From Salarchaeum sp. JOR-1 (GTDB lineage Archaea > Halobacteriota > Halobacteria > Halobacteriales > Halobacteriaceae), in NCBI RefSeq assembly GCF_007833275.1, contig NZ_CP042241.1:744001-808000 (forward strand): a DNA stretch of 64,000 nt, in the 5' to 3' direction. A program made the translations under genes and the position numbers. Within the stretch, counting starts at the first letter, position 1; the number at the start of each line of letters is the position of its first letter. The notes below the pieces were generated by a model, which saw only the letters and a program-made list of their open reading frames with translations, had not been told where the DNA came from and searched no databases. This document shows positions 1-64,000 of this stretch, piece by piece.

Positions 1-1
1 C

Positions 2-112
2 GAGCACGTCCTCCGCGGAGTTCGAACCATCGGCGAGTCCTTCGACGCGGTCGGCGTCGACGTGGACACCGAGGCGGCGCTGGACGCGGCGCGCGACCAC
101 CTCCGCCAGTAG
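2..112 (+). CDS. C-terminal 36 residues of a probable nucleotidyltransferase (partial)
   Basis: The first 110 bases are the open 3' end of a gene that starts before the window. The tail contains GVDVDTEAALDAAR. This resembles the C-terminal D-V-D-T-x-x-x-L-x-x-A-R signature of MobA/CofC/KdsB-like nucleotidyltransferases, where the aspartates lie near the metal site. The fragment is too short to name a substrate. It stops one base before the convergent MFS gene. Confidence 0.4.
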   Translation, partial: EHVLRGVRTIGESFDAVGVDVDTEAALDAARDHLRQ

Positions 113-1270
113 TTAGCGATCGAGCTTGAGGAGCGCGGGCAGCGCGACGGCGGCGAGGAGGAGTTCCGCGCCGCCCGCCGCGAGGAACGCTTCTTCATAC
201 CCGTACTCGTCGGCGACGTAGCTCCCGCCGACGATGCCGACGAGGAATCCGAGGCTACCGGCGGCGTTGAATCCCGCCATTCCGACGCCGCGTTCGTTTC
301 CGCGTGTGAGGTCGGCGACCAGCGCCATCGTCGCGGGCGCCATCAGCGCGCCGAGCACGCCGACCGCGACCATGCCGACGCGAGCGTACAGCAGCGCGGG
401 CACGAGACCGACGGCGGCGACGACGACGCCGTAGAGCGCGGAGCCGCCGGCGATGGGAAGCGTGCGGCCGATTCTATCGGAGAGCCGGCCGAACGGGTAC
501 TGGAGGAGGGCGAACGGCGCGAAGAACAGCGCGAGCGTGAGGCCGGTCGCCGCGCCGTCCAGCCCGAACGCGTCCCGGAAGTAGTAGGTGCCGACGAGCG
601 CGAAGAACCCCGCGGTGAATCGGTCGACGAACCCGAACGTGTAGGGGACGGCGAGCGCGGGGCGGCGGCGGAGCGTGCGGAGTGCGTCCAGCGCGGACGC
701 GGCGCGGTCTGGCGCGCGGTCGGTGACGAACAGCGCGAGCACGCCCACCAGTCCGAGGGAGAGCGCGCCCGCCCAGAGCGGGAGGACGGGGTTCATGTCG
801 GTGAGTTGGCCGCCGACGGGCGCGCCGAGTGCGGTGCCGAGGCCGATGGCCAATCCGGCGGCGCCCATGTTCTTCCCGCGCTCGCTGGAGAGGTCGGCGA
901 GCATCGTGATGGCGAGGCTGAACGCGCCGACTGTGAGCGCGCCCTGGAGCACGCGGAGCGCGACGAGCGCGGGCAACGAGAGCGCGCCGGCGGTCGCGGC
1001 GAGCACGGCGTAACATATCGCGCCGCCGACCGCACCGGCGGTGATGTAGGGAACGCGGCGGCCCGTTCGGTCGCTCACTGCACCCCAGACGCCGGCGAAC
1101 GCGACGAACGCCGCGAACTCCGCGCCGAGGAACCACGTGCTCGCGTCCATGTTCGCGCTCGCGCCGAGCGCGTCGACGAGGTCGGGAATACCCGGGTAGA
1201 GGAGAACCTGTGCGAACAGGGTCGCGAAAACGACGGCGGCGAGCGCGGCTCGTTCACGTCGTTCCGTCAC
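113..1270 (-). CDS. MFS transporter, 12-TM
   Basis: This 385-residue integral membrane protein has about twelve hydrophobic segments. The MFS motif-A signature appears in both halves: GAVSDRTGRR after the second segment and GRLSDRIGRT in the second half. This pattern is typical of drug:H+ antiporters and sugar-phosphate-type exporters, but the substrate cannot be read from sequence. The frame begins with GTG (MTERRERAAL), placing a short charged cytoplasmic N-terminus before TM1. It converges with the partial gene on its left and lies 39 bases from the regulator gene on its right, which is on the same strand. Co-transcription is possible. Confidence 0.85.
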   Translation of the reverse strand: MTERRERAALAAVVFATLFAQVLLYPGIPDLVDALGASANMDASTWFLGAEFAAFVAFAGVWGAVSDRTGRRVPYITAGAVGGAICYAVLAATAGALSLPALVALRVLQGALTVGAFSLAITMLADLSSERGKNMGAAGLAIGLGTALGAPVGGQLTDMNPVLPLWAGALSLGLVGVLALFVTDRAPDRAASALDALRTLRRRPALAVPYTFGFVDRFTAGFFALVGTYYFRDAFGLDGAATGLTLALFFAPFALLQYPFGRLSDRIGRTLPIAGGSALYGVVVAAVGLVPALLYARVGMVAVGVLGALMAPATMALVADLTRGNERGVGMAGFNAAGSLGFLVGIVGGSYVADEYGYEEAFLAAGGAELLLAAVALPALLKLDR

Positions 1271-1309
1271 ACGTCGCAGTCAGGGCGGCGAGTCGTATAG
1301 CCGGTGCGG

Positions 1310-1867
1310 TTACTCGCGGACGCGGTGGAGCACCGAGCTCTCCTGGGCGTACGCTTGGTAGACCGCGCACGCGATGATGACGCAGAACGTGAAGATCGCC
1401 CAGTAGGCGGCGGAGACGTAGTCGAGGAGGGGGACGCCGACTTCGGTGGCGAGTACGAGGAGAATGCCGAGCACGCTCAGGCCCGCGTAGAACTCGCTCC
1501 ACGACAGGCCGTACTTCGGGACGACTTCGAGGTAGATTCCCACGTCCTTCGCGTGGTCGGAGAGCGTGACGGTCTTCTCGTTCTCGTCGTACTCGACGAT
1601 GTCGAGTTCCGCGAGTTTCGGCAGGTGGGTCTGCTGGAGGGTGACGTAGACGGACTGTCGGACGTTCCGCGGCGGCGGCGACTCGCCGCTCTCCTGTTCG
1701 GCGATGTACTCGGAGAGTTCGCGTGCGGTCGTCTCGCCGTCGATACTCCGGAGGTACTCGAGGACGTATCGCCGGCGGTCGTTCCGGAGGACGTCGTGGA
1801 TGTCGGATTTATCGAGGCGGCTCGACTGTGGTTCCGAGAGCAGCGCCCGTCCTTTCATTGAGTACAT
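1310..1867 (-). CDS. Membrane-anchored winged-helix protein (DUF7344-like)
   Basis: The 185-residue protein has an N-terminal winged-helix region (about residues 20-105: DIHDVLRNDRRRYVLEYLR, then a wing with DIVEYDENEKTVTLSD). Two hydrophobic helices follow at about 125-170. This layout, a DNA-binding-like domain followed by two C-terminal TM helices, is that of the haloarchaeal DUF7344 family of predicted regulators. I chose the first ATG; a second ATG lies three codons in. A 19-base inverted repeat lies about 30 bases upstream and could be its own operator. The ligand and target genes are unknown. Confidence 0.75.
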   Translation of the reverse strand: MYSMKGRALLSEPQSSRLDKSDIHDVLRNDRRRYVLEYLRSIDGETTARELSEYIAEQESGESPPPRNVRQSVYVTLQQTHLPKLAELDIVEYDENEKTVTLSDHAKDVGIYLEVVPKYGLSWSEFYAGLSVLGILLVLATEVGVPLLDYVSAAYWAIFTFCVIIACAVYQAYAQESSVLHRVRE

Positions 1868-1895
1868 CTACAGTTCGCGACATATTGAACGTGTT

Positions 1896-1914
1896 GTATG
1901 TCTCGACGACATAC
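1896..1914. promoter_or_regulatory. 19-bp perfect inverted repeat upstream of the winged-helix gene
   Basis: The arms GTATGTC and GACATAC are separated by TCGAC. A further GACATA half-site lies at about 1878-1884, and the reverse strand of that site reads CAATATGTC, which could serve as the TATA region of the minus-strand gene. An operator overlapping the promoter of the regulator at 1867 is the simplest reading. This is inferred from symmetry and position only. Confidence 0.45.
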
Positions 1915-2040
1915 TTGGGCGAATATTGATTTTCTGGCCGGAATCCGAACCATCGTATATGGGGGCTTTAGCCGATGAAACGACTGGTTAAGAACTCCCA
2001 ACCTCGTTTCAGGTAGGGTGTAGTAGTGTCGGGGCAACGA

Positions 2041-2231
2041 ATGCAATCCGGGACACCTGCACTCCTCGCGGGCGCGCTCCTCGTCCTCGCTGTCGTGTCG
2101 GCGCGCCGCTCGCGGCGTTCACGACCGTCTCGTTCGGGTACGGGACGGTGTTGAACCTCTACTCGCATCTGCTCGGATACTGTCTGGGCTCCCTTGCGCC
2201 CTCCCTCACGATTCGGCTCGTGTCACTCTAA
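2041..2231 (+). pseudogene. Small membrane protein gene with an apparent frameshift
   Basis: ATG at 2041 opens a hydrophobic stretch MQSGTPALLAGALLVLAVVS. In this frame the sequence then becomes an arginine-rich run and stops after 37 residues. Moving two bases at about 2101-2102 restores a protein-like frame starting APLAAFTTVSFGYGTVLNLY and ending TAA at 2229-2231, for about 62 residues in total. A single indel would explain both halves. It could instead be a sequencing error or two unrelated short frames. No function is recognised. Confidence 0.35.
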
Positions 2232-2290
2232 CCGGCAAACGTCGCCGTAACTCTCAGTTATAGATGGGTGTAGGAGTATGCGTGTAGTGT

Positions 2291-3568
2291 ATGAGTGACG
2301 AGGGTGAGTCGGGCTTCGACACCCGAACTGTCCACGCCGGCAGCGACCCCGATCCCACGACGGGGGCGCGCGCCACCCCGATCTACCAGACCACGTCCTA
2401 CGAGTTCGAGAGCGCCGATGCGGCCGCCGACCTCTACGCGCTCGACAGCGATGGAGACATCTACTCGCGCATCAGCAACCCCACGGTCGCCACGCTCGAA
2501 GACCGCATCGCCAGCCTCGCCGGCGGCAGTGCGGCCGTCGCGAACGCCAGCGGAATGGCGAGCTTCGACGCCCTGAACTTCGCGCTCGCCTCCGCGGGCG
2601 ACAACGTCGTCTCCGCGAGCGCTATCTACGGCGGCACCCGCGCGTACCTCGCGCACACCGCGCGCCGCCGCGGCGTCGAAGCCCGGTTCGTCGACACCCT
2701 CGACTACGACGCCTACGAGGACGCTATCGACGAGGACACCGCGTACGTCCACGCCGAAACTATCGGGAACCCCGCGCTCGTCACCGCCGACCTCGAACGC
2801 CTCGCCGACATCGCCCACGACAACGACGTGCCCCTCGTCGTGGACAACACGTTCGCGACGCCCGCGCTCTGCCGCCCCCTCGAACACGGTGCGGACGTCG
2901 TCTGGCACTCCACCACGAAGTGGCTGCACGGCGGCGGCACGACGCTCGGCGGTGTCGTCGTGGAGGACGGGAGTTTCGACTGGAGCGCCCACCCCGAGAA
3001 GTACCCGGAAATAGCCGGTGAAAACCCCGCGTTTCACGGGATCCGGTTCACCGAGCGGTTCCCGGACGCGCCCTTCGCTGCCGTCGCCCGCTACCGCGCC
3101 GCCCGAAGCATCGGCCACGCCCAGAACCCCTTCGATGCCTGGCAGACCCTCCAGGGACTCGAAACGCTCGGCCTCCGCATGAACCGCCACTCGGAGAACG
3201 CGCGAATACTCGCGGAGTACCTCCAGGACCACTCCGCCGCCGACTGGGTGTCCTATCCCGGACTCGACACCCACGAGACGCACGAGAACGCCACCGAGTA
3301 CCTCGACGGCGGATACGGCGGGATGGTGACGTTCGGCCTCGGGAGTTTCGACGCCGCGAAGAACTTCTGTGAGAGCGCGACTCTCGCGTCGTTCCTCGCG
3401 AACGTCGGGGACGCGAAGACGCTCGTCATCCACCCCGCGAGCACCACGCACGCCCAGTTGAGCGAGGACGAACAGCGCAGTTCGGGCGTGCTCCCCGACA
3501 TGGTTCGCGTCTCCGTCGGCATCGAAGACCCGGCCGACATCCTCGCGGACTTCGACGACGCGCTATGA
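2291..3568 (+). CDS. metY: O-acetylhomoserine sulfhydrylase (first copy)
   Basis: This 425-residue PLP enzyme of the Cys/Met metabolism (gamma-family, fold type I) class uses O-acetyl-L-homoserine and sulfide to make homocysteine. The N-terminus [15 protein letters not shown] leads into [14 protein letters not shown]. The PLP-lysine motif [13 protein letters not shown] lies near residue 215, and the C-terminal [15 protein letters not shown] and [21 protein letters not shown] are family hallmarks. Its TGA overlaps the ATG of metX by four bases, so the two are translationally coupled. A close paralogue follows metX. Which of the two is the main homocysteine enzyme is not clear. A MetZ-type (succinyl) specificity is less likely given the neighbouring MetX. 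Confidence 0.92.
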
Positions 3569-4722
3569 CCGTCACACTCGGGAACTTCACGTTCCAGTGC
3601 GGCGAGACCGTCCCGGAGTTCGAGATAGCGTACGAGACCTACGGCGAGTTCGAGGGCGACAACGCCGTTCTCGTCTGTCACGCCCTCACCGGCAGCCAGC
3701 ACGTCGCATCGGGCGTCCGCGAGACGGAAGGCACCGCCGGACAGGCGCGGGCGTGGTGGGACGACGTGGTCGGCCCCGGGAAGGCCATCGACACGAACGA
3801 CTACTTCGTCGTCTGCGCCAACGTCCCCGGGTCGTGCTACGGCACCACCGGCCCCGCGAGCGAGAACCCCGAGGGTGACCACTGGGGCACCGACTTCCCG
3901 CCCGTCACCGTCGGCGACTGGACGCGCGCGCAGCGCCAACTCCTCGACGAACTCGGCGTCGGCCGCCTCCTCGCGGTCGTCGGCGGGAGCGTCGGCGGGA
4001 TGAACGCGCTCGACTGGGCGAAACGCTACCCCGACGACGTCCACCGGATCGCCGCCGTCGCGACCGCCCCCCGACTGGACGCGCAGTGCCTCGGACTCGA
4101 CGCAGTCGCGCGCCGCGCCATCACCACCGACCCCGACTGGCAGGGCGGCGACTACTACGGCGGCGAGGAACCGACCGACGGCCTCGCGATCGCCCGCCAG
4201 CTCGGCCACCTGATGTACCTCTCGAAGGACTCGATGGAGCGGAAGTTCGGCCGGCGGAGCGCGGGCCGCGAGGGCGGCCGTGACCGCTTCCCCAGCGACC
4301 CCGCTGGCGGCTTCTTCCCCTACCGCGAGGTCGAATCCTATCTCGACTACAACGCGAGCCAGTTCACGGAGCGCTTCGACGCGAACAGCTACCTCTACCT
4401 CACGCGCGCGATGGACGACTACGACCTCGCGAACGGCTACGGGAGCGACGCGGACGCGCTCGCCGCGTTCACCGGCGAAGCCCTCGTCATGTCCTTCACG
4501 GGCGACTGGCACTTCACCGTCGAGCAGTCCCGCGACCTCGAAGCCGCGTTCGAGGACGCCGACGTCCCCGTCACCCACCGCGTCGTGGACTCCGACCACG
4601 GCCACGACGCCTTCCTCGTCGAACCCGAGAACGTCGGCCCGCCCCTCCGCTCCTTCCTCGACAGCGGCGTCTCCACCGACGGCGGCCACGCCCCCGTCCA
4701 CAACAGCCTCTTTCCGGGATAG
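3565..4722 (+). CDS. metX: Homoserine O-acetyltransferase
   Basis: This is a 385-residue alpha/beta-hydrolase-fold enzyme that acetylates L-homoserine from acetyl-CoA, the activation step before MetY. The motif [15 protein letters not shown] follows an N-terminal strand. The nucleophile elbow [15 protein letters not shown] carries the catalytic Ser at about residue 142. The Asp/His pair is in SFTGDWHFT and [13 protein letters not shown]. Length and motif order match the family. An acyl-CoA specificity switch (acetyl versus succinyl) cannot be excluded by eye. The start overlaps the metY stop (ATGA). Confidence 0.93.
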
Positions 4723-4783
4723 ACGTCGGTAGGTTCTGCAGGTGTACCCCTGCTTTACGTCGCGCCGGGAGAAACCACGGGGT

Positions 4784-6085
4784 ATGTCCGACGAGACTAC
4801 CGAGACGCCCGGATTCGACACGCAGAGCGTGCACGCCGGCAGCGACCCCGACCCCGCGACGGGGGCGCGCGCCACCCCGATCTATCAGACTACCTCGTAC
4901 GAGTTCGCGGACGCCGACGACGCGGCCGCCCAGTTCGCGCTGGAGAAACCAGGCCACATCTACTCGCGGCTGATGAACCCGACCGTGGACGTGCTACAAG
5001 ACCGCCTCGCGGCGCTCGAAGGCGGCGTCGGCGCGGTCGCCACCTCCTCGGGGATGGCCGCGTTGAACGTCGCGACGTTCCTGCTCGCGGAAGCCGGCGA
5101 CAACATCGTCGCGGCGTCCGCGCTCTACGGCGGCACCCACACCTACCTCAGTCACACCGTCGAGCGCCGCGGCGTCACCACGCGCTTCGTGGACACCCTC
5201 GACGTGGACGCCTACGAGGACGCTATCGACGAGGACACCGCGTACGTGCTCGTGGAGACCATCGGGAACCCCGCGCTCGTCACGCCCGACCTCGGAGCCA
5301 TCGCGGACGTGGCGCACGAGCACGACACGCCGCTCGTCGTGGACAACACGTTCGCGACGCCCGCGCTCTGCAACCCAATCGAGCACGGCGCGGACGTCGT
5401 CTGGCACTCCACCACGAAGTGGCTGCACGGCGGCGGTACGACCGTCGGCGGCGCGCTCGTCGACGCGGGCAACTTCGACTGGCAGGCGAACGCGGACTCG
5501 TATCCCGAAATCGGCGCGGACAACCCCGCCTACCACGGCGTGAACTTCGCGGAGCGCTTCGGGGACGCCGCGTTCACGTACGCCGCCATCGCCAGGGGCC
5601 TCCGCGACCTCGGGAACCAGCAATCCCCGTTCGACGCGTGGACGACCCTCCAGGGCATGGAGTCCCTCCCGCTCCGCATGAACCGGCACTCCGAGAACGC
5701 GCAGGTCGTCGCCGAGTACCTCCAAGACCACGACGCCGTCTCCTGGGTGAACTATCCCGGCCTGGAGTCCCACGAGACGCACGACGCCGCGAGCGAGTAC
5801 CTCGACGGCGGGTACGGCGGCATGCTCACGTTCGGCCTCGACGCCGGCTACGACGCCGCCCGCGCGACCGTCGAGAACACCGACCTCGCCAGCCTCCTCG
5901 CGAACGTCGGGGACGCGAAGACGCTCGTCATCCACCCCGCGAGCACCACCCACCAGCAACTCAGCGATGACGAACAGGCGGACGCGGGCGTGCTCCCCGA
6001 GATGGTGCGGCTCTCCGTCGGCATCGAGGATCCCGCCGACATCATCGACGACCTCGATCAGGCCATCGCCGCAGCCACCGAATAG
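4784..6085 (+). CDS. metY: O-acetylhomoserine sulfhydrylase (second copy)
   Basis: The 433-residue protein is very similar to the first copy over its whole length ([22 protein letters not shown] lysine in [16 protein letters not shown]; tail [23 protein letters not shown]). An upstream in-frame GTG at 4742 is possible. ATG 4784 aligns with the N-terminus of the paralogue (MSDE...) and follows a 61-base spacer after metX, so I prefer it. The duplication around metX may reflect division between O-acetylhomoserine and another acceptor, or between sulfide and methanethiol. That is inference. Confidence 0.9.
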   Translation: MSDETTETPGFDTQSVHAGSDPDPATGARATPIYQTTSYEFADADDAAAQFALEKPGHIYSRLMNPTVDVLQDRLAALEGGVGAVATSSGMAALNVATFLLAEAGDNIVAASALYGGTHTYLSHTVERRGVTTRFVDTLDVDAYEDAIDEDTAYVLVETIGNPALVTPDLGAIADVAHEHDTPLVVDNTFATPALCNPIEHGADVVWHSTTKWLHGGGTTVGGALVDAGNFDWQANADSYPEIGADNPAYHGVNFAERFGDAAFTYAAIARGLRDLGNQQSPFDAWTTLQGMESLPLRMNRHSENAQVVAEYLQDHDAVSWVNYPGLESHETHDAASEYLDGGYGGMLTFGLDAGYDAARATVENTDLASLLANVGDAKTLVIHPASTTHQQLSDDEQADAGVLPEMVRLSVGIEDPADIIDDLDQAIAAATE

Positions 6086-6217
6086 CCCGAAACGCCTCTT
6101 TCAGCCACGCCTCCGGCGACGCCGACGAGCGCGAGGTCCGGGGACGGCCAGCCGGACGTGACGTACTACTTCGACTCCGCGAGCGAGAACAGGGAGTTCC
6201 AGGTCAGGATTGTATGA
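6086..6217 (+). pseudogene. Orphan in-frame coding fragment behind metY2
   Basis: Directly after the metY2 TAG the same frame stays open for 43 codons to TGA at 6215-6217. Its end reads DGQPDVTYYFDSASENREF, which is protein-like rather than low-complexity. There is no in-frame ATG. It overlaps the 3' end of serB on the other strand by 14 bases. The best reading is the C-terminal remnant of a lost gene. Translational readthrough is a less likely alternative. Confidence 0.3.
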
Positions 6218-6845
6218 GGCCGTCCTCCGCGAACACCTCGTGGAGGACGTCCATGCGCGCGACGACGATGTCGCACTCGGGACGGACGTTCGGCTTCGGG
6301 AGGAACCCGACGGCGCGACCGGCGCGTTCGAGCATCGGGAGGTCGTTCGCGCCGTCCCCGACCGCGATGGTGTCCGCGCGGTCGACACCGAACTCGGTCA
6401 TCGCGGCGTCGAGCGCGTCGTCCTTCGTCCCCTCGATGAGCGGCCCCTCGACCTCGCCGGTGAGGTGGCCGTCCTCGACGGGGAGCGAGTTCGCCGTGAT
6501 GGCGTCCACCTCGACGTTCTCCTTCTCCAAGGCGGCCTGTACGCCCTCCTCGAACCCGCCGGTGAGGATGACGACGGTGTTCCCGGCGTCCCGCAGCGCC
6601 TCGATGAGGTCGGCCGCGCCCGGCCGGAGGTACACCTGCTCGTAGGCCGCCTCGGCTTCCGCTTCGGGGAGGCCGTCGAGCAGGGCGGCGCGCTCGCGCA
6701 GGCTCTCCGCGTACGCGAGTTCGCCCCGCATCGCCCGCTCCGTGATGTCCTCCACCTCGTCCGCGACCCCGTACTGCTCCGCGAGCAGTACGAGCATCTC
6801 GTCGTCGGACAGCGTCCCGTCGAAATCGAACGCGATGAGCGCCAT
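6204..6845 (-). CDS. serB: Phosphoserine phosphatase (HAD family)
   Basis: The 213-residue HAD hydrolase would dephosphorylate O-phospho-L-serine, the last step of serine synthesis. HAD motif I is IAFDFDGTLSDDE at the very N-terminus (nucleophile Asp). Motif II is VVILTGGFEEG near residue 98. Motif IV is AVGDGANDLPMLERAG near residue 162. The helical cap (VEDITERAMRGELAYAESL) with Glu and Arg is typical of SerB. I take ATG 6845 (MALIAFDF) rather than the upstream frame start at 6866, because motif I normally lies within the first ten residues. Confidence 0.88.
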   Translation of the reverse strand: MALIAFDFDGTLSDDEMLVLLAEQYGVADEVEDITERAMRGELAYAESLRERAALLDGLPEAEAEAAYEQVYLRPGAADLIEALRDAGNTVVILTGGFEEGVQAALEKENVEVDAITANSLPVEDGHLTGEVEGPLIEGTKDDALDAAMTEFGVDRADTIAVGDGANDLPMLERAGRAVGFLPKPNVRPECDIVVARMDVLHEVFAEDGLIQS

Positions 6846-6883
6846 ACCCCACCTATGGGCGTCCACGCTTCAAACCACGCGGT

Positions 6884-7327
6884 TCAGGCAGGAGTCTCCC
6901 GGCCCGTGAGCGTCTCGCAGTCCAGGCGAACGAGCGCCACCGACACGTCCTCCAGGGGTTCGTCGAACAGCCGGAACGGCGCGAACGCGTCGTTCACGCC
7001 GGCGGGGTCGGGGTCGGCTTCGACTTCGGTCACCGGACCGGTCGCGTGCACGCTCCACGAGTCAAGTTCGCGCGCCTCCGCGGTGGGAGTGGCGTCGTAC
7101 ACGACGTAGCTCGCGCGCTCCGTCGTCTCCAGGAACCGTTTTTTCGTGCTGTCGGGCGTGTTCGCGAACCGGAAGTAGAGGGCGCCGTCCTCGTAACGGT
7201 GGTTGAGCGGGACGCCGTACGCCGCGCCGTCCCGGCAGAGCGAGAGCGTGCCGTGCGTGCGCTCCGCCAGTCGTTCCTCGATTTCGTCCCGCGAGAGTCC
7301 CGTGGTGTACGTGTACGCGGTGTCCAT
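6884..7327 (-). CDS. Pyridoxamine 5'-phosphate oxidase-like flavin-binding protein
   Basis: A 147-residue split-barrel protein with the haloarchaeal PPOX-like pattern: TGLSRDEIEERLAERTHGTL, then GVPLNHRYEDGALYFRFA and TERASYVVYDATP. These match the FMN-binding split barrel seen in small nitroimidazole-reductase-like or haem/F420-binding proteins. The substrate is unknown. ATG 7327 (MDTAYTYTTG) is chosen because the upstream extension to 7372 is Arg/Pro-rich and lies in the probable promoter region of divergent polC. Confidence 0.7.
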   Translation of the reverse strand: MDTAYTYTTGLSRDEIEERLAERTHGTLSLCRDGAAYGVPLNHRYEDGALYFRFANTPDSTKKRFLETTERASYVVYDATPTAEARELDSWSVHATGPVTEVEADPDPAGVNDAFAPFRLFDEPLEDVSVALVRLDCETLTGRETPA

Positions 7328-7411
7328 GCGGGCGGGGACGCGCCGCACCGGCTTGAATGGGTGGGCGAACACAACCCCTAATAGTCCGTCCGGTGTATCC
7401 GGTAGGCGTAC

Positions 7412-10400
7412 ATGCGCTCCGAGGACGAGGCCTACTTCGAACGACTCGAATCACAGTTGGACGAGGCGTTCGACCTCGCGGAGCGCGCGAAACAGCAGGG
7501 CGGCGACCCCGAACCCGAGGTGGAGATTCCGGTCGCGAAGGACATGGCCGACCGCGTGGAGAACATCCTCGGCATCGACGGCGTCGCCGAGCGCGTCCGC
7601 GAACTCGAGGGCGAGATGAGTCGGGAGGAGGCCGCGCTCGAACTCACCGAGGACTTCGTCGAGGGGACGGTCGGCGACTACGAGACCGACGCGGGGAAGG
7701 TCGAGGGCGCTGTCCGCACCGCGGTCGCCCTGCTCACGGAGGGCGTGGTCGCCGCGCCAATCGAGGGCATCGACCGCGTCGAGGTATTGGAGAACGACGA
7801 CGGCACGGAGTTCGTGAACGTCTACTACGCCGGCCCCATCCGCTCCGCGGGCGGGACGGCGCAGGCCCTGAGCGTGCTCGTCGCGGACTACGCCCGCGCG
7901 CTCCTCGGGATGAGCGAGTACACGGGCCGGGACGACGAGATAGAGCGCTACGCCGAGGAGGTCGCGCTCTACGACTCCGAGACCGGCCTCCAGTACACGC
8001 CGAAGGACACGGAAACAAAATTCATCGCCGAGCACATGCCCATCATGCTCGACGGCGAGGCGACGGGCCAGGAGGAGGTCTCGGGCTTTCGCGACCTCGA
8101 ACGCGTCGACACGAACAACCCCCGGGGCGGCATGTGTCTCGTGCTCGCGGAGGGAATCGCGCTCAAGGCCCCGAAGATTCAGCGGTACACGCGCGGCCTC
8201 GACGAGGTGGACTGGCCGTGGCTCCAGGATCTCATCGACGGCACGTACGACGACACCGACGACGCCGACGACGAGGCTGACGCCGAGAGCGAGGCCGCCG
8301 ACGACGAGGCTGACGCCGAGAGCGAGGCCGACACGGCGTCCGACGGGCCGCCCCGAGTGGACTCCTCGGGGAAGTTCCTCCGCGACCTCATCGCCGGCCG
8401 CCCCGTCTTCGGCCACCCCTCTCGCGAAGGCGGGTTCCGATTGCGGTACGGGCGCGCGCGCAACCACGGCTTTGCGACCGCGGGCGTCCACCCCGCGACG
8501 ATGCACCTCGTGGACGACTTCCTCGCCACCGGCACCCAGATCAAGACCGAACGCCCCGGGAAGGCCGCCGGCGTCGTCCCCGTGGACAGCATCGACGGTC
8601 CGACCGTCAAACTCGCGAACGGCGACGTGCGCCGCATCGACGACCCCCGCGAAGCCCTCGAAGTCCGGAACGGCGTCGAGAGGATCCTCGACCTCGGCGA
8701 GTACCTCGTGAACTACGGCGAGTTCGTCGAGAACAACCACCCGCTCGCCCCCGCGTCCTACGTCACGGAGTGGTGGAAACAAGACCTCGACGCGGCCGGC
8801 GCGGACGTCCAGGCGCTCGAAGACTCGCCCTACGTCGACCTCGAACACCCGACGCCCGAGCAAGCACTCGAGTGGGCGGACGAGTACGACGCCCCGCTCC
8901 ACCCCGAGTACACCTACCTCTGGCACGACATTTCGGTACCTGAGTTCGAAGCGCTCGCGGACGCCGTCGCCCGGGGAGAAATCGACGGCGACGAACTCGT
9001 CTTCCCCTACGACGAGGATGTCCGTGAGACCGTCGAGGCCCTCATCCTCCCCCACCACCAGGGCGAGTACATCCGCACCACCGACTGGGAGCCGTTCGTC
9101 CGGTCGCTCGGACTCACTACCGACCTCGAAAAACAGTGGGACGCTCTCAGCCCCGACGCGAGAGAGTGGGAGAACGCGATGAAGGCCGTCGAGGAAGTCG
9201 CGCCCTTCTCCGTGCAGGAACGCGCCCCGACCCGCATCGGGAACCGCATGGGCCGCCCCGAGAAATCCGAATCCCGCGACCTCTCGCCCGCCGTCCACAC
9301 CCTCTTCCCCATCGGCGAAGCCGGCGGCAGCCAGCGGAACGTGGCGAAAGCCGCGAAACACGCCCCCGACATGCAGAGCACGCCCGGCCAGATCGACGTG
9401 CAACTCGGCGTCCGCGAGTGCCCCGACTGCAGCCAGCACACCTACGAAGCCCGGTGTCCCGACTGCGAGGTCTGGACCGACCCCTACTACGAGTGCCCGG
9501 ACTGCGGCGTCGAAGCCCATCCCGACGAATCCGGCCGCGTCGAATGCCCGCGCTGCGACCGCGAACTCGACAACGTCACCACCCAGACCGTCGACCTCCG
9601 CCAGGAGTACGCCGACGCCCTCCAATCCGTCGGCGAACGCGAGAACGCCTACGACATCCTCAAAGGCGTCAAGGGACTCACCTCCTCCGAGAAAGTCCCC
9701 GAACCCATCGAGAAAGGCGTCCTCCGGGCCAAACACGGCGTCACCACGTTCAAGGACGGCACCGTCCGCTACGACATGACCGACCTCCCCGTCACCTCGG
9801 TTCGCCCCAGCGAACTCGACGTCACCGTCCAGCAGTTCCGCGAACTCGGCTACACCGAGGACATCAACGGCGACCCCCTCCAGCACGATGACCAACTCCT
9901 CGAACTCAACGTTCAGGACATCGTCCTCAGCGACGGCGCCGCCGAACACATGCTCAAAACCGCCGACTTCGTCGACGACCTCCTCACCCAATACTACGGC
10001 GTCGACCCCTTCTACGAACTCGACGACCGCGACGACCTCGTCGGCGAACTCGTCTTCGGCATGGCCCCCCACACCAGCGCTGCGACAGTCGGACGCGTCG
10101 TCGGCTTCACCAGCGCCGCCGTCGGCTACGCGCATCCCTACTTCCACGCCGCGAAACGCCGGAATTGTGATGGTGACGAAGATTGCGTGATGCTGTTGAT
10201 GGACGGTCTGCTGAACTTCTCGCGGAGTTACTTGCCGGACAAACGTGGGGGAAGTGTCACCGAGGATTCCCGGCTTGTCGCAGTCGACCCAGAGGACAAC
10301 GTTCGCTTCCTCACGTTCGACGAACTCTGGAACGAGCTGGAGAGTCCGCTCGAGGTCGATGGGAAGTTCCGAAAGCGAACCTGTGTTCACGAGGGATGGC

Positions 10401-12457
10401 GGACGTACGCGTTCGATGAGAACCACCAGGCGTCCCTCCAGCCGATTGAGAAGGCGATTCGGTATCGTGCGAGCGAGGACGAGGTGATGGTTCGGGTGGA
10501 AACGCAGTTCGGACGGTCTCTCGACCTCACCGAACACCACAGTCTCTTCAGGTACGACGACGGAATCGAGGAGGTCGCGGGGGGCGAACTCGAACCGGGC
10601 GACCTCGTCGTCGCACCACAAAGCCTCGATGTTGAGACCGAGGAGACGACGATTGACGTCCTCGACGCAGTCGAAGAACCATATGTCTTCGTCGACGATG
10701 TCGAGCAGTACCTGACTCGTGTCTGGAACGAGGCCAACCGTGGCGACAAGACTCGGGTCGCGTTCGACGGCGGACTCTCGTACCGGCTCAGAAAGAAGAA
10801 ACTCTCCTACGAGATGCTGGAACGACTCTCCGACGAATCCGGAACGACCGCTCCGGATGAATTCACGGTCGGATTGAAGGGCTCGTCGGACGGTATCGCG
10901 CGGTCAATCGATGTCGACGAGGATTTCGCGTGGCTCCTCGGGATGTTTGTCGCCGAGGGATCACTCTCCACTGCGAACCCGACGATACACAACGCGAACG
11001 AGGATCTCATCGAACAAGTCGTCGAAACAACGGTGTCGGCTCTCGGCGTGGAACCCAACGTTCGCTGGTCGAACAAGGCGTACGAGGTCAGATTTCCTGC
11101 TGTGTTCCGGGATGTCCTCTATCACCTCGGTTTCGAGGACGTGGACTCGTACGACTCGACCGAGAAAGTAATTCCCGAGTGTATCCTCCACGCGCCTGAC
11201 GAGGTCGCGCTCGCGTTCGTACGGGGATTCATCGCAGGCGATGGTAGCGAGCCTGCCGATGGCAACGTCACGTCGATTGCCTTCCACACGACGAGCGAGG
11301 ACGTGAAGGACGGGTTCGTCTTCCTTCTCCACCGGTTCGGCCTCGTCGCGAACGTCTCCTATCGAGAGCGTGACGAGACGCGGAACCCGATCTACACTAT
11401 CACTGTTTCCGGCGGTGCGTCGGATAATCCTCTTCGCCGTGTCCTGAACGGGGATGAACCCTACCAGCCGAAGAGTCTCGTCGTCACGATTCCGGAGGCG
11501 CTGATGGAGATTCGGAAGATGGACGTTCCCGACGTGAAACAGATTGTACCGAAATACCTGAAGCGCCGAGACAACGTCTCCCTGGAGAAGCTCCGCGAGA
11601 TGGTCGATGAACTCGACGACCAGAACCTCCCGGAGGCTGCCCGTGAGCGGCTCGACGACATCCGCCCCCTCGTCGACGGCGACCTCTCGTACCTGCGTGT
11701 CACTGACGTCGACGCAATCGACTACGACGGCTACCTCTACGACCTTCAGGTAGGAGGCGACCCCGTATTCACGGCGAACTGGCTCTACGCGCACAACTCG
11801 ATGGACGCGCCGCTGGTGATGTCGAGTCGTATCGACCCGTCGGAAATCGACGACGAGGCGCACAACATGGACGTGGTGCGGCAGTATCCGCGTGAGTTCT
11901 ACGAGGCGAGTCGGGAGCTGGCTGACCCGGAGTCGGTGGACGTGGAGATCGCGGAGGAGAACCTCGGAACCGACCTGGAGTACACGGGGTTCGACCACAC
12001 GCACGACACGTCGAATATCGCGCTCGGCCCCGACCTCTCCGCGTACAAGACGCTCGGGAGTATGATGGAGAAGATGGACGCGCAGCTCGAACTCGCCCGG
12101 AAGCTCCGCGCCGTCGACGAGACGGACGTGGCGGAGCGCGTCATCGAGTACCACTTCCTCCCCGACCTCATCGGGAACCTCCGCGCGTTCAGCCGGCAGG
12201 AGACCCGGTGTCTGGACTGCGGGAAGAAATACAGACGAGTCCCGCTCACGGGCGACTGCCGGGAGTGCGGGGGAACCGTGAACCTCACCGTTCACCGCGG
12301 CTCCGTCAACAAGTACATGGACACCGCGATTCAGGTCGCAGAAGAGTACGACTGCCGGGAGTACACCAAGCAGCGCCTCGAAGTCCTCGAACAATCGCTG
12401 GAGAGCGTCTTCGAGAACGACAAGAACAAGCCCACGACTATTGGTGATTTTATGTAG
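7412..12457 (+). CDS. polC: DNA polymerase D large subunit DP2, intein-containing precursor
   Basis: The 1681-residue precursor is the catalytic subunit of the euryarchaeal D-family replicative polymerase. The N-terminus (MRSEDEAYFERLESQLDEAF) and AGPIRSAGGTAQALSVLVADYAR are DP2 hallmarks. Zinc-binding cysteine clusters occur at about residues 670-715 (CPDCSQHTYEARCPDCEVW and following) and near the C-terminus (CLDCGKKYRR...CRECGG). An intein interrupts the active-site region between PDKRGG and SMDAPLV. Without it the protein is 1166 residues, the usual length. A haloarchaeal acidic linker (about 280-312) contains a perfect 33-base tandem duplication. The small subunit gene is not in this window. 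Confidence 0.95.
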   Translation: MRSEDEAYFERLESQLDEAFDLAERAKQQGGDPEPEVEIPVAKDMADRVENILGIDGVAERVRELEGEMSREEAALELTEDFVEGTVGDYETDAGKVEGAVRTAVALLTEGVVAAPIEGIDRVEVLENDDGTEFVNVYYAGPIRSAGGTAQALSVLVADYARALLGMSEYTGRDDEIERYAEEVALYDSETGLQYTPKDTETKFIAEHMPIMLDGEATGQEEVSGFRDLERVDTNNPRGGMCLVLAEGIALKAPKIQRYTRGLDEVDWPWLQDLIDGTYDDTDDADDEADAESEAADDEADAESEADTASDGPPRVDSSGKFLRDLIAGRPVFGHPSREGGFRLRYGRARNHGFATAGVHPATMHLVDDFLATGTQIKTERPGKAAGVVPVDSIDGPTVKLANGDVRRIDDPREALEVRNGVERILDLGEYLVNYGEFVENNHPLAPASYVTEWWKQDLDAAGADVQALEDSPYVDLEHPTPEQALEWADEYDAPLHPEYTYLWHDISVPEFEALADAVARGEIDGDELVFPYDEDVRETVEALILPHHQGEYIRTTDWEPFVRSLGLTTDLEKQWDALSPDAREWENAMKAVEEVAPFSVQERAPTRIGNRMGRPEKSESRDLSPAVHTLFPIGEAGGSQRNVAKAAKHAPDMQSTPGQIDVQLGVRECPDCSQHTYEARCPDCEVWTDPYYECPDCGVEAHPDESGRVECPRCDRELDNVTTQTVDLRQEYADALQSVGERENAYDILKGVKGLTSSEKVPEPIEKGVLRAKHGVTTFKDGTVRYDMTDLPVTSVRPSELDVTVQQFRELGYTEDINGDPLQHDDQLLELNVQDIVLSDGAAEHMLKTADFVDDLLTQYYGVDPFYELDDRDDLVGELVFGMAPHTSAATVGRVVGFTSAAVGYAHPYFHAAKRRNCDGDEDCVMLLMDGLLNFSRSYLPDKRGGSVTEDSRLVAVDPEDNVRFLTFDELWNELESPLEVDGKFRKRTCVHEGWRTYAFDENHQASLQPIEKAIRYRASEDEVMVRVETQFGRSLDLTEHHSLFRYDDGIEEVAGGELEPGDLVVAPQSLDVETEETTIDVLDAVEEPYVFVDDVEQYLTRVWNEANRGDKTRVAFDGGLSYRLRKKKLSYEMLERLSDESGTTAPDEFTVGLKGSSDGIARSIDVDEDFAWLLGMFVAEGSLSTANPTIHNANEDLIEQVVETTVSALGVEPNVRWSNKAYEVRFPAVFRDVLYHLGFEDVDSYDSTEKVIPECILHAPDEVALAFVRGFIAGDGSEPADGNVTSIAFHTTSEDVKDGFVFLLHRFGLVANVSYRERDETRNPIYTITVSGGASDNPLRRVLNGDEPYQPKSLVVTIPEALMEIRKMDVPDVKQIVPKYLKRRDNVSLEKLREMVDELDDQNLPEAARERLDDIRPLVDGDLSYLRVTDVDAIDYDGYLYDLQVGGDPVFTANWLYAHNSMDAPLVMSSRIDPSEIDDEAHNMDVVRQYPREFYEASRELADPESVDVEIAEENLGTDLEYTGFDHTHDTSNIALGPDLSAYKTLGSMMEKMDAQLELARKLRAVDETDVAERVIEYHFLPDLIGNLRAFSRQETRCLDCGKKYRRVPLTGDCRECGGTVNLTVHRGSVNKYMDTAIQVAEEYDCREYTKQRLEVLEQSLESVFENDKNKPTTIGDFM
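8264..8329 (+). repeat. Perfect 2 x 33-bp tandem duplication in polC linker
   Basis: Bases 8264-8296 and 8297-8329 are identical and encode ADDEADAESEA twice. The repeat lies in the acidic linker, keeps the frame and is flanked by further Asp/Glu/Ala codons. Replication slippage in a tolerant linker is the likely origin. Confidence 0.9.
10253..11797 (+). mobile_element. Intein with LAGLIDADG homing endonuclease in PolC
   Basis: The 515-codon insertion begins at Ser1 (SVTEDSRLVAVDPEDN, block A) directly after extein PDKRGG and ends in ...ANWLYAHN, followed by Ser+1 of the extein (SMDAPLV). Block B is RSLDLTEHHSLF (T-x-x-H). The two LAGLIDADG motifs are WLLGMFVAEGS (about intein residue 227) and FVRGFIAGDGS (about 322). 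Both keep the acidic residue, so the endonuclease may be active. Removal restores a continuous DP2 sequence. The intein has a more mixed codon third base than the surrounding polC gene. Confidence 0.93.
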
Positions 12458-12555
12458 TGGCGAGTCGTGCGTGACGAGTGGGACACTTCTTCCCTCGCCC
12501 GCACTAATCTTCTACAATACCTCTTCAGTAGGACAAGACTTTTTACAACGCCCGC

Positions 12556-12775
12556 CTTATTCATTGAATAAGAACATACACGCGCTCCCGGGCCACCTAG
12601 ACGGGGTGGCCAAAGTGGATTCCGTTGGGAACGGAAGTACGCCCCCTGGATTCCCCGGGATTCGTGGGGGAGAGTCCGTCATCTTGATTCGGTTCTCTCC
12701 CCTGCTGGCGTACTCCCGAAAATCGCGTGTAACACCATAATAGCTCACCCATCCGTTGAAAGCGAGGGGTATTTT
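12556..12775 (+). ncRNA. Candidate structured RNA with a closed multi-branch fold
   Basis: Nested and adjacent perfect helices can be drawn. They are CTTATTC/GAATAAG (12556-12572); a closing helix TACACGCG/CGCGTGTA (12577-12584 with 12724-12731); and inside it GGCCACC/GGTGGCC (12591-12611), TTCCGTT-ggg-AACGGAA (12620-12636) and AGTACGCC/GGCGTACT (12636-12643 with 12707-12714). The last of these contains GGGGAGAG/CTCTCCCC (12667-12674 with 12695-12702). A TATA-like TTTTTA lies at 12540-12545 and a T-rich stretch ATTTTTAC at about 12771-12778. I do not recognise an RNA family. Strand is inferred from the T tract. A hairpin-rich MITE end or DNA replication structure is an alternative. Confidence 0.5.
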
Positions 12776-13079
12776 TACGAACAGTGTCGGCTATGTCTAC
12801 TACACCCGCAAATAACATCGGCTTCGTCCCGGCCTCTATCAAACGAGCCTTCTGACTGCCCCACGCGGGTATGTTGGATTCCATAGGGGCTACCTTTGTC
12901 AAACAAGCTTCTACCTCCTAAAGCGATTTACACGGCCGAATACACGATATCCAGGTGTTACGCTCGATAGCTTCACCCCCTTTCTCTGTGGCGAGAGAAC
13001 CGATAGCGCGCCGTCCATAGCTACCACGCTCCGCACGCCGCACTAGCGAGCGATCACGTTCTCACAGTACGCTTCTTTT

Positions 13080-13135
13080 GCCGGTAAGGGGAGACTGCAG
13101 TTTTTCATTTCGCCGGTTAGTGCTGACTGCAGTTT
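13080..13135. promoter_or_regulatory. Two 32-base-period direct repeats (GCCGGT...GACTGCAGTTT)
   Basis: GCCGGT at 13080 and 13112 and GACTGCAGTTT at 13093 and 13125 recur with an exact 32-base period (about three helical turns). The repeats end 37 bases before the first small gene of the element. Same-face binding of a dimeric regulator, possibly the small protein encoded next, would fit. They could also be replication iterons. Confidence 0.5.
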
Positions 13136-13172
13136 CCTGAACACCGGCGTCGGATTCGAGGTGATTGCAAGA

Positions 13173-13295
13173 ATGAATCGAACCACAATCTCAGTGGCTG
13201 AAGAGACGAGAGACGAATTGTACTACCAGAAACAGCCGGGCGAGAGTTACGATACGTTTCTTCGCAGAGTTGTCGGGATAGAGGCGGACGAGTAA
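13173..13295 (+). CDS. Very small DUF7557-like / ribbon-helix-helix-type protein
   Basis: A 40-residue protein, MNRTTISVAEETRDEL followed by YYQKQPGESYDTFLRRVVG. The pattern T-x-I-S-V-x-E-E-T-R-D-E-L ... K-x-x-G-E-S-Y-D is common in small haloarchaeal antitoxin-like proteins with a short beta strand plus two helices. They resemble VapB/RHH regulators. It is the first gene of the rightward replication operon and follows the paired repeats, which makes autoregulation attractive. No partner toxin is visible, so a toxin-antitoxin role is not supported here. Confidence 0.65.
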   Translation: MNRTTISVAEETRDELYYQKQPGESYDTFLRRVVGIEADE

Positions 13296-13327
13296 CAGCG
13301 CGAATTTCGCGGATTCTACATTTACCA

Positions 13328-13462
13328 ATGAGTACGCAAAAATCAGCAGAGAGTGGTATCGCTACCGTTGAAGAGAATCGAGAAGCGATTGAGTCAATTG
13401 CTGAAAGCGACCTTCCAGCCGCGAGAGTGGCCACGGCGCTCCTAGAGGTGTGTGAGGAATGA
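13328..13462 (+). CDS. 44-residue hypothetical protein of the element
   Basis: The ORF MSTQKSAESGIATVEENREA continues as an amphipathic, mainly helical sequence ending VATALLEVCEE. It begins 33 bases after the previous gene, and its TGA overlaps the ATG of the zinc-ribbon gene (ATGA). This coupling supports it being real. No function is recognised. A helix-forming accessory or regulatory peptide is plausible. Confidence 0.55.
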   Translation: MSTQKSAESGIATVEENREAIESIAESDLPAARVATALLEVCEE

Positions 13463-13659
13463 AGGGTGGGGAAAGTGGGGGACGGTGTGGGCCGTCACGT
13501 GAAGGTTACGTAACGAAACCGCATAATGGTTTTGGTGACGCCGTCGCCGGCTTTGGCTGTCCCGCGTGTGACCGCCCGACCCTTCAAGAAACGCCCGACG
13601 AAGTAACCGACTTCCAGTGTCGTGTGTGTGGCGAGCGTGTCCGCGAGGTGGATCTATGA
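13459..13659 (+). CDS. 66-residue zinc-ribbon protein of the element
   Basis: Two CxxC knuckles, CPAC near residue 34 and CRVC near residue 54 (GCPACDRPTLQETPDE ... FQCRVCGERV), define a single zinc ribbon in the C-terminal half. The N-terminal half is Gly/Arg-rich. It overlaps its upstream neighbour by ATGA and the primase gene by ATGA downstream. The three are therefore translationally coupled, and a role with the primase, for example DNA or protein contact, is likely. That is inference from context. Confidence 0.7.
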   Translation: MKGGESGGRCGPSREGYVTKPHNGFGDAVAGFGCPACDRPTLQETPDEVTDFQCRVCGERVREVDL

Positions 13660-16028
13660 ATCCCCGTGAGGTGCTGGCTGAACGCCTTGCCGACGCGGGA
13701 TTGCTTGAGAACCGCCTAATCCCCGTGGAGGACGGCGGCAAAGCGTCCAAAGTCTACCACAATGACGCGCGACACCGGCGGAGTAGCTTCGAGGACGTCT
13801 CCGGGAATTATGGGGTGTACGCCGGCGCGACACCCGCCGGAGATCGCTGGCTGATTGACGTAGATATTGACGACTACAGCGACGACGCCGATAGTGACGC
13901 GCTCGAAGCGGTGAACGACCTTCCCGACACGTTCACAGTTGAAAGCCCGCATACGGACGGTGAGACGGGCGGCCACCGCTACTACTACATCGAGGGAAAG
14001 GACGTCCACGAGAGTATTGAGGCGTTCCACGGCGCGAAGAACCCCGGTTTGAGTTGGGGTGAGATTCGCGTTCACAACCAGTACGTGGTTGGGCCGGGTT
14101 CCCAGCTTGATGGGTGTAGTAAGGAGTGGTGTGACGAGTGCGCTACTCCGGACGGCGGCCACTATCAGATTGCCACAGACGCCGAGATTGCCGAGATTAC
14201 GCTGGCCGACCTCTTCGATGTGCTACGCGCCGACGAGAGCGACGAGACGCCGTCACACGCCGGCGGGAGTGTGGATACCTCCCGGGACACCCCGGACGCT
14301 GACGGAAGTACGTCACACGCCCGTGCGGTGGCAGAACACTACTCGAATATTGAGGAGTACCTTCAGTTCGGGAGTGACGACCGGAGTGAATCAGACTTCC
14401 ACGTGTGCTGTCGGTTCATCGAACACGGCGTCCCTGAATCCGAAGCCTACCACCTACTTGCGGCGAATGGTAACTCAAAGGTAGACGCTGTGGACGCCGC
14501 ACAGGATTATTGGCAGCGGACGTGGCAGCGCGCGAAACAACAGGTCGGGAGTGACGCGGATACCGAAACACTCCCGTCACAGTCCCGTCCGGACGGTGGG
14601 TCTGCCGCCGTGAACCCCACCCATGACGCCGACAATACGGGTTCGACTACGCCCCAATGGAACGGAGTGTATGAGCAGTACGCGAACGCGAGCGATAGCG
14701 ACGACAAGAAGCCCGCACGGTTCGCAGCGACCAAGGTATTGAGCGAAACCCACCATTGGGCGAACCTCGAAGAAAACGACGTATTGTATGCCTACGACGA
14801 CGATACAGGTATCTATGAGCCGACCGGCGAGAAGCGCGTTCGTGAGCTGTTAGTTGACCACCTCGCGGACCAATACGCGAAAAACGAGAAGTCGGAAATC
14901 CTCGATCAACTACGCGGCCGGCATACCGTCAGCCAAACCGACATGGGCGGCCCACCGAATCACGTCCCTGTCCAGAACGGCGTGCTCGACGTAGCCCCGC
15001 GAGACATTGACCTGAAACCACATAGCCCGGACTACCGATTCTTGGGGTCGGTCGCAACTGACTACGACCCGGACGCCGACTGTCCACGCTTCCGCGCGTT
15101 CCTCGACGACGTGGTGCAGACGGAAGCCGAACGGAAGAAACTCCAAGAATACGCGGGATATACGTTGCTGCATTGGGGACTCCCCCACCACAAGGCGTTA
15201 TTCTTGGTCGGGCCGACCGCGTCCGGGAAGTCGACGTTCTTGGATACGATTCGCGCCGTGCTCGGTGACAATACTGTGGTGTCCCTCACCCCGCAGGAAT
15301 TGACGGGTGAGCGGTTCGCCGGCGCGGAACTATACCAGAGTTGGGCGAACTTCCGGAACGATATTCCGAGTAGTCTGATTGAGGACACGGGCGCGTTCAA
15401 GGAGATTACCGCCGGCGACTCAATCAAAGCCGAGCAGAAATTCAAAGACCCGTTCCGGTTCGAGCCGACCGCGAAACACCTCTTTAGTGCGAACCAACTC
15501 CCGGACGCCGAAACCGATGACGAAGCGTTCTACCGGCGTGTGCTATTGGTTCCGTTCCCGTCCACCGTTCCGAAACAGGAACGTGACCCACACTTAGACG
15601 AGAAACTACAGTCGGAACTATCCGGCGTGTTGAACTGGATGGTCACGGGCCTGCAGCGATTACTACAGCAAGGCGGGTTTACGGCCGACCGAACCCCCGG
15701 TGAAACCCAGCGGACATGGGAGAAGTGGGGGAATACGGTTGACCGCTTCCGCGAGATCTGCTTAGAGAAAACAGACGGCGCGGAACTATCGAAACAGACG
15801 GCATACCACGCCTATCATGCGTTCTGTGAAGCCGAGAGTCTGCCGGCAGAAACCCAGCACAAGATGACGCGCCGGTTGAAGAAAGAAGGGATTGCGGACG
15901 GCAGAGCTACCATTGACGGCAAACAACAGCGCGTGTTTGTCGGGGTGCAACTCACCGGGAAGGGCGAAAGCTACCTTGATGACGACGACGATGATTCACA
16001 GAACAGCGGAATTAGACACTTCGGCTAA
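13656..16028 (+). CDS. PrimPol-helicase (P4/D5-type plasmid or virus primase)
   Basis: The 790-residue replication protein would prime and unwind the element's DNA. The N-terminal AEP/PrimPol domain (about 1-190) has the metal motif WLIDVDIDD, GGHRYYYIEG, and GEIRVHNQYVVGPGSQ. A linker and D5_N-like region lead to an SF3 helicase. Its Walker A is LVGPTASGKSTFLDTIR (about residue 519), and later it shows FRNDIPSSLIEDTGAFKEIT and the sensor FSANQLPDAETDDEAFYRRV. A winged-helix region follows (about 690-780) and the tail is acidic. I use ATG 13656, which overlaps the zinc-ribbon stop, rather than the longer frame from 13617. Iteron-like boxes begin at its stop codon. Confidence 0.9.
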   Translation: MNPREVLAERLADAGLLENRLIPVEDGGKASKVYHNDARHRRSSFEDVSGNYGVYAGATPAGDRWLIDVDIDDYSDDADSDALEAVNDLPDTFTVESPHTDGETGGHRYYYIEGKDVHESIEAFHGAKNPGLSWGEIRVHNQYVVGPGSQLDGCSKEWCDECATPDGGHYQIATDAEIAEITLADLFDVLRADESDETPSHAGGSVDTSRDTPDADGSTSHARAVAEHYSNIEEYLQFGSDDRSESDFHVCCRFIEHGVPESEAYHLLAANGNSKVDAVDAAQDYWQRTWQRAKQQVGSDADTETLPSQSRPDGGSAAVNPTHDADNTGSTTPQWNGVYEQYANASDSDDKKPARFAATKVLSETHHWANLEENDVLYAYDDDTGIYEPTGEKRVRELLVDHLADQYAKNEKSEILDQLRGRHTVSQTDMGGPPNHVPVQNGVLDVAPRDIDLKPHSPDYRFLGSVATDYDPDADCPRFRAFLDDVVQTEAERKKLQEYAGYTLLHWGLPHHKALFLVGPTASGKSTFLDTIRAVLGDNTVVSLTPQELTGERFAGAELYQSWANFRNDIPSSLIEDTGAFKEITAGDSIKAEQKFKDPFRFEPTAKHLFSANQLPDAETDDEAFYRRVLLVPFPSTVPKQERDPHLDEKLQSELSGVLNWMVTGLQRLLQQGGFTADRTPGETQRTWEKWGNTVDRFREICLEKTDGAELSKQTAYHAYHAFCEAESLPAETQHKMTRRLKKEGIADGRATIDGKQQRVFVGVQLTGKGESYLDDDDDDSQNSGIRHFG

Positions 16029-16220
16029 AAAGTGTCTTTGGGGGTAGCGGCGTTCTACCGCCGGCGAACCACAGTATTCGGGGTGGCGTTAGACACTTTT
16101 GTTCTATTAATCGCGAGCGCGTGTGTGTACGTGTGCGGTGGTTCAGAGGAAAGTGTCTAATTGACCCTCCGGAACCCGTGTGTGGTAGGAGTAGACGGCT
16201 TGAACCCGCGAAGACACTTT
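16012..16220. repeat. Cluster of five AGACACTT boxes (iteron-like), possible origin
   Basis: Copies of (TT)AGACACTT occur at 16012-16021, 16030-16037 (inverted), 16089-16100, 16151-16160 (inverted) and 16212-16220. The first two form a perfect 8-bp inverted repeat across the primase stop codon. The space between 16029 and 16273 has no gene. Repeats directly behind a replication-initiator gene are typical of plasmid origins or initiator-autoregulation sites. Which of these applies is not known. Confidence 0.6.
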
Positions 16221-16231
16221 GATTTTCGCCC

Positions 16232-16254
16232 CGATGACCCCGGCGTGGGCGAGG
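16232..16254 (+). repeat. CGATGA-hairpin-CGAGG motif, copy A
   Basis: This 23-base copy reads CGATGA, a CCC/GGG mini-hairpin with loop GGCGT, then CGAGG. It ends 19 bases before the small membrane protein gene at 16274. Copies B and C lie in the next intergenic spaces of the same element with different but still pairing stems. Confidence 0.55.
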
Positions 16255-16273
16255 CAATCCGACGACACTCTTC

Positions 16274-16468
16274 ATGCATTGGACGTTCCCCGATCTTGCG
16301 CCGAGTGAAACGCTCGCTGCCTCACTCCTTGTCGCGTTCCTTGTGGTCGTGGGTGAGGCGAACGGGTCGCTCGGCGTTCTGGTGATTGGCCTGCTGCATA
16401 TTCTTGACTTGCCGTCGCTGTTGCAGGTCGTATGCAGTGAGGCGCGGAAGGAATCGTGTTCTGACTAG
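16274..16468 (+). CDS. 64-residue single-pass membrane protein of the element
   Basis: After MHWTFPDLAPSET come about 40 hydrophobic residues (LAASLLVAFLVVVGEA ... LGVLVIGLLHILDL), which can form one or two TM helices. The C-terminus VCSEARKESCSD is polar with two cysteines. It stands alone between two copies of the repeated hairpin motif. Small membrane proteins of this kind are common in haloarchaeal viruses and plasmids, but I cannot assign a role. Confidence 0.6.
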   Translation: MHWTFPDLAPSETLAASLLVAFLVVVGEANGSLGVLVIGLLHILDLPSLLQVVCSEARKESCSD

Positions 16469-16477
16469 CAGTGTGGC

Positions 16478-16502
16478 CGATGACCCGGCTATGTCGGCGA
16501 GG
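16478..16502 (+). repeat. CGATGA-hairpin-CGAGG motif, copy B
   Basis: A 25-base copy in which the stem is CCG/CGG with loop GCTATGT, between the invariant CGATGA and CGAGG flanks. It lies 32 bases before the start codon at 16535. The change of stem bases with kept pairing relative to copies A and C suggests that the fold matters. Confidence 0.55.
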
Positions 16503-16525
16503 ACTGCGGATAAGCGACAACAATT

Positions 16526-16539
16526 CTCATAGCTATGAG
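16526..16539. promoter_or_regulatory. 14-bp perfect palindrome covering a start codon
   Basis: CTCATAGCTATGAG is its own reverse complement and contains the ATG (16535-16537) of the following gene. A repressor binding here would block a leaderless or short-leader transcript. Chance is possible for a single 14-mer, so this is only a candidate. Confidence 0.35.
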
Positions 16540-16915
16540 CACAGAGCAATTTGTCACGGCGAACGACGTAGCACAGACAACGAATAAGACGCCGGCCGAG
16601 ATCGAGGCGGCCGTGTGGCGGACGATGGCCCAGCAGGCGCTTGGTGAGGTGGAAGCCAACCAAGTGTACGAGGATACCCTTGCCGGCGTCCTCAACACGA
16701 TTTCGGCCAATACCGACGCTGACAGCGAAACGGACACGGATCCGTCGGGTGTGAGTACCTACGAGGACTATCTCGAAGCGGAGAACGCCGAGAAGATTCA
16801 GGCGGACACCGGCACCCCCCCGACTGACTACGGTGAGTACCTCGAAACGAACGAGGGCCGGCAACTCAAGCGCATTAACGGCGAGCTTCACCTCACGGGT
16901 GGCGACGATGCGTAG
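16535..16915 (+). CDS. 126-residue acidic hypothetical protein of the element
   Basis: The N-terminal half, MSTEQFVTANDVAQTTNKT to about residue 60, is helical and resembles a small helix-turn-helix-like region (TANDVAQTTNKTPAEIEAAV). The middle is a Ser/Thr/Asp-rich linker (NTDADSETDTDPSGVSTYED). The C-terminus repeats a YEDYLE/YGEYLE pattern (STYEDYLEAENAEK, TDYGEYLETNEG). Its final codons overlap the ATG of the next gene, so the pair is coupled. No family is recognised. Confidence 0.6.
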   Translation: MSTEQFVTANDVAQTTNKTPAEIEAAVWRTMAQQALGEVEANQVYEDTLAGVLNTISANTDADSETDTDPSGVSTYEDYLEAENAEKIQADTGTPPTDYGEYLETNEGRQLKRINGELHLTGGDDA

Positions 16916-17180
16916 CGACGAGTTCCCAGACGCCGAACACTACGTGTGGCTCCACTCCACCCTGCGGGCTGACGGTGCGACCTATGAACCCGGTGACGAA
17001 CTTCCCCGGGAGCTTGCCGAAGAAGCGTGGTCGGCGAATAGCCGGCGGATTGCCGCAGTGGATAGTGACGGCGACCGTGTGGATACGCCTGCCCGCGAAG
17101 AAGGCACGCAGGGCGGCCTTGAGGCGATGACTCACCGCGAGATTGACGCCGATAGCGCGCTCGCCAAATTCCGAGGCTAA
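16908..17180 (+). CDS. 90-residue acidic hypothetical protein of the element
   Basis: The protein begins MRSDEFPDAEHYVWLHSTLR and contains TYEPGDELPRELAEEAW, an SH3-like or KOW-like short beta pattern, then a polar tail. ATG 16908 overlaps the end of the preceding frame by eight bases, which supports this start over the upstream one. No known family is recognised. In tailed viruses, head-tail region genes have similar small, acidic, coupled products, but there is no other structural gene here. Confidence 0.55.
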   Translation: MRSDEFPDAEHYVWLHSTLRADGATYEPGDELPRELAEEAWSANSRRIAAVDSDGDRVDTPAREEGTQGGLEAMTHREIDADSALAKFRG

Positions 17181-17196
17181 CCACCCCGCGAATTGC

Positions 17197-17221
17197 CGAT
17201 GACCCCCACGTTGGGGCGAGG
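17197..17221 (+). repeat. CGATGA-hairpin-CGAGG motif, copy C
   Basis: A 25-base copy with the strongest stem: CCCC/GGGG with loop ACGTT, again between CGATGA and CGAGG. It follows the stop at 17180 by 16 bases and precedes the next ATG by 67 bases. It could act as a terminator, an RNA-binding site or an operator. Confidence 0.55.
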
Positions 17222-17288
17222 CCGTCCATGTCCCTAGTGCGCCCGTATTGTGGTGTGAGACCGTGAGAAACCTCCTTCTTTCAGTACA

Positions 17289-17570
17289 ATGAGAGTCTAC
17301 AACCCACGCGGAGCCAAACCCATAGAGACCGACGAGAGTAGTGGTGAGAGCGCCGCGACAGACACGGATACCCTTGCAGACCTTGGCGACGTTCTCGCCG
17401 ACCTTGAAGCCCTCACGGGCGACGTGAAGGCCACAAGCGAGGAGTGGAACCGCCTCGGCACAGACGGCCGCGCGGACATCCTCAAACTCCGATTGCGAAT
17501 GATCCGAGACCGAATCGAAACAGCACAAGCCCAAGGCGTCAACGAACACGCGGACGCCTACTTCCACTAA
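17289..17570 (+). CDS. 93-residue helical hypothetical protein of the element
   Basis: MRVYNPRGAKPIETDESSGE is followed by an acidic low-complexity stretch, then a long predicted helix (LADLGDVLADLEALTGDVKA to LRLRMIRDRIETAQAQG). A coiled-coil dimer is likely. The gene stands alone, with about 70 bases on either side. The function is unknown. Confidence 0.55.
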   Translation: MRVYNPRGAKPIETDESSGESAATDTDTLADLGDVLADLEALTGDVKATSEEWNRLGTDGRADILKLRLRMIRDRIETAQAQGVNEHADAYFH

Positions 17571-17641
17571 CCCCCAGAGTATCCTCTTTTTCGTACCCCG
17601 GCAGCGGTGTTTTGGCCGGGACTAAACGAGGTGCAGTAACC

Positions 17642-17743
17642 GTGACTAAGCAACTACCAATTACGTTCCCGAACCCGATGTATAGCCCACAGAACGCCGT
17701 TCCGCGCCGAATTAAGGACGAAACCCCCGGTGGTTGGCCATGA
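17642..17743 (+). CDS. 33-residue hypothetical peptide of the element
   Basis: GTG 17642 is preceded at good spacing by the Shine-Dalgarno-like GAGGTG (17630-17635). The product MTKQLPITFPNPMYSPQNAV ends KDETPGGWP and overlaps the next start by ATGA (17740-17743). Coupling and the ribosome-binding site are the evidence that it is real. Its composition (Pro, Asn, Thr) gives no clue to function. Confidence 0.5.
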   Translation: MTKQLPITFPNPMYSPQNAVPRRIKDETPGGWP

Positions 17744-18009
17744 GTGAGAGTGACCGCGCGAGCGCGGGCGCGAACGATAGCCTGCCGGAGCGTGACGAGA
17801 TTCTCGGGCTCTTGGAGGACGGGATCGAGGAGGCTCACCGGAAGGTGACGGACGGCCGGGTGTATGATGCGGAGAACGAGAAGGTGCGGATCAAGTGGAT
17901 TCGCGCGCTCGCCTACGCCGCCAATGTCCACCGGCAGATCCAGAACGACCGTGACCTTGAAGAGCTATCTGAGCGGCTTGAGCAACTTGAAGAGGAGGAA
18001 AACCTGTGA
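17740..18009 (+). CDS. 89-residue helical acidic protein of the element
   Basis: MSESDRASAGANDSLPERDE leads into a mainly helical domain (EILGLLEDGIEEAHRKVTDG, VRIKWIRALAYAANVHRQI) and a Glu/Leu-rich C-terminal coiled coil (LEELSERLEQLEEEENL). ATG 17740 overlaps the upstream stop, and its own TGA overlaps the GTG at 18006. It is thus inside a coupled string of four tiny genes. Similar small proteins occur in haloarchaeal proviruses, but I cannot name a role. Confidence 0.6.
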   Translation: MSESDRASAGANDSLPERDEILGLLEDGIEEAHRKVTDGRVYDAENEKVRIKWIRALAYAANVHRQIQNDRDLEELSERLEQLEEEENL

Positions 18010-18200
18010 CACGAAAGAGTAAACGCGAGATTGAGGCGACGCTTGACGAGATTGAACCGAAGCGGAAGGAGTGGCCGGCGGACGTGGATCCGTTTGTGCT
18101 TCGGGAGATGGCCGGCGGCTGGGATGAGATCCCGAAAGAAGTGCTGGCTGAATCGTGGCGGAACGCCTTACAGCCTGTTGATAATGACGCGGAAGAGTAA
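18006..18200 (+). CDS. 64-residue protein with MTRKSKREIE N-terminus (copy 1)
   Basis: GTG 18006 overlaps the previous stop (GTGA). The sequence M-T-R-K-S-K-R-E-I-E-A-T-L-D is basic and then acidic. Its tail, MAGGWDEIPKEVLAESWRN, is helical. The first 15 residues are nearly repeated at the start of the next gene (18184), with which it overlaps by 17 bases. A short tandem duplication followed by divergence explains the pair. The function is unknown; the basic N-terminus may bind nucleic acid. Confidence 0.6.
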   Translation: MTRKSKREIEATLDEIEPKRKEWPADVDPFVLREMAGGWDEIPKEVLAESWRNALQPVDNDAEE

Positions 18201-18414
18201 GCGCGAGATCGAACGAACGATTGACGACTTAGCCCCGGAGCCGGGCGACGAGTACCCACACGTGGAGAGTCTCGCTATGCTACTGGGGTATGAGTGGGAC
18301 TTTGAATCACTGGGCGAGGAGCGGCTTGTCGAACGCGAAGGGGACGGCAAGGTGTTTTACGTCCCTGAAGAGTTTGAAACAGCGGTGTGTGACGTATTAT
18401 CTGGCGACGAGTAG
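18184..18414 (+). CDS. 76-residue protein with MTRKSKREIE N-terminus (copy 2)
   Basis: It begins MTRKSKREIERTIDDLAPEP, matching the first gene of the pair, but has a different C-terminal domain (ESLAMLLGYEWDFESLGEER, KVFYVPEEFETAVCDVL) with a small mixed alpha/beta look. It is the last rightward gene and converges on the integrase across an inverted repeat. The function is unknown. Confidence 0.6.
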   Translation: MTRKSKREIERTIDDLAPEPGDEYPHVESLAMLLGYEWDFESLGEERLVEREGDGKVFYVPEEFETAVCDVLSGDE

Positions 18415-18419
18415 GGGGT

Positions 18420-18462
18420 TTAACCAACAGTCGCGGGATGGGACGCCGTCTGTGTTGGTTAA
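18420..18462. terminator. 10-bp inverted repeat between convergent genes
   Basis: TTAACCAACA (18420-18429) and TGTTGGTTAA (18453-18462) are perfect arms around a 23-base loop. They sit just after the stop of the last rightward gene and about 80 bases before the integrase stop. A bidirectional terminator or mRNA-stabilising stem fits the convergent layout. A recombinase arm site is an alternative. Confidence 0.45.
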
Positions 18463-18539
18463 GACGAAAAATCGGGAGTGTGCAAAACACCACTAATGGT
18501 AAAATTACACACCGAAGACGTGGAGAAGGTGTCTGTGGC

Positions 18540-19841
18540 TTACTCGTCGTCGTCGGATAACGCTTCAAGCAGCTTTGCCTTCTTGTCGGCCGGCAGATCC
18601 GCTATAATCTCGTCTAGCGTATCGACGTTTTCCTGTTGGTCGCTCCCCGGTTCAGTCTCCGCATAGGACTGTTTCAAGTCATCCTGTATCTGTTCCTGTG
18701 CGGCCTGTGCGTCCGGCGTAAACACGTTCCCACACCGACTGCAGGCCTTGGCGTCCGGCGCGAGAGAGTTCCCACACACGTCGCACACGTCCGGCGTAAG
18801 CGGACTATCGTTCTCCGGTTCTCGAATCCCCCACGCCTCTTCGGCGCGCTGTACGTGATCGTCGCCGGACAGATGGCTATACGTCGTTTCCATGACTTGT
18901 GAATCCGCCGCGTGCCCAATCAGGTACTTGATCGTGTCATGAGGGAGGTCGTAATCCCGGGCGGCGATAGTCACGAAGTTATGCCGCATAGCGTGGGGAT
19001 GCATCGGCTTCTCAATATCCGTATTCTTCTTGATCCGGGACATGACTTGTCGGATAGTCTCTCCACTAACGGGTTCGGACGGATCCACGGCCGAATACCC
19101 CGGTTTCGCTGTGATTAGGTAGTTCTCCGGGTCGCTGGTATCCGGGTGGTACTCTAGCCAGTTCTGAACAGCGGCTTTCGCGCCCAAGAGCGGGCGGGTT
19201 CCATTCCGGTCGCTCGCGCCCTTCAGTCCGTCCACGTTCGGGTTCAGCCGATACGTTCCCTCTTGTGGGTTCACGTCTTTCAGTCGGAGTGTGCGGAGGG
19301 CTTCACGGCGCTGGCCGGTGTATAGGAGTAACTGGAAAATGAGCTTATCCCGTGGGCCGCCACAGGCTTCCCGGGCTTCGTGGATTTCCTCTTTGGTCAG
19401 CATATCCCCGGGGTTCACGTGTGAGTCCTTCTGGTCGAACATCGGAATATCCGAAGGGTCTACTGCATAGTCGTGGTAGCCGTAGAACTTCCGTAAGGCG
19501 GCTTGATACGACCGGAGCGTAGATTTCTGAATCCCGGAGTCTTTGACTGTGGGGTGGCGGCCGTCGTGCATCGCCTGAATGTCTTGTTTCAGGTCGTCCA
19601 CAGTCGCGGTGGTAAGGTCACGTTCGCGCGCGAACTGCATGAGGCGGTACAGCCACGACATGATTGTTCCGGGGGTTCGGGTGCCTTCTCCCTCCGGCGT
19701 GGACGTCATTACGTTGTGGTCGTCGTAGGCGTCACAGAGTTCGCGGACGGCGGCTGCGGTATTCTCGTCTATTTCGCCGGCGTCGACGTATTCCTCGAAG
19801 GTTTCGCGCCGTCGTTCGTATTTCTCTCGGGGTGTGGTCAT
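18540..19841 (-). CDS. Tyrosine recombinase/integrase with C-terminal zinc ribbon
   Basis: The 433-residue integrase would insert and excise the element. The SAM-like core-binding domain lies at about residues 60-160. The catalytic domain shows Arg I in LLYTGQRREALRTLRLKD, the box II H-x-x-R in MHPHAMRHNFVTIAARD, and the late motif YLIGHAADSQVMETTYSHL with the Tyr nucleophile. After this a zinc ribbon (CDVCGNSLAPDAKACSRCGN) and a helical acidic tail extend the protein. Many haloarchaeal provirus integrases share this zinc-ribbon extension. ATG 19841 (MTTPREKYERRRETF) is preferred to the upstream frame start at 19895. The gene faces the right end of the element, as expected for an integrase beside its att site. 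Confidence 0.92.
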   Translation of the reverse strand: MTTPREKYERRRETFEEYVDAGEIDENTAAAVRELCDAYDDHNVMTSTPEGEGTRTPGTIMSWLYRLMQFARERDLTTATVDDLKQDIQAMHDGRHPTVKDSGIQKSTLRSYQAALRKFYGYHDYAVDPSDIPMFDQKDSHVNPGDMLTKEEIHEAREACGGPRDKLIFQLLLYTGQRREALRTLRLKDVNPQEGTYRLNPNVDGLKGASDRNGTRPLLGAKAAVQNWLEYHPDTSDPENYLITAKPGYSAVDPSEPVSGETIRQVMSRIKKNTDIEKPMHPHAMRHNFVTIAARDYDLPHDTIKYLIGHAADSQVMETTYSHLSGDDHVQRAEEAWGIREPENDSPLTPDVCDVCGNSLAPDAKACSRCGNVFTPDAQAAQEQIQDDLKQSYAETEPGSDQQENVDTLDEIIADLPADKKAKLLEALSDDDE

Positions 19842-19904
19842 GCTAATCGGATCGCACGCCCCGACCTTAGTTCTTTGGAACAAGCCAAGTGTCATTAGTG
19901 GGTT

Positions 19905-19937
19905 ACAAGAACAAGCAGTCTGGGATCGCGGACTTCA
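19905..19937. repeat. 33-base direct repeat copy 1, candidate att-related site
   Basis: It begins ACAAGAACAAGCAGTCTGGG and ends GCGGACTTCA. It differs from copy 2 (20032-20064) at a single base. A weaker match continues for about 23 more bases (ending TGCGCGG in both). It lies 64 bases upstream of the integrase start. The position suggests an att core or a remnant of repeated integration, but no left-end partner was found. Confidence 0.45.
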
Positions 19938-20031
19938 TGTAGTCGTCCGGGACGTGCGCGGTTTTCCGTCCAGATTTTGCGAGGAGCGGTGTGCTGTGTC
20001 CATCCGACGAGTAAACGGTGGGTGTAGGGCG

Positions 20032-20064
20032 ACAAGAACAGGCAGTCTGGGATCGCGGACTTCA
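20032..20064. repeat. 33-base direct repeat copy 2, candidate att-related site
   Basis: Identical to copy 1 except A to G at the tenth base. The spacing between copies is 127 bases. To its right the G+C-rich chromosomal pattern resumes, so this copy may mark the right boundary of the element. Confidence 0.45.
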
Positions 20065-20122
20065 ACACGATGCCGGTGGTTGCGCGGCCAGCGCACTCCT
20101 AATCGCGCCGCGCGTCCCGCCG

Positions 20123-20278
20123 TCACTCGACGAGGTATCGAGCGCGGAGGTAGATGAGGAGACTGGCACTGATGAACGTGAGACCGGCGATCTGGAGGCT
20201 ACCGGTGGTCATCGCGTAGAGCGCGACCGCAAACAGGACGACGACGAGCGCGGCGGCGGCGGTTCCGGGCCAGTTCAC
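20123..20278 (-). CDS. 51-residue two-TM small membrane protein
   Basis: The reverse strand encodes MNWPGTAAAALVVVLFAVAL, then YAMTTGSLQIAGLTFISASL and a basic end LRARYLVE. This gives two TM helices with a short loop and a positive C-terminus. The start is GTG 20278. A TATA-like TATTTA about 28 bases upstream implies a leaderless transcript. The gene has chromosomal codon use and lies just outside the element, between it and the BCCT transporter on the same strand. The function is unknown. Confidence 0.65.
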   Translation of the reverse strand: MNWPGTAAAALVVVLFAVALYAMTTGSLQIAGLTFISASLLIYLRARYLVE

Positions 20279-20305
20279 GATATCGAACGTTCTCTCCCGG
20301 CCCGC

Positions 20306-20311
20306 TAAATA
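20306..20311 (-). promoter_or_regulatory. TATA-like box for the 51-residue membrane protein
   Basis: TATTTA on the minus strand, centred about 30 bases from the GTG start, is the spacing expected for leaderless haloarchaeal transcription. Confidence 0.4.
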
Positions 20312-20347
20312 GGCTTGGAGGCGTGTGCGCGAATCCGTGGACGCGGC

Positions 20348-22123
20348 CTAATCGTCCCCGGCCTCGGCGTTCTCTTGGATATCCGTCACGACCTCTGTTC
20401 TCGACCGGTCGATATCGACGTCCTTCTCAGTAAGAGTCTGAATGCGGTCGGCGAACTCCTCCGACTGAAGGATTTCGTACTCCTTCTGCAGGCCGAGGTA
20501 GACCGTGTAGCACATCACGACGAGGATGATGGCGAACGGGAAGCCGGTCGCGACGGCGGCGGTGCGGAGCGCGGCGAGGCCGCCGCCGTAGAGCAGGAGC
20601 GCGGCGACAGCCCCCTCGGTGACCGCCCAGAAGACGCGCTGGGTGCGCGGAACGTCCTGCTTGCCGCCGGACGTGAGGTGGTCGACGACGAGCGACCCGG
20701 AGTCCGAGGACGTCACGAAGAACGTCACGACGAGCAGCGTCGCGAGCAGTCCCGAAATCGCGCCAAGCGGGAACTCTTCGAGAACCGCGAAGGTCGCCAC
20801 CGTCTGTCCGAACTCCTGGTAGAGCGTGAGGACGTCACCGTTCCCGAGGAGGGAGTTGTGGAGCGCGCTCCCGCCGAACACCGCCATCCAGAACGTCGAG
20901 AAAACCGACGGAATGACGAGCACGCCCACGACGAACTCGCGGACGGTACGGCCCTTCGAGATGCGTGCGATGAACAGTCCGACGAACGGCGACCACGAGA
21001 TCCACCACGCCCAGTAGAAGACGGTCCACGCGTGAACGGTGCTCTGGCCGGTGCCGAGGACGCCAGTGAAGAACGCGAGACCGGGCAGGTGGGTGAGGTA
21101 TGCGCCGAGACCCTGCGCCCAGACGCCGAGCAAGTAGACGGTGGGGCCGACGAGCAGCACGAACCCGAGCAGCGCGAACATCAAGTAGAGGTTCAGCGTG
21201 CTCAGGCGCTCAACACCGCCTTCGAGGCCGGCGGCGACGGAGAGCGTCGCGATACCCGTGATGATTGCGATGAGCGCGATTTGGGGCATCGTCCCGCGCG
21301 GAATCACGACGAGTCCGAGCATCCGCGGGCCGAGGATGTAGGAGAGGCCGGTGTTGATCTGACTGACGCCGAAGCCGAGCGAGGTCGCGAGCCCGAACAG
21401 CGTCGCGAAGACAGTGACGAGGTCGATGAGGTGGCCGGGCCACCGGTAGATTCGGTCGCCGAGGAGCGGCCAGAAGATCGAGCGGAACGTCAACGGCAGC
21501 CCGCGGTTGAACGAGAAAAAGGCGAGGCCGAGTCCGACGAGCCCGTAGATGGCCCACGGATGGAACCCCCAGTGGAAGAACGTCTGTGCGAGCGCGGCGA
21601 CACCGGCCGCGCCCGTCCGCGGGTCAGCGGCGAAGAATCCGGGGACGTTCGTGTAATAATAGAGGGGTTCGGAGACGCTGAAGAACATCAGCCCGATACC
21701 CATTCCGGCGCTGAACAGCATTGCCATCCACGAGAAGTCGCTGAACTCTTTTTCGGCCTCGACGCCACCGATGCGTATCTTCCCGTACTTGCTGAACGCG
21801 AAGAAGAGCAGGACGGCGATGAAGAGGTTGACGGCGAGCAGGAAGAACCACCCGAAGTTCTGGTTGAAGAACGACTTCACGGCCGCGTAGGTGGTTCGGG
21901 CACTGCTCCCGAGCAAGAGCGTTGCGCCGACGAACGTGGCGATAAGTACTAGGGAGACGGGGAAGACGACCGGGTGGACGTCGAACCCCCACTTCTGGAT
22001 GTTCGTATCCCCGGGTTCGCGTTCGGACTCCGGGTGGAAGAGGTCAGTCTGGAGCCCTTTACCGCCGTCGGCGATCTCCTCGCCGCCCCGATCCGCATCG
22101 TCGTTCGCGTCGTCGTCAGTCAT
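20348..22123 (-). CDS. BCCT-family betaine/carnitine/choline transporter
   Basis: This 591-residue transporter has twelve TM segments and imports compatible solutes, probably glycine betaine. The signatures are GMGIGLMFFSVSEPLYYY (the glycine-rich TM3 region) and WAWWISWSPFVGLFIARISKGRTVREF (the Trp-rich box of the substrate site; residue order as in BetP). The N-terminal tail is acidic, and a 40-residue polar C-terminus (LTEKDVDIDRSRTEVV) may sense osmotic or ionic change as in BetP. That last point is inference. A small membrane protein follows on the same strand. Confidence 0.93.
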   Translation of the reverse strand: MTDDDANDDADRGGEEIADGGKGLQTDLFHPESEREPGDTNIQKWGFDVHPVVFPVSLVLIATFVGATLLLGSSARTTYAAVKSFFNQNFGWFFLLAVNLFIAVLLFFAFSKYGKIRIGGVEAEKEFSDFSWMAMLFSAGMGIGLMFFSVSEPLYYYTNVPGFFAADPRTGAAGVAALAQTFFHWGFHPWAIYGLVGLGLAFFSFNRGLPLTFRSIFWPLLGDRIYRWPGHLIDLVTVFATLFGLATSLGFGVSQINTGLSYILGPRMLGLVVIPRGTMPQIALIAIITGIATLSVAAGLEGGVERLSTLNLYLMFALLGFVLLVGPTVYLLGVWAQGLGAYLTHLPGLAFFTGVLGTGQSTVHAWTVFYWAWWISWSPFVGLFIARISKGRTVREFVVGVLVIPSVFSTFWMAVFGGSALHNSLLGNGDVLTLYQEFGQTVATFAVLEEFPLGAISGLLATLLVVTFFVTSSDSGSLVVDHLTSGGKQDVPRTQRVFWAVTEGAVAALLLYGGGLAALRTAAVATGFPFAIILVVMCYTVYLGLQKEYEILQSEEFADRIQTLTEKDVDIDRSRTEVVTDIQENAEAGDD

Positions 22124-22424
22124 TCACTGTACACCTCCGAACGAACCCGCGGCACTCCTGGTGCCGCGAGCGCGATGTCGCTCGTGTGTATCACGTCTCG
22201 TGGTTGTTACTCCGGAACTGGCTCGCTATCAGCCGGCCAGAATCGAGTGGCACGGGCGGTACGGTCACGGCAGTTGCGTGTGTCCTCGGAACCTGTACGC
22301 ACACCCGCACTGCGACACACTTCAACCTGGTGGCCCGCTCCCGGTTTCACGGAGCGTACAGGGGCTGTGCGTCGATTCGAGGCCGCATGATTTTTCAGTG
22401 TCACGCGAGGAGGTTGGCGGCATC
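22124..22424. other. 301-base divergent intergenic region
   Basis: It carries the promoters of the leftward BCCT gene and rightward nadE. A purine-rich GAGGAGG (22407-22413), twelve bases before the nadE ATG, is a good ribosome-binding site. I see no further gene or repeat. Confidence 0.5.
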
Positions 22425-23279
22425 ATGGCGAACCTCTACGAGCAAACGCAGCGAGAGATCCAGCCGCTCGACCTCCGGTATTCCGCGGACGAACTCGACG
22501 CACAGGTCGACCACATCACGGACTTCATCGCGGGCCGCGTCGAGGAGTTCGACGTCGACGGCGCGCTCATCGCGCTCTCCGGCGGCATCGACAGCACGAC
22601 GACCGCCCACCTCGCCGTGGAGGCGCTCGGCGCGGATCGCGTGCACGGCCTCCTCCTCCCGAAGGAGGTGAACACGGAGGAGAACATGAGCGACGCCGAG
22701 CGCGTCGCGCGGAAGCTCGACATCTCCTACGACGTCCTTCCCGTTGACTCCATCGTCGAGGAGATACTCGACACGTACGACGCCGAGTCCGGGGACGACT
22801 CCGAGGGCCGCTGGGAGGGCCGGTACGTCGGGAACACCAGCGCGCGCGTCCGCATGACCCTCAACTATCTCGTCGCGAACTACGAGAACAAACTCGTCCT
22901 CGGCACCGGTAACCGCGCCGAACTCGGCACGGGGTACGTGACGAAGTACGGCGACGGCGGCGTCGACTGCAACCCCCTCGGGAACCTCTACAAGCAGCAG
23001 GTTCGTCAGGTCGCCGCCCACCTCGGCGTCGACGAGTCACTCGTTCAGAAGACCCCCACGGGCGGCATGGTCGACTACGACACCGACGAAGCGGAGTTCG
23101 GCGTCGACTACGACACGCTCGACGCCATCCTCGCGCTCTGCATCGACGGCGGCGTCCCACCCGAGGCCACCGCCCGCCTCACGGACACATCCCTCGACGA
23201 CGTCGAACACGTCGTCCGGCTGCACGAGGACAGCGAACACAAACGCACGCCACCGACCGAACCCGACCCCCTCTTCTAG
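22425..23279 (+). CDS. nadE: NH3-dependent NAD+ synthetase
   Basis: The 284-residue enzyme amidates deamido-NAD+ with ammonia and ATP. The PP-loop is ALSGGIDSTTTAHLAVEAL (about residue 50). The conserved GTGNRAELGTGYVTKYGDGG and the lid/dimer motif KTPTGGMVDYDTDEAEFG follow. There is no N-terminal glutaminase domain, so ammonia is the likely nitrogen donor. ATG 22425 (MANLYEQTQREIQPLDL) follows the GAGGAGG ribosome-binding site and fits family length; the longer open frame upstream is not needed. It converges with the PurD-like gene across 14 bases. Confidence 0.92.
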   Translation: MANLYEQTQREIQPLDLRYSADELDAQVDHITDFIAGRVEEFDVDGALIALSGGIDSTTTAHLAVEALGADRVHGLLLPKEVNTEENMSDAERVARKLDISYDVLPVDSIVEEILDTYDAESGDDSEGRWEGRYVGNTSARVRMTLNYLVANYENKLVLGTGNRAELGTGYVTKYGDGGVDCNPLGNLYKQQVRQVAAHLGVDESLVQKTPTGGMVDYDTDEAEFGVDYDTLDAILALCIDGGVPPEATARLTDTSLDDVEHVVRLHEDSEHKRTPPTEPDPLF

Positions 23280-23293
23280 CGCGCCGAACCCAG

Positions 23294-24607
23294 CTATTCG
23301 GGGCCGAGGTAGCCCCACGCCTGCAGGCGGTCGCCGTCACCGTTGATCCAGCGCTCGCCGATGTCGTCCCGGTAGTACATGTTCGGCATCACGATATCGC
23401 CGATGCGGTCGTACGCTCGCTCGCGAGCGGCGTGCATCGTGTCGCCCGTGCCGGTCACGACGATGGGCATCCCGTTGTCGCCAGCCGCGCGCCACTGACC
23501 ATCAACCTTCTTCGCATCTTCGAGATGGATCCCGTCGCGGCTGTCCGACTGGAACACCACAGCTGCATTCCGAGAGTTCTCATCGTACGTCTTCTCGTCG
23601 TCGAACGGGAACGGTGGCAGGACTATCCGGACGCCGATCTGGTACCCGTTGTGTACCTCTAGTTTTGGGTCATTACCATGGGCGAGGTCGTAGAAAAACT
23701 CGCCAGTAGATGACTCAATGGACTCTTCCTGCAGCGCAATCGTCGGGTATCCGAACCGCGGTGTGAACTCAAGCGGGTACATCCCGTTCTCGTTCACGAT
23801 GCAGTTGATGTCGATGCTCCCGACGTAGCCCTCTTCGGCGAGCCAGCCCTCGAGCTTCCCCAAGGTCTCCCTGAACAATTTGTTCTGCTTGGCCCAGAAC
23901 ATCGACGTTCCCATTTCACCCGTCGAGGGGCCGATGTTTCCGGGAAACAGCTTCTTGTGCTCGAAGTTGAAATTCACCTCGTCGATGAACTCCTCGCCGT
24001 TGAAGAACCCGCAGATAGCGATCTCGACTCCCTCGACTTTCCGCTGGAGCTGAAACCCCTTCATCCGGTGGCCCCAGGCCTTCTTGTAGGCGCGGAGGAC
24101 GTCGATGACGTCGCTCCCGTCGTCCTCGTTCCCGACGTACAACAGCCGCTTGACGTTCTGGACCTCCCCGAGCGGCTTAATCACGTACGACGCCGGGTTC
24201 TCCTCGACGTGCTGGATGCCCGCATCGAAGTCGTGGAAGATGTGGTGCTCGACGGTGTTGACGCCGTGTTCTTCCAGGATATCCATCGCGTAGCCGCGGT
24301 CTTCTTCGAGGTGGTCGGTGTTCGGCGTTCCACCGACCACAGCTTTTCCTTGGTCGCGGAGTTCTTGGGCGAGTTCCCCGGTTCCGATATCGGATCCCAC
24401 CCAGATGTCGTCGAAGATGATGACGTCCGCCCACTCGATGTCCCCACGCCAGTCGTCCGATTTTGGGACGAACCCGTCACCGATCTCCTTGTCGCTCTCC
24501 GCTTCGATGTAGTACTTGACGTCGTGCCCCTCTTTGCGGATCTGCCAAGCCAAATCCGTGATCAGTGCAGCGTCGAGCGAACAGAACAGGAAGTTCTTCG
24601 CGTCCAT
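23294..24607 (-). CDS. PurD-like ATP-grasp ligase
   Basis: The 437-residue protein has an N-terminal Rossmann-like domain (MDAKNFLFCSLDAALITDLA), an ATP-grasp core (SYVIKPLGEVQNVKRLLYVG; FQLQRKVEGVEIAICGFFNG; GSIDINCIVNENGMYPLEFT) and a C-terminal domain like GARS (phosphoribosylamine-glycine ligase). It lacks the usual N-terminal G-G-x-G-R-E-H of classical PurD. It is therefore a distant homologue whose substrate may differ. Codon third positions are more mixed than in neighbouring genes, a sign of transfer. ATG 24607 fits the domain start; the upstream frame to 24754 is Arg/Pro-rich. Confidence 0.75.
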   Translation of the reverse strand: MDAKNFLFCSLDAALITDLAWQIRKEGHDVKYYIEAESDKEIGDGFVPKSDDWRGDIEWADVIIFDDIWVGSDIGTGELAQELRDQGKAVVGGTPNTDHLEEDRGYAMDILEEHGVNTVEHHIFHDFDAGIQHVEENPASYVIKPLGEVQNVKRLLYVGNEDDGSDVIDVLRAYKKAWGHRMKGFQLQRKVEGVEIAICGFFNGEEFIDEVNFNFEHKKLFPGNIGPSTGEMGTSMFWAKQNKLFRETLGKLEGWLAEEGYVGSIDINCIVNENGMYPLEFTPRFGYPTIALQEESIESSTGEFFYDLAHGNDPKLEVHNGYQIGVRIVLPPFPFDDEKTYDENSRNAAVVFQSDSRDGIHLEDAKKVDGQWRAAGDNGMPIVVTGTGDTMHAARERAYDRIGDIVMPNMYYRDDIGERWINGDGDRLQAWGYLGPE

Positions 24608-24728
24608 ACACGTCGGAACGACCGCACGCCCTAAACTGCATGGGCCCCTCCGTTTCCCTCTCGGTTTGCGGTTTCGTGACGTGGCCGTGTTCCTACTGGC
24701 GCGATTCGGTGATTGACCGCGGGTTATG

Positions 24729-24736
24729 TTATTAAA
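24729..24736 (+). promoter_or_regulatory. TATA box of the 34-residue membrane peptide gene
   Basis: TTATTAAA lies 20-27 bases before ATG 24756, consistent with a leaderless mRNA. It is followed by AACTCCCAACCT, also seen near 1990. Confidence 0.45.
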
Positions 24737-24755
24737 AACTCCCAACCTATCCACT

Positions 24756-24860
24756 ATGGAAACTGTTTGGATCGTGCTTGCACTGATACTCAGCTTCGGG
24801 TTTCTCTCCGCGACTGTTCGAATACTCTGGAACGGCGAACGCCCGAATTGGATCGGCTGA
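24756..24860 (+). CDS. 34-residue single-pass membrane peptide
   Basis: METVWIVLALILSFGFLSAT followed by VRILWNGERPNWIG: one TM helix with a short cytoplasmic tail. The TATA box at leaderless distance supports expression. It is divergent from the PurD-like gene. The function is unknown. It is too short for homology to decide by eye. Confidence 0.5.
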   Translation: METVWIVLALILSFGFLSATVRILWNGERPNWIG

Positions 24861-25022
24861 CAGCGTCACTTGCGGTGGTGCGGAAGAACTCCCAGATTCT
24901 GGATGCCGAACTCGCAGCACTCCCTGTACGGTGAACCGCACACGCCCATTCTATATCGTGGTATGGGATTTATACCTGTGTTAGCAGGTGCTTTTATCCC
25001 GGCTGGCGCCGATTCTCCGCGT

Positions 25023-25316
25023 ATGGCAGACGACCCACCAGAAGTCGCGCTCGGCGCAACGATCTACAACGACGACGGCCACAAACTCGGCACCGTCCGC
25101 GGGTTCGACGAGGACGGGTTCTACGTCACTACCCGCGAGGGCGTCGAATCGCTCTCAATCGAACACGAGCGCGCCGGACACGAGTTCGGTGAGGCGGAAC
25201 TCACCTGGCGCTGCTCGGAGTGCGGTGAAATGGCCGACCTTCATGACGGCCTTCCCGAGGAATGCCCGTCCTGTGGCGCCGAGAAAGAACAGCTCTTCTA
25301 CTGGACCGAGGATTAG
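25023..25316 (+). CDS. Rubredoxin-like zinc-ribbon protein (DUF7130-type)
   Basis: This 97-residue protein has an N-terminal PRC/KOW-like beta domain (LGATIYNDDGHKLGTVRGFD, FYVTTREGVESLSIEHE) and a C-terminal rubredoxin-like ribbon (WRCSECGEMADL ... CPSCGAEKEQLFYWTED). The order matches small haloarchaeal proteins annotated as DUF7130. A redox or metal-sensing role is possible, but no partner is visible. ATG 25023 begins the first beta strand region. Its stop overlaps that of the NifU-like gene on the other strand. Confidence 0.75.
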   Translation: MADDPPEVALGATIYNDDGHKLGTVRGFDEDGFYVTTREGVESLSIEHERAGHEFGEAELTWRCSECGEMADLHDGLPEECPSCGAEKEQLFYWTED

Positions 25317-25666
25317 AACGGGGCCTGCGGGCCTTCGTCGTCCTCGCCGTCGTCGGACGTTTCACCGGGGAACGAGGGACTCATCCCGCTGTCACCGCCC
25401 TGTCCGCCCATGCCGGTGTCCGCGTGAACCTGGTTGATCTCCGGAATCTCCTTCGTCATCCGGGACTTGATCGCCTGAATCGTCATCGGGCTGATACCGC
25501 AGCCGGAACACGCGCCGCCGAGAGAGATGCTGACCGTACCGTTCTCTCGGTCGATGTTCTGAATCGCGTGGTTGCCGCCGTGCATCTGGATCTGCGGGAA
25601 GTTCCGGCGGAGGAAGTTGTTGATGCGTTCCTCCAGGTCGTCGCCGGACTGACTCTCGGTGCTCAT
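25313..25666 (-). CDS. NifU-like Fe-S scaffold domain protein
   Basis: The 117-residue protein carries the NifU C-terminal (Nfu) domain: ERINNFLRRNFPQIQMHGGN, then the cluster-binding C-x-x-C in LGGACSGCGISPMTIQAIK (about residues 53-56). A Gly/Asp-rich disordered tail follows. Nfu proteins carry [4Fe-4S] clusters to targets. ATG 25666 gives the usual Nfu length. The DUF5783 gene on the same strand ends upstream, with its 3' end 38 bases away. Confidence 0.88.
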   Translation of the reverse strand: MSTESQSGDDLEERINNFLRRNFPQIQMHGGNHAIQNIDRENGTVSISLGGACSGCGISPMTIQAIKSRMTKEIPEINQVHADTGMGGQGGDSGMSPSFPGETSDDGEDDEGPQAPF

Positions 25667-25704
25667 ACTGAAGAACACGGTGTCTGGCGGCTTAAGTTCT
25701 TGGA

Positions 25705-26025
25705 CTACGCGAAATCGAACGTCGCGCGCAACTGCTCCTTTAACTCCTCCACGTACACGTCGAGCGTCTCCGCGGCCTTCTCGTCGCTCACGGGCGCGCC
25801 CGTCAGGCGGTCGATAGGGTCGTCTGGGAGTTCTATCGAGAACTCGCCGTCGCCCTCGTAGTGCGGCTCGCTCTCGTTCAGTATCTGCTGGTCGATGGCG
25901 TGAATCAGCGTCGAGTCGTACGTCCCGTTCAGCTCGTTGAACGCCCGCTTGTACGCGGTCTGGAGCTGCGAGAAGTACTCCGTGTACTTCTCCTCCTCGA
26001 ACTCCTCGGGCGTGAAGTCGCTCAT
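25705..26025 (-). CDS. Conserved haloarchaeal protein (DUF5783-like)
   Basis: 106 residues, acidic, mostly helical: MSDFTPEEFEEEKYTEYFSQ, LQTAYKRAFNELNGTYDS and a C-terminal helix AAETLDVYVEELKEQLRATF. It matches my memory of the widely conserved DUF5783 family, which has no known biochemical role. It is on the same strand as the Nfu gene, 38 bases upstream, so they may share a transcript and possibly a role in Fe-S or redox physiology (inference). Confidence 0.7.
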   Translation of the reverse strand: MSDFTPEEFEEEKYTEYFSQLQTAYKRAFNELNGTYDSTLIHAIDQQILNESEPHYEGDGEFSIELPDDPIDRLTGAPVSDEKAAETLDVYVEELKEQLRATFDFA

Positions 26026-26152
26026 ATCCTTCCTCGGGGGAGTCGCGGGTAAAAACCGGCCGATTCACCGATAATAAACCAAATAGGGCGATACAGAATC
26101 GTGGTTGGTGGGTGACCGACACCGATTTGCCGGCGCTCCGCCACGTCCTGGT

Positions 26153-26365
26153 ATGCGCCGCCGTGACCGCCTCGTCGTCGCCGCCGCCGTCACGCTGGTC
26201 GCGACGCTCTGCGGATTCGTCGTCATGGGAACCAGCCGCGGGTTCGTCGGCTACCGAACCGCACGACTGCTCTCCGTCCCGTTCATCGCGCTGGCCGCCG
26301 GCAGTGCAGTCTACGCGTTCTCCGTCTCCGTGCTCGCGTACGCGGGCGTGCTGGACTTAGGATAG
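26153..26365 (+). CDS. 70-residue two-TM membrane protein
   Basis: MRRRDRLVVAAAVTLVATLC with a basic N-terminus is followed by GFVVMGTSRGFVGYRTARLL and a second helix FIALAAGSAVYAFSVSVLAYA. It has two TM helices and an N-in topology by the positive-inside rule. ATG 26153 is preferred to the upstream GTG frame. Its last nine bases overlap the 3' end of the DHH gene. The function is unknown. Confidence 0.6.
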   Translation: MRRRDRLVVAAAVTLVATLCGFVVMGTSRGFVGYRTARLLSVPFIALAAGSAVYAFSVSVLAYAGVLDLG

Positions 26366-27766
26366 CTGCGCAGCGACTAGCCGGCCCACCTCGTCGACGA
26401 ACGCCTCGACGTCGCCGTCCGGAATGGTCGCGCCCGCCGCGACGGTGTGCCCGCCGCCGTCGCCGCCGACCGACCGCGCCGCCTCCCCCATCACGGCGGA
26501 GAGGTCGAGCCCCTCGTCGACGAGCCGGCTCGTTCCGCGGGCTGAAGCTTTCAACTCCGTCTCGTTCTTCCGCGCGAGCGCCACGATGGGTTTGTCGTAC
26601 CGCACGCCGTCCGCGCTCATCGCCATTCCCGCGACGATACCGACGATGGTGTCCCGAATCTCGTCGCCCGCGTCGAACCACTGCACGTGCTCCTCCTGGG
26701 TGACACCGTGCTCCTCTACCCACCGTACGCCCGCGGAGAGGTTCCGGCGGTGTTCGGTGAGGAGCTCTCGGGCCTCCGCGAGCGCGCTATCCCGGTCGCC
26801 GAGACAGACCGCGAGCCCCACGTCAGCGCGCTCGTAGCGCGCCGTCGCGTTCAGGAGCGTCGAGAACTCGCTCGCGTCCCGCACCTCGGTTCCCGGTTCC
26901 TCCTCGACCAGCGTGTACGTCGTTCCGACGAGGTTCTCGACGTCGTCCGTGCTGACGCCGTTGCGTATCGCGCGCCGGATGAGCGCGCTCGCCACCGTTT
27001 GCTTCTGGTCGACGGTGAGTTCCGCCCACGTCGGCCACTCGCCGTCCCGCCGAAGGTCGATATCGAGGCCGGCGAGGAAGCGCACCGCACCCTGTCGGTC
27101 GTTCGTGATGCTGGGTATCTGCACCTCGCTCGCGTACGCCAGAAGTTTCGGGAGCGAGCGCGTCTGCACGCCGTACACGGCGAGTCCGCGCGTGGTGTCG
27201 AGCACGCCCGCCTCTACGCCCTCCTTCGCGACGGCGGTGTTCGCGCCGACCAACTCCCCGCCCTCGGTCTGCATGTCGCCGACCGCGCCGACGACGGCGA
27301 GCGCCGCTAAGTCCCTGTTCTCGGGGCCGCCGAGCGCTCGCGCGAGCACGTACGCCGCGCCCGCGCCGGAGAGCTCGCTCCCGCCGTCCACGCCCTCCAG
27401 GAGCGGGTTCAGGTGGTGTTCGATGTCGACATCGGCGGGCTGGTGGTGATCCGCAACGACGGGCGTGAAGCCGTACTTGACTATTTCGTCGAGCTGGCCG
27501 CTCCCGAAGTCCGTGAAGAGAACGGTATCGTAATCCGCGTCGGCGATGTCCGCAATCTCCTCGGGGCCGAGCTGGTTCTCGAAGCGGGTCTCGTGGTCGA
27601 TTCCCGCCCGTGAGAGCGCCTGTGAGGCGACGCCGGCGCTCGTGAGGCCGTCGGCGTCGATATGGGACGCGAGCAGCACCGCGTCCGCGTCGCGGAGCGC
27701 GTCCGCACACCGGCGTGCGCGCGCTTCGAGTTCCGGTACGGGGAACGACGCCGTCGTCTCACTCAT
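26357..27766 (-). CDS. RecJ-like DHH-family phosphoesterase
   Basis: The 469-residue protein has DHH motifs for two metals: ASHIDADGLTSAG (motif I), TVLFTDFGSGQ (II) and VVADHHQPAD (III), with a GVDGGSELSGAG region. The DHHA1 substrate-binding domain ends with GGDGGGHTVAAGATIP. Archaeal proteins of this kind are RecJ/GAN-like single-strand exonucleases associated with GINS and replication or repair, or nano-RNases. Which one applies is not decided by sequence alone. ATG 27766 is used; a GTG two codons upstream is possible. Confidence 0.85.
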   Translation of the reverse strand: MSETTASFPVPELEARARRCADALRDADAVLLASHIDADGLTSAGVASQALSRAGIDHETRFENQLGPEEIADIADADYDTVLFTDFGSGQLDEIVKYGFTPVVADHHQPADVDIEHHLNPLLEGVDGGSELSGAGAAYVLARALGGPENRDLAALAVVGAVGDMQTEGGELVGANTAVAKEGVEAGVLDTTRGLAVYGVQTRSLPKLLAYASEVQIPSITNDRQGAVRFLAGLDIDLRRDGEWPTWAELTVDQKQTVASALIRRAIRNGVSTDDVENLVGTTYTLVEEEPGTEVRDASEFSTLLNATARYERADVGLAVCLGDRDSALAEARELLTEHRRNLSAGVRWVEEHGVTQEEHVQWFDAGDEIRDTIVGIVAGMAMSADGVRYDKPIVALARKNETELKASARGTSRLVDEGLDLSAVMGEAARSVGGDGGGHTVAAGATIPDGDVEAFVDEVGRLVAAQLS

Positions 27767-27805
27767 CGCCACTCGCTAGGTCGCTCTCGGCTATAAACGT
27801 CCGCC

Positions 27806-28525
27806 CTACAGTTCGTCGAGCACCGCGTCCGCGAGCGCCTCGAAACTCGCCTCGTCCGGCACGACGTCCACCTCGATGCCGCGTTCCTCTGCGGTTCGCC
27901 GGGTCGGCTCGCCGATTGTGCCGACGACGGCGCGGTTCAATCCCTCGATTGCCTGCGCGCGCCGGTCGCGTTCGGCCGCGGCGTCGAGGAAGTGTTCGAC
28001 GGTGAGACTCGACGTGAACAGCGCCGCATCGAGGCTCCCGGCGGCCGCGCGCTCGGCCGACACGCCGCTCTCTGCGGGTCGCGTGAGTCGGTAGAGGACG
28101 GTCTCGTGGACGTACGCGCCCGCCTCGGTGACGCCGTCGAGCAGCACGTCGCTCCCGTGGTCGGAGCGCGCGACTTCCACGCGCAACCCACCGACCCGGT
28201 CTCGCAGGGCGTTCACGAGGCCGGTAGACGAGTACTCCCCGGGAACCACGTCCACGCCGAACCCCTCTGTTTCTAGTGCAACCCGCGTCGACTCGCCGAT
28301 TGCGCACACCGTCGCCTCGCTCGGAACCCAGCCGGCGTCCGCGACGAGTTCCGCGCCGGTCTTGCTCGTGAACACCACGAAATCGGCGTCGTCGCGTGGC
28401 GTGTTCCCCGTGGGCGCGACTTCGAGCATCGGGTCGAGCACGGGCGTCGCGCCCCGGGCTTCGAGGTGGTCGCCCGCCCGCGCGAGTCGCCCGTCGTCGG
28501 GACGGAAGACGGCGACGTCAGGCAT
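27806..28525 (-). CDS. hemD: Uroporphyrinogen-III synthase
   Basis: The 239-residue, two-domain Rossmann-like enzyme closes hydroxymethylbilane to uroporphyrinogen III. The sequence is poorly conserved in this family. The supporting features are [50 protein letters not shown] and [20 protein letters not shown], plus position directly behind sumT (eight-base overlap) and hemC. Catalytic residues are not well defined in HemD. It is the last gene of the leftward haem/sirohaem operon. Confidence 0.88.
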
Positions 28526-29264
28526 CGAGGAACGCCTCCACGCGCTCGCGGACGCGCGCCACCTCGCCGATAACGGTCACGGCCGGCGGTTCGATTCCCG
28601 CTTCGTCGCGCACGTCGACGATGGTGTCGAGCGTCCCGGTCGCGACGCGCTGGCCGGGCCGCGTCCCCTTCTCGACGAGCGCGACGGGCGTCTCGGGATC
28701 CATTCCCGCCTCGCGGAGCTCCCGGGTGTACTCGGGGAGTCTTCCGACGCCCATCAGCACGACGAGCGTGCCGCCGGTGGCGGCGAGCGCACCCCAGTCC
28801 ACGCTCGACTCCTCCTTCGTCGGATCCTCGTGACCGGTGACGAGCGTGACGCTCGACACGAAGTCGCGGTGGGTCGCGGGAATCCCCGCCACCGCGGGCG
28901 CGGCCAACGGGGAGGTGACGCCGGGCACGACCTCGAACGGAACCCCGTGGTCGGCGAGGTACTCCATCTCCTCGCCACCCCGCCCGAACACGAACGGATC
29001 GCCGCCCTTCAGCCGAACCACCCGCTTGCCCTCGCGGGCGAGTTCGACGAGGCGTTCGTTTATCTCCGATTGGGGCGTTCGCTCGCCGCCCGCGCGCTTT
29101 CCCACGTCCTCGCGCTTCGCCGCCGGAACCGTCTCCAGAATGTCCGGCCCGGGGAGCTTATCGTGCAACACCACGTCCGCCTCGTCCAGCAGGCGGCGGG
29201 CCTTCACGGTGAGGAGTTCGGGGTCGCCGGGGCCGCTTCCGACGAGGGACACCGTTCCGGTCAT
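28518..29264 (-). CDS. cobA: Uroporphyrinogen-III C-methyltransferase
   Basis: The 248-residue SAM-dependent enzyme makes precorrin-2 for sirohaem, cobalamin and the alternative archaeal haem route. Signatures are [39 protein letters not shown] and [19 protein letters not shown]. It overlaps hemD (3' end) and hemC (5' end, ATGA), so hemC-sumT-hemD are translationally coupled. It is the SumT type (single domain), not fused to HemD or CysG. The name sumT is also used. Confidence 0.93.
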
Positions 29265-30379
29265 TCCCGGCGCGCCTCCGCGATGAGGTCTGCCGCGCCG
29301 CGCTCCCGGAGGTCACTCGCGAGTTCGCGGGCGTCCGCCGCGTAGTCGTCGATGTCGAGTTCGCGCGTCTCCACGACGGACTCGCTGCCGTCCTCGCTGA
29401 ACACCTGCACGTGCGTGCGAACGACGCCGCCTTGGATGAACGCGTGCACGCCGATCGGAGCGATACAGCCGCCGCCCAGTTCTTCGAGCACGACGCGTTC
29501 AGTCGTCGTCTCTACCCGCGAGCGCGGGTGGTCGAGCGCCGTGTGCACCGCGTCCGCCACCTCGCCGTCGAGCGCTGTCACCGCGAGCGCGCCCTGCCCC
29601 GGGGCCGGGACGTGTTCCTCAGTGGGGAGGTCGGTGAGCGACACGTCGTACGCCAGTCCGCTGCGTTCGAGGCCGGCGCGCGCGAGCACGACCGCGTCGT
29701 ACGCCGTCTCTTCCTCGCGCTCCATCGCGGCGCGTTCGAGTTCCGAGAGCGAACTGAACCACTCCTCGACGTCCCGGTCGTACTCGCGGTCGTCGTCTTG
29801 GTGGATGTCGTCGCCCTCCCGTTTCTGGTCGCGTGCCTCCGCGGACTGCTGTTCCTTCTCGTAGTCCAGTCGGCGCTCGTGTTCTTCCTGCAGCGCGGGC
29901 GCGAGCAGTTTCTCCAGCCGGGTGTCGACGTTCCCGCGAATCGGCTCAACCGTGAGGTCGGGGCGCGCGTTCAACACCTGGGCCTTCCGCCGGAGACTCG
30001 ACGTCCCCACGATTGCGCCCTCCGGCAGTTCGTCGAGGCTCTCGCCGTCGACGGTCGCGAGCACGTCGCCCGCGCTCGCCCGCCGCGGCACCGCCGCCGT
30101 CACGAGGTCGTCCGGGACGTCGGTCGGTACGTCCTTCATCGAGTGCACGGCCGCGTCCACCTCTCCCTCCAGAACGCGCTCGTCCAGCGCGCGCACGAAC
30201 GCACCGGTCTTCCCGAGGTCCTGGATGCGTTCGTCCGTGATGCGGTCGCCCTCGGTCTCCACTTCCACGAGTTCCACCGTGTACCGGCGGTCTTCGAGGG
30301 CGGCCTGCACCTCGGCCGCCTGCCGGCGCGCGAGCTGAGACCCCCGCGTCGCCAGCCGAATCGGCTCGCTCTTGTCCAT
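29261..30379 (-). CDS. hemC: Porphobilinogen deaminase (hydroxymethylbilane synthase)
   Basis: The 372-residue enzyme polymerises four porphobilinogens. The N-terminus IRLATRGSQLARRQAAEVQA, VHSMKDVPTDVPDDLV, GTSSLRRKAQVLNARPDL (Arg/Lys substrate site) and the dipyrromethane-cofactor Cys in LEELGGGCIAPIGVHAF are all present. Compared with bacterial HemC (about 310 residues) there is a charged insertion of about 60 residues (EEHERRLDYEKEQQSAEARD and following), as is usual in haloarchaea. It starts 39 bases after hemL. Confidence 0.94.
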   Translation of the reverse strand: MDKSEPIRLATRGSQLARRQAAEVQAALEDRRYTVELVEVETEGDRITDERIQDLGKTGAFVRALDERVLEGEVDAAVHSMKDVPTDVPDDLVTAAVPRRASAGDVLATVDGESLDELPEGAIVGTSSLRRKAQVLNARPDLTVEPIRGNVDTRLEKLLAPALQEEHERRLDYEKEQQSAEARDQKREGDDIHQDDDREYDRDVEEWFSSLSELERAAMEREEETAYDAVVLARAGLERSGLAYDVSLTDLPTEEHVPAPGQGALAVTALDGEVADAVHTALDHPRSRVETTTERVVLEELGGGCIAPIGVHAFIQGGVVRTHVQVFSEDGSESVVETRELDIDDYAADARELASDLRERGAADLIAEARRE

Positions 30380-30418
30380 ACAAATACTGGGAGGGCGTCG
30401 TTGAAACCCCCTTCCCTT

Positions 30419-31735
30419 CTAGAGCGCGTCCGCGTACGCCTCGATGGTTCGCTCCACGTCCGCCTCCGTGTGACCGTGCGCGACGAACTGGCTCTCGAAC
30501 TGGTTCTGCGAGAGCATGATGCCTGCGTCCTGCATCTGCGGGCGGAACACGCGGTTCCAGCGCTCCACGCTCGCGTCACCGACATCGCTGCCGTTCCGGG
30601 GGCGTTCGCCGTCGCGCGTGAACACGACCTTGAACAGGCTGTCCGTCCCCACGACCGAGTACTCGGGGGCCTGATCTTCGACCACGTCCTCCAGACCCGA
30701 CCTGAGTCGCTCGCCCAGTTCGTTCACGTGGTCGTACACGTCTTCTTCGGCGGCGTACCGGAGGGTTTCGAGGCCCGCGGCCATCGTCACCGGATGCCCG
30801 GAGAACGTCCCGGCCTGGAACACGTCGCCCGACGGCGTGAACTCGTTCATGATTTCGGTCTTCCCGCCGATTGCGCCGACCGGGAACCCCCCGCCGATGA
30901 TCTTCCCGAACGTCGTGAGGTCGGGGTCGAAGCCGTACTTGCCCTGCGCGCACTGGAGGCCGCCGACGCGGAAGCCCGTGATGACCTCGTCCCAGACCAG
31001 CAGGGCGCCGTGGTCGTCCGCCAAATCGCGGAGCGTCTCGTGGTAGCCGGGGTCGGGTTCGACGATGCCCTTGTTCGCGAGAACCGGCTCCACGAGCACC
31101 GCGGCGATGTCGTCGCCGTGCTCCTCGAACACCGCGTGGGCGGCCTCCGGGTCGTTGAACGGCACGGGGAGCGTGTGCTCCGCGAACGACGCCGGAATCC
31201 CGGGCGACGACGGCTGTCCCTGCACCGCTCGCGGCTCATCGCCGCTCGCGCGTTCCGTCGGACGTGGTCCGACGCGCTCCACGAGCGTGGATTCCTGCGC
31301 GCCGTGGTAGCCGGACTCCATCACAACGACCTTGTCGCGGCCCGTGTAGCCGCGCGCGAGGCGCACGGCCGAGACAGTCGCTTCCGTCCCCGAGTTCACG
31401 AACCGAACCATCTCCACGGAGGGGACGTGGCGCGTCACGAACTCCGCGTGTTCGACTTCCAGTTCGGTCGGCATCCCGAACATCGGGCCGTCCGCAGTCC
31501 GTGACTGGATCGCGGACGTGACGCGGTCGGGGAGGCTGTGCCCGAGGAGGAGCGGCCCGAGGCCCATCACCCAGTCCACGTAGCGGTTCCCGTCCGCGTC
31601 GACGACGTGGCCGTCCTCGCCCGACCGGACGAACGTCGGGTACGGCACGGGCGCGGCGCGCACGGAGGAGTTCACGCCGCCCGGGAGCGAGTCGAGCGCG
31701 CGGTCGTAGAGGTCGCGCGACGTATCGCGGTTCAT
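30419..31735 (-). CDS. hemL: Glutamate-1-semialdehyde 2,1-aminomutase
   Basis: The 438-residue PLP enzyme produces 5-aminolevulinate from glutamate-1-semialdehyde (C5 pathway). The N-terminus [39 protein letters not shown] and the PLP lysine motif [18 protein letters not shown] (about residue 275) are diagnostic. A 15-residue haloarchaeal stretch ([20 protein letters not shown]) widens the middle. It is first in the leftward hemL-hemC-sumT-hemD group; hemB lies upstream beyond amt. Confidence 0.94.
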
Positions 31736-31740
31736 ACTCG

Positions 31741-31873
31741 GAGGTTGGGTCGGACTCGGGAAAAGGATTGACGCTCCGCGCTCACCGTCGAGTGCCGTCG
31801 CTCACCGAGGAAACAGCGGAAAGCGGCTGATGGCTGGGAGTTCGCTGTCGGTTCCCGCGCGATACGCCTCGTC
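31741..31873. other. Short intergenic space between hemL and amt
   Basis: I see no gene. A TGA-bounded 23-codon continuation of the amt frame exists but looks random. It probably contains the hemL promoter. Confidence 0.4.
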
Positions 31874-33601
31874 TCAGACCGCGTCCGGGCCGGTCTTCCC
31901 TGTCCGAACCTGGTAGGCGTCGGCGACGGGGAGGACGAACACCTTCCCGTCTCCCTTCTCGCCCGTGTGCGCCGCGTCCGCGATGGCTTCCACCACGTCC
32001 GCCGTGGGAATGTCGGCGACGACGCACTCGACTTTGACCTTCTGGTGGAGGTCGACCGTGTACTCCTCGCCGCGCCACTGCCCGGTCTTCGCGGGCTGAC
32101 TGCCGCGCCCGGAGACGTTCGTGACGGTGAGCGACGGCGCGCCGATCTCGGCGAGCGCGGTCTTCACGTCGCTCAGGCGGTCGGGCCGAATGACCGACAT
32201 CACGAGCTCGATTTCTGCGTCCGAGTCGAGCTCGAGTCCGTCGTCTTCTCCGCCATCCGCGATGGGCTTCGTTTCGGGGAGGTCGACGCCGCCGTCGGTG
32301 CGGATACCGCCTTCGCGGCCGAACTCGGGGTAGGTTTCGACGCCGTGTTCGGACACGTCGAGCCCCTCGCGTTCGTGGTCTTCGCTGACGCGGGCCTGTC
32401 CGAGGGAGCGCGCCGCGCCGAAGACGACCGCGGTGAGCGCGGCGGTCCACGCGACGATGACGACGACGCCGACGACCTGCGCGACGAGCGCGTCGGTGAG
32501 GAACGCTGCGTCGAAGCCGCCCTGCCACGTGTCGACGGCGACGAACGGGAACGCGAGCGCGCCGAGGATGCCCGCAGACCCGTGAACGGGGAAGACGGCG
32601 CACACGTCGTCGATGCGCAGTTTCTTCTCCACGAGTTCGAAGACGACCGGGAGTTGCGCGCCGGCGAGCAGGCCGACGGCGATTGCGCCCGGCCAGACGG
32701 TCGCGTCCGTGATGCCCGTGATGCCGACGAGGCCGGCGAGCAGGCCGTTCGCGACGTAGAGCGTGTCGACCTTCCCCGTCTTCAGAACGGAGACGAGGCC
32801 CGCGCCGACCGCGCCGGCGGCCATCGCGAGCGTCGTCGTGAGTGCGACCCGCCCCACCGTCGCGAACGCGGCGAGCTGGAGCGTGCCGTCGTCCGTGATT
32901 TCGAGGACGCTCGCGGCGGTGCCGACGTTGAAGCCGTACCAGCCGAACGCGAGGACGAGCGTGCCGAGCACGGCGAACGTGATGGAGTGGCCGGGGATGA
33001 CGTTCACGGTGCCGTCGGCCTCGAAGCGGTTCATGCGCGGGCCGATGACCCACGCGGCGACGAGGCCGGCGACGCCGCCCATGCCGTGGACGACCATGCC
33101 GCCGGCGAAGTCGTGGAATCCGAGGTCGACGAGGAGGCCGGAGCTCCCCCAGGAGATGCCGGCGACGACGGGGTAGATGACGGCGGCGAGCACGATGGTG
33201 TACGCGACGTACGTGCGGAGTTTCGCGCGCCCGGCGACCGCGCCGGAGACGATGGTCGCGGCGGTCATCGCGAACACCGCGCCGAACAGCCAGCTCACCC
33301 ACGCGTTCACGCCGTCGGGCGAGAAGGTGCTCGAGAACGCGCCGGCGATGTCCGGGCTTCCGCCGGAGGTGAGCGTGCCGGCAATGGTAGAGACGGCGGC
33401 GCCGACGAGGAAGAACACGAGCACGCCGACGCTCCACGTGAGGAGGTTCTTGGTGAGCTGGTTCGCGACGTTCTTCGCGCGCACCTGTCCGGCTTCGAGC
33501 ATCGCGAAGCCGGCGTGCATGAAGAAGATGAGGAACGTCACGACGAGCACCCACAGGAGGTTGACGCCGGTCACGATGGCGTCCATTCCGGTCACTGCCA
33601 C
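31874..33601 (-). CDS. amt: Ammonium transporter fused to a PII (GlnK) regulator
   Basis: The 575-residue protein has an Amt channel (residues about 1-400, eleven TM segments) and a C-terminal PII domain (about 465-575). Channel hallmarks are the twin histidines in [15 protein letters not shown] and [15 protein letters not shown] and the start [19 protein letters not shown]. The PII part shows [20 protein letters not shown], the T-loop [17 protein letters not shown] with its Tyr, and the B-loop [15 protein letters not shown]. Normally GlnK is a separate trimer that plugs the channel under nitrogen excess. Here a trimer would carry its own plug in cis. A TATA-like GGGTAAAGTAC lies about 30 bases upstream. 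Confidence 0.93.
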
Positions 33602-33930
33602 GCCGAACCACCCGGACGTTCGTCCAGTACTTTACCCGATGTATGTTCGTTTGTCTCGTTCATCGACGAGAGAAAGTCAAGACAACTCACTACATAACGG
33701 TTTGCTTGAAAAAAGAACTTTTTATTCGTGTTTAGTGGTCACTCGTCGCATTGCTAATCGGATAATACGTCCTTTAGGTTGTATTTCGTCCAAAGAACGT
33801 CTCTGAATCCCCGGGGAACTGGACGAACGTTTCGGAAATACTTGCCGAACGGCTCGTCGTGTCGGAGCGCGCGCCCCACGACACCGCGCCACGAGGCGTC
33901 GTTGATCGGGCGAGCCAGCGCGTTCGCACG
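33602..33930. other. Intergenic region amt-hemB with promoter and orphan fragment
   Basis: The amt-proximal 150 bases are A+T-rich (GAAAAAAGAACTTTTTATTC near 33710) and probably hold amt control sites. The hemB-proximal 177 bases contain an orphan reading frame (see 33754-33930). No other gene is seen. Confidence 0.55.
33754..33930 (-). pseudogene. Orphan C-terminal coding fragment behind hemB
   Basis: Reading on from the hemB TGA in the same frame gives 58 residues to TAG. They begin RANALARPINDASWRGVVGR, include ALRHDEPFGKYFRNVRPVPR and end GFRDVLWTKYNLKDVLSD. Composition and C/G-ending codons in the first two-thirds look like a genuine protein tail. No ATG is in frame; a GTG within could start about 41 residues. 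The likely origin is deletion of the 5' part of a gene that once stood here. I do not recognise the family. Confidence 0.4.
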
Positions 33931-34965
33931 TCAGTCGAGAACGGGAGCCACGTCCTCCGCGAAGTACGTGACGACGAGGTCCGCGCCGGCGCGCTTGACG
34001 GAGAGCAGGCTTTCGAGCGCCGTCTCCTCGACGTCGAGCCAGCCCTTCTCGGCGGCGGCGTGCAGCATCGCGTACTCGCCGCTGACGTTGTAGGCCGCGA
34101 CGGGGTGGTCGAACTCGCGGCGCACGTCGCTGACGATGTCGAGATACGGGAGCGCGGGCTTCACCATCAGCGCGTCCGCGCCCTCCTCCACGTCCAGGCG
34201 GGCCTCGCGCATCGCCTCCCGCCGATTCGCGGGATCCATCTGGTAGTGCCGGCGGTCGCCGAACGCGGGCGCGCCGTCCGCGGCGTCCCGGAACGGCCCG
34301 TAGAACGCGCTCTCGTACTTCACGGCGTAACTCATCACGGGCAGATTCTCGAAGCCCGCGCCGTCGAGGCCCTCGCGAATCGCGCGAACCATGCCGTCCG
34401 TCATCGAGGACGGCGCGACCATGTCCGCGCCCGCCTCCGCGTGCGACACCGCCGTCTTCGCGAGCAGGTCGAGCGTCTCGTCGTTCCGCACGGTCAGCCG
34501 ACCGTCCGCCTCCGCGTCCGCCTCCAAGACGCCGTCAGAGGGCTGCTCTTCCCAGCCCTCTCTCGCTTCGCTCGTGAGAACCCCGCAGTGGCCGTGTTCG
34601 GTGTACTCACAGAGGCACACGTCCGTGATGACGTACGCGTCCGTCTCCTGCGTGATTCGACGGACGGCGCGCTGCACGACGCCGTCCGCGGCCCACGCCC
34701 GCGTCCCGCGCTCGTCCTTCGACTCGGGGATGCCGAACACCATCACCGCCTCCACGCCCGCCGCCATGGCCTCCTCGACGCGCGCCACCGACTCGTCGAC
34801 GGGCACGCGCTCGTGGCCCGGCATCGACTCGATGGGCACGCGCTCGTCCGTCGTCGCGTCCACGAACACGGGCACGACGAGGTCCGAACTGTCCAGACTC
34901 GTTTCGCTCACCAGCTCACGGATGCCGTCCCGCCGCAGTCGGCGCGGCCGCCGCGTGATGTCCAT
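33931..34965 (-). CDS. hemB: Delta-aminolevulinic acid dehydratase (porphobilinogen synthase)
   Basis: This enzyme of about 344 residues condenses two 5-aminolevulinates. The Schiff-base lysines are in [19 protein letters not shown] and [13 protein letters not shown]. The metal-type region is [16 protein letters not shown], with three cysteines, consistent with a zinc-dependent form. A charged haloarchaeal insertion follows this site ([20 protein letters not shown]). ATG 34965 ([15 protein letters not shown]) matches the family start; ATG 34971 would add two residues. It is separated from the rest of the hem genes by amt. Confidence 0.94.
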
Positions 34966-35048
34966 ACCCATACTGGGGCCGCGGCGAGTAAAAGCGTTCG
35001 CGAACCCCGTATCGGAACCGACTTTTCGCCGCCCGCGTTCCTACCGCT

Positions 35049-36290
35049 GTGTCCTCTCGCAGCCAGTTCTACGCGCTCTACCTCGCGCGGTTCGCCGCCG
35101 GGTTCGGCATCGCGACTGTCTCCATCCTCCTCCCGTTCTACGTCGACGCCCTCCGGGCGTCCGACTTCATGGCCGGCCTGTTCTACACCGCCTTCACGCT
35201 CGTGCAGACGCTCGCCGTCGTCCCGCTCGCCTACTGGGGCGACAGCGGCGACAAGCGCCGCGTCCTCCTCGCCTGCCTCGCGCTCGGCGTCCTCACCTAC
35301 GCCGGGTTCGGGTTCGTCGCGTCCACCACCGGCGTCCTCGTCGCGCGCGGCTTCCAGGGCGTCCTCGCCACCGGCATGGGCCTCCTCACGCTCGGCATGG
35401 TCGGCGAACTCGCGACGGGCGCGACCCGCGCGAACCACATCGGGAAGGCGAACGCCAGCCGGTTCGCCGCGTCCATCCTCGGCATGTTCAGCGCCGCCCT
35501 CCTCTACCAGGGCTTCGGGTTCGCCGCCGCCTACGTCCCCGTCGTCGCCCTGTTCTTCCTCACCTTCCTCGCCGTGCTCGCCGTCCTCGACCCCGACGAC
35601 ACCCGCGTCCCCGGCTTCCCGTTCAGCGACCTCGCGCTCAACCGCCGCATCCTCACCCTCACGTCCTTCCGCGCGCCCTACGCCGTCGCCGTCACCCTCA
35701 CCCGCTCGTGGCTCGCGCTCTTCGCCGGCGTCACCGTCGCCCGCGGCGGCCTCGGCTACGCGCCCATCGTCGTCACGCTCGTCCTCACCGCGGAGAAGTT
35801 CACGAACATGCTCTGCCAGCCGTTCACCGGCCGCCTGAGCGACCGGTTCGGCCGCTCGCTCTTCGTGTTCGCCGGCGGCCTCACCTACGGCGTCGTCGCC
35901 CTCCTCGTCCCGTTCACGCCCGCCATCGGGAGCGCGCTCGGCGTCCCCACCGCCTTCCCCTACCTCGGCGAACTCAGCGCCGCCTTCCTTCCCCTCGTCC
36001 TCCTGAACGGCCTGCTCGGCGTCGCGGACAGCGTCCGCGAACCCGCGAGCATGGCCCTGTTCGCCGACGAGGGCTCCGACGGCGACGGCGTCGCGTCCAG
36101 CTTCGGCGTCCGCGAACTCGTCTGGCGGCCCGGCAGCGTCCTCGCCCCTCTCCTCGGCGGCTGGGCGTGGAGCGCGTACGGCATGGACGCCGTCTTCTAC
36201 ATCGGCGGCGCGTCCGCCGTCCTCGCCGCGTTCCTCTTCCTCGCTGTGCTCGCGTCCTCTCACGGCCCGCGCGCGCTCACCGAGTGGTAA
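35049..36290 (+). CDS. MFS transporter
   Basis: 413 residues with twelve TM helices; the first is FYALYLARFAAGFGIATVSI. The motif-A equivalents are YWGDSGDKRRVLL (loop 2-3) and FTGRLSDRFGRSLFVFAGGL (loop 8-9). The unusual GDSGDKRR in the first half is a weak version of the D-R-x-G-R-R pattern. It starts with GTG 35049 soon after the hemB divergent promoter. The substrate is unknown; drug or metabolite efflux is likely. Confidence 0.85.
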   Translation: MSSRSQFYALYLARFAAGFGIATVSILLPFYVDALRASDFMAGLFYTAFTLVQTLAVVPLAYWGDSGDKRRVLLACLALGVLTYAGFGFVASTTGVLVARGFQGVLATGMGLLTLGMVGELATGATRANHIGKANASRFAASILGMFSAALLYQGFGFAAAYVPVVALFFLTFLAVLAVLDPDDTRVPGFPFSDLALNRRILTLTSFRAPYAVAVTLTRSWLALFAGVTVARGGLGYAPIVVTLVLTAEKFTNMLCQPFTGRLSDRFGRSLFVFAGGLTYGVVALLVPFTPAIGSALGVPTAFPYLGELSAAFLPLVLLNGLLGVADSVREPASMALFADEGSDGDGVASSFGVRELVWRPGSVLAPLLGGWAWSAYGMDAVFYIGGASAVLAAFLFLAVLASSHGPRALTEW

Positions 36291-36410
36291 CGCTCACGCT
36301 CACGCTCGGGCGTCGATAACAACCGCGAAAACGAGTACCGCTAGTCCGACGCCGCGGTCTCCTTCTTTGCATCGAGGCTCGCGGCCACGCCGCTCGCTCG
36401 TTCCGCGACC

Positions 36411-38498
36411 CTATCGGGCCGCGAGCGCCTCCACGACGAGTTCCGCGATGTCCGTGATCTCGATCTGGTCTTCGAAGCTTCCCGTTTTGCGGCCGTCCTC
36501 GTACATCGTCATACACATCGGGCACGCGACGACGAACCGGTCGACGCCGGAGCCGGCGTCGGTGTCCTCGAGGGCCTCCCGGATGCGCTCCTCGGACGGC
36601 TTGGGTTCCTCGTCGAAGTCCATCCAGAGGCCGCCGCCGCCGCCGCCGCAGCAGAAGCTGTTGGCGCGGTTGCGCGGCATCTCGTCCAGGGTGACGCCGG
36701 TCGCGCGGATGACCTCCCGGGGCGCTTCGAACTCGCCGTTGTACCGCCCGAGGTGGCAGGGGTCGTGGTAGGTGACGGTGTCGTCGAGTTCCGTTCCCGA
36801 GAGGCCGAGGCGGTCGTTGGTGACGAGTTCCTCGACGACCTGCGTGTAGTGGTAGACGGCGTCCGTGTTCTCGAACCCGAACTGGTCGTACTCGTTGCTG
36901 AACGTGTTGTACGAGTGGGGGTCGGTGGTGACGATTTTCTCGTAGTCACACGACTCGAACGCCTCGATGTTGTCCTCGGCGAGCATCTCGAAGAGGCCTT
37001 CCTCGCCGACACGGCGCACGTCGTTCCCGTCGTTCTGCTCGTCCTCGTAGAGGATGCCGTACGAGACGTTCGACTCGTGGAAGATGCGCGCGAGCGACCG
37101 CGCGACTTTCTTGTTCCGCTCGTCGTAGCTCGGGTAGTCGCCGACGTACCAGAGGAACTCCACCTCCTGTTCGCGGGCGTCCGGCACGTCGAAGTCGAGG
37201 TCTTCGACCCAGTCCGGGCGCTTGCGGGCGGGGTCGCCGAAGCTGTTCCCGTTCTGGAAGAGATCCATCATGGTCTCCTGGACGTTCTCGTCCATCTGGC
37301 CGGACTCGGTGAGGCGGCGGTTCATCTCCGTGAACTGCGTGACGTGCTCGATGTCGACGGGGCAGGCGTCCATGCACGCCATGCAGCTCATGCAGGACTC
37401 CATCGTCGAGGAGTCGATGACGGAGGTGCCGCCGTCCGCGACGATGGCTTTCTCCTCGCCGTCGCCGCTGTCGAGGCTCTCGCGGTAGTTCTTCAGGTCG
37501 AGAATCACGTCCCGGGGGTCGAGCGGCCGACCCGATGCCTTCGCGGGACAGACCGAGGAACAGCGGCCGCACTTGGTGCAGGCGTCGTGGTCGAGTAGTT
37601 GTTTCCACGAGAAGTCGTCGATGTCGGAGGCGCCGATTTCGTCCGGACTGGCGTCCTCGGGAACCCGGGGGAGGCGGCTGCCGGCGTCCTCGTCGCGCGT
37701 GACCACGTTCGCGAACGAGGAGATCATGTGGAACGGCTTCGCGTAGGGAATCGTCGCGATGAACGCGAGCGCGAGCAGGGCGTGACTCCACCAGAGCGGC
37801 GCGTACGCGGCGCTCGCCATCTCGGGGGTGACGCCGACGAGCTGGAGGACGTCCTTCGTGAACCAGCCGACGAAGCTCGCGGTCTCGAAGGAGACGTCGC
37901 GGGTGGCGCTCGTCCCGAGGATGCGGACGCCCTCTTGAAGGTAGCCGCCGACGCCGAGCGCGAACAGCGTCCAGAGGAAGAGGCCGTCCTCGGCGGACGT
38001 GTGTTTTCCGTAGAGGCGGTCGGTCTTCGCCCAGTAGCGGCGGTAGAGCGCCATGCCGACGCCGACGACGAACAGCAGGCCGAGCGCGTCCATCACGAAC
38101 GAGTACGCGATGTAGAAGTCGCCCGTCCAGAACGAGGGCTGACCGAGCGCCTTCGTCCAGATGTCCATGTCGATGGCGAGGATGGTGGTGCCGATGAGGA
38201 GGGTGAGGAAGCCCCAGAGGATGAAGAGGTGCATCACGCCGGCGTACCGGTCGCGGTCGAACTGCTTCTCGTTCGACGCGACGATTTTCGCGGCGGAGAC
38301 GACGCGGCTCGCGAGGTCGTTCACGCGCTCGCGGGGTTCCTCGCTTCCCCGGGTGTAGCGCGCGAACCGGTCGTAGACGCCGTACAGGAAGACGGCGATG
38401 GCGACGGCGGCGAGGTAGTAGAACAGGGCCTCGCCGACGTGGCCGATGCGCCAGAATGTCGGACGGGTCACGTCCGACGCCTGCGCGAGTAGTGACAT
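36411..38498 (-). CDS. Membrane Fe-S oxidoreductase, HdrD/GlpC-like with cytochrome-b-like domain
   Basis: The 695-residue protein begins with about six TM helices resembling the nitrate reductase gamma/HdrE fold (about 1-250: GEALFYYLAAVAIAVFLYGV; MHLFILWGFLTLLIGTTIL). Two [4Fe-4S] ferredoxin motifs follow: CTKCGRCSSVCPAKASG and CMSCMACMDACPVD (about 305-405). Two CCG domains come next, the second with HDPCHLGRYNG and SFCCGGGGGGLWMDF. Such fusions pass electrons between quinone and a soluble donor such as an acyl-CoA or glycolate-type dehydrogenase. The partner is not adjacent. ATG 38498 (MSLLAQASDVTRPTF) is preferred to the frame start at 38537. Confidence 0.85.
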   Translation of the reverse strand: MSLLAQASDVTRPTFWRIGHVGEALFYYLAAVAIAVFLYGVYDRFARYTRGSEEPRERVNDLASRVVSAAKIVASNEKQFDRDRYAGVMHLFILWGFLTLLIGTTILAIDMDIWTKALGQPSFWTGDFYIAYSFVMDALGLLFVVGVGMALYRRYWAKTDRLYGKHTSAEDGLFLWTLFALGVGGYLQEGVRILGTSATRDVSFETASFVGWFTKDVLQLVGVTPEMASAAYAPLWWSHALLALAFIATIPYAKPFHMISSFANVVTRDEDAGSRLPRVPEDASPDEIGASDIDDFSWKQLLDHDACTKCGRCSSVCPAKASGRPLDPRDVILDLKNYRESLDSGDGEEKAIVADGGTSVIDSSTMESCMSCMACMDACPVDIEHVTQFTEMNRRLTESGQMDENVQETMMDLFQNGNSFGDPARKRPDWVEDLDFDVPDAREQEVEFLWYVGDYPSYDERNKKVARSLARIFHESNVSYGILYEDEQNDGNDVRRVGEEGLFEMLAEDNIEAFESCDYEKIVTTDPHSYNTFSNEYDQFGFENTDAVYHYTQVVEELVTNDRLGLSGTELDDTVTYHDPCHLGRYNGEFEAPREVIRATGVTLDEMPRNRANSFCCGGGGGGLWMDFDEEPKPSEERIREALEDTDAGSGVDRFVVACPMCMTMYEDGRKTGSFEDQIEITDIAELVVEALAAR

Positions 38499-38590
38499 AC
38501 GCGTTATCCCGGACAGGACGCGCTTAAAGGTTGTCACAACGGCTAACGATGGGAGGCTTGTTGTGCGTTCTGTCTACCACTTGTAACCAG

Positions 38591-39319
38591 TCACGTGGCG
38601 GCCGCGGCGAGCGGGTCGGCGTACGCGCTCGCGGCGAGCAGGAGAGTGGCGGTGAGGGCGAGCCAGTCCCGCGCTGCGAACGCCAGCGGGGGCGGCGTGG
38701 GGTTGTAGGAGAGACAGCGCGCGCGCAGGGCGAGCGCGAGGCGGTCGGCGCGCTGGAGGGCGCGCCGGAGGCCGCCGACGCCGACGAGGCGCACGCGGTC
38801 GCGGACGCTGCGCTGGTCGCCGAGTCGGGCGCGCGAGGCGTCCCGGAGCCGTCGCACGTCGCGCTGGAGGAGCGGAAGGAAGCGGAAGACGAGGCCGACG
38901 CCGACGCCGAGCAACCGCCCCACGCGTCCGGGGACGAGCCAGGCGACCGCGGCCCGCGACTCCGATACGGGTGTGGTGTGGACGTAGGCGGCGGCGAGCA
39001 GGAGGAGGAGGAGCGTCCGCCACGACGCGAGCGCGGGCTGGACGGCGTCCGCGAGAACGAACCAGGGTGCGCCCCACGTGAGCGCCTGAATCACGGGCGC
39101 GAGCACGAGGAATGGGAGGACGGCGAGGTACTCGCGGAGCGCCGCGCGGGGGGAGAGCGCGCACGCGAGCGTCGCGGCGACGGCGAGCGCGGAGAGCGCG
39201 AGCAACCCCCGGAGTGTCGTGTGGGCGAACGCGGCGGCGGCGAACCCGGCCTGGAGCGCGAGTTTCGACCGGGGGTCGAGGCGATGCCCGAGCGAGTCGC
39301 CGGGTTCGTGGGTCAGCAC
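38591..39319 (-). CDS. ecfT: ECF transporter T component
   Basis: A 242-residue membrane protein with five to six TM helices, beginning LTHEPGDSLGHRLDPRSKLA, the usual EcfT/CbiQ N-terminus. The two short coupling motifs that contact the ATPase are RRLRDASRARLGDQRSVRDR and LALALRARCLSYNP. It overlaps ecfA by seven bases. With BioY upstream this gene is the BioN equivalent. Confidence 0.88.
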   Translation of the reverse strand: MLTHEPGDSLGHRLDPRSKLALQAGFAAAAFAHTTLRGLLALSALAVAATLACALSPRAALREYLAVLPFLVLAPVIQALTWGAPWFVLADAVQPALASWRTLLLLLLAAAYVHTTPVSESRAAVAWLVPGRVGRLLGVGVGLVFRFLPLLQRDVRRLRDASRARLGDQRSVRDRVRLVGVGGLRRALQRADRLALALRARCLSYNPTPPPLAFAARDWLALTATLLLAASAYADPLAAAAT

Positions 39320-40014
39320 GGGTCGCGCACGCTCGCCGCGGAGAGTCTGTCGCGCACGTCGTCGGGCGCGCCGTCCGCGAGCACCCGTCCCTCGGAGATG
39401 AGGCAGACGCGGTCGGCGCGCTCGAACACGTCCCGGAGGTCGTGGGTGACGACGACGAGACTCGTCCCGGCGTCGTGGAGGGCGTCGAGGCGGGCGAGCA
39501 CGCTCTCCCGCGCGGGCTGGTCGAGACCGGTGAACGGTTCGTCGAGCACGACGTGGTCGGGCCGCATCGCCAGCACGCCCGCGATGGCGACGCGCTCCTG
39601 CTCGCCGCCCGAGAGCCGGCTCAGGAGGTCGTCGCCCCGCCCCGTCATGTTCACGGCGTCGAGCGCCGCCGCGACGCGCTCCTCGATTTCCTCGCGGGGG
39701 AGGCCGAGGTTCTCCGGGCCGAACGCCACGTCTTCCCGGACGGTGCCGGCGACGAACTGGTCGCGGGGATCCTGGAACACCATCCCGACGCTCGCGCGCG
39801 CCGCGACGAGGTCGTCCGCGACCGGCGTGCCGTTCACGCGCACGTCGCCCGCGTCCGGTTCGAGCAGGCCGTTGAAGTGCCGGACGAGCGTGGTCTTCCC
39901 GCTGCCGTTCGCGCCGGCGACGACGACGAACTCTCCGTCCGAAATGTCGAGGGTGACGCCGTCGAGCGCCCGCGTTCCCCCGTACTCGTGGACGAGCGAG
40001 TCGGCGGAGATCAT
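39313..40014 (-). CDS. ecfA: ECF transporter ATPase component
   Basis: 233 residues; Walker A GANGSGKTTLVRHFNGL, Q-loop MVFQDPRDQFVAGTV, signature SRLSGGEQERVAIAGVLAM and Walker B HVVLDEPFTGLDQPARE. Q-D-P-x-D-Q is typical of ECF/CbiO-type ATPases. A single ATPase gene implies a homodimer, as in dedicated BioMNY transporters. Its start overlaps the bioY stop and its stop overlaps ecfT. Confidence 0.92.
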   Translation of the reverse strand: MISADSLVHEYGGTRALDGVTLDISDGEFVVVAGANGSGKTTLVRHFNGLLEPDAGDVRVNGTPVADDLVAARASVGMVFQDPRDQFVAGTVREDVAFGPENLGLPREEIEERVAAALDAVNMTGRGDDLLSRLSGGEQERVAIAGVLAMRPDHVVLDEPFTGLDQPARESVLARLDALHDAGTSLVVVTHDLRDVFERADRVCLISEGRVLADGAPDDVRDRLSAASVRDPC

Positions 40015-40595
40015 CAGGCGGCAGTCACGCCGTCAGCGCGAACCGCGGCGACGGTCGCGCCCATCTTCAACAACTCGGCGGGGACGAACGGGACGGCGGC
40101 GGTGAGCGCCGCTTCGACCAGTCCGACGTTCCCGACGTACGCGAAGAACACCGTGCCGAACGCGTAGATGAGGGCGGTCGCGACGGCCATCCCGGCGACG
40201 AGCCGGGGGAGCGAGATGGCGTCGAGGTCGCGGAGGCCGTCCGCGCCGTGTGCGGCGTATCCGACGATGGCGGCGGCGAGCGGGTAACTCCAGAGGTAGC
40301 CGCCCCACTGTCCGAACAGGGTACCGAGGCCGCTCGCGCCGTACGCGTAGACGGGGACGCCGACCGCGCCCGCGACGACGTACAGCGCCATCGCCGCGAA
40401 CCCCCAGACCGGCCCGAGGAACGCGCCCGCGAGGAACACGCCGAGCACCTGGAGCGTGAACGGCACGCTCGACACTGGGAGCTGGAAGGAGACGTACGCG
40501 AACACGCCGGTGAGCGCCGCGAACAGCGCCGCCCGCGCGAGGTTCCCGACAATTTGGTCGCCGACCAGGTCGACCGACTCGTGGTTCGTACTCAT
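40014..40595 (-). CDS. bioY: Biotin-specific ECF S component BioY
   Basis: A 193-residue six-TM protein with the BioY pattern VSFQLPVSSVPFTLQVLGVFLAG, LYVVAGAVGVPVYAYGASGLG and GGYLWSYPLAAAIVGYAAHG. It binds biotin and works with the downstream ATPase and T subunits, so the operon is a group I (dedicated) ECF importer. ATG 40595 follows AGTATGAG and fits alignment with MSTNHESVDLVGDQIVGNLA. A GGTTTACGG near 40632 resembles a biotin-repressor half site, but symmetry is poor. Confidence 0.92.
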   Translation of the reverse strand: MSTNHESVDLVGDQIVGNLARAALFAALTGVFAYVSFQLPVSSVPFTLQVLGVFLAGAFLGPVWGFAAMALYVVAGAVGVPVYAYGASGLGTLFGQWGGYLWSYPLAAAIVGYAAHGADGLRDLDAISLPRLVAGMAVATALIYAFGTVFFAYVGNVGLVEAALTAAVPFVPAELLKMGATVAAVRADGVTAA

Positions 40596-40674
40596 ACTCA
40601 CACGCCCTTCGTCAACCGTGTTCAAATTACTGGTTTACGGAACGCTCTCGCCGCGTGAGAACGCCCAACAAGCC

Positions 40675-40680
40675 TTTAAT
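40675..40680 (+). promoter_or_regulatory. TATA-like box of the CMI4-like gene
   Basis: TTTAAT lies 27-32 bases before ATG 40707, the normal distance for a leaderless haloarchaeal mRNA. Divergent from bioY. Confidence 0.45.
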
Positions 40681-40706
40681 GAAGCGGGACGTGCTTTCGA
40701 CCCATC

Positions 40707-41303
40707 ATGAACGAGAAGACCGAGGAACTCCGCGATATCTTCCTCGACGTCACCGAGGAGGACACCGTCACCGAGTCCCAGACGGAGACCCACGGCACTC
40801 TCGCCTCCGACGACGAGGTGGACGACCGACTCCGCGACACTGTTGATCACATGCGGGAGGCCCTTGACTTCACCACCGACCTCACCACCGAGGAGTACGT
40901 CCGCGTCGTCCGCGGGTTCTACGCCGACGAGTCCGACGCCGCCATCGCCCGCGACCTCGACACCACGCCCGAAACCGTCACTCGCGCCCGCCTCGACCTC
41001 CACCTCCTCACAGACACCGACCTCGACGCACCCTTCGAGTTCGACGTGCTCGACGCCGCCCTCGACGACCACGACACCCTCGCCGGGGCCGCGGACGCCC
41101 TCGGCGTCAGCACCAGTACCGTCCGCCGCTATCGCCGTGTCCGCGACGCCCGCCGCGACATTCGGCGCGTCAACGACCGCTACCGCGACGAGTTCGAAGC
41201 CATCCTCACCGACCGCGAACTCACCGACCCCCTCACGGAGAGCGTGCAGGAGGACGGCCTCGACGAAGCCACCGAAGGCCAGGAGATGGACGTCTCGTTG
41301 TAG
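40707..41303 (+). CDS. Helix-turn-helix protein, conditioned-medium-induced-like
   Basis: The 198-residue acidic protein has two tandem HTH-like segments in the middle: YADESDAAIARDLDTTPETVTRAR (about 78-100) and DTLAGAADALGVSTSTVRRYRRV (about 132-152). It then has a helical tail ending EATEGQEMDVSL. The arrangement matches the haloarchaeal proteins annotated as conditioned medium-induced protein 4. It may act as a DNA-binding regulator. Its role in cell-density response is known only by that annotation. It stands between the biotin operon and the Cas4-like gene. Confidence 0.7.
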   Translation: MNEKTEELRDIFLDVTEEDTVTESQTETHGTLASDDEVDDRLRDTVDHMREALDFTTDLTTEEYVRVVRGFYADESDAAIARDLDTTPETVTRARLDLHLLTDTDLDAPFEFDVLDAALDDHDTLAGAADALGVSTSTVRRYRRVRDARRDIRRVNDRYRDEFEAILTDRELTDPLTESVQEDGLDEATEGQEMDVSL

Positions 41304-41336
41304 GGTTCAAGTAGGAAGCCGCGGCCAGCGGGCGTC

Positions 41337-41984
41337 GTGCCCACCTTCAGCGCGCTGGCGACGGCGGCGTACTGTCCGCGCCAGCTCTACTATCGGCGAC
41401 GCGACCCGCCCGACGGACTGCCGGCGGCGGCCGAGCGCGCGTCCGCCCTCTCCGGGCGATACCCCGAGTTCCTCGTCGCGTCGGACACCGCCCTCCGGAC
41501 GTTCGACCTCGCGGTCGACCCCGGAACCTACCGACGGCGGCTCGACGCGCTCAGCGAACGCGACTGCTGGCAGACCCTCACTGACCCGCCCGAGCGCGAC
41601 GTGCTCGTCGAGGGGAGAGACTGCCGGGGGAACGTGCAGAAAGTCGGGTACGATCCGCTCCGGCCGGTGCTCGTCTCGCCCGGCGACCCCGCGGACAGCG
41701 GCGTGTGGGAGCCACAGCGGGTGCGTGCGGTCGCGGCGGCGCTCGCGCTCGCGTGGCGCGAACGGACGCCCGTCGAGTCGGCGCTCGTCGAGTACCCCCG
41801 GCACGGCGTCGTCCGGGAAGTCCGACTCACCGCGGGGAATCGCGCGCTCTACCGCCGCACGCTCCGCGCCGTCGAGGGACTGGACGGGCCGCCGCCCCGC
41901 CTGCGCGACACCGCGCGCTGCGGGAGTTGCGACTACCGAGCGGAGTGCGGGACGAAAACGAGGAGCCTACGCTCGCTCCTCTAG
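41337..41984 (+). CDS. Stand-alone Cas4-like Fe-S protein
   Basis: The 215-residue protein has the Cas4/AddB-type cluster cysteines: one N-terminal in ALATAAYCPRQLYYRRRD and three C-terminal in CGSCDYRAECG. In between, GYDPLRPVLVSPGD and VESALVEYPRHGVVREVRLT resemble the PD-(D/E)XK strand region, but a clear D-x-E-x-K motif is hard to see, so nuclease activity is doubtful. There is no CRISPR array or other cas gene in this window. Such orphan Cas4-like proteins are widespread in haloarchaea. The start is GTG 41337. Its 3' end overlaps tsaC by 18 bases. Confidence 0.75.
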   Translation: MPTFSALATAAYCPRQLYYRRRDPPDGLPAAAERASALSGRYPEFLVASDTALRTFDLAVDPGTYRRRLDALSERDCWQTLTDPPERDVLVEGRDCRGNVQKVGYDPLRPVLVSPGDPADSGVWEPQRVRAVAAALALAWRERTPVESALVEYPRHGVVREVRLTAGNRALYRRTLRAVEGLDGPPPRLRDTARCGSCDYRAECGTKTRSLRSLL

Positions 41985-42548
41985 CCAGGTGTCGATTCGG
42001 TCGGCGTCCCGGCCGCGGCGGTGGATCACGCCCGCGTCCGCGTCCACGACCGTGCTCTCCCCGCCCTCGGTCTCCCCGCCGTCCAGCACCACGCGGGCGG
42101 CGTCCCTGATCTCGGGGTCGAGGTCGGTGGCCCGCCGGGCGTTCGAGCGGCCGCTCCGGTTCGCGCTCGTCGCCGTCACCGGCCCCGCCGAGTCGAGGAA
42201 GTCGAGCGCTAGCTCGTGGTCGGGCACGCGAACACCCACCGTCGGTTTCCCGCCGGTGAGCGCGTCCGGGACGGCATCGCGCTTCTCGCAGACCACGGTC
42301 ACCGCGCCCGGGAGGAACTCGCGCATGAACGCCTCCTCGCGCTCGCTCGCGTTCACGTAGTCGAGCGCGGCGTCCACGCTCCCGACGCCCATCGACAGCG
42401 GCTTCGAGCGGTCGCGGCCCTTCGCCGCGAACACGCGCTCTATCGCGTCGGCGTCGAGGGCGTCGCCCGCGAGGCCGTAGACGGTGTCCGTCGGGTAGAC
42501 GACGAGGCCCCCGTCCTCGATGGCGGTGGTGGCGTCCGCGAGCGACAT
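41967..42548 (-). CDS. tsaC: L-threonylcarbamoyladenylate synthase (Sua5/YrdC)
   Basis: 193 residues with the YrdC fold: GGLVVYPTDTVYGLAGDALD, the basic site KGRDRSKPLSMGVGS and later VCEKRDAVPDALTGGKPTVG, VGVRVPDHELALDFLD and ATSANRSGRS. It makes threonylcarbamoyl-AMP for tRNA t6A37. This is the short TsaC form without the Sua5 C-terminal domain. It directly follows the redoxin gene (one base between frames). Confidence 0.9.
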   Translation of the reverse strand: MSLADATTAIEDGGLVVYPTDTVYGLAGDALDADAIERVFAAKGRDRSKPLSMGVGSVDAALDYVNASEREEAFMREFLPGAVTVVCEKRDAVPDALTGGKPTVGVRVPDHELALDFLDSAGPVTATSANRSGRSNARRATDLDPEIRDAARVVLDGGETEGGESTVVDADAGVIHRRGRDADRIDTWLEERA

Positions 42549-43058
42549 CTACAGGTCGTCGACCGCGGCCTCGATCTCGTCGTAGTCCGGGAAGTCGGGC
42601 CACTCCTCGGCGACCCACGCGTACGTCACGGTTCCGTCCTGGTCGATGACGTACACCGCGGGACGCGGTTCCTCGACGCCCGTCATGCCGTCGAGGTCGT
42701 GCTCGATACCGTACTTGCGCGCCACGTCGTTCGCGGGGTCGCTGAACAGCGCGTACTGCTCGATGCCGCGCTCCTCGATGGTTCGCTTGTGCTCGTACGG
42801 CGACGAGATGGAGAGGCCGACGACCTGCACGCCGTGCTGTTCGAGTTCTCGCTCGGAGAGCTCCTGCCACGCGTACGTCGCCGGGAACGCGCCGTCCATC
42901 GAGTGGAACACGAGCACTACCGGGGACTCGTCGAGGAGATCCGTGAGCGATGTGTCCTCCCAGTACTCGTCGTTCACGAGCGGGCGCGTGAAGTTCGGCG
43001 CGTGCTCGCCCGCCTCCACGTGGTCGGCCTCGGGGAGGCTCACGACGTCGAAATCCAT
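42549..43058 (-). CDS. Peroxiredoxin-like (AhpC/TSA-fold) protein lacking cysteine
   Basis: 169 residues with the redoxin fold: VEAGEHAPNFTRPLVNDEYW, VVLVFHSMDGAFPATYAWQE, VVGLSISSPYEHKRTIEERG and AVYVIDQDGTVTYAWVAEEW. In active peroxiredoxins the second segment contains P-x-x-x-T-x-x-C; here Ser/Met/Asp/Ala stand there, and the whole protein has no Cys at all. It is therefore unlikely to be a thiol peroxidase. Its start overlaps the stop of the glutaredoxin-like gene, so the two are coupled. A binding or chaperone role is possible (inference). Confidence 0.8.
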   Translation of the reverse strand: MDFDVVSLPEADHVEAGEHAPNFTRPLVNDEYWEDTSLTDLLDESPVVLVFHSMDGAFPATYAWQELSERELEQHGVQVVGLSISSPYEHKRTIEERGIEQYALFSDPANDVARKYGIEHDLDGMTGVEEPRPAVYVIDQDGTVTYAWVAEEWPDFPDYDEIEAAVDDL

Positions 43059-43354
43059 CAGTTCTCACCCCCCTCGCCGTACGTCCGGTCGAGGTACTGG
43101 ACGATGTTTCCGGACTCCGCCATCGCGACGCCCGTGTTCTCGTCGATGATAGCGGGGACGGTGCGCGCGCCGACGACGCGCTTTACGGCGTCGCGCTCCG
43201 AGTGCAGGGGTTCGACGAACCGGGAGTGGTAGTCGATGTCGTACTCGTCGAGTTTGCGCACCACGCGCTCACAGAACGGACACGCCTGCAATCGGTAGAG
43301 CAGCACCTCGGCGTCCGCGCTCTCCGGTTTCGGCGTTGCTTCGCTCGCGCTCAT
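43058..43354 (-). CDS. Glutaredoxin / GST N-terminal-like protein
   Basis: 98 residues with the thioredoxin-fold active site LYRLQACPFCERVVRKLDEY (CPFC near residue 27), the cis-Pro in GARTVPAIIDENTGVAMAES and the GST-type SGNIVQYLDRTYG. Haloarchaeal glutaredoxin-like proteins probably use gamma-glutamylcysteine or thioredoxin systems rather than glutathione. ATG 43354 removes an Arg-rich upstream extension. It is coupled to the cysteine-free redoxin. Confidence 0.85.
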   Translation of the reverse strand: MSASEATPKPESADAEVLLYRLQACPFCERVVRKLDEYDIDYHSRFVEPLHSERDAVKRVVGARTVPAIIDENTGVAMAESGNIVQYLDRTYGEGGEN

Positions 43355-43414
43355 ACCTCTCCGTTCGGTCGAACCCGGCGTAAACGTGTTGCCCGCGGCA
43401 CGCAGGGGGTAACG

Positions 43415-43420
43415 TTTAAT
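43415..43420 (+). promoter_or_regulatory. TATA-like box of the CNNM/CorC gene
   Basis: TTTAAT, 27 bases before GTG 43448, supports a leaderless transcript and this GTG as the start. Confidence 0.45.
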
Positions 43421-43447
43421 CGGCCGCGGACGAAACCCACGACTATT

Positions 43448-44809
43448 GTGGGTTTGTCTCCGGTACTGACACCGCTGGTGTTCGGCGTGACACTCGGGAC
43501 TGATACGTACGCCGCGCTCGGCGTGGTTGCGATAATCGTCCTGATGGCGCTGTCGGCGTTCTTCTCGTCCTCCGAGATAGCGATGTTCTCCATCGCCCGT
43601 CACCGAATCGACGCGCTACGCGAGGACGGTGTTCCCGGGGCGGAAGCCGTGGCCGACCTCAAGGAGGATCCGCACCGCCTTCTCGTGACGATTCTCGTCG
43701 GGAACAACCTCGTGAACATCGCGATGTCCTCGCTCGCAACCGCCCTCGTCGGGATGTACGTCACGAACTCGGGAGTCGCAGTGCTCGTTTCGACGTTCGG
43801 CGTCACGGCGCTCGTCCTGCTGTTCGGGGAGTCCGGCCCGAAGTCGTACGCGGTCGAACACACGGAGTCGTGGTCGCTCCGCGTCGCGCCGTTCCTCAAG
43901 CTCTCCGAACGCGTCCTCTACCCGCTCGTCGTCACGTTCGACTACCTCACGCGGCTCGTCAACCGCGTCACGGGCGGGCGCGCCGCAATCGAGACCTCGT
44001 ACGTGTCCCGGGACGAGATTCAGGAGATGATCAAGACCGGGGAGCGCGAGGGCGTCATCGAGGAGGAAGAACGGGAGATGCTCCAGCGCATCTTCCGGTT
44101 CAACAACACCATCGCGAAGGAGGTGATGACGCCGCGCCTCGACGTGGACGCGGTTCCGAAGGACGCGTCCGTCGACGAGGCGATTCAGACGTGCGTGCAG
44201 TCCGGCCACGAGCGCCTCCCGATCTACGAGGGAAGCCTCGACAACGTCATCGGGGTCGTCGCGCTCCGCGACCTCGTCCGCCAGCACGTCTACGGCGAGG
44301 GCGACGACGTGGTGCTCTCCGACCTCCTCGAACCGACCCTGCACGTCCCCGAGTCGAAGAACGTCGACGAACTACTACAGGAGATGCAGGAGGAGCGGGT
44401 CGGTATGGTCGTCGTGCTGGACGAGTTCGGCACGACTGAAGGACTCATCACGACTGAGGATCTCATCGAGGAGATCGTCGGCGAGATCCTCGAAGGAGAG
44501 GAGGAAAAGCCCGTGACGTTCGTTGACGACGACTCCGTGCTCGTGCGGGGCGAGGTGAACATCGACGAGGTGAACGACGCGCTCGGTATCGAACTCCCCG
44601 AGGGCGAGGAGTTCGAGACCATCGCTGGCTTCATCTTCAATCGCGCGGGCCGACTCGTGGAGGAGGGTGAGACGTTCGACTACGAGGGCGTCGAACTCTG
44701 CGCGGAGACGGTGGAGAACACTCGCATCATGAAGGCGCGCGTCTCCCGTGTCGAGGAACCCGACGACGACGCTGAGTCGCTCGAAACCGAGGCCGAACAA
44801 GACGCCTAG
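43448..44809 (+). CDS. CNNM/CorC-type membrane protein (DUF21 + CBS pair + CorC_HlyC)
   Basis: 453 residues: a DUF21 transmembrane domain (about 1-190, VIVLMALSAFFSSSEIAMFS; ILVGNNLVNIAMSSLATAL), two CBS domains (VMTPRLDVDAVPKDASVDEA; GVVALRDLVRQHVYGEG ... EERVGMVVVLDEFGTTEGLI) and a CorC_HlyC C-terminal domain (LVRGEVNIDEVNDALGIEL). The family exports or regulates Mg2+/Co2+ and is often annotated as hemolysin. The start GTG 43448 is supported by the TATA box and by loss of charged residues upstream. It converges with the PiT gene by four bases. Confidence 0.9.
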   Translation: MGLSPVLTPLVFGVTLGTDTYAALGVVAIIVLMALSAFFSSSEIAMFSIARHRIDALREDGVPGAEAVADLKEDPHRLLVTILVGNNLVNIAMSSLATALVGMYVTNSGVAVLVSTFGVTALVLLFGESGPKSYAVEHTESWSLRVAPFLKLSERVLYPLVVTFDYLTRLVNRVTGGRAAIETSYVSRDEIQEMIKTGEREGVIEEEEREMLQRIFRFNNTIAKEVMTPRLDVDAVPKDASVDEAIQTCVQSGHERLPIYEGSLDNVIGVVALRDLVRQHVYGEGDDVVLSDLLEPTLHVPESKNVDELLQEMQEERVGMVVVLDEFGTTEGLITTEDLIEEIVGEILEGEEEKPVTFVDDDSVLVRGEVNIDEVNDALGIELPEGEEFETIAGFIFNRAGRLVEEGETFDYEGVELCAETVENTRIMKARVSRVEEPDDDAESLETEAEQDA

Positions 44810-45963
44810 ATGACGGCGTCGACACCGAGGTACGCGCCGTAGCTCGCGGCGAGCGCGAGACCGAGCGACCCGACCCACGCGAGCACGGTGAACACCATTT
44901 TCCGCTTGCTCACGCCGCCGCCCGCGCCCGTCGCGGCGTATCCGCTGCCGACGATGGCTGAGACGATGATCTCGTTGAAGGAGACGGGGATGCCGAAGAA
45001 CACGGCGACCTGTGCGATGGCGAAACTCGGGATGAGCGCCGCGATACTGCGGCGCGGGCCGAGGCTGGAGTAGTCCTGGCTGAGCGCTTTTATCATTCGG
45101 GGTGCGCCGGTCCACGACCCGGCGAGCAGTCCGATGCCGCCGCCGACGAGCACGTACGTGATGGGGACGTCCCCGCCGACGAGCGGGAGGAGCGGGCCGA
45201 CCGCGAGGCCGACCTGACTGCCGCCGGCGCTGAACGCGACGAGGCTGCCGAGCGCGAGGAGGAAGCGGCGCTGGCCGCGCGCGCGATTCCGGCTGATTTC
45301 GCGGTAGAGCGCCAGTGCGACGAGCGCGGCGACGCCCATCGAAACGGCGGCGCGACCCGGGAGTCCGGGCGTGACTGCGGCGGAGAGCGACCGGCTCACG
45401 CCGCTCGGACCGAGGAAGACGAACTTCACGTTCGCGACGATGACGCCGACGACGCCGCCAAGGACGGAGATGACGACGCGGTCACGGTCGAGGCCGCGGA
45501 GCGCCCGCGCGGTGGCGTACGCGATGCCGCCGCCGACGAACGGCACGAGCACCCAGAGCGTCGCTATCTGCTGATACTTCGCCCACGCGGGACTGCCGCC
45601 CATCGCGAGGCCCGTGCCGACGACCGCGCCCGTGACGGTGAACGCGGTGGCGATGGGGTAGCCCGTGAACACGCCGACTGCGACGAGCACCGCGGCGATG
45701 GTGAGCGCGATGACCGCCGCCGTCGGCGAGAGCGACTGCCCGATGATGAGGTCTTGGCCCACGGCTTCGCTCACGTTCTTGCCCTGGAACACCGCGCCGG
45801 CGAATCCGAGGATACCGACCAGGAACCCCGCGCGCATCACCGGAATCGCGTTCGCACCGACCGCTGGCGCGAACGGCGTCGACCCAGACGAGCCTGCGCC
45901 GATAGCCCACGCCATGAAGAGGCTCGCGACGGCGGCGACGACCAGAACGGCGAGACCTGCCAT
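44806..45963 (-). CDS. PiT-family inorganic phosphate permease (first)
   Basis: 385 residues, about ten TM helices, with the internal duplication of PiT: GAGSSGSTPFAPAVGANAIP and GFAGAVFQGKNVSEAVGQDL in the N half, and VAFSAGGSQVGLAVGPLLPL with IPVSFNEIIVSAIVGSGYAA in the C half. The canonical G-A-N-D-V-A-N has diverged. Phosphate or sulfate symport is likely. A related but distinct permease is encoded at 61895. It is 37 bases from the DUF5828-like gene upstream on the same strand. Confidence 0.85.
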   Translation of the reverse strand: MAGLAVLVVAAVASLFMAWAIGAGSSGSTPFAPAVGANAIPVMRAGFLVGILGFAGAVFQGKNVSEAVGQDLIIGQSLSPTAAVIALTIAAVLVAVGVFTGYPIATAFTVTGAVVGTGLAMGGSPAWAKYQQIATLWVLVPFVGGGIAYATARALRGLDRDRVVISVLGGVVGVIVANVKFVFLGPSGVSRSLSAAVTPGLPGRAAVSMGVAALVALALYREISRNRARGQRRFLLALGSLVAFSAGGSQVGLAVGPLLPLVGGDVPITYVLVGGGIGLLAGSWTGAPRMIKALSQDYSSLGPRRSIAALIPSFAIAQVAVFFGIPVSFNEIIVSAIVGSGYAATGAGGGVSKRKMVFTVLAWVGSLGLALAASYGAYLGVDAVI

Positions 45964-46000
45964 ACGCGTCCGTGTGGCGGCCGCGGCTTGAGGGTGTCGC

Positions 46001-46678
46001 TTAGTTGGTCGTCGGATTCGTGTCCGCGTCCGTCTCCGGGAGTTCGACGCCCTCTGCGGCCGCGACGGACTCCACGTCCTTCTCCGCGTCCACGTGCCAG
46101 CGCTCGACGTCCTCCTTGTAGGATTCGAGGTACTCGCGCACCGCGTCCTTCAGGTCGTCGTCGTTCACGTTCACCTCGAACACGAACTCCTCCTGCGAGC
46201 GCACGTACCGGACGTTCGCGCTCACGAGGTCGTTGTCGAAGTAGTAGGGCGCGATCTGCGTCATCACTTTCCGGTACACCGTGTTCTCGATGGTTCGCAG
46301 GGCCTTCCGACCTGCCGTGTCGGCGGCGCGCGCCACGTAGTCGATGGAGTCCTGCCACTTCGACACCGCGCCGTCCACGTCGTCCTCTCCGAGTTTCTCG
46401 TAGGACTCCGTCAGGCGATCGCCCGCCGACCCGAGGTCGTCGTCCGCGGATCGCCCCGCGCGCTCGCCCTCGCCCTCGCGGACGCTCGCCTGTTCGGCGG
46501 TCTTCTCTGACACCTCCTCGTCGATGCGTTCGTGCGCCTTCGGCCGCCACTCGTCCCACGCCGCCAGCGCGTCCGAATCGACCCCCGCCTCACGCAGCGC
46601 GTACGTCACGCGCTCGCCGTGCTCGACGATCTCGCCCCAGTCACCCCGAACCTTGAACCCGGAGATACTCTCTTCCAT
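46001..46678 (-). CDS. Conserved haloarchaeal protein (DUF5828-like)
   Basis: The 225-residue acidic protein starts MEESISGFKVRGDWGEIVEH and has a helical middle (DRLTESYEKLGEDDVDGAVS) and a beta/alpha region (IENTVYRKVMTQIAPYYFDN; SQEEFVFEVNVNDDDLKDAV). It matches my memory of the DUF5828 family, found across haloarchaea, with unknown role. ATG 46678 is chosen because the upstream residues look non-coding. It precedes the PiT gene on the same strand. Confidence 0.7.
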   Translation of the reverse strand: MEESISGFKVRGDWGEIVEHGERVTYALREAGVDSDALAAWDEWRPKAHERIDEEVSEKTAEQASVREGEGERAGRSADDDLGSAGDRLTESYEKLGEDDVDGAVSKWQDSIDYVARAADTAGRKALRTIENTVYRKVMTQIAPYYFDNDLVSANVRYVRSQEEFVFEVNVNDDDLKDAVREYLESYKEDVERWHVDAEKDVESVAAAEGVELPETDADTNPTTN

Positions 46679-46716
46679 CGCGGTTACGACACGTACTTTC
46701 CGAACGGGCTTACGTG

Positions 46717-46929
46717 TTACCGATGTGAGTACGTGACGCGTGTCGCCCACTCGTTCAGGCGCTCCTTCACCGCGGCGAGCGTGCGCACGTGTCCGGAGAC
46801 CGAGCGGAGGTCGTCCTCGTCCACCTCGATCCGTTCGCCCTCGTAGGGGTCGCTGTCGGCGTCGGCGGCGTCAGTCACGGTCGTTATGGCGCACCGGCCG
46901 CACGCCTCGACGTCGTCGTTTCCGCCCAT
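46717..46929 (-). CDS. 70-residue hypothetical protein with a CxxC
   Basis: MGGNDDVEACGRCAITTVTD, an acidic middle, then an amphipathic C-terminal helix (VSGHVRTLAAVKERLNEWAT). The single CGRC could be half a zinc site or a redox motif. ATG 46929 is used; a GTG three codons earlier is possible. It is transcribed with or separately from the DUF5828-like gene, 38 bases downstream. No family is recognised with confidence. Confidence 0.55.
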   Translation of the reverse strand: MGGNDDVEACGRCAITTVTDAADADSDPYEGERIEVDEDDLRSVSGHVRTLAAVKERLNEWATRVTYSHR

Positions 46930-47011
46930 GCTCGACACCTAGCGCTCGAACCGCATAAGAGTGTGGCACGAGCTAACAAGACATAAGGGCGTGTGCGGCG
47001 TTCTCCGGCGT

Positions 47012-47380
47012 ATGGAGTACCACGTCGTCGACCCCGCCGATATCTCCCCGACGCCGGATCGGCCCTCGGATCACCACGCCGTCTCCGACGCGCTCGGCCT
47101 CGAACGGATGGCGTTGAACGTCTACCGGGCTGAGCCGGGCGACCAGCTCCCGCTCGCCTACCACGTCCACGACGAACAGGAGGAGGCGTTCTACGTGCTC
47201 GACGGGACACTCCACGTCGAGACACCCGACGGCGAGCACGTCGTCGACACCGGCGAACTGTTCGTCGCGGAGCCGGAGAGCCCGCACCGCGCGTTCGTCC
47301 CCGCGGACGCCGATACCACCGTTCGCGCGCTCGCCGTCGGCGCACCCGCCGTGGACGACGTGCACCCCTACGAGGAATGA
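47012..47380 (+). CDS. Cupin-domain protein
   Basis: 122 residues forming one cupin barrel. Motif 1 is LAYHVHDEQEEAFYVLDGTL (two His, Glu and a later position for metal) and motif 2 is VAEPESPHRAFVPADADT (the last His). The metal is probably Mn, Fe or Zn. The catalytic role is unknown; many such small cupins are mannose-6-phosphate-isomerase-like or binding proteins. Its stop overlaps the next ATG (ATGA), linking it to the uncharacterised downstream protein. Confidence 0.85.
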   Translation: MEYHVVDPADISPTPDRPSDHHAVSDALGLERMALNVYRAEPGDQLPLAYHVHDEQEEAFYVLDGTLHVETPDGEHVVDTGELFVAEPESPHRAFVPADADTTVRALAVGAPAVDDVHPYEE

Positions 47381-47973
47381 CCGACACGGACACCGCTGAC
47401 GCGGACCCGCTCGCCGGCGTCCCCGACTGGGATGACGAGTACCTCGACCGCGTGAGCGACCGCCTCATGCACAACTACGACCTCCGGAAGGACGAGGACG
47501 TACAGGGCGAACGGTTCGACCTCGCGGGCGCGCTCCACGTCGAGAACCGGAAACAGCTCATCCACCCCTCCATTCGGTACGCGGAACACGACGCCCGCGA
47601 GTACGTGTTCGCGCGCCGCACCGACGCCGTCTCCGTCGAATCGGTCGACGCCCTCTCCGAGCTCGGTGAGGCGCTCGCCGACGAGTGGATCGACGCCGAC
47701 GAAGAACACTACGAGACCGGCTTCACGTTCGTCGTCGTTGCGCCCGAAATCCCCGGGGACGTTCGCGCGTTCGTGCGGTCGCACGGCGGCCGGACGCTCC
47801 TCAAGTACGGCTACTACGGCCGGTACGAGGTGAACCTCGTCGTCGTCGCTCCCGACCGCGAGGACGTGGTGGCGAGCGAGCACGCGGACGTCGCCTCGGC
47901 GTTCACGCTCTGGGACGTAGACGAAACCGAAGAAAGCGCCGTGCGGCGGTTGATTCAGCTGTTCCGCGGTTAG
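47377..47973 (+). CDS. Conserved haloarchaeal hypothetical protein
   Basis: 198 residues, acidic. The N half has DWDDEYLDRVSDRLMHNYDL and IHPSIRYAEHDAREYVFARR; the C half has ETGFTFVVVAPEIPGDVRAF and LLKYGYYGRYEVNLVVVAPD. The sequence is well ordered and alpha/beta, but I do not recognise a characterised family. Coupled to the cupin gene by ATGA; converges with cstA by four bases. A fixed cupin/this-protein pairing across genomes would suggest a shared pathway. Confidence 0.7.
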   Translation: MTDTDTADADPLAGVPDWDDEYLDRVSDRLMHNYDLRKDEDVQGERFDLAGALHVENRKQLIHPSIRYAEHDAREYVFARRTDAVSVESVDALSELGEALADEWIDADEEHYETGFTFVVVAPEIPGDVRAFVRSHGGRTLLKYGYYGRYEVNLVVVAPDREDVVASEHADVASAFTLWDVDETEESAVRRLIQLFRG

Positions 47974-49838
47974 TCGCCGTCCGCGTTCTCACCGCCGTCC
48001 GCGGCGGCGCGACCGGTTCGGTCTCGCGCCTGTTTGATGTTCGTGTACCCTTCTCGGACGACGTAGGCAGCGAGGCCGACGAGCACGAGTGCGAGCGCGA
48101 TTTGCACGACGACGGATATCGTCGCGACGGTTCCGTTGCTCGCCATCCACGCGTCGTTCAGGAGTTTCTCCTGGAGGTTGGTCACGAACGCCAGGTAGAA
48201 CAGCGCGAGTATGGTGACGACGGTCATCAGCGCCATCGGGACGCCCGTGCTGATGAGCTGCTTGCTCTTGTCCCAGTTCGCGATCCAGACCGTGCCGGCG
48301 AGGAGCGCGAGCGCGGCGAGCAGCTGGTTCGCACCGCCGAACAGCGGCCAGAGCGCCGACCACGACCCGCTCGCGACGAGAACGTACGCGAGCACGGACT
48401 GGACGCCGGCGTTCGCGTACCGGTTCGTCGCGGTCTTCTCCGCGCTGGTCTCCGGGGTGCCGATGATCTCGTCGAACATGTAACGCCCGAGGCGGAGCGC
48501 GGTGTCGGTGCTGGTGAGGAGGAAGCTCACCATCACGAGGGCCATGAACGGCGCGCCGAACGAGGCGGGGATCCCGAAGGTGGAGAGGATGATCCCGCCG
48601 CCGGTCGCGAAGTTCGGGAGCGCCAGGCCGATACCGCCGCCCGTCGGTGTCTGGAACGCGATGGCGAGCGTGGCGAGCGCGACCGTCGCGAGGAGGCCCT
48701 CACCGAGCATTCCGCCGTACCCGATGGCGCGCGCGTCGCTCTCCTTGTTGAGCTGTTTCGAGGTCGTTCCGGACGAGACGAGAGAGTGGAATCCGCTGAT
48801 CGTACCGCACGCGATGGTGACGAACAGAACCGGGAACAGCGGAAGCGGGCCGACGAGGTCGGTCGTCGTTCCGATCCCCCAGAACCCGTTCCAGGCGCTC
48901 ATGTTGATGGTGAGCGGTTCCGTGGCGCTGATGGCGCTGATGTTGAGCGCGCCGCCGACCGAGCCGACGATGATGGCGAGCAGTGCGCCGCCGACGCCCG
49001 CGTACAGCAGGAACGACGACAGGTAGTCCCGCGGCTGGAGGAGCATCCAGACCGGGAGCGTGCTCGCGACGAACGCGTACAGGATGACGACCGGCACCCA
49101 GCCGGCGATGTTCGCGTTCTGGCTGGCGGCGAGCGGCAGCCAGTCACCGCCACTTCCGAACAGGACGATGACGTCGCTCGCGAGTTCGGGGCGGCTGAAC
49201 AGCGCGATGGGGTACTGAATGCCGACCCAGACGCTCGCGAAGACAGCAGCGACGAACGCGACGGTTCCCGGGATAAATGGGAGGTCGAGCTGGTAGAGGT
49301 AGACCCCGAACACGAACGCGAGCGCGATGTAGAGCAGGCTCGCGGTCGCCGCGCTCGGGTACGCGTTGAACACGACGGCGACGACGAACGCGAACACGGC
49401 GACGACGAGGATGATGGTGAGGAACGCGAACCAGAGCAGGGCGTTCTTCCCGCCGTCCCCGACGTACTCGCCGATGATGCTCCCGATGGACTTCCCCTCG
49501 TGGCGGAGGCTTCCGCTGAGTGAGACGAAGTCGTGGACTGCTCCCATCAGGGGGTTGCCGATAGCGACCCAGAGCAGGGCGGGCACCCAGCCCCAGATGA
49601 CGCCGGCAGTGATGGGGCCGACGATGGGGGCGCCGCCCGCGATGCTCGAGTAGTGGTGGCCGAGCAGAACCGGTTTTTTCGACGGAACGTACTCCTGACC
49701 GTCTTCGTACTTGTGGGCTGGTGTTTCGCGTGAATCGTCGAGTTCGACGAAGTTCGCGAGGTACCGCGAGTACCCCAGGTAGCCCGCGCTGAACAGCACG
49801 AGTACCAGTAGCACCATCCAGACGACGCCAATTGCCAT
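47970..49838 (-). CDS. cstA: CstA-family carbon-starvation / pyruvate transporter
   Basis: 622 residues with some fifteen to sixteen hydrophobic segments. Signatures: LLGHHYSSIAGGAPIVGPIT, VHDFVSLSGSLRHEGKSIGS and VSSGTTSKQLNKESDARAIG. Bacterial CstA and BtsT import pyruvate or peptides under carbon limitation. The haloarchaeal substrate is not established. Position and a polar, acidic C-terminus are normal. It starts 70 bases from the divergently arranged ArsA-type gene region. Confidence 0.92.
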   Translation of the reverse strand: MAIGVVWMVLLVLVLFSAGYLGYSRYLANFVELDDSRETPAHKYEDGQEYVPSKKPVLLGHHYSSIAGGAPIVGPITAGVIWGWVPALLWVAIGNPLMGAVHDFVSLSGSLRHEGKSIGSIIGEYVGDGGKNALLWFAFLTIILVVAVFAFVVAVVFNAYPSAATASLLYIALAFVFGVYLYQLDLPFIPGTVAFVAAVFASVWVGIQYPIALFSRPELASDVIVLFGSGGDWLPLAASQNANIAGWVPVVILYAFVASTLPVWMLLQPRDYLSSFLLYAGVGGALLAIIVGSVGGALNISAISATEPLTINMSAWNGFWGIGTTTDLVGPLPLFPVLFVTIACGTISGFHSLVSSGTTSKQLNKESDARAIGYGGMLGEGLLATVALATLAIAFQTPTGGGIGLALPNFATGGGIILSTFGIPASFGAPFMALVMVSFLLTSTDTALRLGRYMFDEIIGTPETSAEKTATNRYANAGVQSVLAYVLVASGSWSALWPLFGGANQLLAALALLAGTVWIANWDKSKQLISTGVPMALMTVVTILALFYLAFVTNLQEKLLNDAWMASNGTVATISVVVQIALALVLVGLAAYVVREGYTNIKQARDRTGRAAADGGENADGD

Positions 49839-49908
49839 GATATCACCTCACACGTTCAACTGGCGGGACTTAAACGTTTCTTACTGTATTATAGGTTTTG
49901 TGGGGAGA

Positions 49909-50865
49909 CTAGTCGTCCACAGCGACGTCCAGCCCCGCCGCGACCGCCTCGAGTGCGTCCCCCGTTATCTCCGTCGTCCGCGATTCGATGACCGCGACGA
50001 GCGGCACGTCGAACTCCCCGCGTACGTAGTCGATGCGCTCGCGCTCGGTCGCCACGCGGTTCCGGAGGTAACTCGCCCCCCGCCCCTCCTCGTGGTCTTC
50101 CGGCGACGGCGTCACCTTGTTCATCACGAGTCCCGTCACGCTCAGGTCGTACGACCGCAGCGTCTCAATCGTGCGACTCGTCTCCCGCACCGAGAGCTCG
50201 TCCGGGTTCAACACGAGGTAGAACGCCGCGTCCTCCCGGAGCGTCCGCGCCGCGAACTCGAACTTCTCCTTTCGCGAGCGCAGATGCTCGATGATGGGGT
50301 CGTCCTCCGCCGTCTTCTCCGGCTCTTTCCCCCCGACTGCCGCCATGTCGTACAGCCGCATGCTCTCGCGCCGTTTCTCCAGCAATCGGTCGGTCCACTC
50401 GCCGAGGAACTCCGGGAGCGCGAGCAAGCGAAGCGTCCCGCCCGTCGGCGACGTGTCGAACACGACGCGGTCGTAGTCGTCCGACTCCCGCATCACCTGA
50501 ATGAATCGGTCGAACAGCGCCGCCTCGTGCGCGCCCGGCGTCTGGTGTGCGAGCTCTATCTGGCGATCCATCTCCTTTACGACCACTTCGCTCACTTGCT
50601 CGCTCATCGTCCGCCGCACGTCCATCAAGTGCTCCTCGACCTCCTCCTCGGGGTCTATCTCCATCGCGTACAGGCCGTCACACCCCTCGACCGGCTGGGG
50701 GTCGTCGCCGAACTGCTGGCCGAACACGTCGGAGGTCGAGTGCGCGGGATCCGTCGACACCAGCAGCGTCTTCAGACCGGCGTTCGCGCACCGCAGGCCG
50801 TACGCCGCCGACACCGTGGTCTTCCCGACTCCCCCCTTCCCACCGAAGAACGTGAACCGCGCCAT
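49909..50865 (-). CDS. ArsA/Get3-type ATPase
   Basis: 318 residues. The deviant Walker A is FFGGKGGVGKTTVSAAYGLR at the N-terminus. Switch I/II are STDPAHSTSDVFGQ and DRVVFDTSPTGGTLRLLALP, and MNKVTPSPEDHEEG is a late nucleotide-site segment. A single ATPase domain (unlike the duplicated bacterial ArsA) resembles archaeal Get3 homologues. Tail-anchored protein targeting or metalloid efflux are both possible; no arsB lies nearby. Its start overlaps the stop of the small upstream gene. Confidence 0.87.
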   Translation of the reverse strand: MARFTFFGGKGGVGKTTVSAAYGLRCANAGLKTLLVSTDPAHSTSDVFGQQFGDDPQPVEGCDGLYAMEIDPEEEVEEHLMDVRRTMSEQVSEVVVKEMDRQIELAHQTPGAHEAALFDRFIQVMRESDDYDRVVFDTSPTGGTLRLLALPEFLGEWTDRLLEKRRESMRLYDMAAVGGKEPEKTAEDDPIIEHLRSRKEKFEFAARTLREDAAFYLVLNPDELSVRETSRTIETLRSYDLSVTGLVMNKVTPSPEDHEEGRGASYLRNRVATERERIDYVRGEFDVPLVAVIESRTTEITGDALEAVAAGLDVAVDD

Positions 50866-51158
50866 CAGAAGTGGAAGTGCCCCTTCCAGTCGAGCACTGA
50901 CTCTCGCTCCCACATCCGGCGCTCCCACGCGTCGAACTCGTCCGCGAGGTACGGCAGGAGCTCCGACGTGTAGTAGGACGCGGGCGTCGGCACGCCGAAG
51001 GCGTCCGCGAAGCACGCGAAGAAGAACGCGTCCTCGACGTCGTGCGCCTCGTCCTCGATGTCCTCGAACGCCGGATGCTCGATCATCCCGTGCCAGAGGC
51101 CGTGGCCCACTTCGCGAAGCCACTCGCGAGCGCGCGCGAACTGCTCGTGTATCGTCAT
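50865..51158 (-). CDS. 97-residue protein coupled to the ArsA-type ATPase
   Basis: Acidic, aromatic-rich, helical: MTIHEQFARAREWLREVGHG, LWHGMIEHPAFEDIEDEAHD, VEDAFFFACFADAFGVPTPA and ending VLDWKGHFHF. The ATGA-type overlap with the ATPase suggests the two act together, for example as a partner or adaptor. No known family is recognised by me. The richness in Trp/Phe/His at the C-terminus is unusual for so short a soluble protein. Confidence 0.65.
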   Translation of the reverse strand: MTIHEQFARAREWLREVGHGLWHGMIEHPAFEDIEDEAHDVEDAFFFACFADAFGVPTPASYYTSELLPYLADEFDAWERRMWERESVLDWKGHFHF

Positions 51159-51204
51159 ACACCGACGTTCATTGCCACGCGAATAAATACCGTGGTTGTT
51201 CGTG

Positions 51205-51615
51205 TTACTCGAGGTCTGCGGCGAGCGCGTCCAGCGCGCGCTCTAACTCCCGCCGTCGCTTCCACCCCGCTACCCGGTCCGCGAGAAACGCCGGCGGCAC
51301 GCCCAGGGCCACCGTCGACGACAGCGTTACCTCGACCCCTCCGCTCACCGTCGTCACTGACGCCTCCGTCCGCATCTCCTCGAACGGCCCCGCGTCCCCG
51401 ACTTGCTCGTACACCCAGCCGTCCGCCGTCTCCGACACCGCAAACGACACGCTGACACCCGGCATCCGCGCCGCCACACGCGCTCCCGACTCGGTCTCCT
51501 CGACACCCACCACCTCGAACGTCCCCTCGTACGCGATCAGGGAGGACGGCGAGAGCGAGCGCTTCACAGATTCCAGCGGCTCCTGGACGAACCGCGACGC
51601 GGACACCGTACGCAT
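51205..51615 (-). CDS. SRPBCC/polyketide-cyclase-like protein
   Basis: 136 residues with the START-like pattern: MRTVSASRFVQEPLESVKRS, a beta-rich core (YEGTFEVVGVEETESGARVA, VSVSFAVSETADGWVYEQV) and the long C-terminal helix AGWKRRRELERALDALAADL. Such proteins bind hydrophobic ligands in a central cavity. The ligand is unknown. ATG 51615 is preferred to the GTG two codons upstream. Confidence 0.72.
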   Translation of the reverse strand: MRTVSASRFVQEPLESVKRSLSPSSLIAYEGTFEVVGVEETESGARVAARMPGVSVSFAVSETADGWVYEQVGDAGPFEEMRTEASVTTVSGGVEVTLSSTVALGVPPAFLADRVAGWKRRRELERALDALAADLE

Positions 51616-51798
51616 ACCCACCGATTCGCCCCGACGACGGAAAACTTACCGCTCACACCCGCCCCCCACTCACGCGTTCCGCGGCGTCCGCAGAACCGCG
51701 GGGCGGTTCTGTCGGATACGAGAATTCGAAGCCGAGTCTCGAACGCGTAGCGCCGCGTAACCGACACCTTAACGCACTCCCCGGCCCGCTTTTCCGGT

Positions 51799-52473
51799 AT
51801 GCCTATCGAGGACCGCGAGAACGCGCACGTCATCACGCACGCGCTCGCGAAGGACACGCTCTCCCGGATTCGGGACGAGTCGACGGAGCAGGTCGGGTTC
51901 CGGAAGGGCCTGGTGAAGCTCGGCCGCATCTGCGGGTACGAGGTCATCGACGGCGTGATGGAGACGGAATACGTCGAACTCGAAACCCCGCTCGCGCCGA
52001 CGACGGGCGAGCGCGTGAAGGGCCTGGACGACGTGGTCATCATCAACGTATTGCGGGCGGCGACGCCGTTCGTCGAGGGCCTGTTGAAGGCGTTCCCGCG
52101 CGCGAAGCAGGGCGTGATCAGCGCGGGCCGCGACGAGTCCGGGCAGCGCGAGGACGGAACCTTCCCCATCACCGTGGACTACGTGAAACTCCCCGAAATC
52201 ACGGAGGACGACACCGTCATCGTCGCGGATCCGATGCTCGCAACCGGCTCCACGATGTGCACCGTCCTCGACACCGTGCTGGACGGGCAGGCGGAGCCGG
52301 AGAACCTCTTCGTGCTCTCCGCCGTCTCCGCGCCCGACGGCCTCCTCCGCGTGCAGGACGGGTTCCCCGAAGCCGATCTCCTCACCGTCAGCATCGACGA
52401 CCACCTCAACGAGGAGGGCTACATCATCCCTGGACTCGGCGACGCCGGCGACCGCGCGTTCCGCACGAAGTAG
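51799..52473 (+). CDS. upp: Uracil phosphoribosyltransferase
   Basis: 224 residues. It salvages uracil with PRPP to UMP. The PRPP loop is [20 protein letters not shown] (about residue 143). Other family segments are [40 protein letters not shown] and the uracil-binding end [20 protein letters not shown]. Length is typical for archaeal Upp (allosterically controlled by GTP/CTP in Sulfolobus). Monocistronic by layout. Confidence 0.95.
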
Positions 52474-52491
52474 GGTCTGACGCCGCAGTTC

Positions 52492-52497
52492 TTTATA
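52492..52497 (+). promoter_or_regulatory. TATA box of the DUF7569-like gene
   Basis: TTTATA, 23-28 bases before ATG 52520, gives a leaderless mRNA and supports that start over the in-frame GTG at 52505. Confidence 0.5.
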
Positions 52498-52519
52498 CCT
52501 CGGCGTGTATGCGGTAGGT

Positions 52520-52723
52520 ATGCCGGAGGACTCCTGCGCGCACTGCGGAGACGACGTGTCCGATGCGCTCGCCCGCACGATCCGCGTCACCGTCGACCGC
52601 TCCCAGATAGACCAACAGCGCCTCTGCCCGACGTGCTTCGCGGACTGGATCGACCGCTACGAGGCCGAGATGCAGCCCGAGGAGACGACCACTGTGAACG
52701 ACGAGAACATCATCGTCGACTAG
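52520..52723 (+). CDS. 67-residue zinc-ribbon protein (DUF7569-like)
   Basis: MPEDSCAHCGDDVSDALART has the first C-x-x-C and LCPTCFADWIDRYEAEMQPE the second, about 36 residues apart. They form a small treble-clef-like knuckle. The C-terminus is acidic (VNDENIIVD). Matches small haloarchaeal proteins annotated DUF7569; the role is unknown. A good TATA box at leaderless distance supports expression. Confidence 0.75.
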   Translation: MPEDSCAHCGDDVSDALARTIRVTVDRSQIDQQRLCPTCFADWIDRYEAEMQPEETTTVNDENIIVD

Positions 52724-52858
52724 CGGTGCTGCCGTCCGGCGCGGCGGCGTTCCTCGTCTCGCCACCCCTTCGCTTCACCTCGACACTCCACGCACTCATG
52801 CGGTTTTCTCGCGTACGCTCCGAACGAAGCCGACCCCTTGACGGCTCCCGATCCCTCC

Positions 52859-54988
52859 TTACTCCTCGGTGTCCGTATCGTCCGTTCCGTCGTCCTCGTC
52901 GCCCGCGCTCAGGCCGTCGTTCGCGGGGCGGTCGAGCGCGCGTTCGGCGTCGCTGTGCGCGGAGTAGCCGTCGAACCACCGGACGATGCGCTCCAGCCGG
53001 TCGACGACGTGCCCGGGTTCGCCCGACCGGGAGAGCTCGTGGCCCTCCCGGGGGTAGCGGACGAGGCGGGTGTCGACGCCGTTCTTCTTCATGAAGAGGT
53101 AGAACATCTCGCCGTTGTTCACGGGGACGCGGAAGTCGTTGTCCGCGTGCACCACCAGCGTCGGCGTCTCCACCTGGTCGGCGTACGCGACCGGGGACTG
53201 CTCCCAGAGGAAGTCGGGTTCCTCCCAGGGCGTCGTGCCGAAGTCGCCCTCCACGAGCTTGAACGCGTCCGTGGAGCCGTAGAACGAGGAGAGGTCGTAG
53301 ACGCCGCGCTGGGCGACCGCGCCGTCGAAGTAGTCCGTGTGGCCGACGATCCAGCCGGTCATGTACCCGCCGAAACTCCCGCCGGTGACGAACGTGTTCT
53401 CGTCGTCAACGTACTCCCTGCTCGCGACCTCGCGGGTGCCGGCCATCACGTCCGTCATCGTCACGTCGCCCCAGTCGCGCTCGATGGCGGTCGCGAACGC
53501 CTCGCCGTAGCCGGTCGAGCCGCGGGGGTTCGACCAGAAGACGACGTAGCCGGCGGCGGCGAGCGTCTGGAACTCGTGCCACATCGTGCCCGCGGTGCTC
53601 CACATCGCGTGCGGGCCGCCGTGAATCTCCACCGCGAGCGGATAGGTCTCGTCCGGGTCGAAGTCAGGTGGGGTGAGCACCCAGCCCTGGATCTTGGTAT
53701 GGCCCGGTTCGGCAGACGGGCCAGTATTGGTATGGCCCGGTTCGGCAGACGGGCCAGTATTGGTATGGCTCGGTTCGGCAGACGGGTCAGTACTGTCGCC
53801 CTCGCCGTTCTCGAACCACAGTTCTTCGGGTTCGGAGACGGCGCGGTCGTCGAGGTACTCGTTGTTCAACCGCGTGAGGCGGACTTCCTCCGCGCCGCCG
53901 GGGGTCGCGGCGAACACGTCGCCCGGGTGGTCCCATTCGGACTGCGTGAACGCCACCGCGTCCGACGAGACGGAGAACCCGTCGATGTGGCCGCCCGTGT
54001 CGAGCACGGTCTCGACGCCGTCGTCCGTGGCGCGTCGCAACACGACTCGGCCCTCGTCGGGCGTCGCGAAGTACAGCGCGTCCTTCCGGAACGCCAGTCC
54101 GAGCGCGCTCACGGTGCGGTCGATATCTTCGGTGACGGTCTCCACGTCGCCCGTTTCGAGGTCGAGCACGTCGATTTCGGACTGACGCATCGACGCGTTC
54201 TCGAGCGGCGTCCACGTGTACGCGAGCGTCTCCGGCGTGGCGGCGAGCATCGGCATCCACCCCGTCACCTCCGTCACCGTCTCCGCCTCGCCTGCGTCGA
54301 GGTCGTAGGCGTCCACGTCGAACGTCATCGAATCGTCCGGCTCAGCGCCGCGCTTCACGCCGAAGAAGACGGTACTGGAATCGCCCCAGGTCGCGGAGAC
54401 GTGGTCGAAGTCGCCGTCGGTGACGCGCTCTACGTCCTCGGTGTCGGTGTCGAGGACGTAGACGTGGCTGCGGGCGTCGTCGATGTAGCGCGCGCCGGCG
54501 CGGTAGATGTGCCGGTCGATGACCCGGGGGTCTGGGGGCTCTCGTTCGTACTCTTCGTCGGGGAGTTCGAGGTCGATGCCGTCCTCGCGCTCGGCGGGGG
54601 TGACCGACTGCGTGAACAGGAGGCGCTCGCCGTCCGGGCTCCACTCCGGGTTCGAGACGCCGCCCGGCACGTCGGTCACGCGCCGCGCCTCCCCGCCGCT
54701 CGTGGGGAGAATCCACAGCTGGGGGCGGTCGTCGTTCCCGCCGCGCGTGCTGACGAACGCGAGGCGGTCGCCGGATGGCGACCACCGCGGCTGGGAGTCC
54801 GCGCCCTCGCCCGTCGTGAACTGCCGGGGTTCGCCGCCGCCGACCGGCACCACGTACACGGTGGCGTCGTCGGACTCGTCGTCCTCGGGCACGCGCCGCA
54901 CGAACGCCACCCGGTCGCCGTCCGGAGACACCCGGGGGTCGCTCGGCTTCGCGATGTCGTGATACTCGCTCGCACGCACTCGTTGCAT
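52859..54988 (-). CDS. S9-family serine peptidase (acylaminoacyl-peptidase-like)
   Basis: 709 residues: an N-terminal beta-propeller (WSPDGERLLFTQS-type repeats; PRVSPDGDRVAFVRRVP, PRWSPSGDRLAFVSTRGG) and a C-terminal alpha/beta hydrolase. The nucleophile is in TGGSFGGYMTGWIVGHTDYF, the acid in VVHADNDFRVPVNNGEMF and the His in VRYPREGHELSRSG. The propeller limits access to short peptides. Between the domains (about residues 400-431) three 11-residue repeats (SAEPGHTNTGP) are encoded by a 33-base minisatellite. ATG 54988 (MQRVRASEYHDIAKPSDP) is preferred to 55036. Confidence 0.9.
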   Translation of the reverse strand: MQRVRASEYHDIAKPSDPRVSPDGDRVAFVRRVPEDDESDDATVYVVPVGGGEPRQFTTGEGADSQPRWSPSGDRLAFVSTRGGNDDRPQLWILPTSGGEARRVTDVPGGVSNPEWSPDGERLLFTQSVTPAEREDGIDLELPDEEYEREPPDPRVIDRHIYRAGARYIDDARSHVYVLDTDTEDVERVTDGDFDHVSATWGDSSTVFFGVKRGAEPDDSMTFDVDAYDLDAGEAETVTEVTGWMPMLAATPETLAYTWTPLENASMRQSEIDVLDLETGDVETVTEDIDRTVSALGLAFRKDALYFATPDEGRVVLRRATDDGVETVLDTGGHIDGFSVSSDAVAFTQSEWDHPGDVFAATPGGAEEVRLTRLNNEYLDDRAVSEPEELWFENGEGDSTDPSAEPSHTNTGPSAEPGHTNTGPSAEPGHTKIQGWVLTPPDFDPDETYPLAVEIHGGPHAMWSTAGTMWHEFQTLAAAGYVVFWSNPRGSTGYGEAFATAIERDWGDVTMTDVMAGTREVASREYVDDENTFVTGGSFGGYMTGWIVGHTDYFDGAVAQRGVYDLSSFYGSTDAFKLVEGDFGTTPWEEPDFLWEQSPVAYADQVETPTLVVHADNDFRVPVNNGEMFYLFMKKNGVDTRLVRYPREGHELSRSGEPGHVVDRLERIVRWFDGYSAHSDAERALDRPANDGLSAGDEDDGTDDTDTEE
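53696..53794 (-). repeat. 3 x 33-bp minisatellite inside the S9 peptidase gene
   Basis: Copies 1 (53696-53728) and 2 (53729-53761) are identical; copy 3 (53762-53794) differs at three positions. Read on the minus strand they encode S-A-E-P-(G/S)-H-T-N-T-G-P units in the linker before the hydrolase domain. The frame is kept and the unit length (33) equals that of the polC repeat. Copy number may vary between strains. Confidence 0.92.
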
Positions 54989-55155
54989 GCGCAGTCGGTC
55001 GAGCGACGCTCGCAAAGAGGTTTCGTTTCGAAACACCTCGTGTCGGTGTGTCGCCGACTGCTGGCTGCTGATTCACCCGGGGGCGCTCAAATGACGGCGA
55101 CGGATCCGTTCGGCCCGCGCTTCCCTACTCGGTGCTGTATCCCCGCCCTCCTGCG

Positions 55156-56220
55156 CTACTCGGTGGCTTCGGGAAACACGACCGCGGCACCGGGCTGTAC
55201 GCGGAAGTGTCCGGTCTCACCCCGCTCGACCGGGGTTCGCTGGCCCTGCATCACGACCGTCACCTCCGTGAGTCCGTCTGTCTCTGGTTCGACGACGTAC
55301 TGCGTCTGATCCCCCTGGAAATACCGGTCTACGACCTCGCCCGCGAAGTCCCAGTCAGTCTCCACGACGTCGATGTCCTCAGGGCGGATCGAGACGGTGA
55401 CCGATCCGGACGCGTCGACGCCATCCGATACGATGAATCCGCCTTCACCGCCGATGCGAACCGCATCGCCATCGGCCGTTCCGTCCACGAGGTTCGTATC
55501 CCCGATGAAGTCCGCGACGAACGGACTCGCCGGTTCGCGGTATATCTCCTCCGGCGGCCCGACCTGCTCGACGCGCCCCTCGTTCAACACGGCCATCCGG
55601 TCGGAGAGCGTCATCGCGACCTCCTGGTCGTGCGTGACGTAGAAGAACGACCCGTCCACTTGGTCGTGGATCTGGCGGAGCTCGACCTGCATCTGCTTTC
55701 TCAGCTTCCGGTCGAGGCTCGACAGCGGTTCGTCGAAGAGCAGGACGTTCGGCTCGTTCACGAGCGCACGAGCGAGCGCGACTCGCTGTTGCTGGCCACC
55801 GGATAGCTCGTTCGGCTTCCGGTCGTAGTAGCCGTCGAGGTCAACGAGACCGAGGTACTCCTTCGACTTCTCCGTCCGAGTGGCTGCATCGACACCCGAC
55901 TTTTTCAGGCCGTATTCGACGTTCTCCCCGACGGTCATGTGCGGGAAGAGCGAGAGGTGTTGGAAGACGAGGTTCGTGTCCCGTTCGTTTGGCGGAATGT
56001 CCGCGGCGTCAGCGCCGTCGAGGCGTACCGTCCCAGCGGTCGGCCGCTCGAACCCCGAAATCATCCGAAGGGTCGTCGTCTTCCCGCAGCCAGACGGCCC
56101 GACGAGGGAGAAGAACTCGCCGCGACGGATTGTGAAGTCGATGCCGTCGACGGCAGTCACGTCACCGTACTCCTTCCGGACGCCGTCAAGTTCAACAAGG
56201 GCTTCTGCACCGTCTGTCAT
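55156..56220 (-). CDS. potA: Polyamine-type ABC transporter ATPase
   Basis: 354 residues. Walker A SLVGPSGCGKTTTLRMISG, Q-loop TNLVFQHLSLFPHMTV, signature NELSGGQQQRVALARALVN, Walker B VLLFDEPLSSLDRKLRKQM, H-loop FFYVTHDQEVAMTLSDRM, then a C-terminal TOBE domain (VSIRPEDIDVVETDWDFAGE). This is the PotA/AfuC-like CUT1 layout. Divergent from potD; together with potBC it energises uptake of a spermidine/putrescine-like solute. The actual substrate may differ. Confidence 0.9.
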   Translation of the reverse strand: MTDGAEALVELDGVRKEYGDVTAVDGIDFTIRRGEFFSLVGPSGCGKTTTLRMISGFERPTAGTVRLDGADAADIPPNERDTNLVFQHLSLFPHMTVGENVEYGLKKSGVDAATRTEKSKEYLGLVDLDGYYDRKPNELSGGQQQRVALARALVNEPNVLLFDEPLSSLDRKLRKQMQVELRQIHDQVDGSFFYVTHDQEVAMTLSDRMAVLNEGRVEQVGPPEEIYREPASPFVADFIGDTNLVDGTADGDAVRIGGEGGFIVSDGVDASGSVTVSIRPEDIDVVETDWDFAGEVVDRYFQGDQTQYVVEPETDGLTEVTVVMQGQRTPVERGETGHFRVQPGAAVVFPEATE

Positions 56221-56361
56221 GGATTCCCGTATCGAACGAACTGTCTAAACTGTTTGGGAATCTCGCGAACGCGTGATACATTAAAATTCTAACAGGGATC
56301 GTTGTCGACGTCTTCGCAAATTTCCGTTATCTATTTATCACACGCTCAGAGATGCACGTGC
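56221..56361. promoter_or_regulatory. Divergent potA-potD control region
   Basis: The 141-base spacer is A+T-rich compared with its surroundings. TATTTA at 56332-56337 is 25-30 bases before potD ATG 56362 (leaderless). On the minus strand AATTTTAATG near 56283-56290 may serve potA with a short leader. Sharing suggests common regulation. Confidence 0.5.
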
Positions 56362-57489
56362 ATGGTATCTGATGACAGTACGCTCACGAACCGCCGCAGC
56401 TTCCTGAAAACGACCGGAGCGGCCGGAGCTGTCGGATTCACGGGTCTCGCGGGCTGTATCGCCGGTGGTGGCGGTGGCGGCGCGAACACGATCAATATCC
56501 TGACGTGGGAGGAGTACACACCGCTCAAAGACGAGATCGAGTCGAACCTCGACGTCACCGTCGAGTTCACGAAATCGACGTCGTCGGCGAAGATGTTCTC
56601 CGCGTGGCAGGCGGGGAAGGACTCCCAGTACGACATCGCCGTCCCGAACAACAACTACGTGCCGAAGATGATGGATGCGGGCCTCGTCGACCCCGTCCCC
56701 GAGGACACGGTCGGCAACTACTCCGAGCTCTACGACCAGTTCCACCAGTTCGCGGACTCCCAGTTCACGTCGGGCGGAGACCTCTACGGTGTCCCCGTTC
56801 GCTTCGGCTGGTACGGGTACTCTTACAACAGCGATACCGTCCCCGACCACGAGGAGTCCTACAAAGCGCTCTTCGAGCCGAACTACACGGGAACGGATCT
56901 CTCCGGGAAGCTCATCATGTACGACAACCACTTCAAGGCGATGAGCGCCGCGGCGCTCTACCTCGGCTACCGTGACGCGTTCTCCGGCTCGAAAGTCACG
57001 CTCTCCCAGTCACAAATCGACGAAGTGAAGAAGACGATGATCGAGCAGAAGGACATCCTTCAGGGGTACATCGCCGCAGACCCCTCCTACATCAAGTCCT
57101 TCAAGCAGGGGAACTTCGACCTCGGGCAGTCCGGCCGGAACGAGATCGTCGAGATGTGGTCGAACGGCACGGGCTGGCCGAAGGTGGCGACTCCCAAGGA
57201 GGGGTCGCTCGCCTGGTTCGAGTCCGCCGTCGTCTCGAAGAAATCCGAGAACAAGGACCTCGCGTGGAAGGTCGTCAATCAGTTCATCGCACCGAAACTC
57301 GGCGCGAAACTCGCGCAAGCCGGCTTCTCGCCGTCCTGCAACCCGAAGACCCAGCAGTATCTCACGAGCGAGCAGAACGACATGTACGGCGCCATCAAAC
57401 CGTCGCGCCTCGAGGCGATGATTCCGTTCAAATCCGTCGAGAACGAGGACGCGTGGCTGAGCGCCTGGGAAGAGATCAAGTCCGCGTAG
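56362..57489 (+). CDS. potD: Polyamine-type substrate-binding lipoprotein, Tat-exported
   Basis: 375 residues. The N-terminus has a twin-arginine signal NRRSFLKTTGAAGAVGFTGL and lipobox LAGC (lipidated Cys about residue 33), followed by a Gly-rich linker. The mature part is a PotD/PotF-like periplasmic-binding fold (NILTWEEYTPLKDEIESNLD; VRFGWYGYSYNSDTVPDHEE; ALYLGYRDAFSG). It binds solute outside the membrane and delivers it to PotBC. ATG 56362 (MVSDDSTLTNRRSF) fits the signal; the upstream frame lies in the promoter. Confidence 0.9.
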   Translation: MVSDDSTLTNRRSFLKTTGAAGAVGFTGLAGCIAGGGGGGANTINILTWEEYTPLKDEIESNLDVTVEFTKSTSSAKMFSAWQAGKDSQYDIAVPNNNYVPKMMDAGLVDPVPEDTVGNYSELYDQFHQFADSQFTSGGDLYGVPVRFGWYGYSYNSDTVPDHEESYKALFEPNYTGTDLSGKLIMYDNHFKAMSAAALYLGYRDAFSGSKVTLSQSQIDEVKKTMIEQKDILQGYIAADPSYIKSFKQGNFDLGQSGRNEIVEMWSNGTGWPKVATPKEGSLAWFESAVVSKKSENKDLAWKVVNQFIAPKLGAKLAQAGFSPSCNPKTQQYLTSEQNDMYGAIKPSRLEAMIPFKSVENEDAWLSAWEEIKSA

Positions 57490-57496
57490 GCCATCG

Positions 57497-58426
57497 ATGT
57501 CCTCAGAAACCCCCTCACAATCGTTCCGACAGCGACTGCTCGGCGTCTTCGAGACCCAGCGCTCCAAGCTCTCGATAACGCTCGGGCCGAGTCTCATCTG
57601 GCTCGTCCTGCTGCTGCTCGCCCCGATCATGTTCATGGTGACGGTGAGCTTCCTCCAGGTGAACGACGCCTACCAGATCGTCTGGTCGAACCCGACACTC
57701 TCGAACTACACCTCGCTGTTCGCCGGCGACGGCCCGTTCTGGGAGACGGCCTTTTTCCAGTCGCTCATCCTCTCCTACAAGCTCGCCGCGATAACCACCG
57801 TCGTCTGCCTCGTCGCCGCGTTCCCGCTCGCCTACCTGCTCGCGACGCGCGACGGCCGGACGTTCAAGGTCGTCATCTTCCTCGTCCTCCTGCCGTTCTT
57901 CACGATGTACCTCGTGCGTGCGTACTCGTGGTACCTCATGTTCGGTCCGAGCGGCGTGATCAATAGCACGCTCATGAAAATCGGCATCGTCAGCAATCCC
58001 GTGGGGCTCTTCAGCTACGGACAACTCGCCATCGTCGTCGGTCTCGTCCACGCGTACTTCCCCTACATGCTCCTCTCGCTCTACGCGAGCCTCGACGGGA
58101 TCGACTTCTCGCTCGTCGAGGCATCCAGAGATCTCGGCGGCAGTCGCATCGCCGCGCTCAAGGACATCGTCGTCCCCCTCACCCTCCCCGGCATCATCAG
58201 CGGAGGGCTCTTCGTCTTCGTTCCGAGCCTCGGCGCGTTCATCACCCCGAAGTTCCTCGGACAGGGGAAAGTCCAGATGATCGGACAGCTGATCGAACTC
58301 CGCATCTCCTCACAGTACGCTATCGACTACGGGAGCGCCGCCTCGATGTTCATCGTTATCTCCATCGTCATCGCGTTCTTGCTGGCGTTCCGCTACGTGA
58401 GTGTCGAAGACCTCGGAGGGATCTGA
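57497..58426 (+). CDS. potB: Polyamine-type ABC permease (PotB-like)
   Basis: 309 residues, six TM helices. The ABC-permease EAA loop is VEASRDLGGSRIAALKDIVV (about residue 215), followed by PLTLPGIISGGLFVFVPSLG. An N-terminal cytoplasmic helix precedes TM1 (ITLGPSLIWLVLLLLAPIMF). It begins seven bases after potD and is followed by potC with one base between frames, so one mRNA encodes PotDBC. Confidence 0.9.
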   Translation: MSSETPSQSFRQRLLGVFETQRSKLSITLGPSLIWLVLLLLAPIMFMVTVSFLQVNDAYQIVWSNPTLSNYTSLFAGDGPFWETAFFQSLILSYKLAAITTVVCLVAAFPLAYLLATRDGRTFKVVIFLVLLPFFTMYLVRAYSWYLMFGPSGVINSTLMKIGIVSNPVGLFSYGQLAIVVGLVHAYFPYMLLSLYASLDGIDFSLVEASRDLGGSRIAALKDIVVPLTLPGIISGGLFVFVPSLGAFITPKFLGQGKVQMIGQLIELRISSQYAIDYGSAASMFIVISIVIAFLLAFRYVSVEDLGGI

Positions 58427-58427
58427 A

Positions 58428-59264
58428 ATGAGTTCGATGTCTCTCGCCCCGTCGACGCGCGAACGCGCGCTCAAGTACGGCCTCTACGGTACGGTCGTGG
58501 CCACGATGGTCTTCCTCTGGGCGCCGCTCGTCGTCATGGGCATCCTCTCGTTCGCGGAGAACGCGAGCACCATCTTCCCCTTCCAGGGATTCACGCTCTC
58601 GAACTACACGGCGACGCTCGCTGACGAAGGCCTCTTACGCTCGGTGTCCGTGAGCGTTCAAATCGCGACGATCTCCGCCGTCATCGCGACCGTTCTCGGC
58701 GTGCTCGCCGCGTTCGGTCTCGCGCGCTTCGACTTCCCGTTCAAGCAGGGCTACCGGACGTTCGCGATCCTCCCGATGGTCATTCCCGGTATCGTCCTCG
58801 GTATCGCGCTCCTCATCTTCTTCCGGACGGTCGTCGGTATCGGCACGAGCTATCTCACCGTCATCCTCACGCACAGCGTCTACGGACTCCCGTTCGTCCT
58901 CCTCCCCGTCACCGCCCGCCTCTACTCGTTCGACCGGAGCCTGGAGGAGGCCGCCCGCGACCTCGGGAGCGACCGTCTCGGAACCTTCCGGGACATCACG
59001 CTCCCGATCATCGCACCGGCGGTCGCCGCCGGCTTCCTCTTCGCGTGGATTCGCTCCTTCGAGGACTTCATTCGCGTCTACTTCGTCAAGGGGAGTTTCG
59101 ACGTCCTCACGACCGCGATGTTCGGGATGATCAAGTACGGTTCCGCGCCGAAGATGAACGCCATCTCGACGCTCATCGTCTTCGTCATCGCTGCCGTGCT
59201 CGCGCTCGCGATGAACGCCGGGAACGTCAGCGGCTACGTCGCCGGCGGCGATTCCGACGACTGA
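58428..59264 (+). CDS. potC: Polyamine-type ABC permease (PotC-like)
   Basis: 278 residues, six TM helices, beginning MSSMSLAPSTRERALKYGLY. The EAA loop is LEEAARDLGSDRLGTFRDIT then LPIIAPAVAAGFLFAWIRSF. It forms the heterodimeric channel with PotB. The start ATG 58428 follows the potB stop closely. The 81-base space after the gene before the IMPACT gene (opposite strand) has no recognised feature. Confidence 0.9.
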   Translation: MSSMSLAPSTRERALKYGLYGTVVATMVFLWAPLVVMGILSFAENASTIFPFQGFTLSNYTATLADEGLLRSVSVSVQIATISAVIATVLGVLAAFGLARFDFPFKQGYRTFAILPMVIPGIVLGIALLIFFRTVVGIGTSYLTVILTHSVYGLPFVLLPVTARLYSFDRSLEEAARDLGSDRLGTFRDITLPIIAPAVAAGFLFAWIRSFEDFIRVYFVKGSFDVLTTAMFGMIKYGSAPKMNAISTLIVFVIAAVLALAMNAGNVSGYVAGGDSDD

Positions 59265-59345
59265 TCGCACTTCCTCTCCGGACTTCCGTTTCGGCGTCCT
59301 ACGGGAGTCCAGTGCGGTTTCCTCCCGGTTTGCTGTCGCCGACCC

Positions 59346-59963
59346 TCAGATGTCGGCGCGTCCGCTCGTCGCGTCCCGAATCCGGTCGCGGAGCGCGTCC
59401 GCGTCTTCTGCGGCGACGGTCACGTCGAACGTCACGTCCTCGCCGTAGTCGGCGTCGAACGAGCAGTCCGCGGATTCGAGGATGCCGCGCACCGTTCCGG
59501 AGTCGTCGTAGTCGACCGTCACCGAGAACGACTCCTGCGGGCGTTCCTCGACGGTTCCGGCGTCCGCGACGGCGTCCTTCACGGCCTTCGAGTACGCCCG
59601 CACCAGCCCGCCGACGCCGAGGTTCGTTCCGCCGTAGTACCGGGTGACGACGACCGCGACGTTCTCCAACTCCTCGCCCTGCAGGACGTTCAGCGCCGGC
59701 TTTCCCGACGACCCCGACGGCTCCCCGTCGTCGCTCTGGTACTCCCGGAGCATGTAGTCGTCGCCCGGCCCGCCCGATTCGACTCTGACTCGATACGCCG
59801 GGACGTTGTGGGTCGCGTCGTCGTACTCGGCGCGCACGGCGTCGATGAACGCCTCCGCGTCCTCGGTCGTGGCGGCGCGTCGGACGTGGCCGATGAACTC
59901 GGAGCCCCGAACCTCGAACGACGCCCGTCCGGGGGTCGCGACGGTTCTGTACGAGTCCGCCAT
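59346..59963 (-). CDS. IMPACT/YigZ-family protein
   Basis: 205 residues. The N-terminal UPF0029 domain has RGSEFIGHVRRAATTEDAEA, THNVPAYRVRVESGGPGDDY, DDGEPSGSSGKPALNVLQGE and VVVTRYYGGTNLGVGGLVRA. A C-terminal DUF1949-like ferredoxin fold follows (ESFSVTVDYDDSGTVRGILE). Bacterial YigZ and eukaryotic IMPACT are linked to translation control, but the archaeal role is unknown. It abuts the ACT-domain gene. Confidence 0.88.
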   Translation of the reverse strand: MADSYRTVATPGRASFEVRGSEFIGHVRRAATTEDAEAFIDAVRAEYDDATHNVPAYRVRVESGGPGDDYMLREYQSDDGEPSGSSGKPALNVLQGEELENVAVVVTRYYGGTNLGVGGLVRAYSKAVKDAVADAGTVEERPQESFSVTVDYDDSGTVRGILESADCSFDADYGEDVTFDVTVAAEDADALRDRIRDATSGRADI

Positions 59964-60466
59964 CAGGACAGCTCGACCGACCGCACGAAGGCGAGGTTCA
60001 TCAGGTCGGTGACGAGGTCGCCGGGGAGGTCTTCGTCCGTGACGAGGTAGAGCCGCGGTTCGTCCGTGAACTCGGGGTCCTCGCTGATTGTCTGCCGGAT
60101 GCTGATGTCGTAGTCGGCGACGAGGCTCGTGACCTGCGCGACGATTCCCGACTCGTCGGCGTCGTTCACGGCGATGGTGATGACGGTGAGGTCGAGGACG
60201 GGCGCGAGGTCCATCAGGCTCGGGATCTGACTGATGTTCCGGAAGATGCGGGTGAGGTCGTCGTCCGCGAGGATGGCGTCCGTCGTCGAGTCCACCACGC
60301 GCCTGTCGACACCGGCCTCCTGCGCTATCTGGGTGTACGGAATCTCGATGTCGCCGGAGACGACGCGGCCCTCGGCGTTCACGGAGAAGCCGCGTTCGAG
60401 CAGGAGGCGGATGACGGCCTGCTGGCCGGGGCTCCCCTCGAACTTCTCGAGTATCTCGTCGAACAT
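59963..60466 (-). CDS. HTH + ACT-domain amino-acid-binding regulator
   Basis: 167 residues. The N-terminal winged-helix part (EKFEGSPGQQAVIRLLLERG ... YTQIAQEAGVDRRVVDSTTD) is followed by an ACT domain (LTVITIAVNDADESGIVAQV, SLVADYDISIRQTISEDPEF). It is a haloarchaeal type of predicted amino-acid-responsive regulator. Its start is next to the hisB stop and its stop overlaps the IMPACT start, so it is probably made with HisB. It could sense histidine or a branched-chain amino acid (inference). Confidence 0.82.
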   Translation of the reverse strand: MFDEILEKFEGSPGQQAVIRLLLERGFSVNAEGRVVSGDIEIPYTQIAQEAGVDRRVVDSTTDAILADDDLTRIFRNISQIPSLMDLAPVLDLTVITIAVNDADESGIVAQVTSLVADYDISIRQTISEDPEFTDEPRLYLVTDEDLPGDLVTDLMNLAFVRSVELS

Positions 60467-61054
60467 CTACAGCTGGCCTTTCGTGCTCGCGACGCCCTGC
60501 CGGCGGTCGTCCACGCGGGTCGCGTCGTCCAGCGCGCGCGCCACGGCCTTGAACGCAGCCTCTATCTCGTGGTGTGCGTTTTCGCCCGTCACATCGACGT
60601 GGAGGGTGAGGCCGGCGTTCACGGCGAACGACCGGAAGAAGTGTCGGGCCATCACGCTCGTGAACTCGCCCACGTACTCCTGGCTGAACTCGCCGCTGAA
60701 CTCGTAGAGCGGACGGCCGGAGAGGTCGAGGACGACGCCCGCGACGGCTTCGTCGAGCGGGACGCGGCGGTCGGCGAACCGCTCCAGACCCGATTTGTCG
60801 CCGAGCGCGTCCGCGAACGCGTGCCCGAGGACGATACCCACGTCCTCGACGGTGTGGTGGTCGTCGATGTCGAGGTCGCCCGCGCAGGAGACCGTGAGGT
60901 CGAACAGGCCGTGTTTCGCGAACGACGCCAGCATGTGGTCGAAAAAGCCGATACCCGTCCCGATTTCGCTCTCGCCGGTTCCGTCCACGTCGAGGCCGAC
61001 CTCGATTTCGGTTTCGGCGGTCGCGCGTGCGACGCTCGCGCTTCTCTCGCTCAT
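60467..61054 (-). CDS. hisB: Imidazoleglycerol-phosphate dehydratase
   Basis: 195 residues, sixth step of histidine synthesis. The Mn-binding repeats are [20 protein letters not shown] with [20 protein letters not shown], and later [20 protein letters not shown]. It lacks the HisN phosphatase domain present in enteric HisB. ATG 61054 ([19 protein letters not shown]). 30 bases separate it from hisA upstream. Confidence 0.95.
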
Positions 61055-61084
61055 ACCTCCTCTATTACTGGCCCCCACAAGGGT

Positions 61085-61813
61085 CTAGCGCTGCCCGACC
61101 GCTTCCTGCGCCTCCCTGAGCGTGAAGTTCCTCTCGTAGAGCGCGGTGCCGACGACGGCGGCGGCCGCGCCCGCGTCCTTCGTCGCGACCACGTCGTCGA
61201 CGGTGGCGACGCCGCCGGACGCGACGACGGGGATGTCGACTGCGCTCGCGACGCGCTCGATTTCGTCCGCTCGAACGCCCGCCTCCTGTCCCTCCACGTC
61301 TACGTCCGTGAACAGGATGCCGGACGCGCCGAGTTCCTCGTAGCGCCCCGCGGCGTCCGCGGGGTCGAGGCCCGTCCCCTCAGTCCAGCCGGAGACGACG
61401 ACCTCGCCGTCCTTCGCGTCGAGGCTGACGAGCACGCCGTCGGGATAGCTGTTCGTGACGGCGTCCACGATTTCGGGGTCTTCGACGGCCGCCGTCCCGA
61501 GGATGACGCGGTCGACGCCGAGGCGAAGGAGGGTCATCGCGTCCGCCGCGGTGCGCACGCCGCCGCCGAGCTGGATGTCCACATCGACCGCTGTGAGGAT
61601 GGACTCGACGGCGTCTGCGTTCTTCCGCTGGCCTTCGAACGCGCCGTCGAGGTCGACGAGGTGGAGGGTGTTTGCGCCCTCGTCCACCCAGTTCTCGGCG
61701 GCGGCGAGCGGGTCGCCGTACGTGGTTCCGGTGCCGCGCTCGCCCTGCACTAACTGCACCGCCTCCCCGTCCTGCATGTCCACCGCGGGGACGACTTCGA
61801 AGGACTCGAACAT
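61085..61813 (-). CDS. hisA: Phosphoribosylformimino-AICAR ribotide isomerase (ProFAR isomerase)
   Basis: 242 residues, a (beta/alpha)8 barrel. The N-terminal catalytic Asp is in FEVVPAVDMQDGEAVQLVQG and the second in TGLDPADAAGRYEELGASG / ILFTDVDVEGQEAGVRADEI. Phosphate loops: LGGGVRTAADAMTLLRLGVD and VVASGGVATVDDVVATKDAG. It is first of the leftward hisA-hisB-ACT-IMPACT group. ATG 61813 (MFESFEVVPA) is used; the upstream extension is short and Arg/Thr-rich. Confidence 0.95.
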   Translation of the reverse strand: MFESFEVVPAVDMQDGEAVQLVQGERGTGTTYGDPLAAAENWVDEGANTLHLVDLDGAFEGQRKNADAVESILTAVDVDIQLGGGVRTAADAMTLLRLGVDRVILGTAAVEDPEIVDAVTNSYPDGVLVSLDAKDGEVVVSGWTEGTGLDPADAAGRYEELGASGILFTDVDVEGQEAGVRADEIERVASAVDIPVVASGGVATVDDVVATKDAGAAAAVVGTALYERNFTLREAQEAVGQR

Positions 61814-61894
61814 ACCCGGAGTTCGCACCCGACGGGGAAAAACGCCGCCGGTTTTTCGGGGGGTTGAAACGCCGCGAACGAGTATCGAGGGTTG

Positions 61895-63049
61895 ATGGAA
61901 CTGCTTCTACTCGTCGGTCTCGCGGTCGCCGCGTTCGTCGGATTCAACATCGGCGGGTCGTCGACGGGCGTCGCGTTCGGCCCCGCCGTCGGAAGTAACG
62001 TCGTCTCCAAACTCGGGGCCGCCGGTCTCATGACGGGGTTCGCGCTTCTCGGTGGGTGGACTGTCGGGCGGAACGTCATCAAGACGATGGGCGGCGACAT
62101 CGTTCCCGCCGACACGTTCACGCTCGCCGCGTCCGTCGGCGTCCTCTTCTTCGTCGGCCTCGCGCTCCTCGTCTCGAACACGTTCGGCGTCCCCGCCTCC
62201 ACCTCCATGACCGCCGTCGGCGCGATCGCCGGGCTCGGCGTCGCGTCGGGCACGCTCGACTGGGCCGTCATGGGCGAAATCGTCGTCTGGTGGCTCGTCG
62301 CCCCGATTCTCGCGTTCTGGGTGTGCGCCGTCATCGGCCGCTATCTCTACCCCTACCTCGACGCCGCGTTCCCGATCGAGAAGTCAGAACGCTCCGTGCT
62401 GTACCTGGACGGGATCCGTCCCCGCGTCGCGGACGACGCCACCAGCCGCGAACTCCTCGCGAGCGTGCTCGTCGTCGCCATCGGGTGTTACATGGCCTTT
62501 TCCGCCGGCGCGTCCAACGTCGCGAACGCCGTCGCCCCGCTCGTCGGGAGCGGCGAAATCACGCCGAGTTTCGGCGTCATCCTCGCTGGTGCGGCCATCG
62601 GTGTCGGCGCGTTCACCATCGCGCGACGCACTCTCGACACCGTCGGGAACGACCTGACCGACCTCCCGCTGCTCGCCGCGCTCATCGTCGAAGTCGTCAG
62701 CGCGAGCCTCATCACCTTCCTCTCCTTCATCGGCATTCCCGCCAGCCTCGCCGTCTCCGCTACGATGTCCATCGTCGGATTGGGCTGGGGGCGCGCGACG
62801 CGCACCGTGAAAGCGAGCGACGTGGCGCGCGGGGACGCCGACGCCACGGTCAGCGTGAACGCGCTCGCCGCCGACCGCCCCGACGACGTGCCCGCGATGG
62901 GCGAGGAGGATCCGGACGAACTCGTCGCGAGCGACCTCTTCGACCCCTCTACCACCGCGCGCGTCGTCGTGCTCTGGGTGCTCACCCCCTCGGTCGCGGC
63001 AGTCGCCTCGTGGGGACTGTTCAGCCTGATACCGCTTTACACGCCCTGA
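61895..63049 (+). CDS. PiT-family inorganic phosphate permease (second)
   Basis: 384 residues, about ten TM helices. Here the signature is clearer than in the first copy: STGVAFGPAVGSNVVSKLGA in the N half and YMAFSAGASNVANAVAPLVG in the C half, close to the canonical G-A-N-D-V-A-N. A cytoplasmic loop precedes the last TM segment and is acidic (VPAMGEEDPDELVASDLFD). Phosphate:H+/Na+ symport is likely. The start ATG 61895 follows a TTG in frame. Confidence 0.88.
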   Translation: MELLLLVGLAVAAFVGFNIGGSSTGVAFGPAVGSNVVSKLGAAGLMTGFALLGGWTVGRNVIKTMGGDIVPADTFTLAASVGVLFFVGLALLVSNTFGVPASTSMTAVGAIAGLGVASGTLDWAVMGEIVVWWLVAPILAFWVCAVIGRYLYPYLDAAFPIEKSERSVLYLDGIRPRVADDATSRELLASVLVVAIGCYMAFSAGASNVANAVAPLVGSGEITPSFGVILAGAAIGVGAFTIARRTLDTVGNDLTDLPLLAALIVEVVSASLITFLSFIGIPASLAVSATMSIVGLGWGRATRTVKASDVARGDADATVSVNALAADRPDDVPAMGEEDPDELVASDLFDPSTTARVVVLWVLTPSVAAVASWGLFSLIPLYTP

Positions 63050-63101
63050 GGCTGGACACATCCCACAAGCCATATGCCTCCGGCCGTAGAACCGTCAGGT
63101 G
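63050..63101 (+). promoter_or_regulatory. Ferredoxin promoter region
   Basis: AGCCATATGCC (about 63068-63078) provides a TATA-like element about 27 bases before ATG 63102. An in-frame GTG at 63099 immediately precedes the ATG. Confidence 0.4.
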
Positions 63102-63491
63102 ATGCCAACCGTCGAATACCTCAATTACGAAGTGCTGGACGACCACGGCTGGGATATCGAGGACGACGACCTCTTCGAGAAGGCCGCCGACGCAGACCTC
63201 GACGCCGAGGACTACGGCGACCTCGACGTTCCGCAGGGCGGCTACATCCTCGAAACCGCCGAGGCCCAGGGCTACGACTGGCCGTTCTCGTGCCGCGCCG
63301 GCGCGTGTGCGAACTGCGCGGCTATCGTTAAGGAGGGCGAGATCAACATGGACATGCAGCAGATCCTCTCCGACGAGGAAGTCGAGGAGAAGAACGTCCG
63401 CCTCACCTGCATCGGTTCCCCGGAGACCGAGGAAGTCCGCATCGTCTACAACGCGAAGCACCTCGACTACCTCCAGAACCGCGTCATCTAA
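63102..63491 (+). CDS. fdx: [2Fe-2S] ferredoxin, haloarchaeal type
   Basis: 129 residues, plant-type ferredoxin with the haloarchaeal acidic insertion near the N-terminus ([20 protein letters not shown]). The cluster cysteines are in [20 protein letters not shown] and [17 protein letters not shown]. It is the main electron carrier for pyruvate and 2-oxoglutarate oxidoreductases in halobacteria. It closely matches the known Halobacterium ferredoxin in length and motif spacing. Expressed from its own promoter. Confidence 0.95.
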
Positions 63492-63637
63492 CGCGATAGC
63501 GTTACGGTTCGCGGAACCGAGGTTCCGCACCAATCTAACGCGGCGTCCAACTTTTCCGTTCTTTCACTGTTCGTAGCCGGGGGCTCGGCGGGCGCGGGAA
63601 GTAACGCCTAACACGCCGGCCCCCGCTGATTGGGGTA
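63492..63637. other. Intergenic region ferredoxin-prepilin peptidase
   Basis: CGGTTCGCGGAACCGAGGTT-type short self-complementary sequence (about 63507-63528) may terminate fdx. No gene is seen. Confidence 0.4.
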
Positions 63638-64000
63638 GTGTACGCGACGTTCCCCGACCTCCTTCGACTCCTGTTCGTGCCGGCGCTGGCGTGGGCGGCC
63701 TACCACGACCTGCGCGTGCGGCGCGTGCCGAACGAACTCTGGTATCCGTTCGCGGCGCTCGGCCTCGCCCTGCTGGCGTGGGAGTACGTGCTCGTCGAGC
63801 GAACCAGTCTCTTCCTCGTGCGGGCCGCAGTGAGCCTGCTGGTGATTCCGCTCGCCTACCTGTTCTGGTTCGTCGGCGGGTTCGGCGGCGCGGACTTCAA
63901 GGCGTTCTGCGTCGTCGCCCTGCTCTACCCGACGTATCCGAGTTACTACCTCGCCGACCTCGCGCTCCCGCTCGTCCGCACCCAGCTGGGCGTGTTCTCG
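63638..64000 (+). CDS. Prepilin/preflagellin peptidase, A24 family (partial)
   Basis: The first 121 codons run off the window end. GTG 63638 starts VYATFPDLLRLLFVPALAWA; the first catalytic Asp is in AWAAYHDLRVRRVPNELWY and the second in the G-x-G-D-like FVGGFGGADFKAFCVV. These are the aspartates of PibD-type aspartic peptidases that remove class III signal peptides from pilins and archaellins. Four TM segments are visible. Confidence 0.88.
   Translation, partial: MYATFPDLLRLLFVPALAWAAYHDLRVRRVPNELWYPFAALGLALLAWEYVLVERTSLFLVRAAVSLLVIPLAYLFWFVGGFGGADFKAFCVVALLYPTYPSYYLADLALPLVRTQLGVFS

Follow-up and report, generated by a model that had tools for sequence, protein, structure and literature searches.

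A putative regulatory RNA heading the replication genes of a satellite-like integrative element in Salarchaeum, and a family of structured leader RNAs in related haloarchaeal elements

The window, a stretch of 64,000 nucleotides from Salarchaeum sp. JOR-1 (contig NZ_CP042241.1, positions 744,001 to 808,000), carries an integrative element of about 7.5 kb at the 3' end of polC, and it is within this element that the structured RNA candidate considered here (hereafter the window RNA) is located. The polC end of a congener (G025, L033) is uninterrupted and followed by a permease gene, and because it aligns to the window up to 12431 and again from 19905 onward, with identical att cores at the two edges, the element is delimited to about 12.42-19.92 kb; the final 8 codons of polC and the stop come from the element. 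The features of the locus are collected in Table 1.

Table 1. Features of the element and of the window RNA, with positions counted from the first letter of the window.
Feature	Position	Strand	Remarks
attL core ACAAGAACAAGC	12420-12431	+	in polC 3' end; identical core at 19905-19916
TATA-like box CTTTTTACAA	12539-12548	+	about 30 bp ahead of the closing stem; by sequence
Palindrome CTTATTC-att-GAATAAG	12556-12562/12566-12572	+	7 bp; predicted start site, outside P1
Window RNA candidate	12577-12731	+	closed by P1; shuffle test on 12574-12733
P1 closing stem TACACGCG/CGCGTGTA	12577-12584/12724-12731	+	8 bp; helix located exactly
P2 hairpin GGCCACC/GGTGGCC	12591-12597/12605-12611	+	fold and exact location
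P3 hairpin TTCCG-(TTGGGAA)-CGGAA	12620-12624/12632-12636	+	loop common to related RNA family
P4 arm AGTACGCC/GGCGTACT	12636-12643/12707-12714	+	8 bp
Inner hairpin GGGGAGAG/CTCTCCCC	12667-12674/12695-12702	+	8 bp; within P4 arm
TCCCG behind P4	12714-12718	+	read from sequence
T-rich stretch GGTATTTTTACG	12768-12779	+	by sequence
Iteron-like direct repeats, two of 28 bp	13076-13135	+	82% alike, spaced 32 bp
VapB-type/DUF7557-like small ORF, 40 aa	13173-13295	+	weak resemblance
o44, 44-aa ORF	13328-13462	+	in early operon of several related elements
Zinc-finger-like ORF, 66 aa	13459-13659	+	
Prim-Pol/P4-family primase-helicase	13656-16028	+	TIGR01613 E 1.3e-58; PF09250, PF08706
TerS-like protein, 91 aa	17734-18009	+	kin to gene beside large terminase, Halorientalis provirus
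Tyrosine integrase	18540-19835	-	PF00589 E 1.7e-19
attR core ACAAGAACAAGC	19905-19916	+	then remnant of original polC end

The iteron-like repeats precede the first ORF of the operon, the primase is followed by small ORFs and then by the tyrosine integrase, and no capsid gene was recognised in the element. A P4-family primase and an integrase with no recognised capsid gene are the marks by which a P4-like satellite was defined, and this gene content would be expected of a satellite-like integrative element; the gene for a TerS-like protein hints, although only suggestively, at dependence on a helper virus. Two neighbouring paralogous small ORFs starting with MTRKSKREIE occupy 18006-18414.

The window RNA sits about 150 bp inward from the left attachment site, and not between polC and the element as a sequence-only reading of this DNA had placed it, and about 1 kb upstream of the P4-family primase. 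Folding against shuffled controls, the check proposed in that reading, gave -91.6 kcal/mol for the plus strand of 12556-12775 against -70.6 +/- 4.6 in 200 dinucleotide shuffles (z -4.6), none of which matched it, and the minus strand also folded significantly, although less well (z -3.6). The closed structure alone (12574-12733) reached -80.6 kcal/mol and a z of about -4.9, again with 0 of 200 shuffles as good, which bears out the assertion that such a junction is not expected by chance; moreover, the helices that had been described, including the 8-bp closing stem around the hairpins, were all recovered by exact location. The structure at 12556-12775 is real and not a product of chance.

Within P1, the hairpins P2 and P3 are followed by a P4 arm bearing two more hairpins (12645-12658 and 12667-12702). 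As read from the sequence, TCCC behind P4 is able to pair with GGGA of the P3 loop in a pseudoknot, and CGG at 12632-12634 pairs either with CCG at 12622-12624, within P3, or with CCG at 12716-12718, as an extension of P4; the minimum-energy fold of 12556-12775 takes the extension. The TATA-like box noted in front of the structure was found, and its position predicts a transcript start a few bases ahead of P1, where the 7-bp palindrome (12556-12572) is a possible operator. The T-rich stretch noted behind the structure is likewise present, but since an ATG follows at 12793 it may just as well be a second TATA box ahead of a 20-codon ORF.

No tRNA, rRNA or other known RNA was recognisable in the window RNA, in agreement with the sequence-only reading: Rfam 15 at curated thresholds gave 0 matches in the window, a permissive Rfam search of 12440-13120 gave nothing beyond a chance microRNA match (17 bits vs 53), and ARAGORN reported no tRNA or tmRNA at this place. 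A tRNA-like reading suggested by the stretch GGGGTGGCCAAAGTGG was dropped after ARAGORN and the permissive Rfam search. The sequence is present as a single copy in its own genome; no DNA similarity to it was found in phages and plasmids, only short GC-rich chance matches were obtained in 392 genomes, and viral contigs queried with the primase, the integrase, the ORF family and the RNA pattern yielded no relative.

Relatives of the element were reached through its proteins. A primase search gave two close relatives, L060 in Haloferax massiliensis and L061, a tailed provirus of Halorientalis marina. The L060 element occupies the same polC site, encodes a primase 75% identical to that of the window and carries, at the equivalent place, a structured region of unrelated sequence (6996-7282, z -7.1; range -5.2 to -7.1). 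In the noncoding stretch behind the RNA, a TTCTCTGTGGCGAGA-like sequence is common to the window (12895-13010) and L060 (7300-7350). The L061 primase (7989-10373) shares 74% identity with the primase of the satellite-like elements, a likeness possibly due to a helper relationship or to exchange of replication modules, and coding sequence stands where a strongly structured leader would be. The TerS-like small protein of the window recurs in L060 (11544-11816) and in L061 (4490-4768), there immediately ahead of the large terminase; in the capsid-less elements it is possibly a small terminase diverting packaging.

Integrase searches added seven further elements at the polC 3' end, which together with the window and L060 makes nine; this primase was recognised in only three of the nine (window, L060, L177). 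Each of the six that bear o44 has a structured noncoding leader upstream of this ORF, clear in the window, L060, L113 and L114, moderate in L116 (z -2.9) and weak in L177 (z -1.65, 5 of 200 shuffles as good), whereas none of the three without o44 (L112, L115, L119) has structure at the polC edge. The structure therefore tracks the early operon and not the integrase. L113 and L114 carry it at some distance from polC, in the interior of the element. An attachment structure, one of three proposals made from the sequence, is not supported in view of this distribution and of the att core at 12420-12431, which lies outside the structure.

Scans upstream of the related operons in L061, L118, L125, L128, L137 and others gave no strong signal, and over half of all such operons examined lack a strongly structured leader. 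A weak signal in L127 overlaps an apparent tRNA gene and was left out of the count, and a strong fold in L138 was set aside as resembling an iteron origin and not a member of an RNA family. This L138 region (5763-5991), with repeated GGTCCA boxes and an 18-bp inverted repeat immediately ahead of a related primase, is likely such an origin.

Six leaders (L113, L114, L117, L143, L148, L161) are alignable with one another and make up an RNA family, new and here called R1, among relatives of the window element; its layout runs from a closing stem P1 through hairpins P2 and P3 to P4, a CCC strand and P1'. Comparison of L117, L114, L113 and L143 shows the P3 loop UGGGAA, CUUAAUUCCCC and CCAGGC kept between changing stems, with a GGGG variant of the loop in L148. 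This fifth member, retrieved by the R1 covariance model (E 7.6e-8), stands upstream of the primase gene on the Haloterrigena turkmenica plasmid pHTUR06; the sixth, L161, was reached via the ORF family behind the leaders, has a divergent middle part and folds weakly by itself (z -1.5). Low-scoring matches of the model (L149-L155) were consistent with chance and were not used, and Rfam gave 0 matches on seven related loci. All six RNAs end roughly 15-20 nt ahead of the start codon of a small ORF, whose family has no Pfam or PHROG match, and AT-rich boxes can be read about 25-45 bp ahead of P1 in the relatives.

P1 to P4 are paired in nearly every R1 member despite differing letters, and the pairing drops when strands are re-dealt among members; because the stems were placed by hand, these counts are descriptive and not proof, and G-U vs A-C counts stand at 2 to 1, too few to decide between RNA and DNA. 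Compensatory changes, to which the sequence-only reading had looked for support, are matched in R1 by stems that stay paired with changed sequence, but they are not countable for the window sequence itself, which has no DNA relative in the 392 genomes. Additionally, in L113, L114, L117, L143 and L148 the 3' strand of P3 is able to pair instead with a segment behind P4, and the minimum-energy folds of these five show the alternative P3/P4 state as a rod.

The window RNA is built like the R1 RNAs and stands at the equivalent place. It shares with them the part order P1, P2, P3, P4, P1' upstream of small early ORFs, perfect stems, a P3 loop containing UGGGA (UUGGGAA), a P4 immediately behind P3, a UCCC behind P4 as a potential pairing partner of the loop, and the same competition between P3 and the P4 extension. 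It differs in having no alignable sequence except the loop, a longer, branched P4, and only a 20-codon ORF about 60 nt behind it, against 15-20 nt in R1. A descriptor of this architecture matched, in 1.11 Mb on both strands, the window RNA, L113, L117 and three chance-like sites, and passed in 3 cases when the window stretch was shuffled 20,000 times, but it was defined with the window RNA already seen. Furthermore, MAFFT gave no alignment including the window RNA that was adequate for a P1-P4 covariance model. Since the R1 covariance model finds no match in the window RNA, tblastn with the R1 downstream ORFs (MSTN/MATN type) finds none in the window element and the descriptor is post hoc, the window RNA is not filed as a proven member.

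We put at about an even chance that the window RNA arises at the left promoter of a satellite-like element and serves as a short regulatory RNA or a leader. Among the three proposals of the sequence-only reading, an element-encoded regulatory RNA is the best supported, and the place within the element, the TATA-like box and the comparable leaders now add to it. Transcription from the left promoter would start near 12566-12576, and the RNA would fold into a closed junction in which P1 encloses P2, P3 and the P4 arm and in which P3 presumably alternates with the P4 extension. Standing at the head of a replication module of small regulators and then the primase, it would most likely limit the expression of this module until the element is induced, whether by acting in trans as a short RNA or in cis as a leader.

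Known systems offer partial parallels. In phage P4, itself a satellite-type element with a primase of the P4 family, the primase operon begins with a structured RNA, the CI or leader RNA, which is about 70 nt long and a bacterial antisense terminator RNA. The window RNA is similarly structured and heads the replication operon, with its primase, of such an element, but has a closed multi-helix junction and a putative archaeal promoter; the likeness is one of position and element type, and no relation by sequence or structure is implied. With riboswitches and other structured leaders it shares a promoter-proximal place and, as read from the sequence, two pairings that would exclude each other (P3 or P4 extension), and the R1 RNAs of six relatives stand 15-20 nt ahead of a start codon, as structured leaders do. 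It differs in containing no known aptamer (Rfam negative) and in having no long ORF directly behind it.

This last point, which holds for L060 as well, would also suit a separate trans-acting RNA, not a leader, serving immunity or copy-number control, perhaps with an antisense partner, and aimed at other copies of the element, at a helper or at host transcripts. The second TATA-like box at 12768, a minus-strand TATA-like sequence readable near 12745-12755 and the P3 loop UUGGGAA, which fits the YUNR kissing-loop type, can be counted in its favour. The leader-like spacing in the six R1 relatives argues against it, and we consider it unlikely. The chief non-RNA rival is a structure acting at the DNA level, such as an origin of replication or a packaging site, with hairpins functioning in single-stranded DNA; it would be consistent with the nearby primase, the significant folding of both strands and the GGTCCA boxes of the iteron-like inverted repeat at the equivalent place in L138. 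The iteron-like repeats of the window, however, lie elsewhere and are a better candidate for an origin or operator, and the structure is preceded by a TATA-like box, folds better on the plus strand than on the minus and, in relatives, is the leader to an ORF, which leaves this explanation rather unlikely. That strong folding is a functionless by-product of GC-rich sequence would fit its absence from more than half of the related operons and the fast turnover of sequence, but the z of -4.9 was obtained despite dinucleotide control, the perfect helices are long, and structure recurs at one place with pairing kept in R1; we regard this as improbable. A hairpin-ended MITE or other transposon remnant, suggested by the compact, palindromic form, should show multiple copies and terminal inverted repeats, but the sequence is single-copy with neither terminal repeats nor target duplication seen and no copies in plasmids or phages, so that the idea is refuted as far as one genome allows and hardly deserves credence.

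A wider proposal may be advanced, tentatively and as something possible rather than probable: a new class of bistable regulatory RNAs, carried by integrative elements and plasmids across several haloarchaeal families, would switch the early or replication operons of archaeal satellite-like elements on or off. Haloarchaea have few natural structured regulatory RNAs. Of the protein-coding transcripts of Haloferax volcanii, 72% are leaderless, and the start-site study concerned (PMC4983044) judged structured-leader control untypical of haloarchaea, which makes the recurrence of structured leaders observed here worth testing. Should the class hold, structured-leader control would be an established strategy where it was thought little used, and structured RNAs heading early operons would provide a route to replication control in archaeal satellites and plasmids. 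The sequences given here, one of them on the annotated plasmid pHTUR06, are concrete material for such tests.

The polC locus itself yielded further observations. Elements of the integrase group enter the 3' end of the gene and restore it with a changed tail of eight codons, the tails being PTTIGDFM, PSSLAEFM and PTTIAEFM vs QSGIADFM (window 12420-12457 and 19905-20064; L033). A second att-like copy at 20027-20064 is found in the element-free congener too and is perhaps the scar of an earlier insertion. Moreover, polC carries at about 10252-11799 an in-frame insertion of 1.55 kb, presumably an intein, which the congener lacks.
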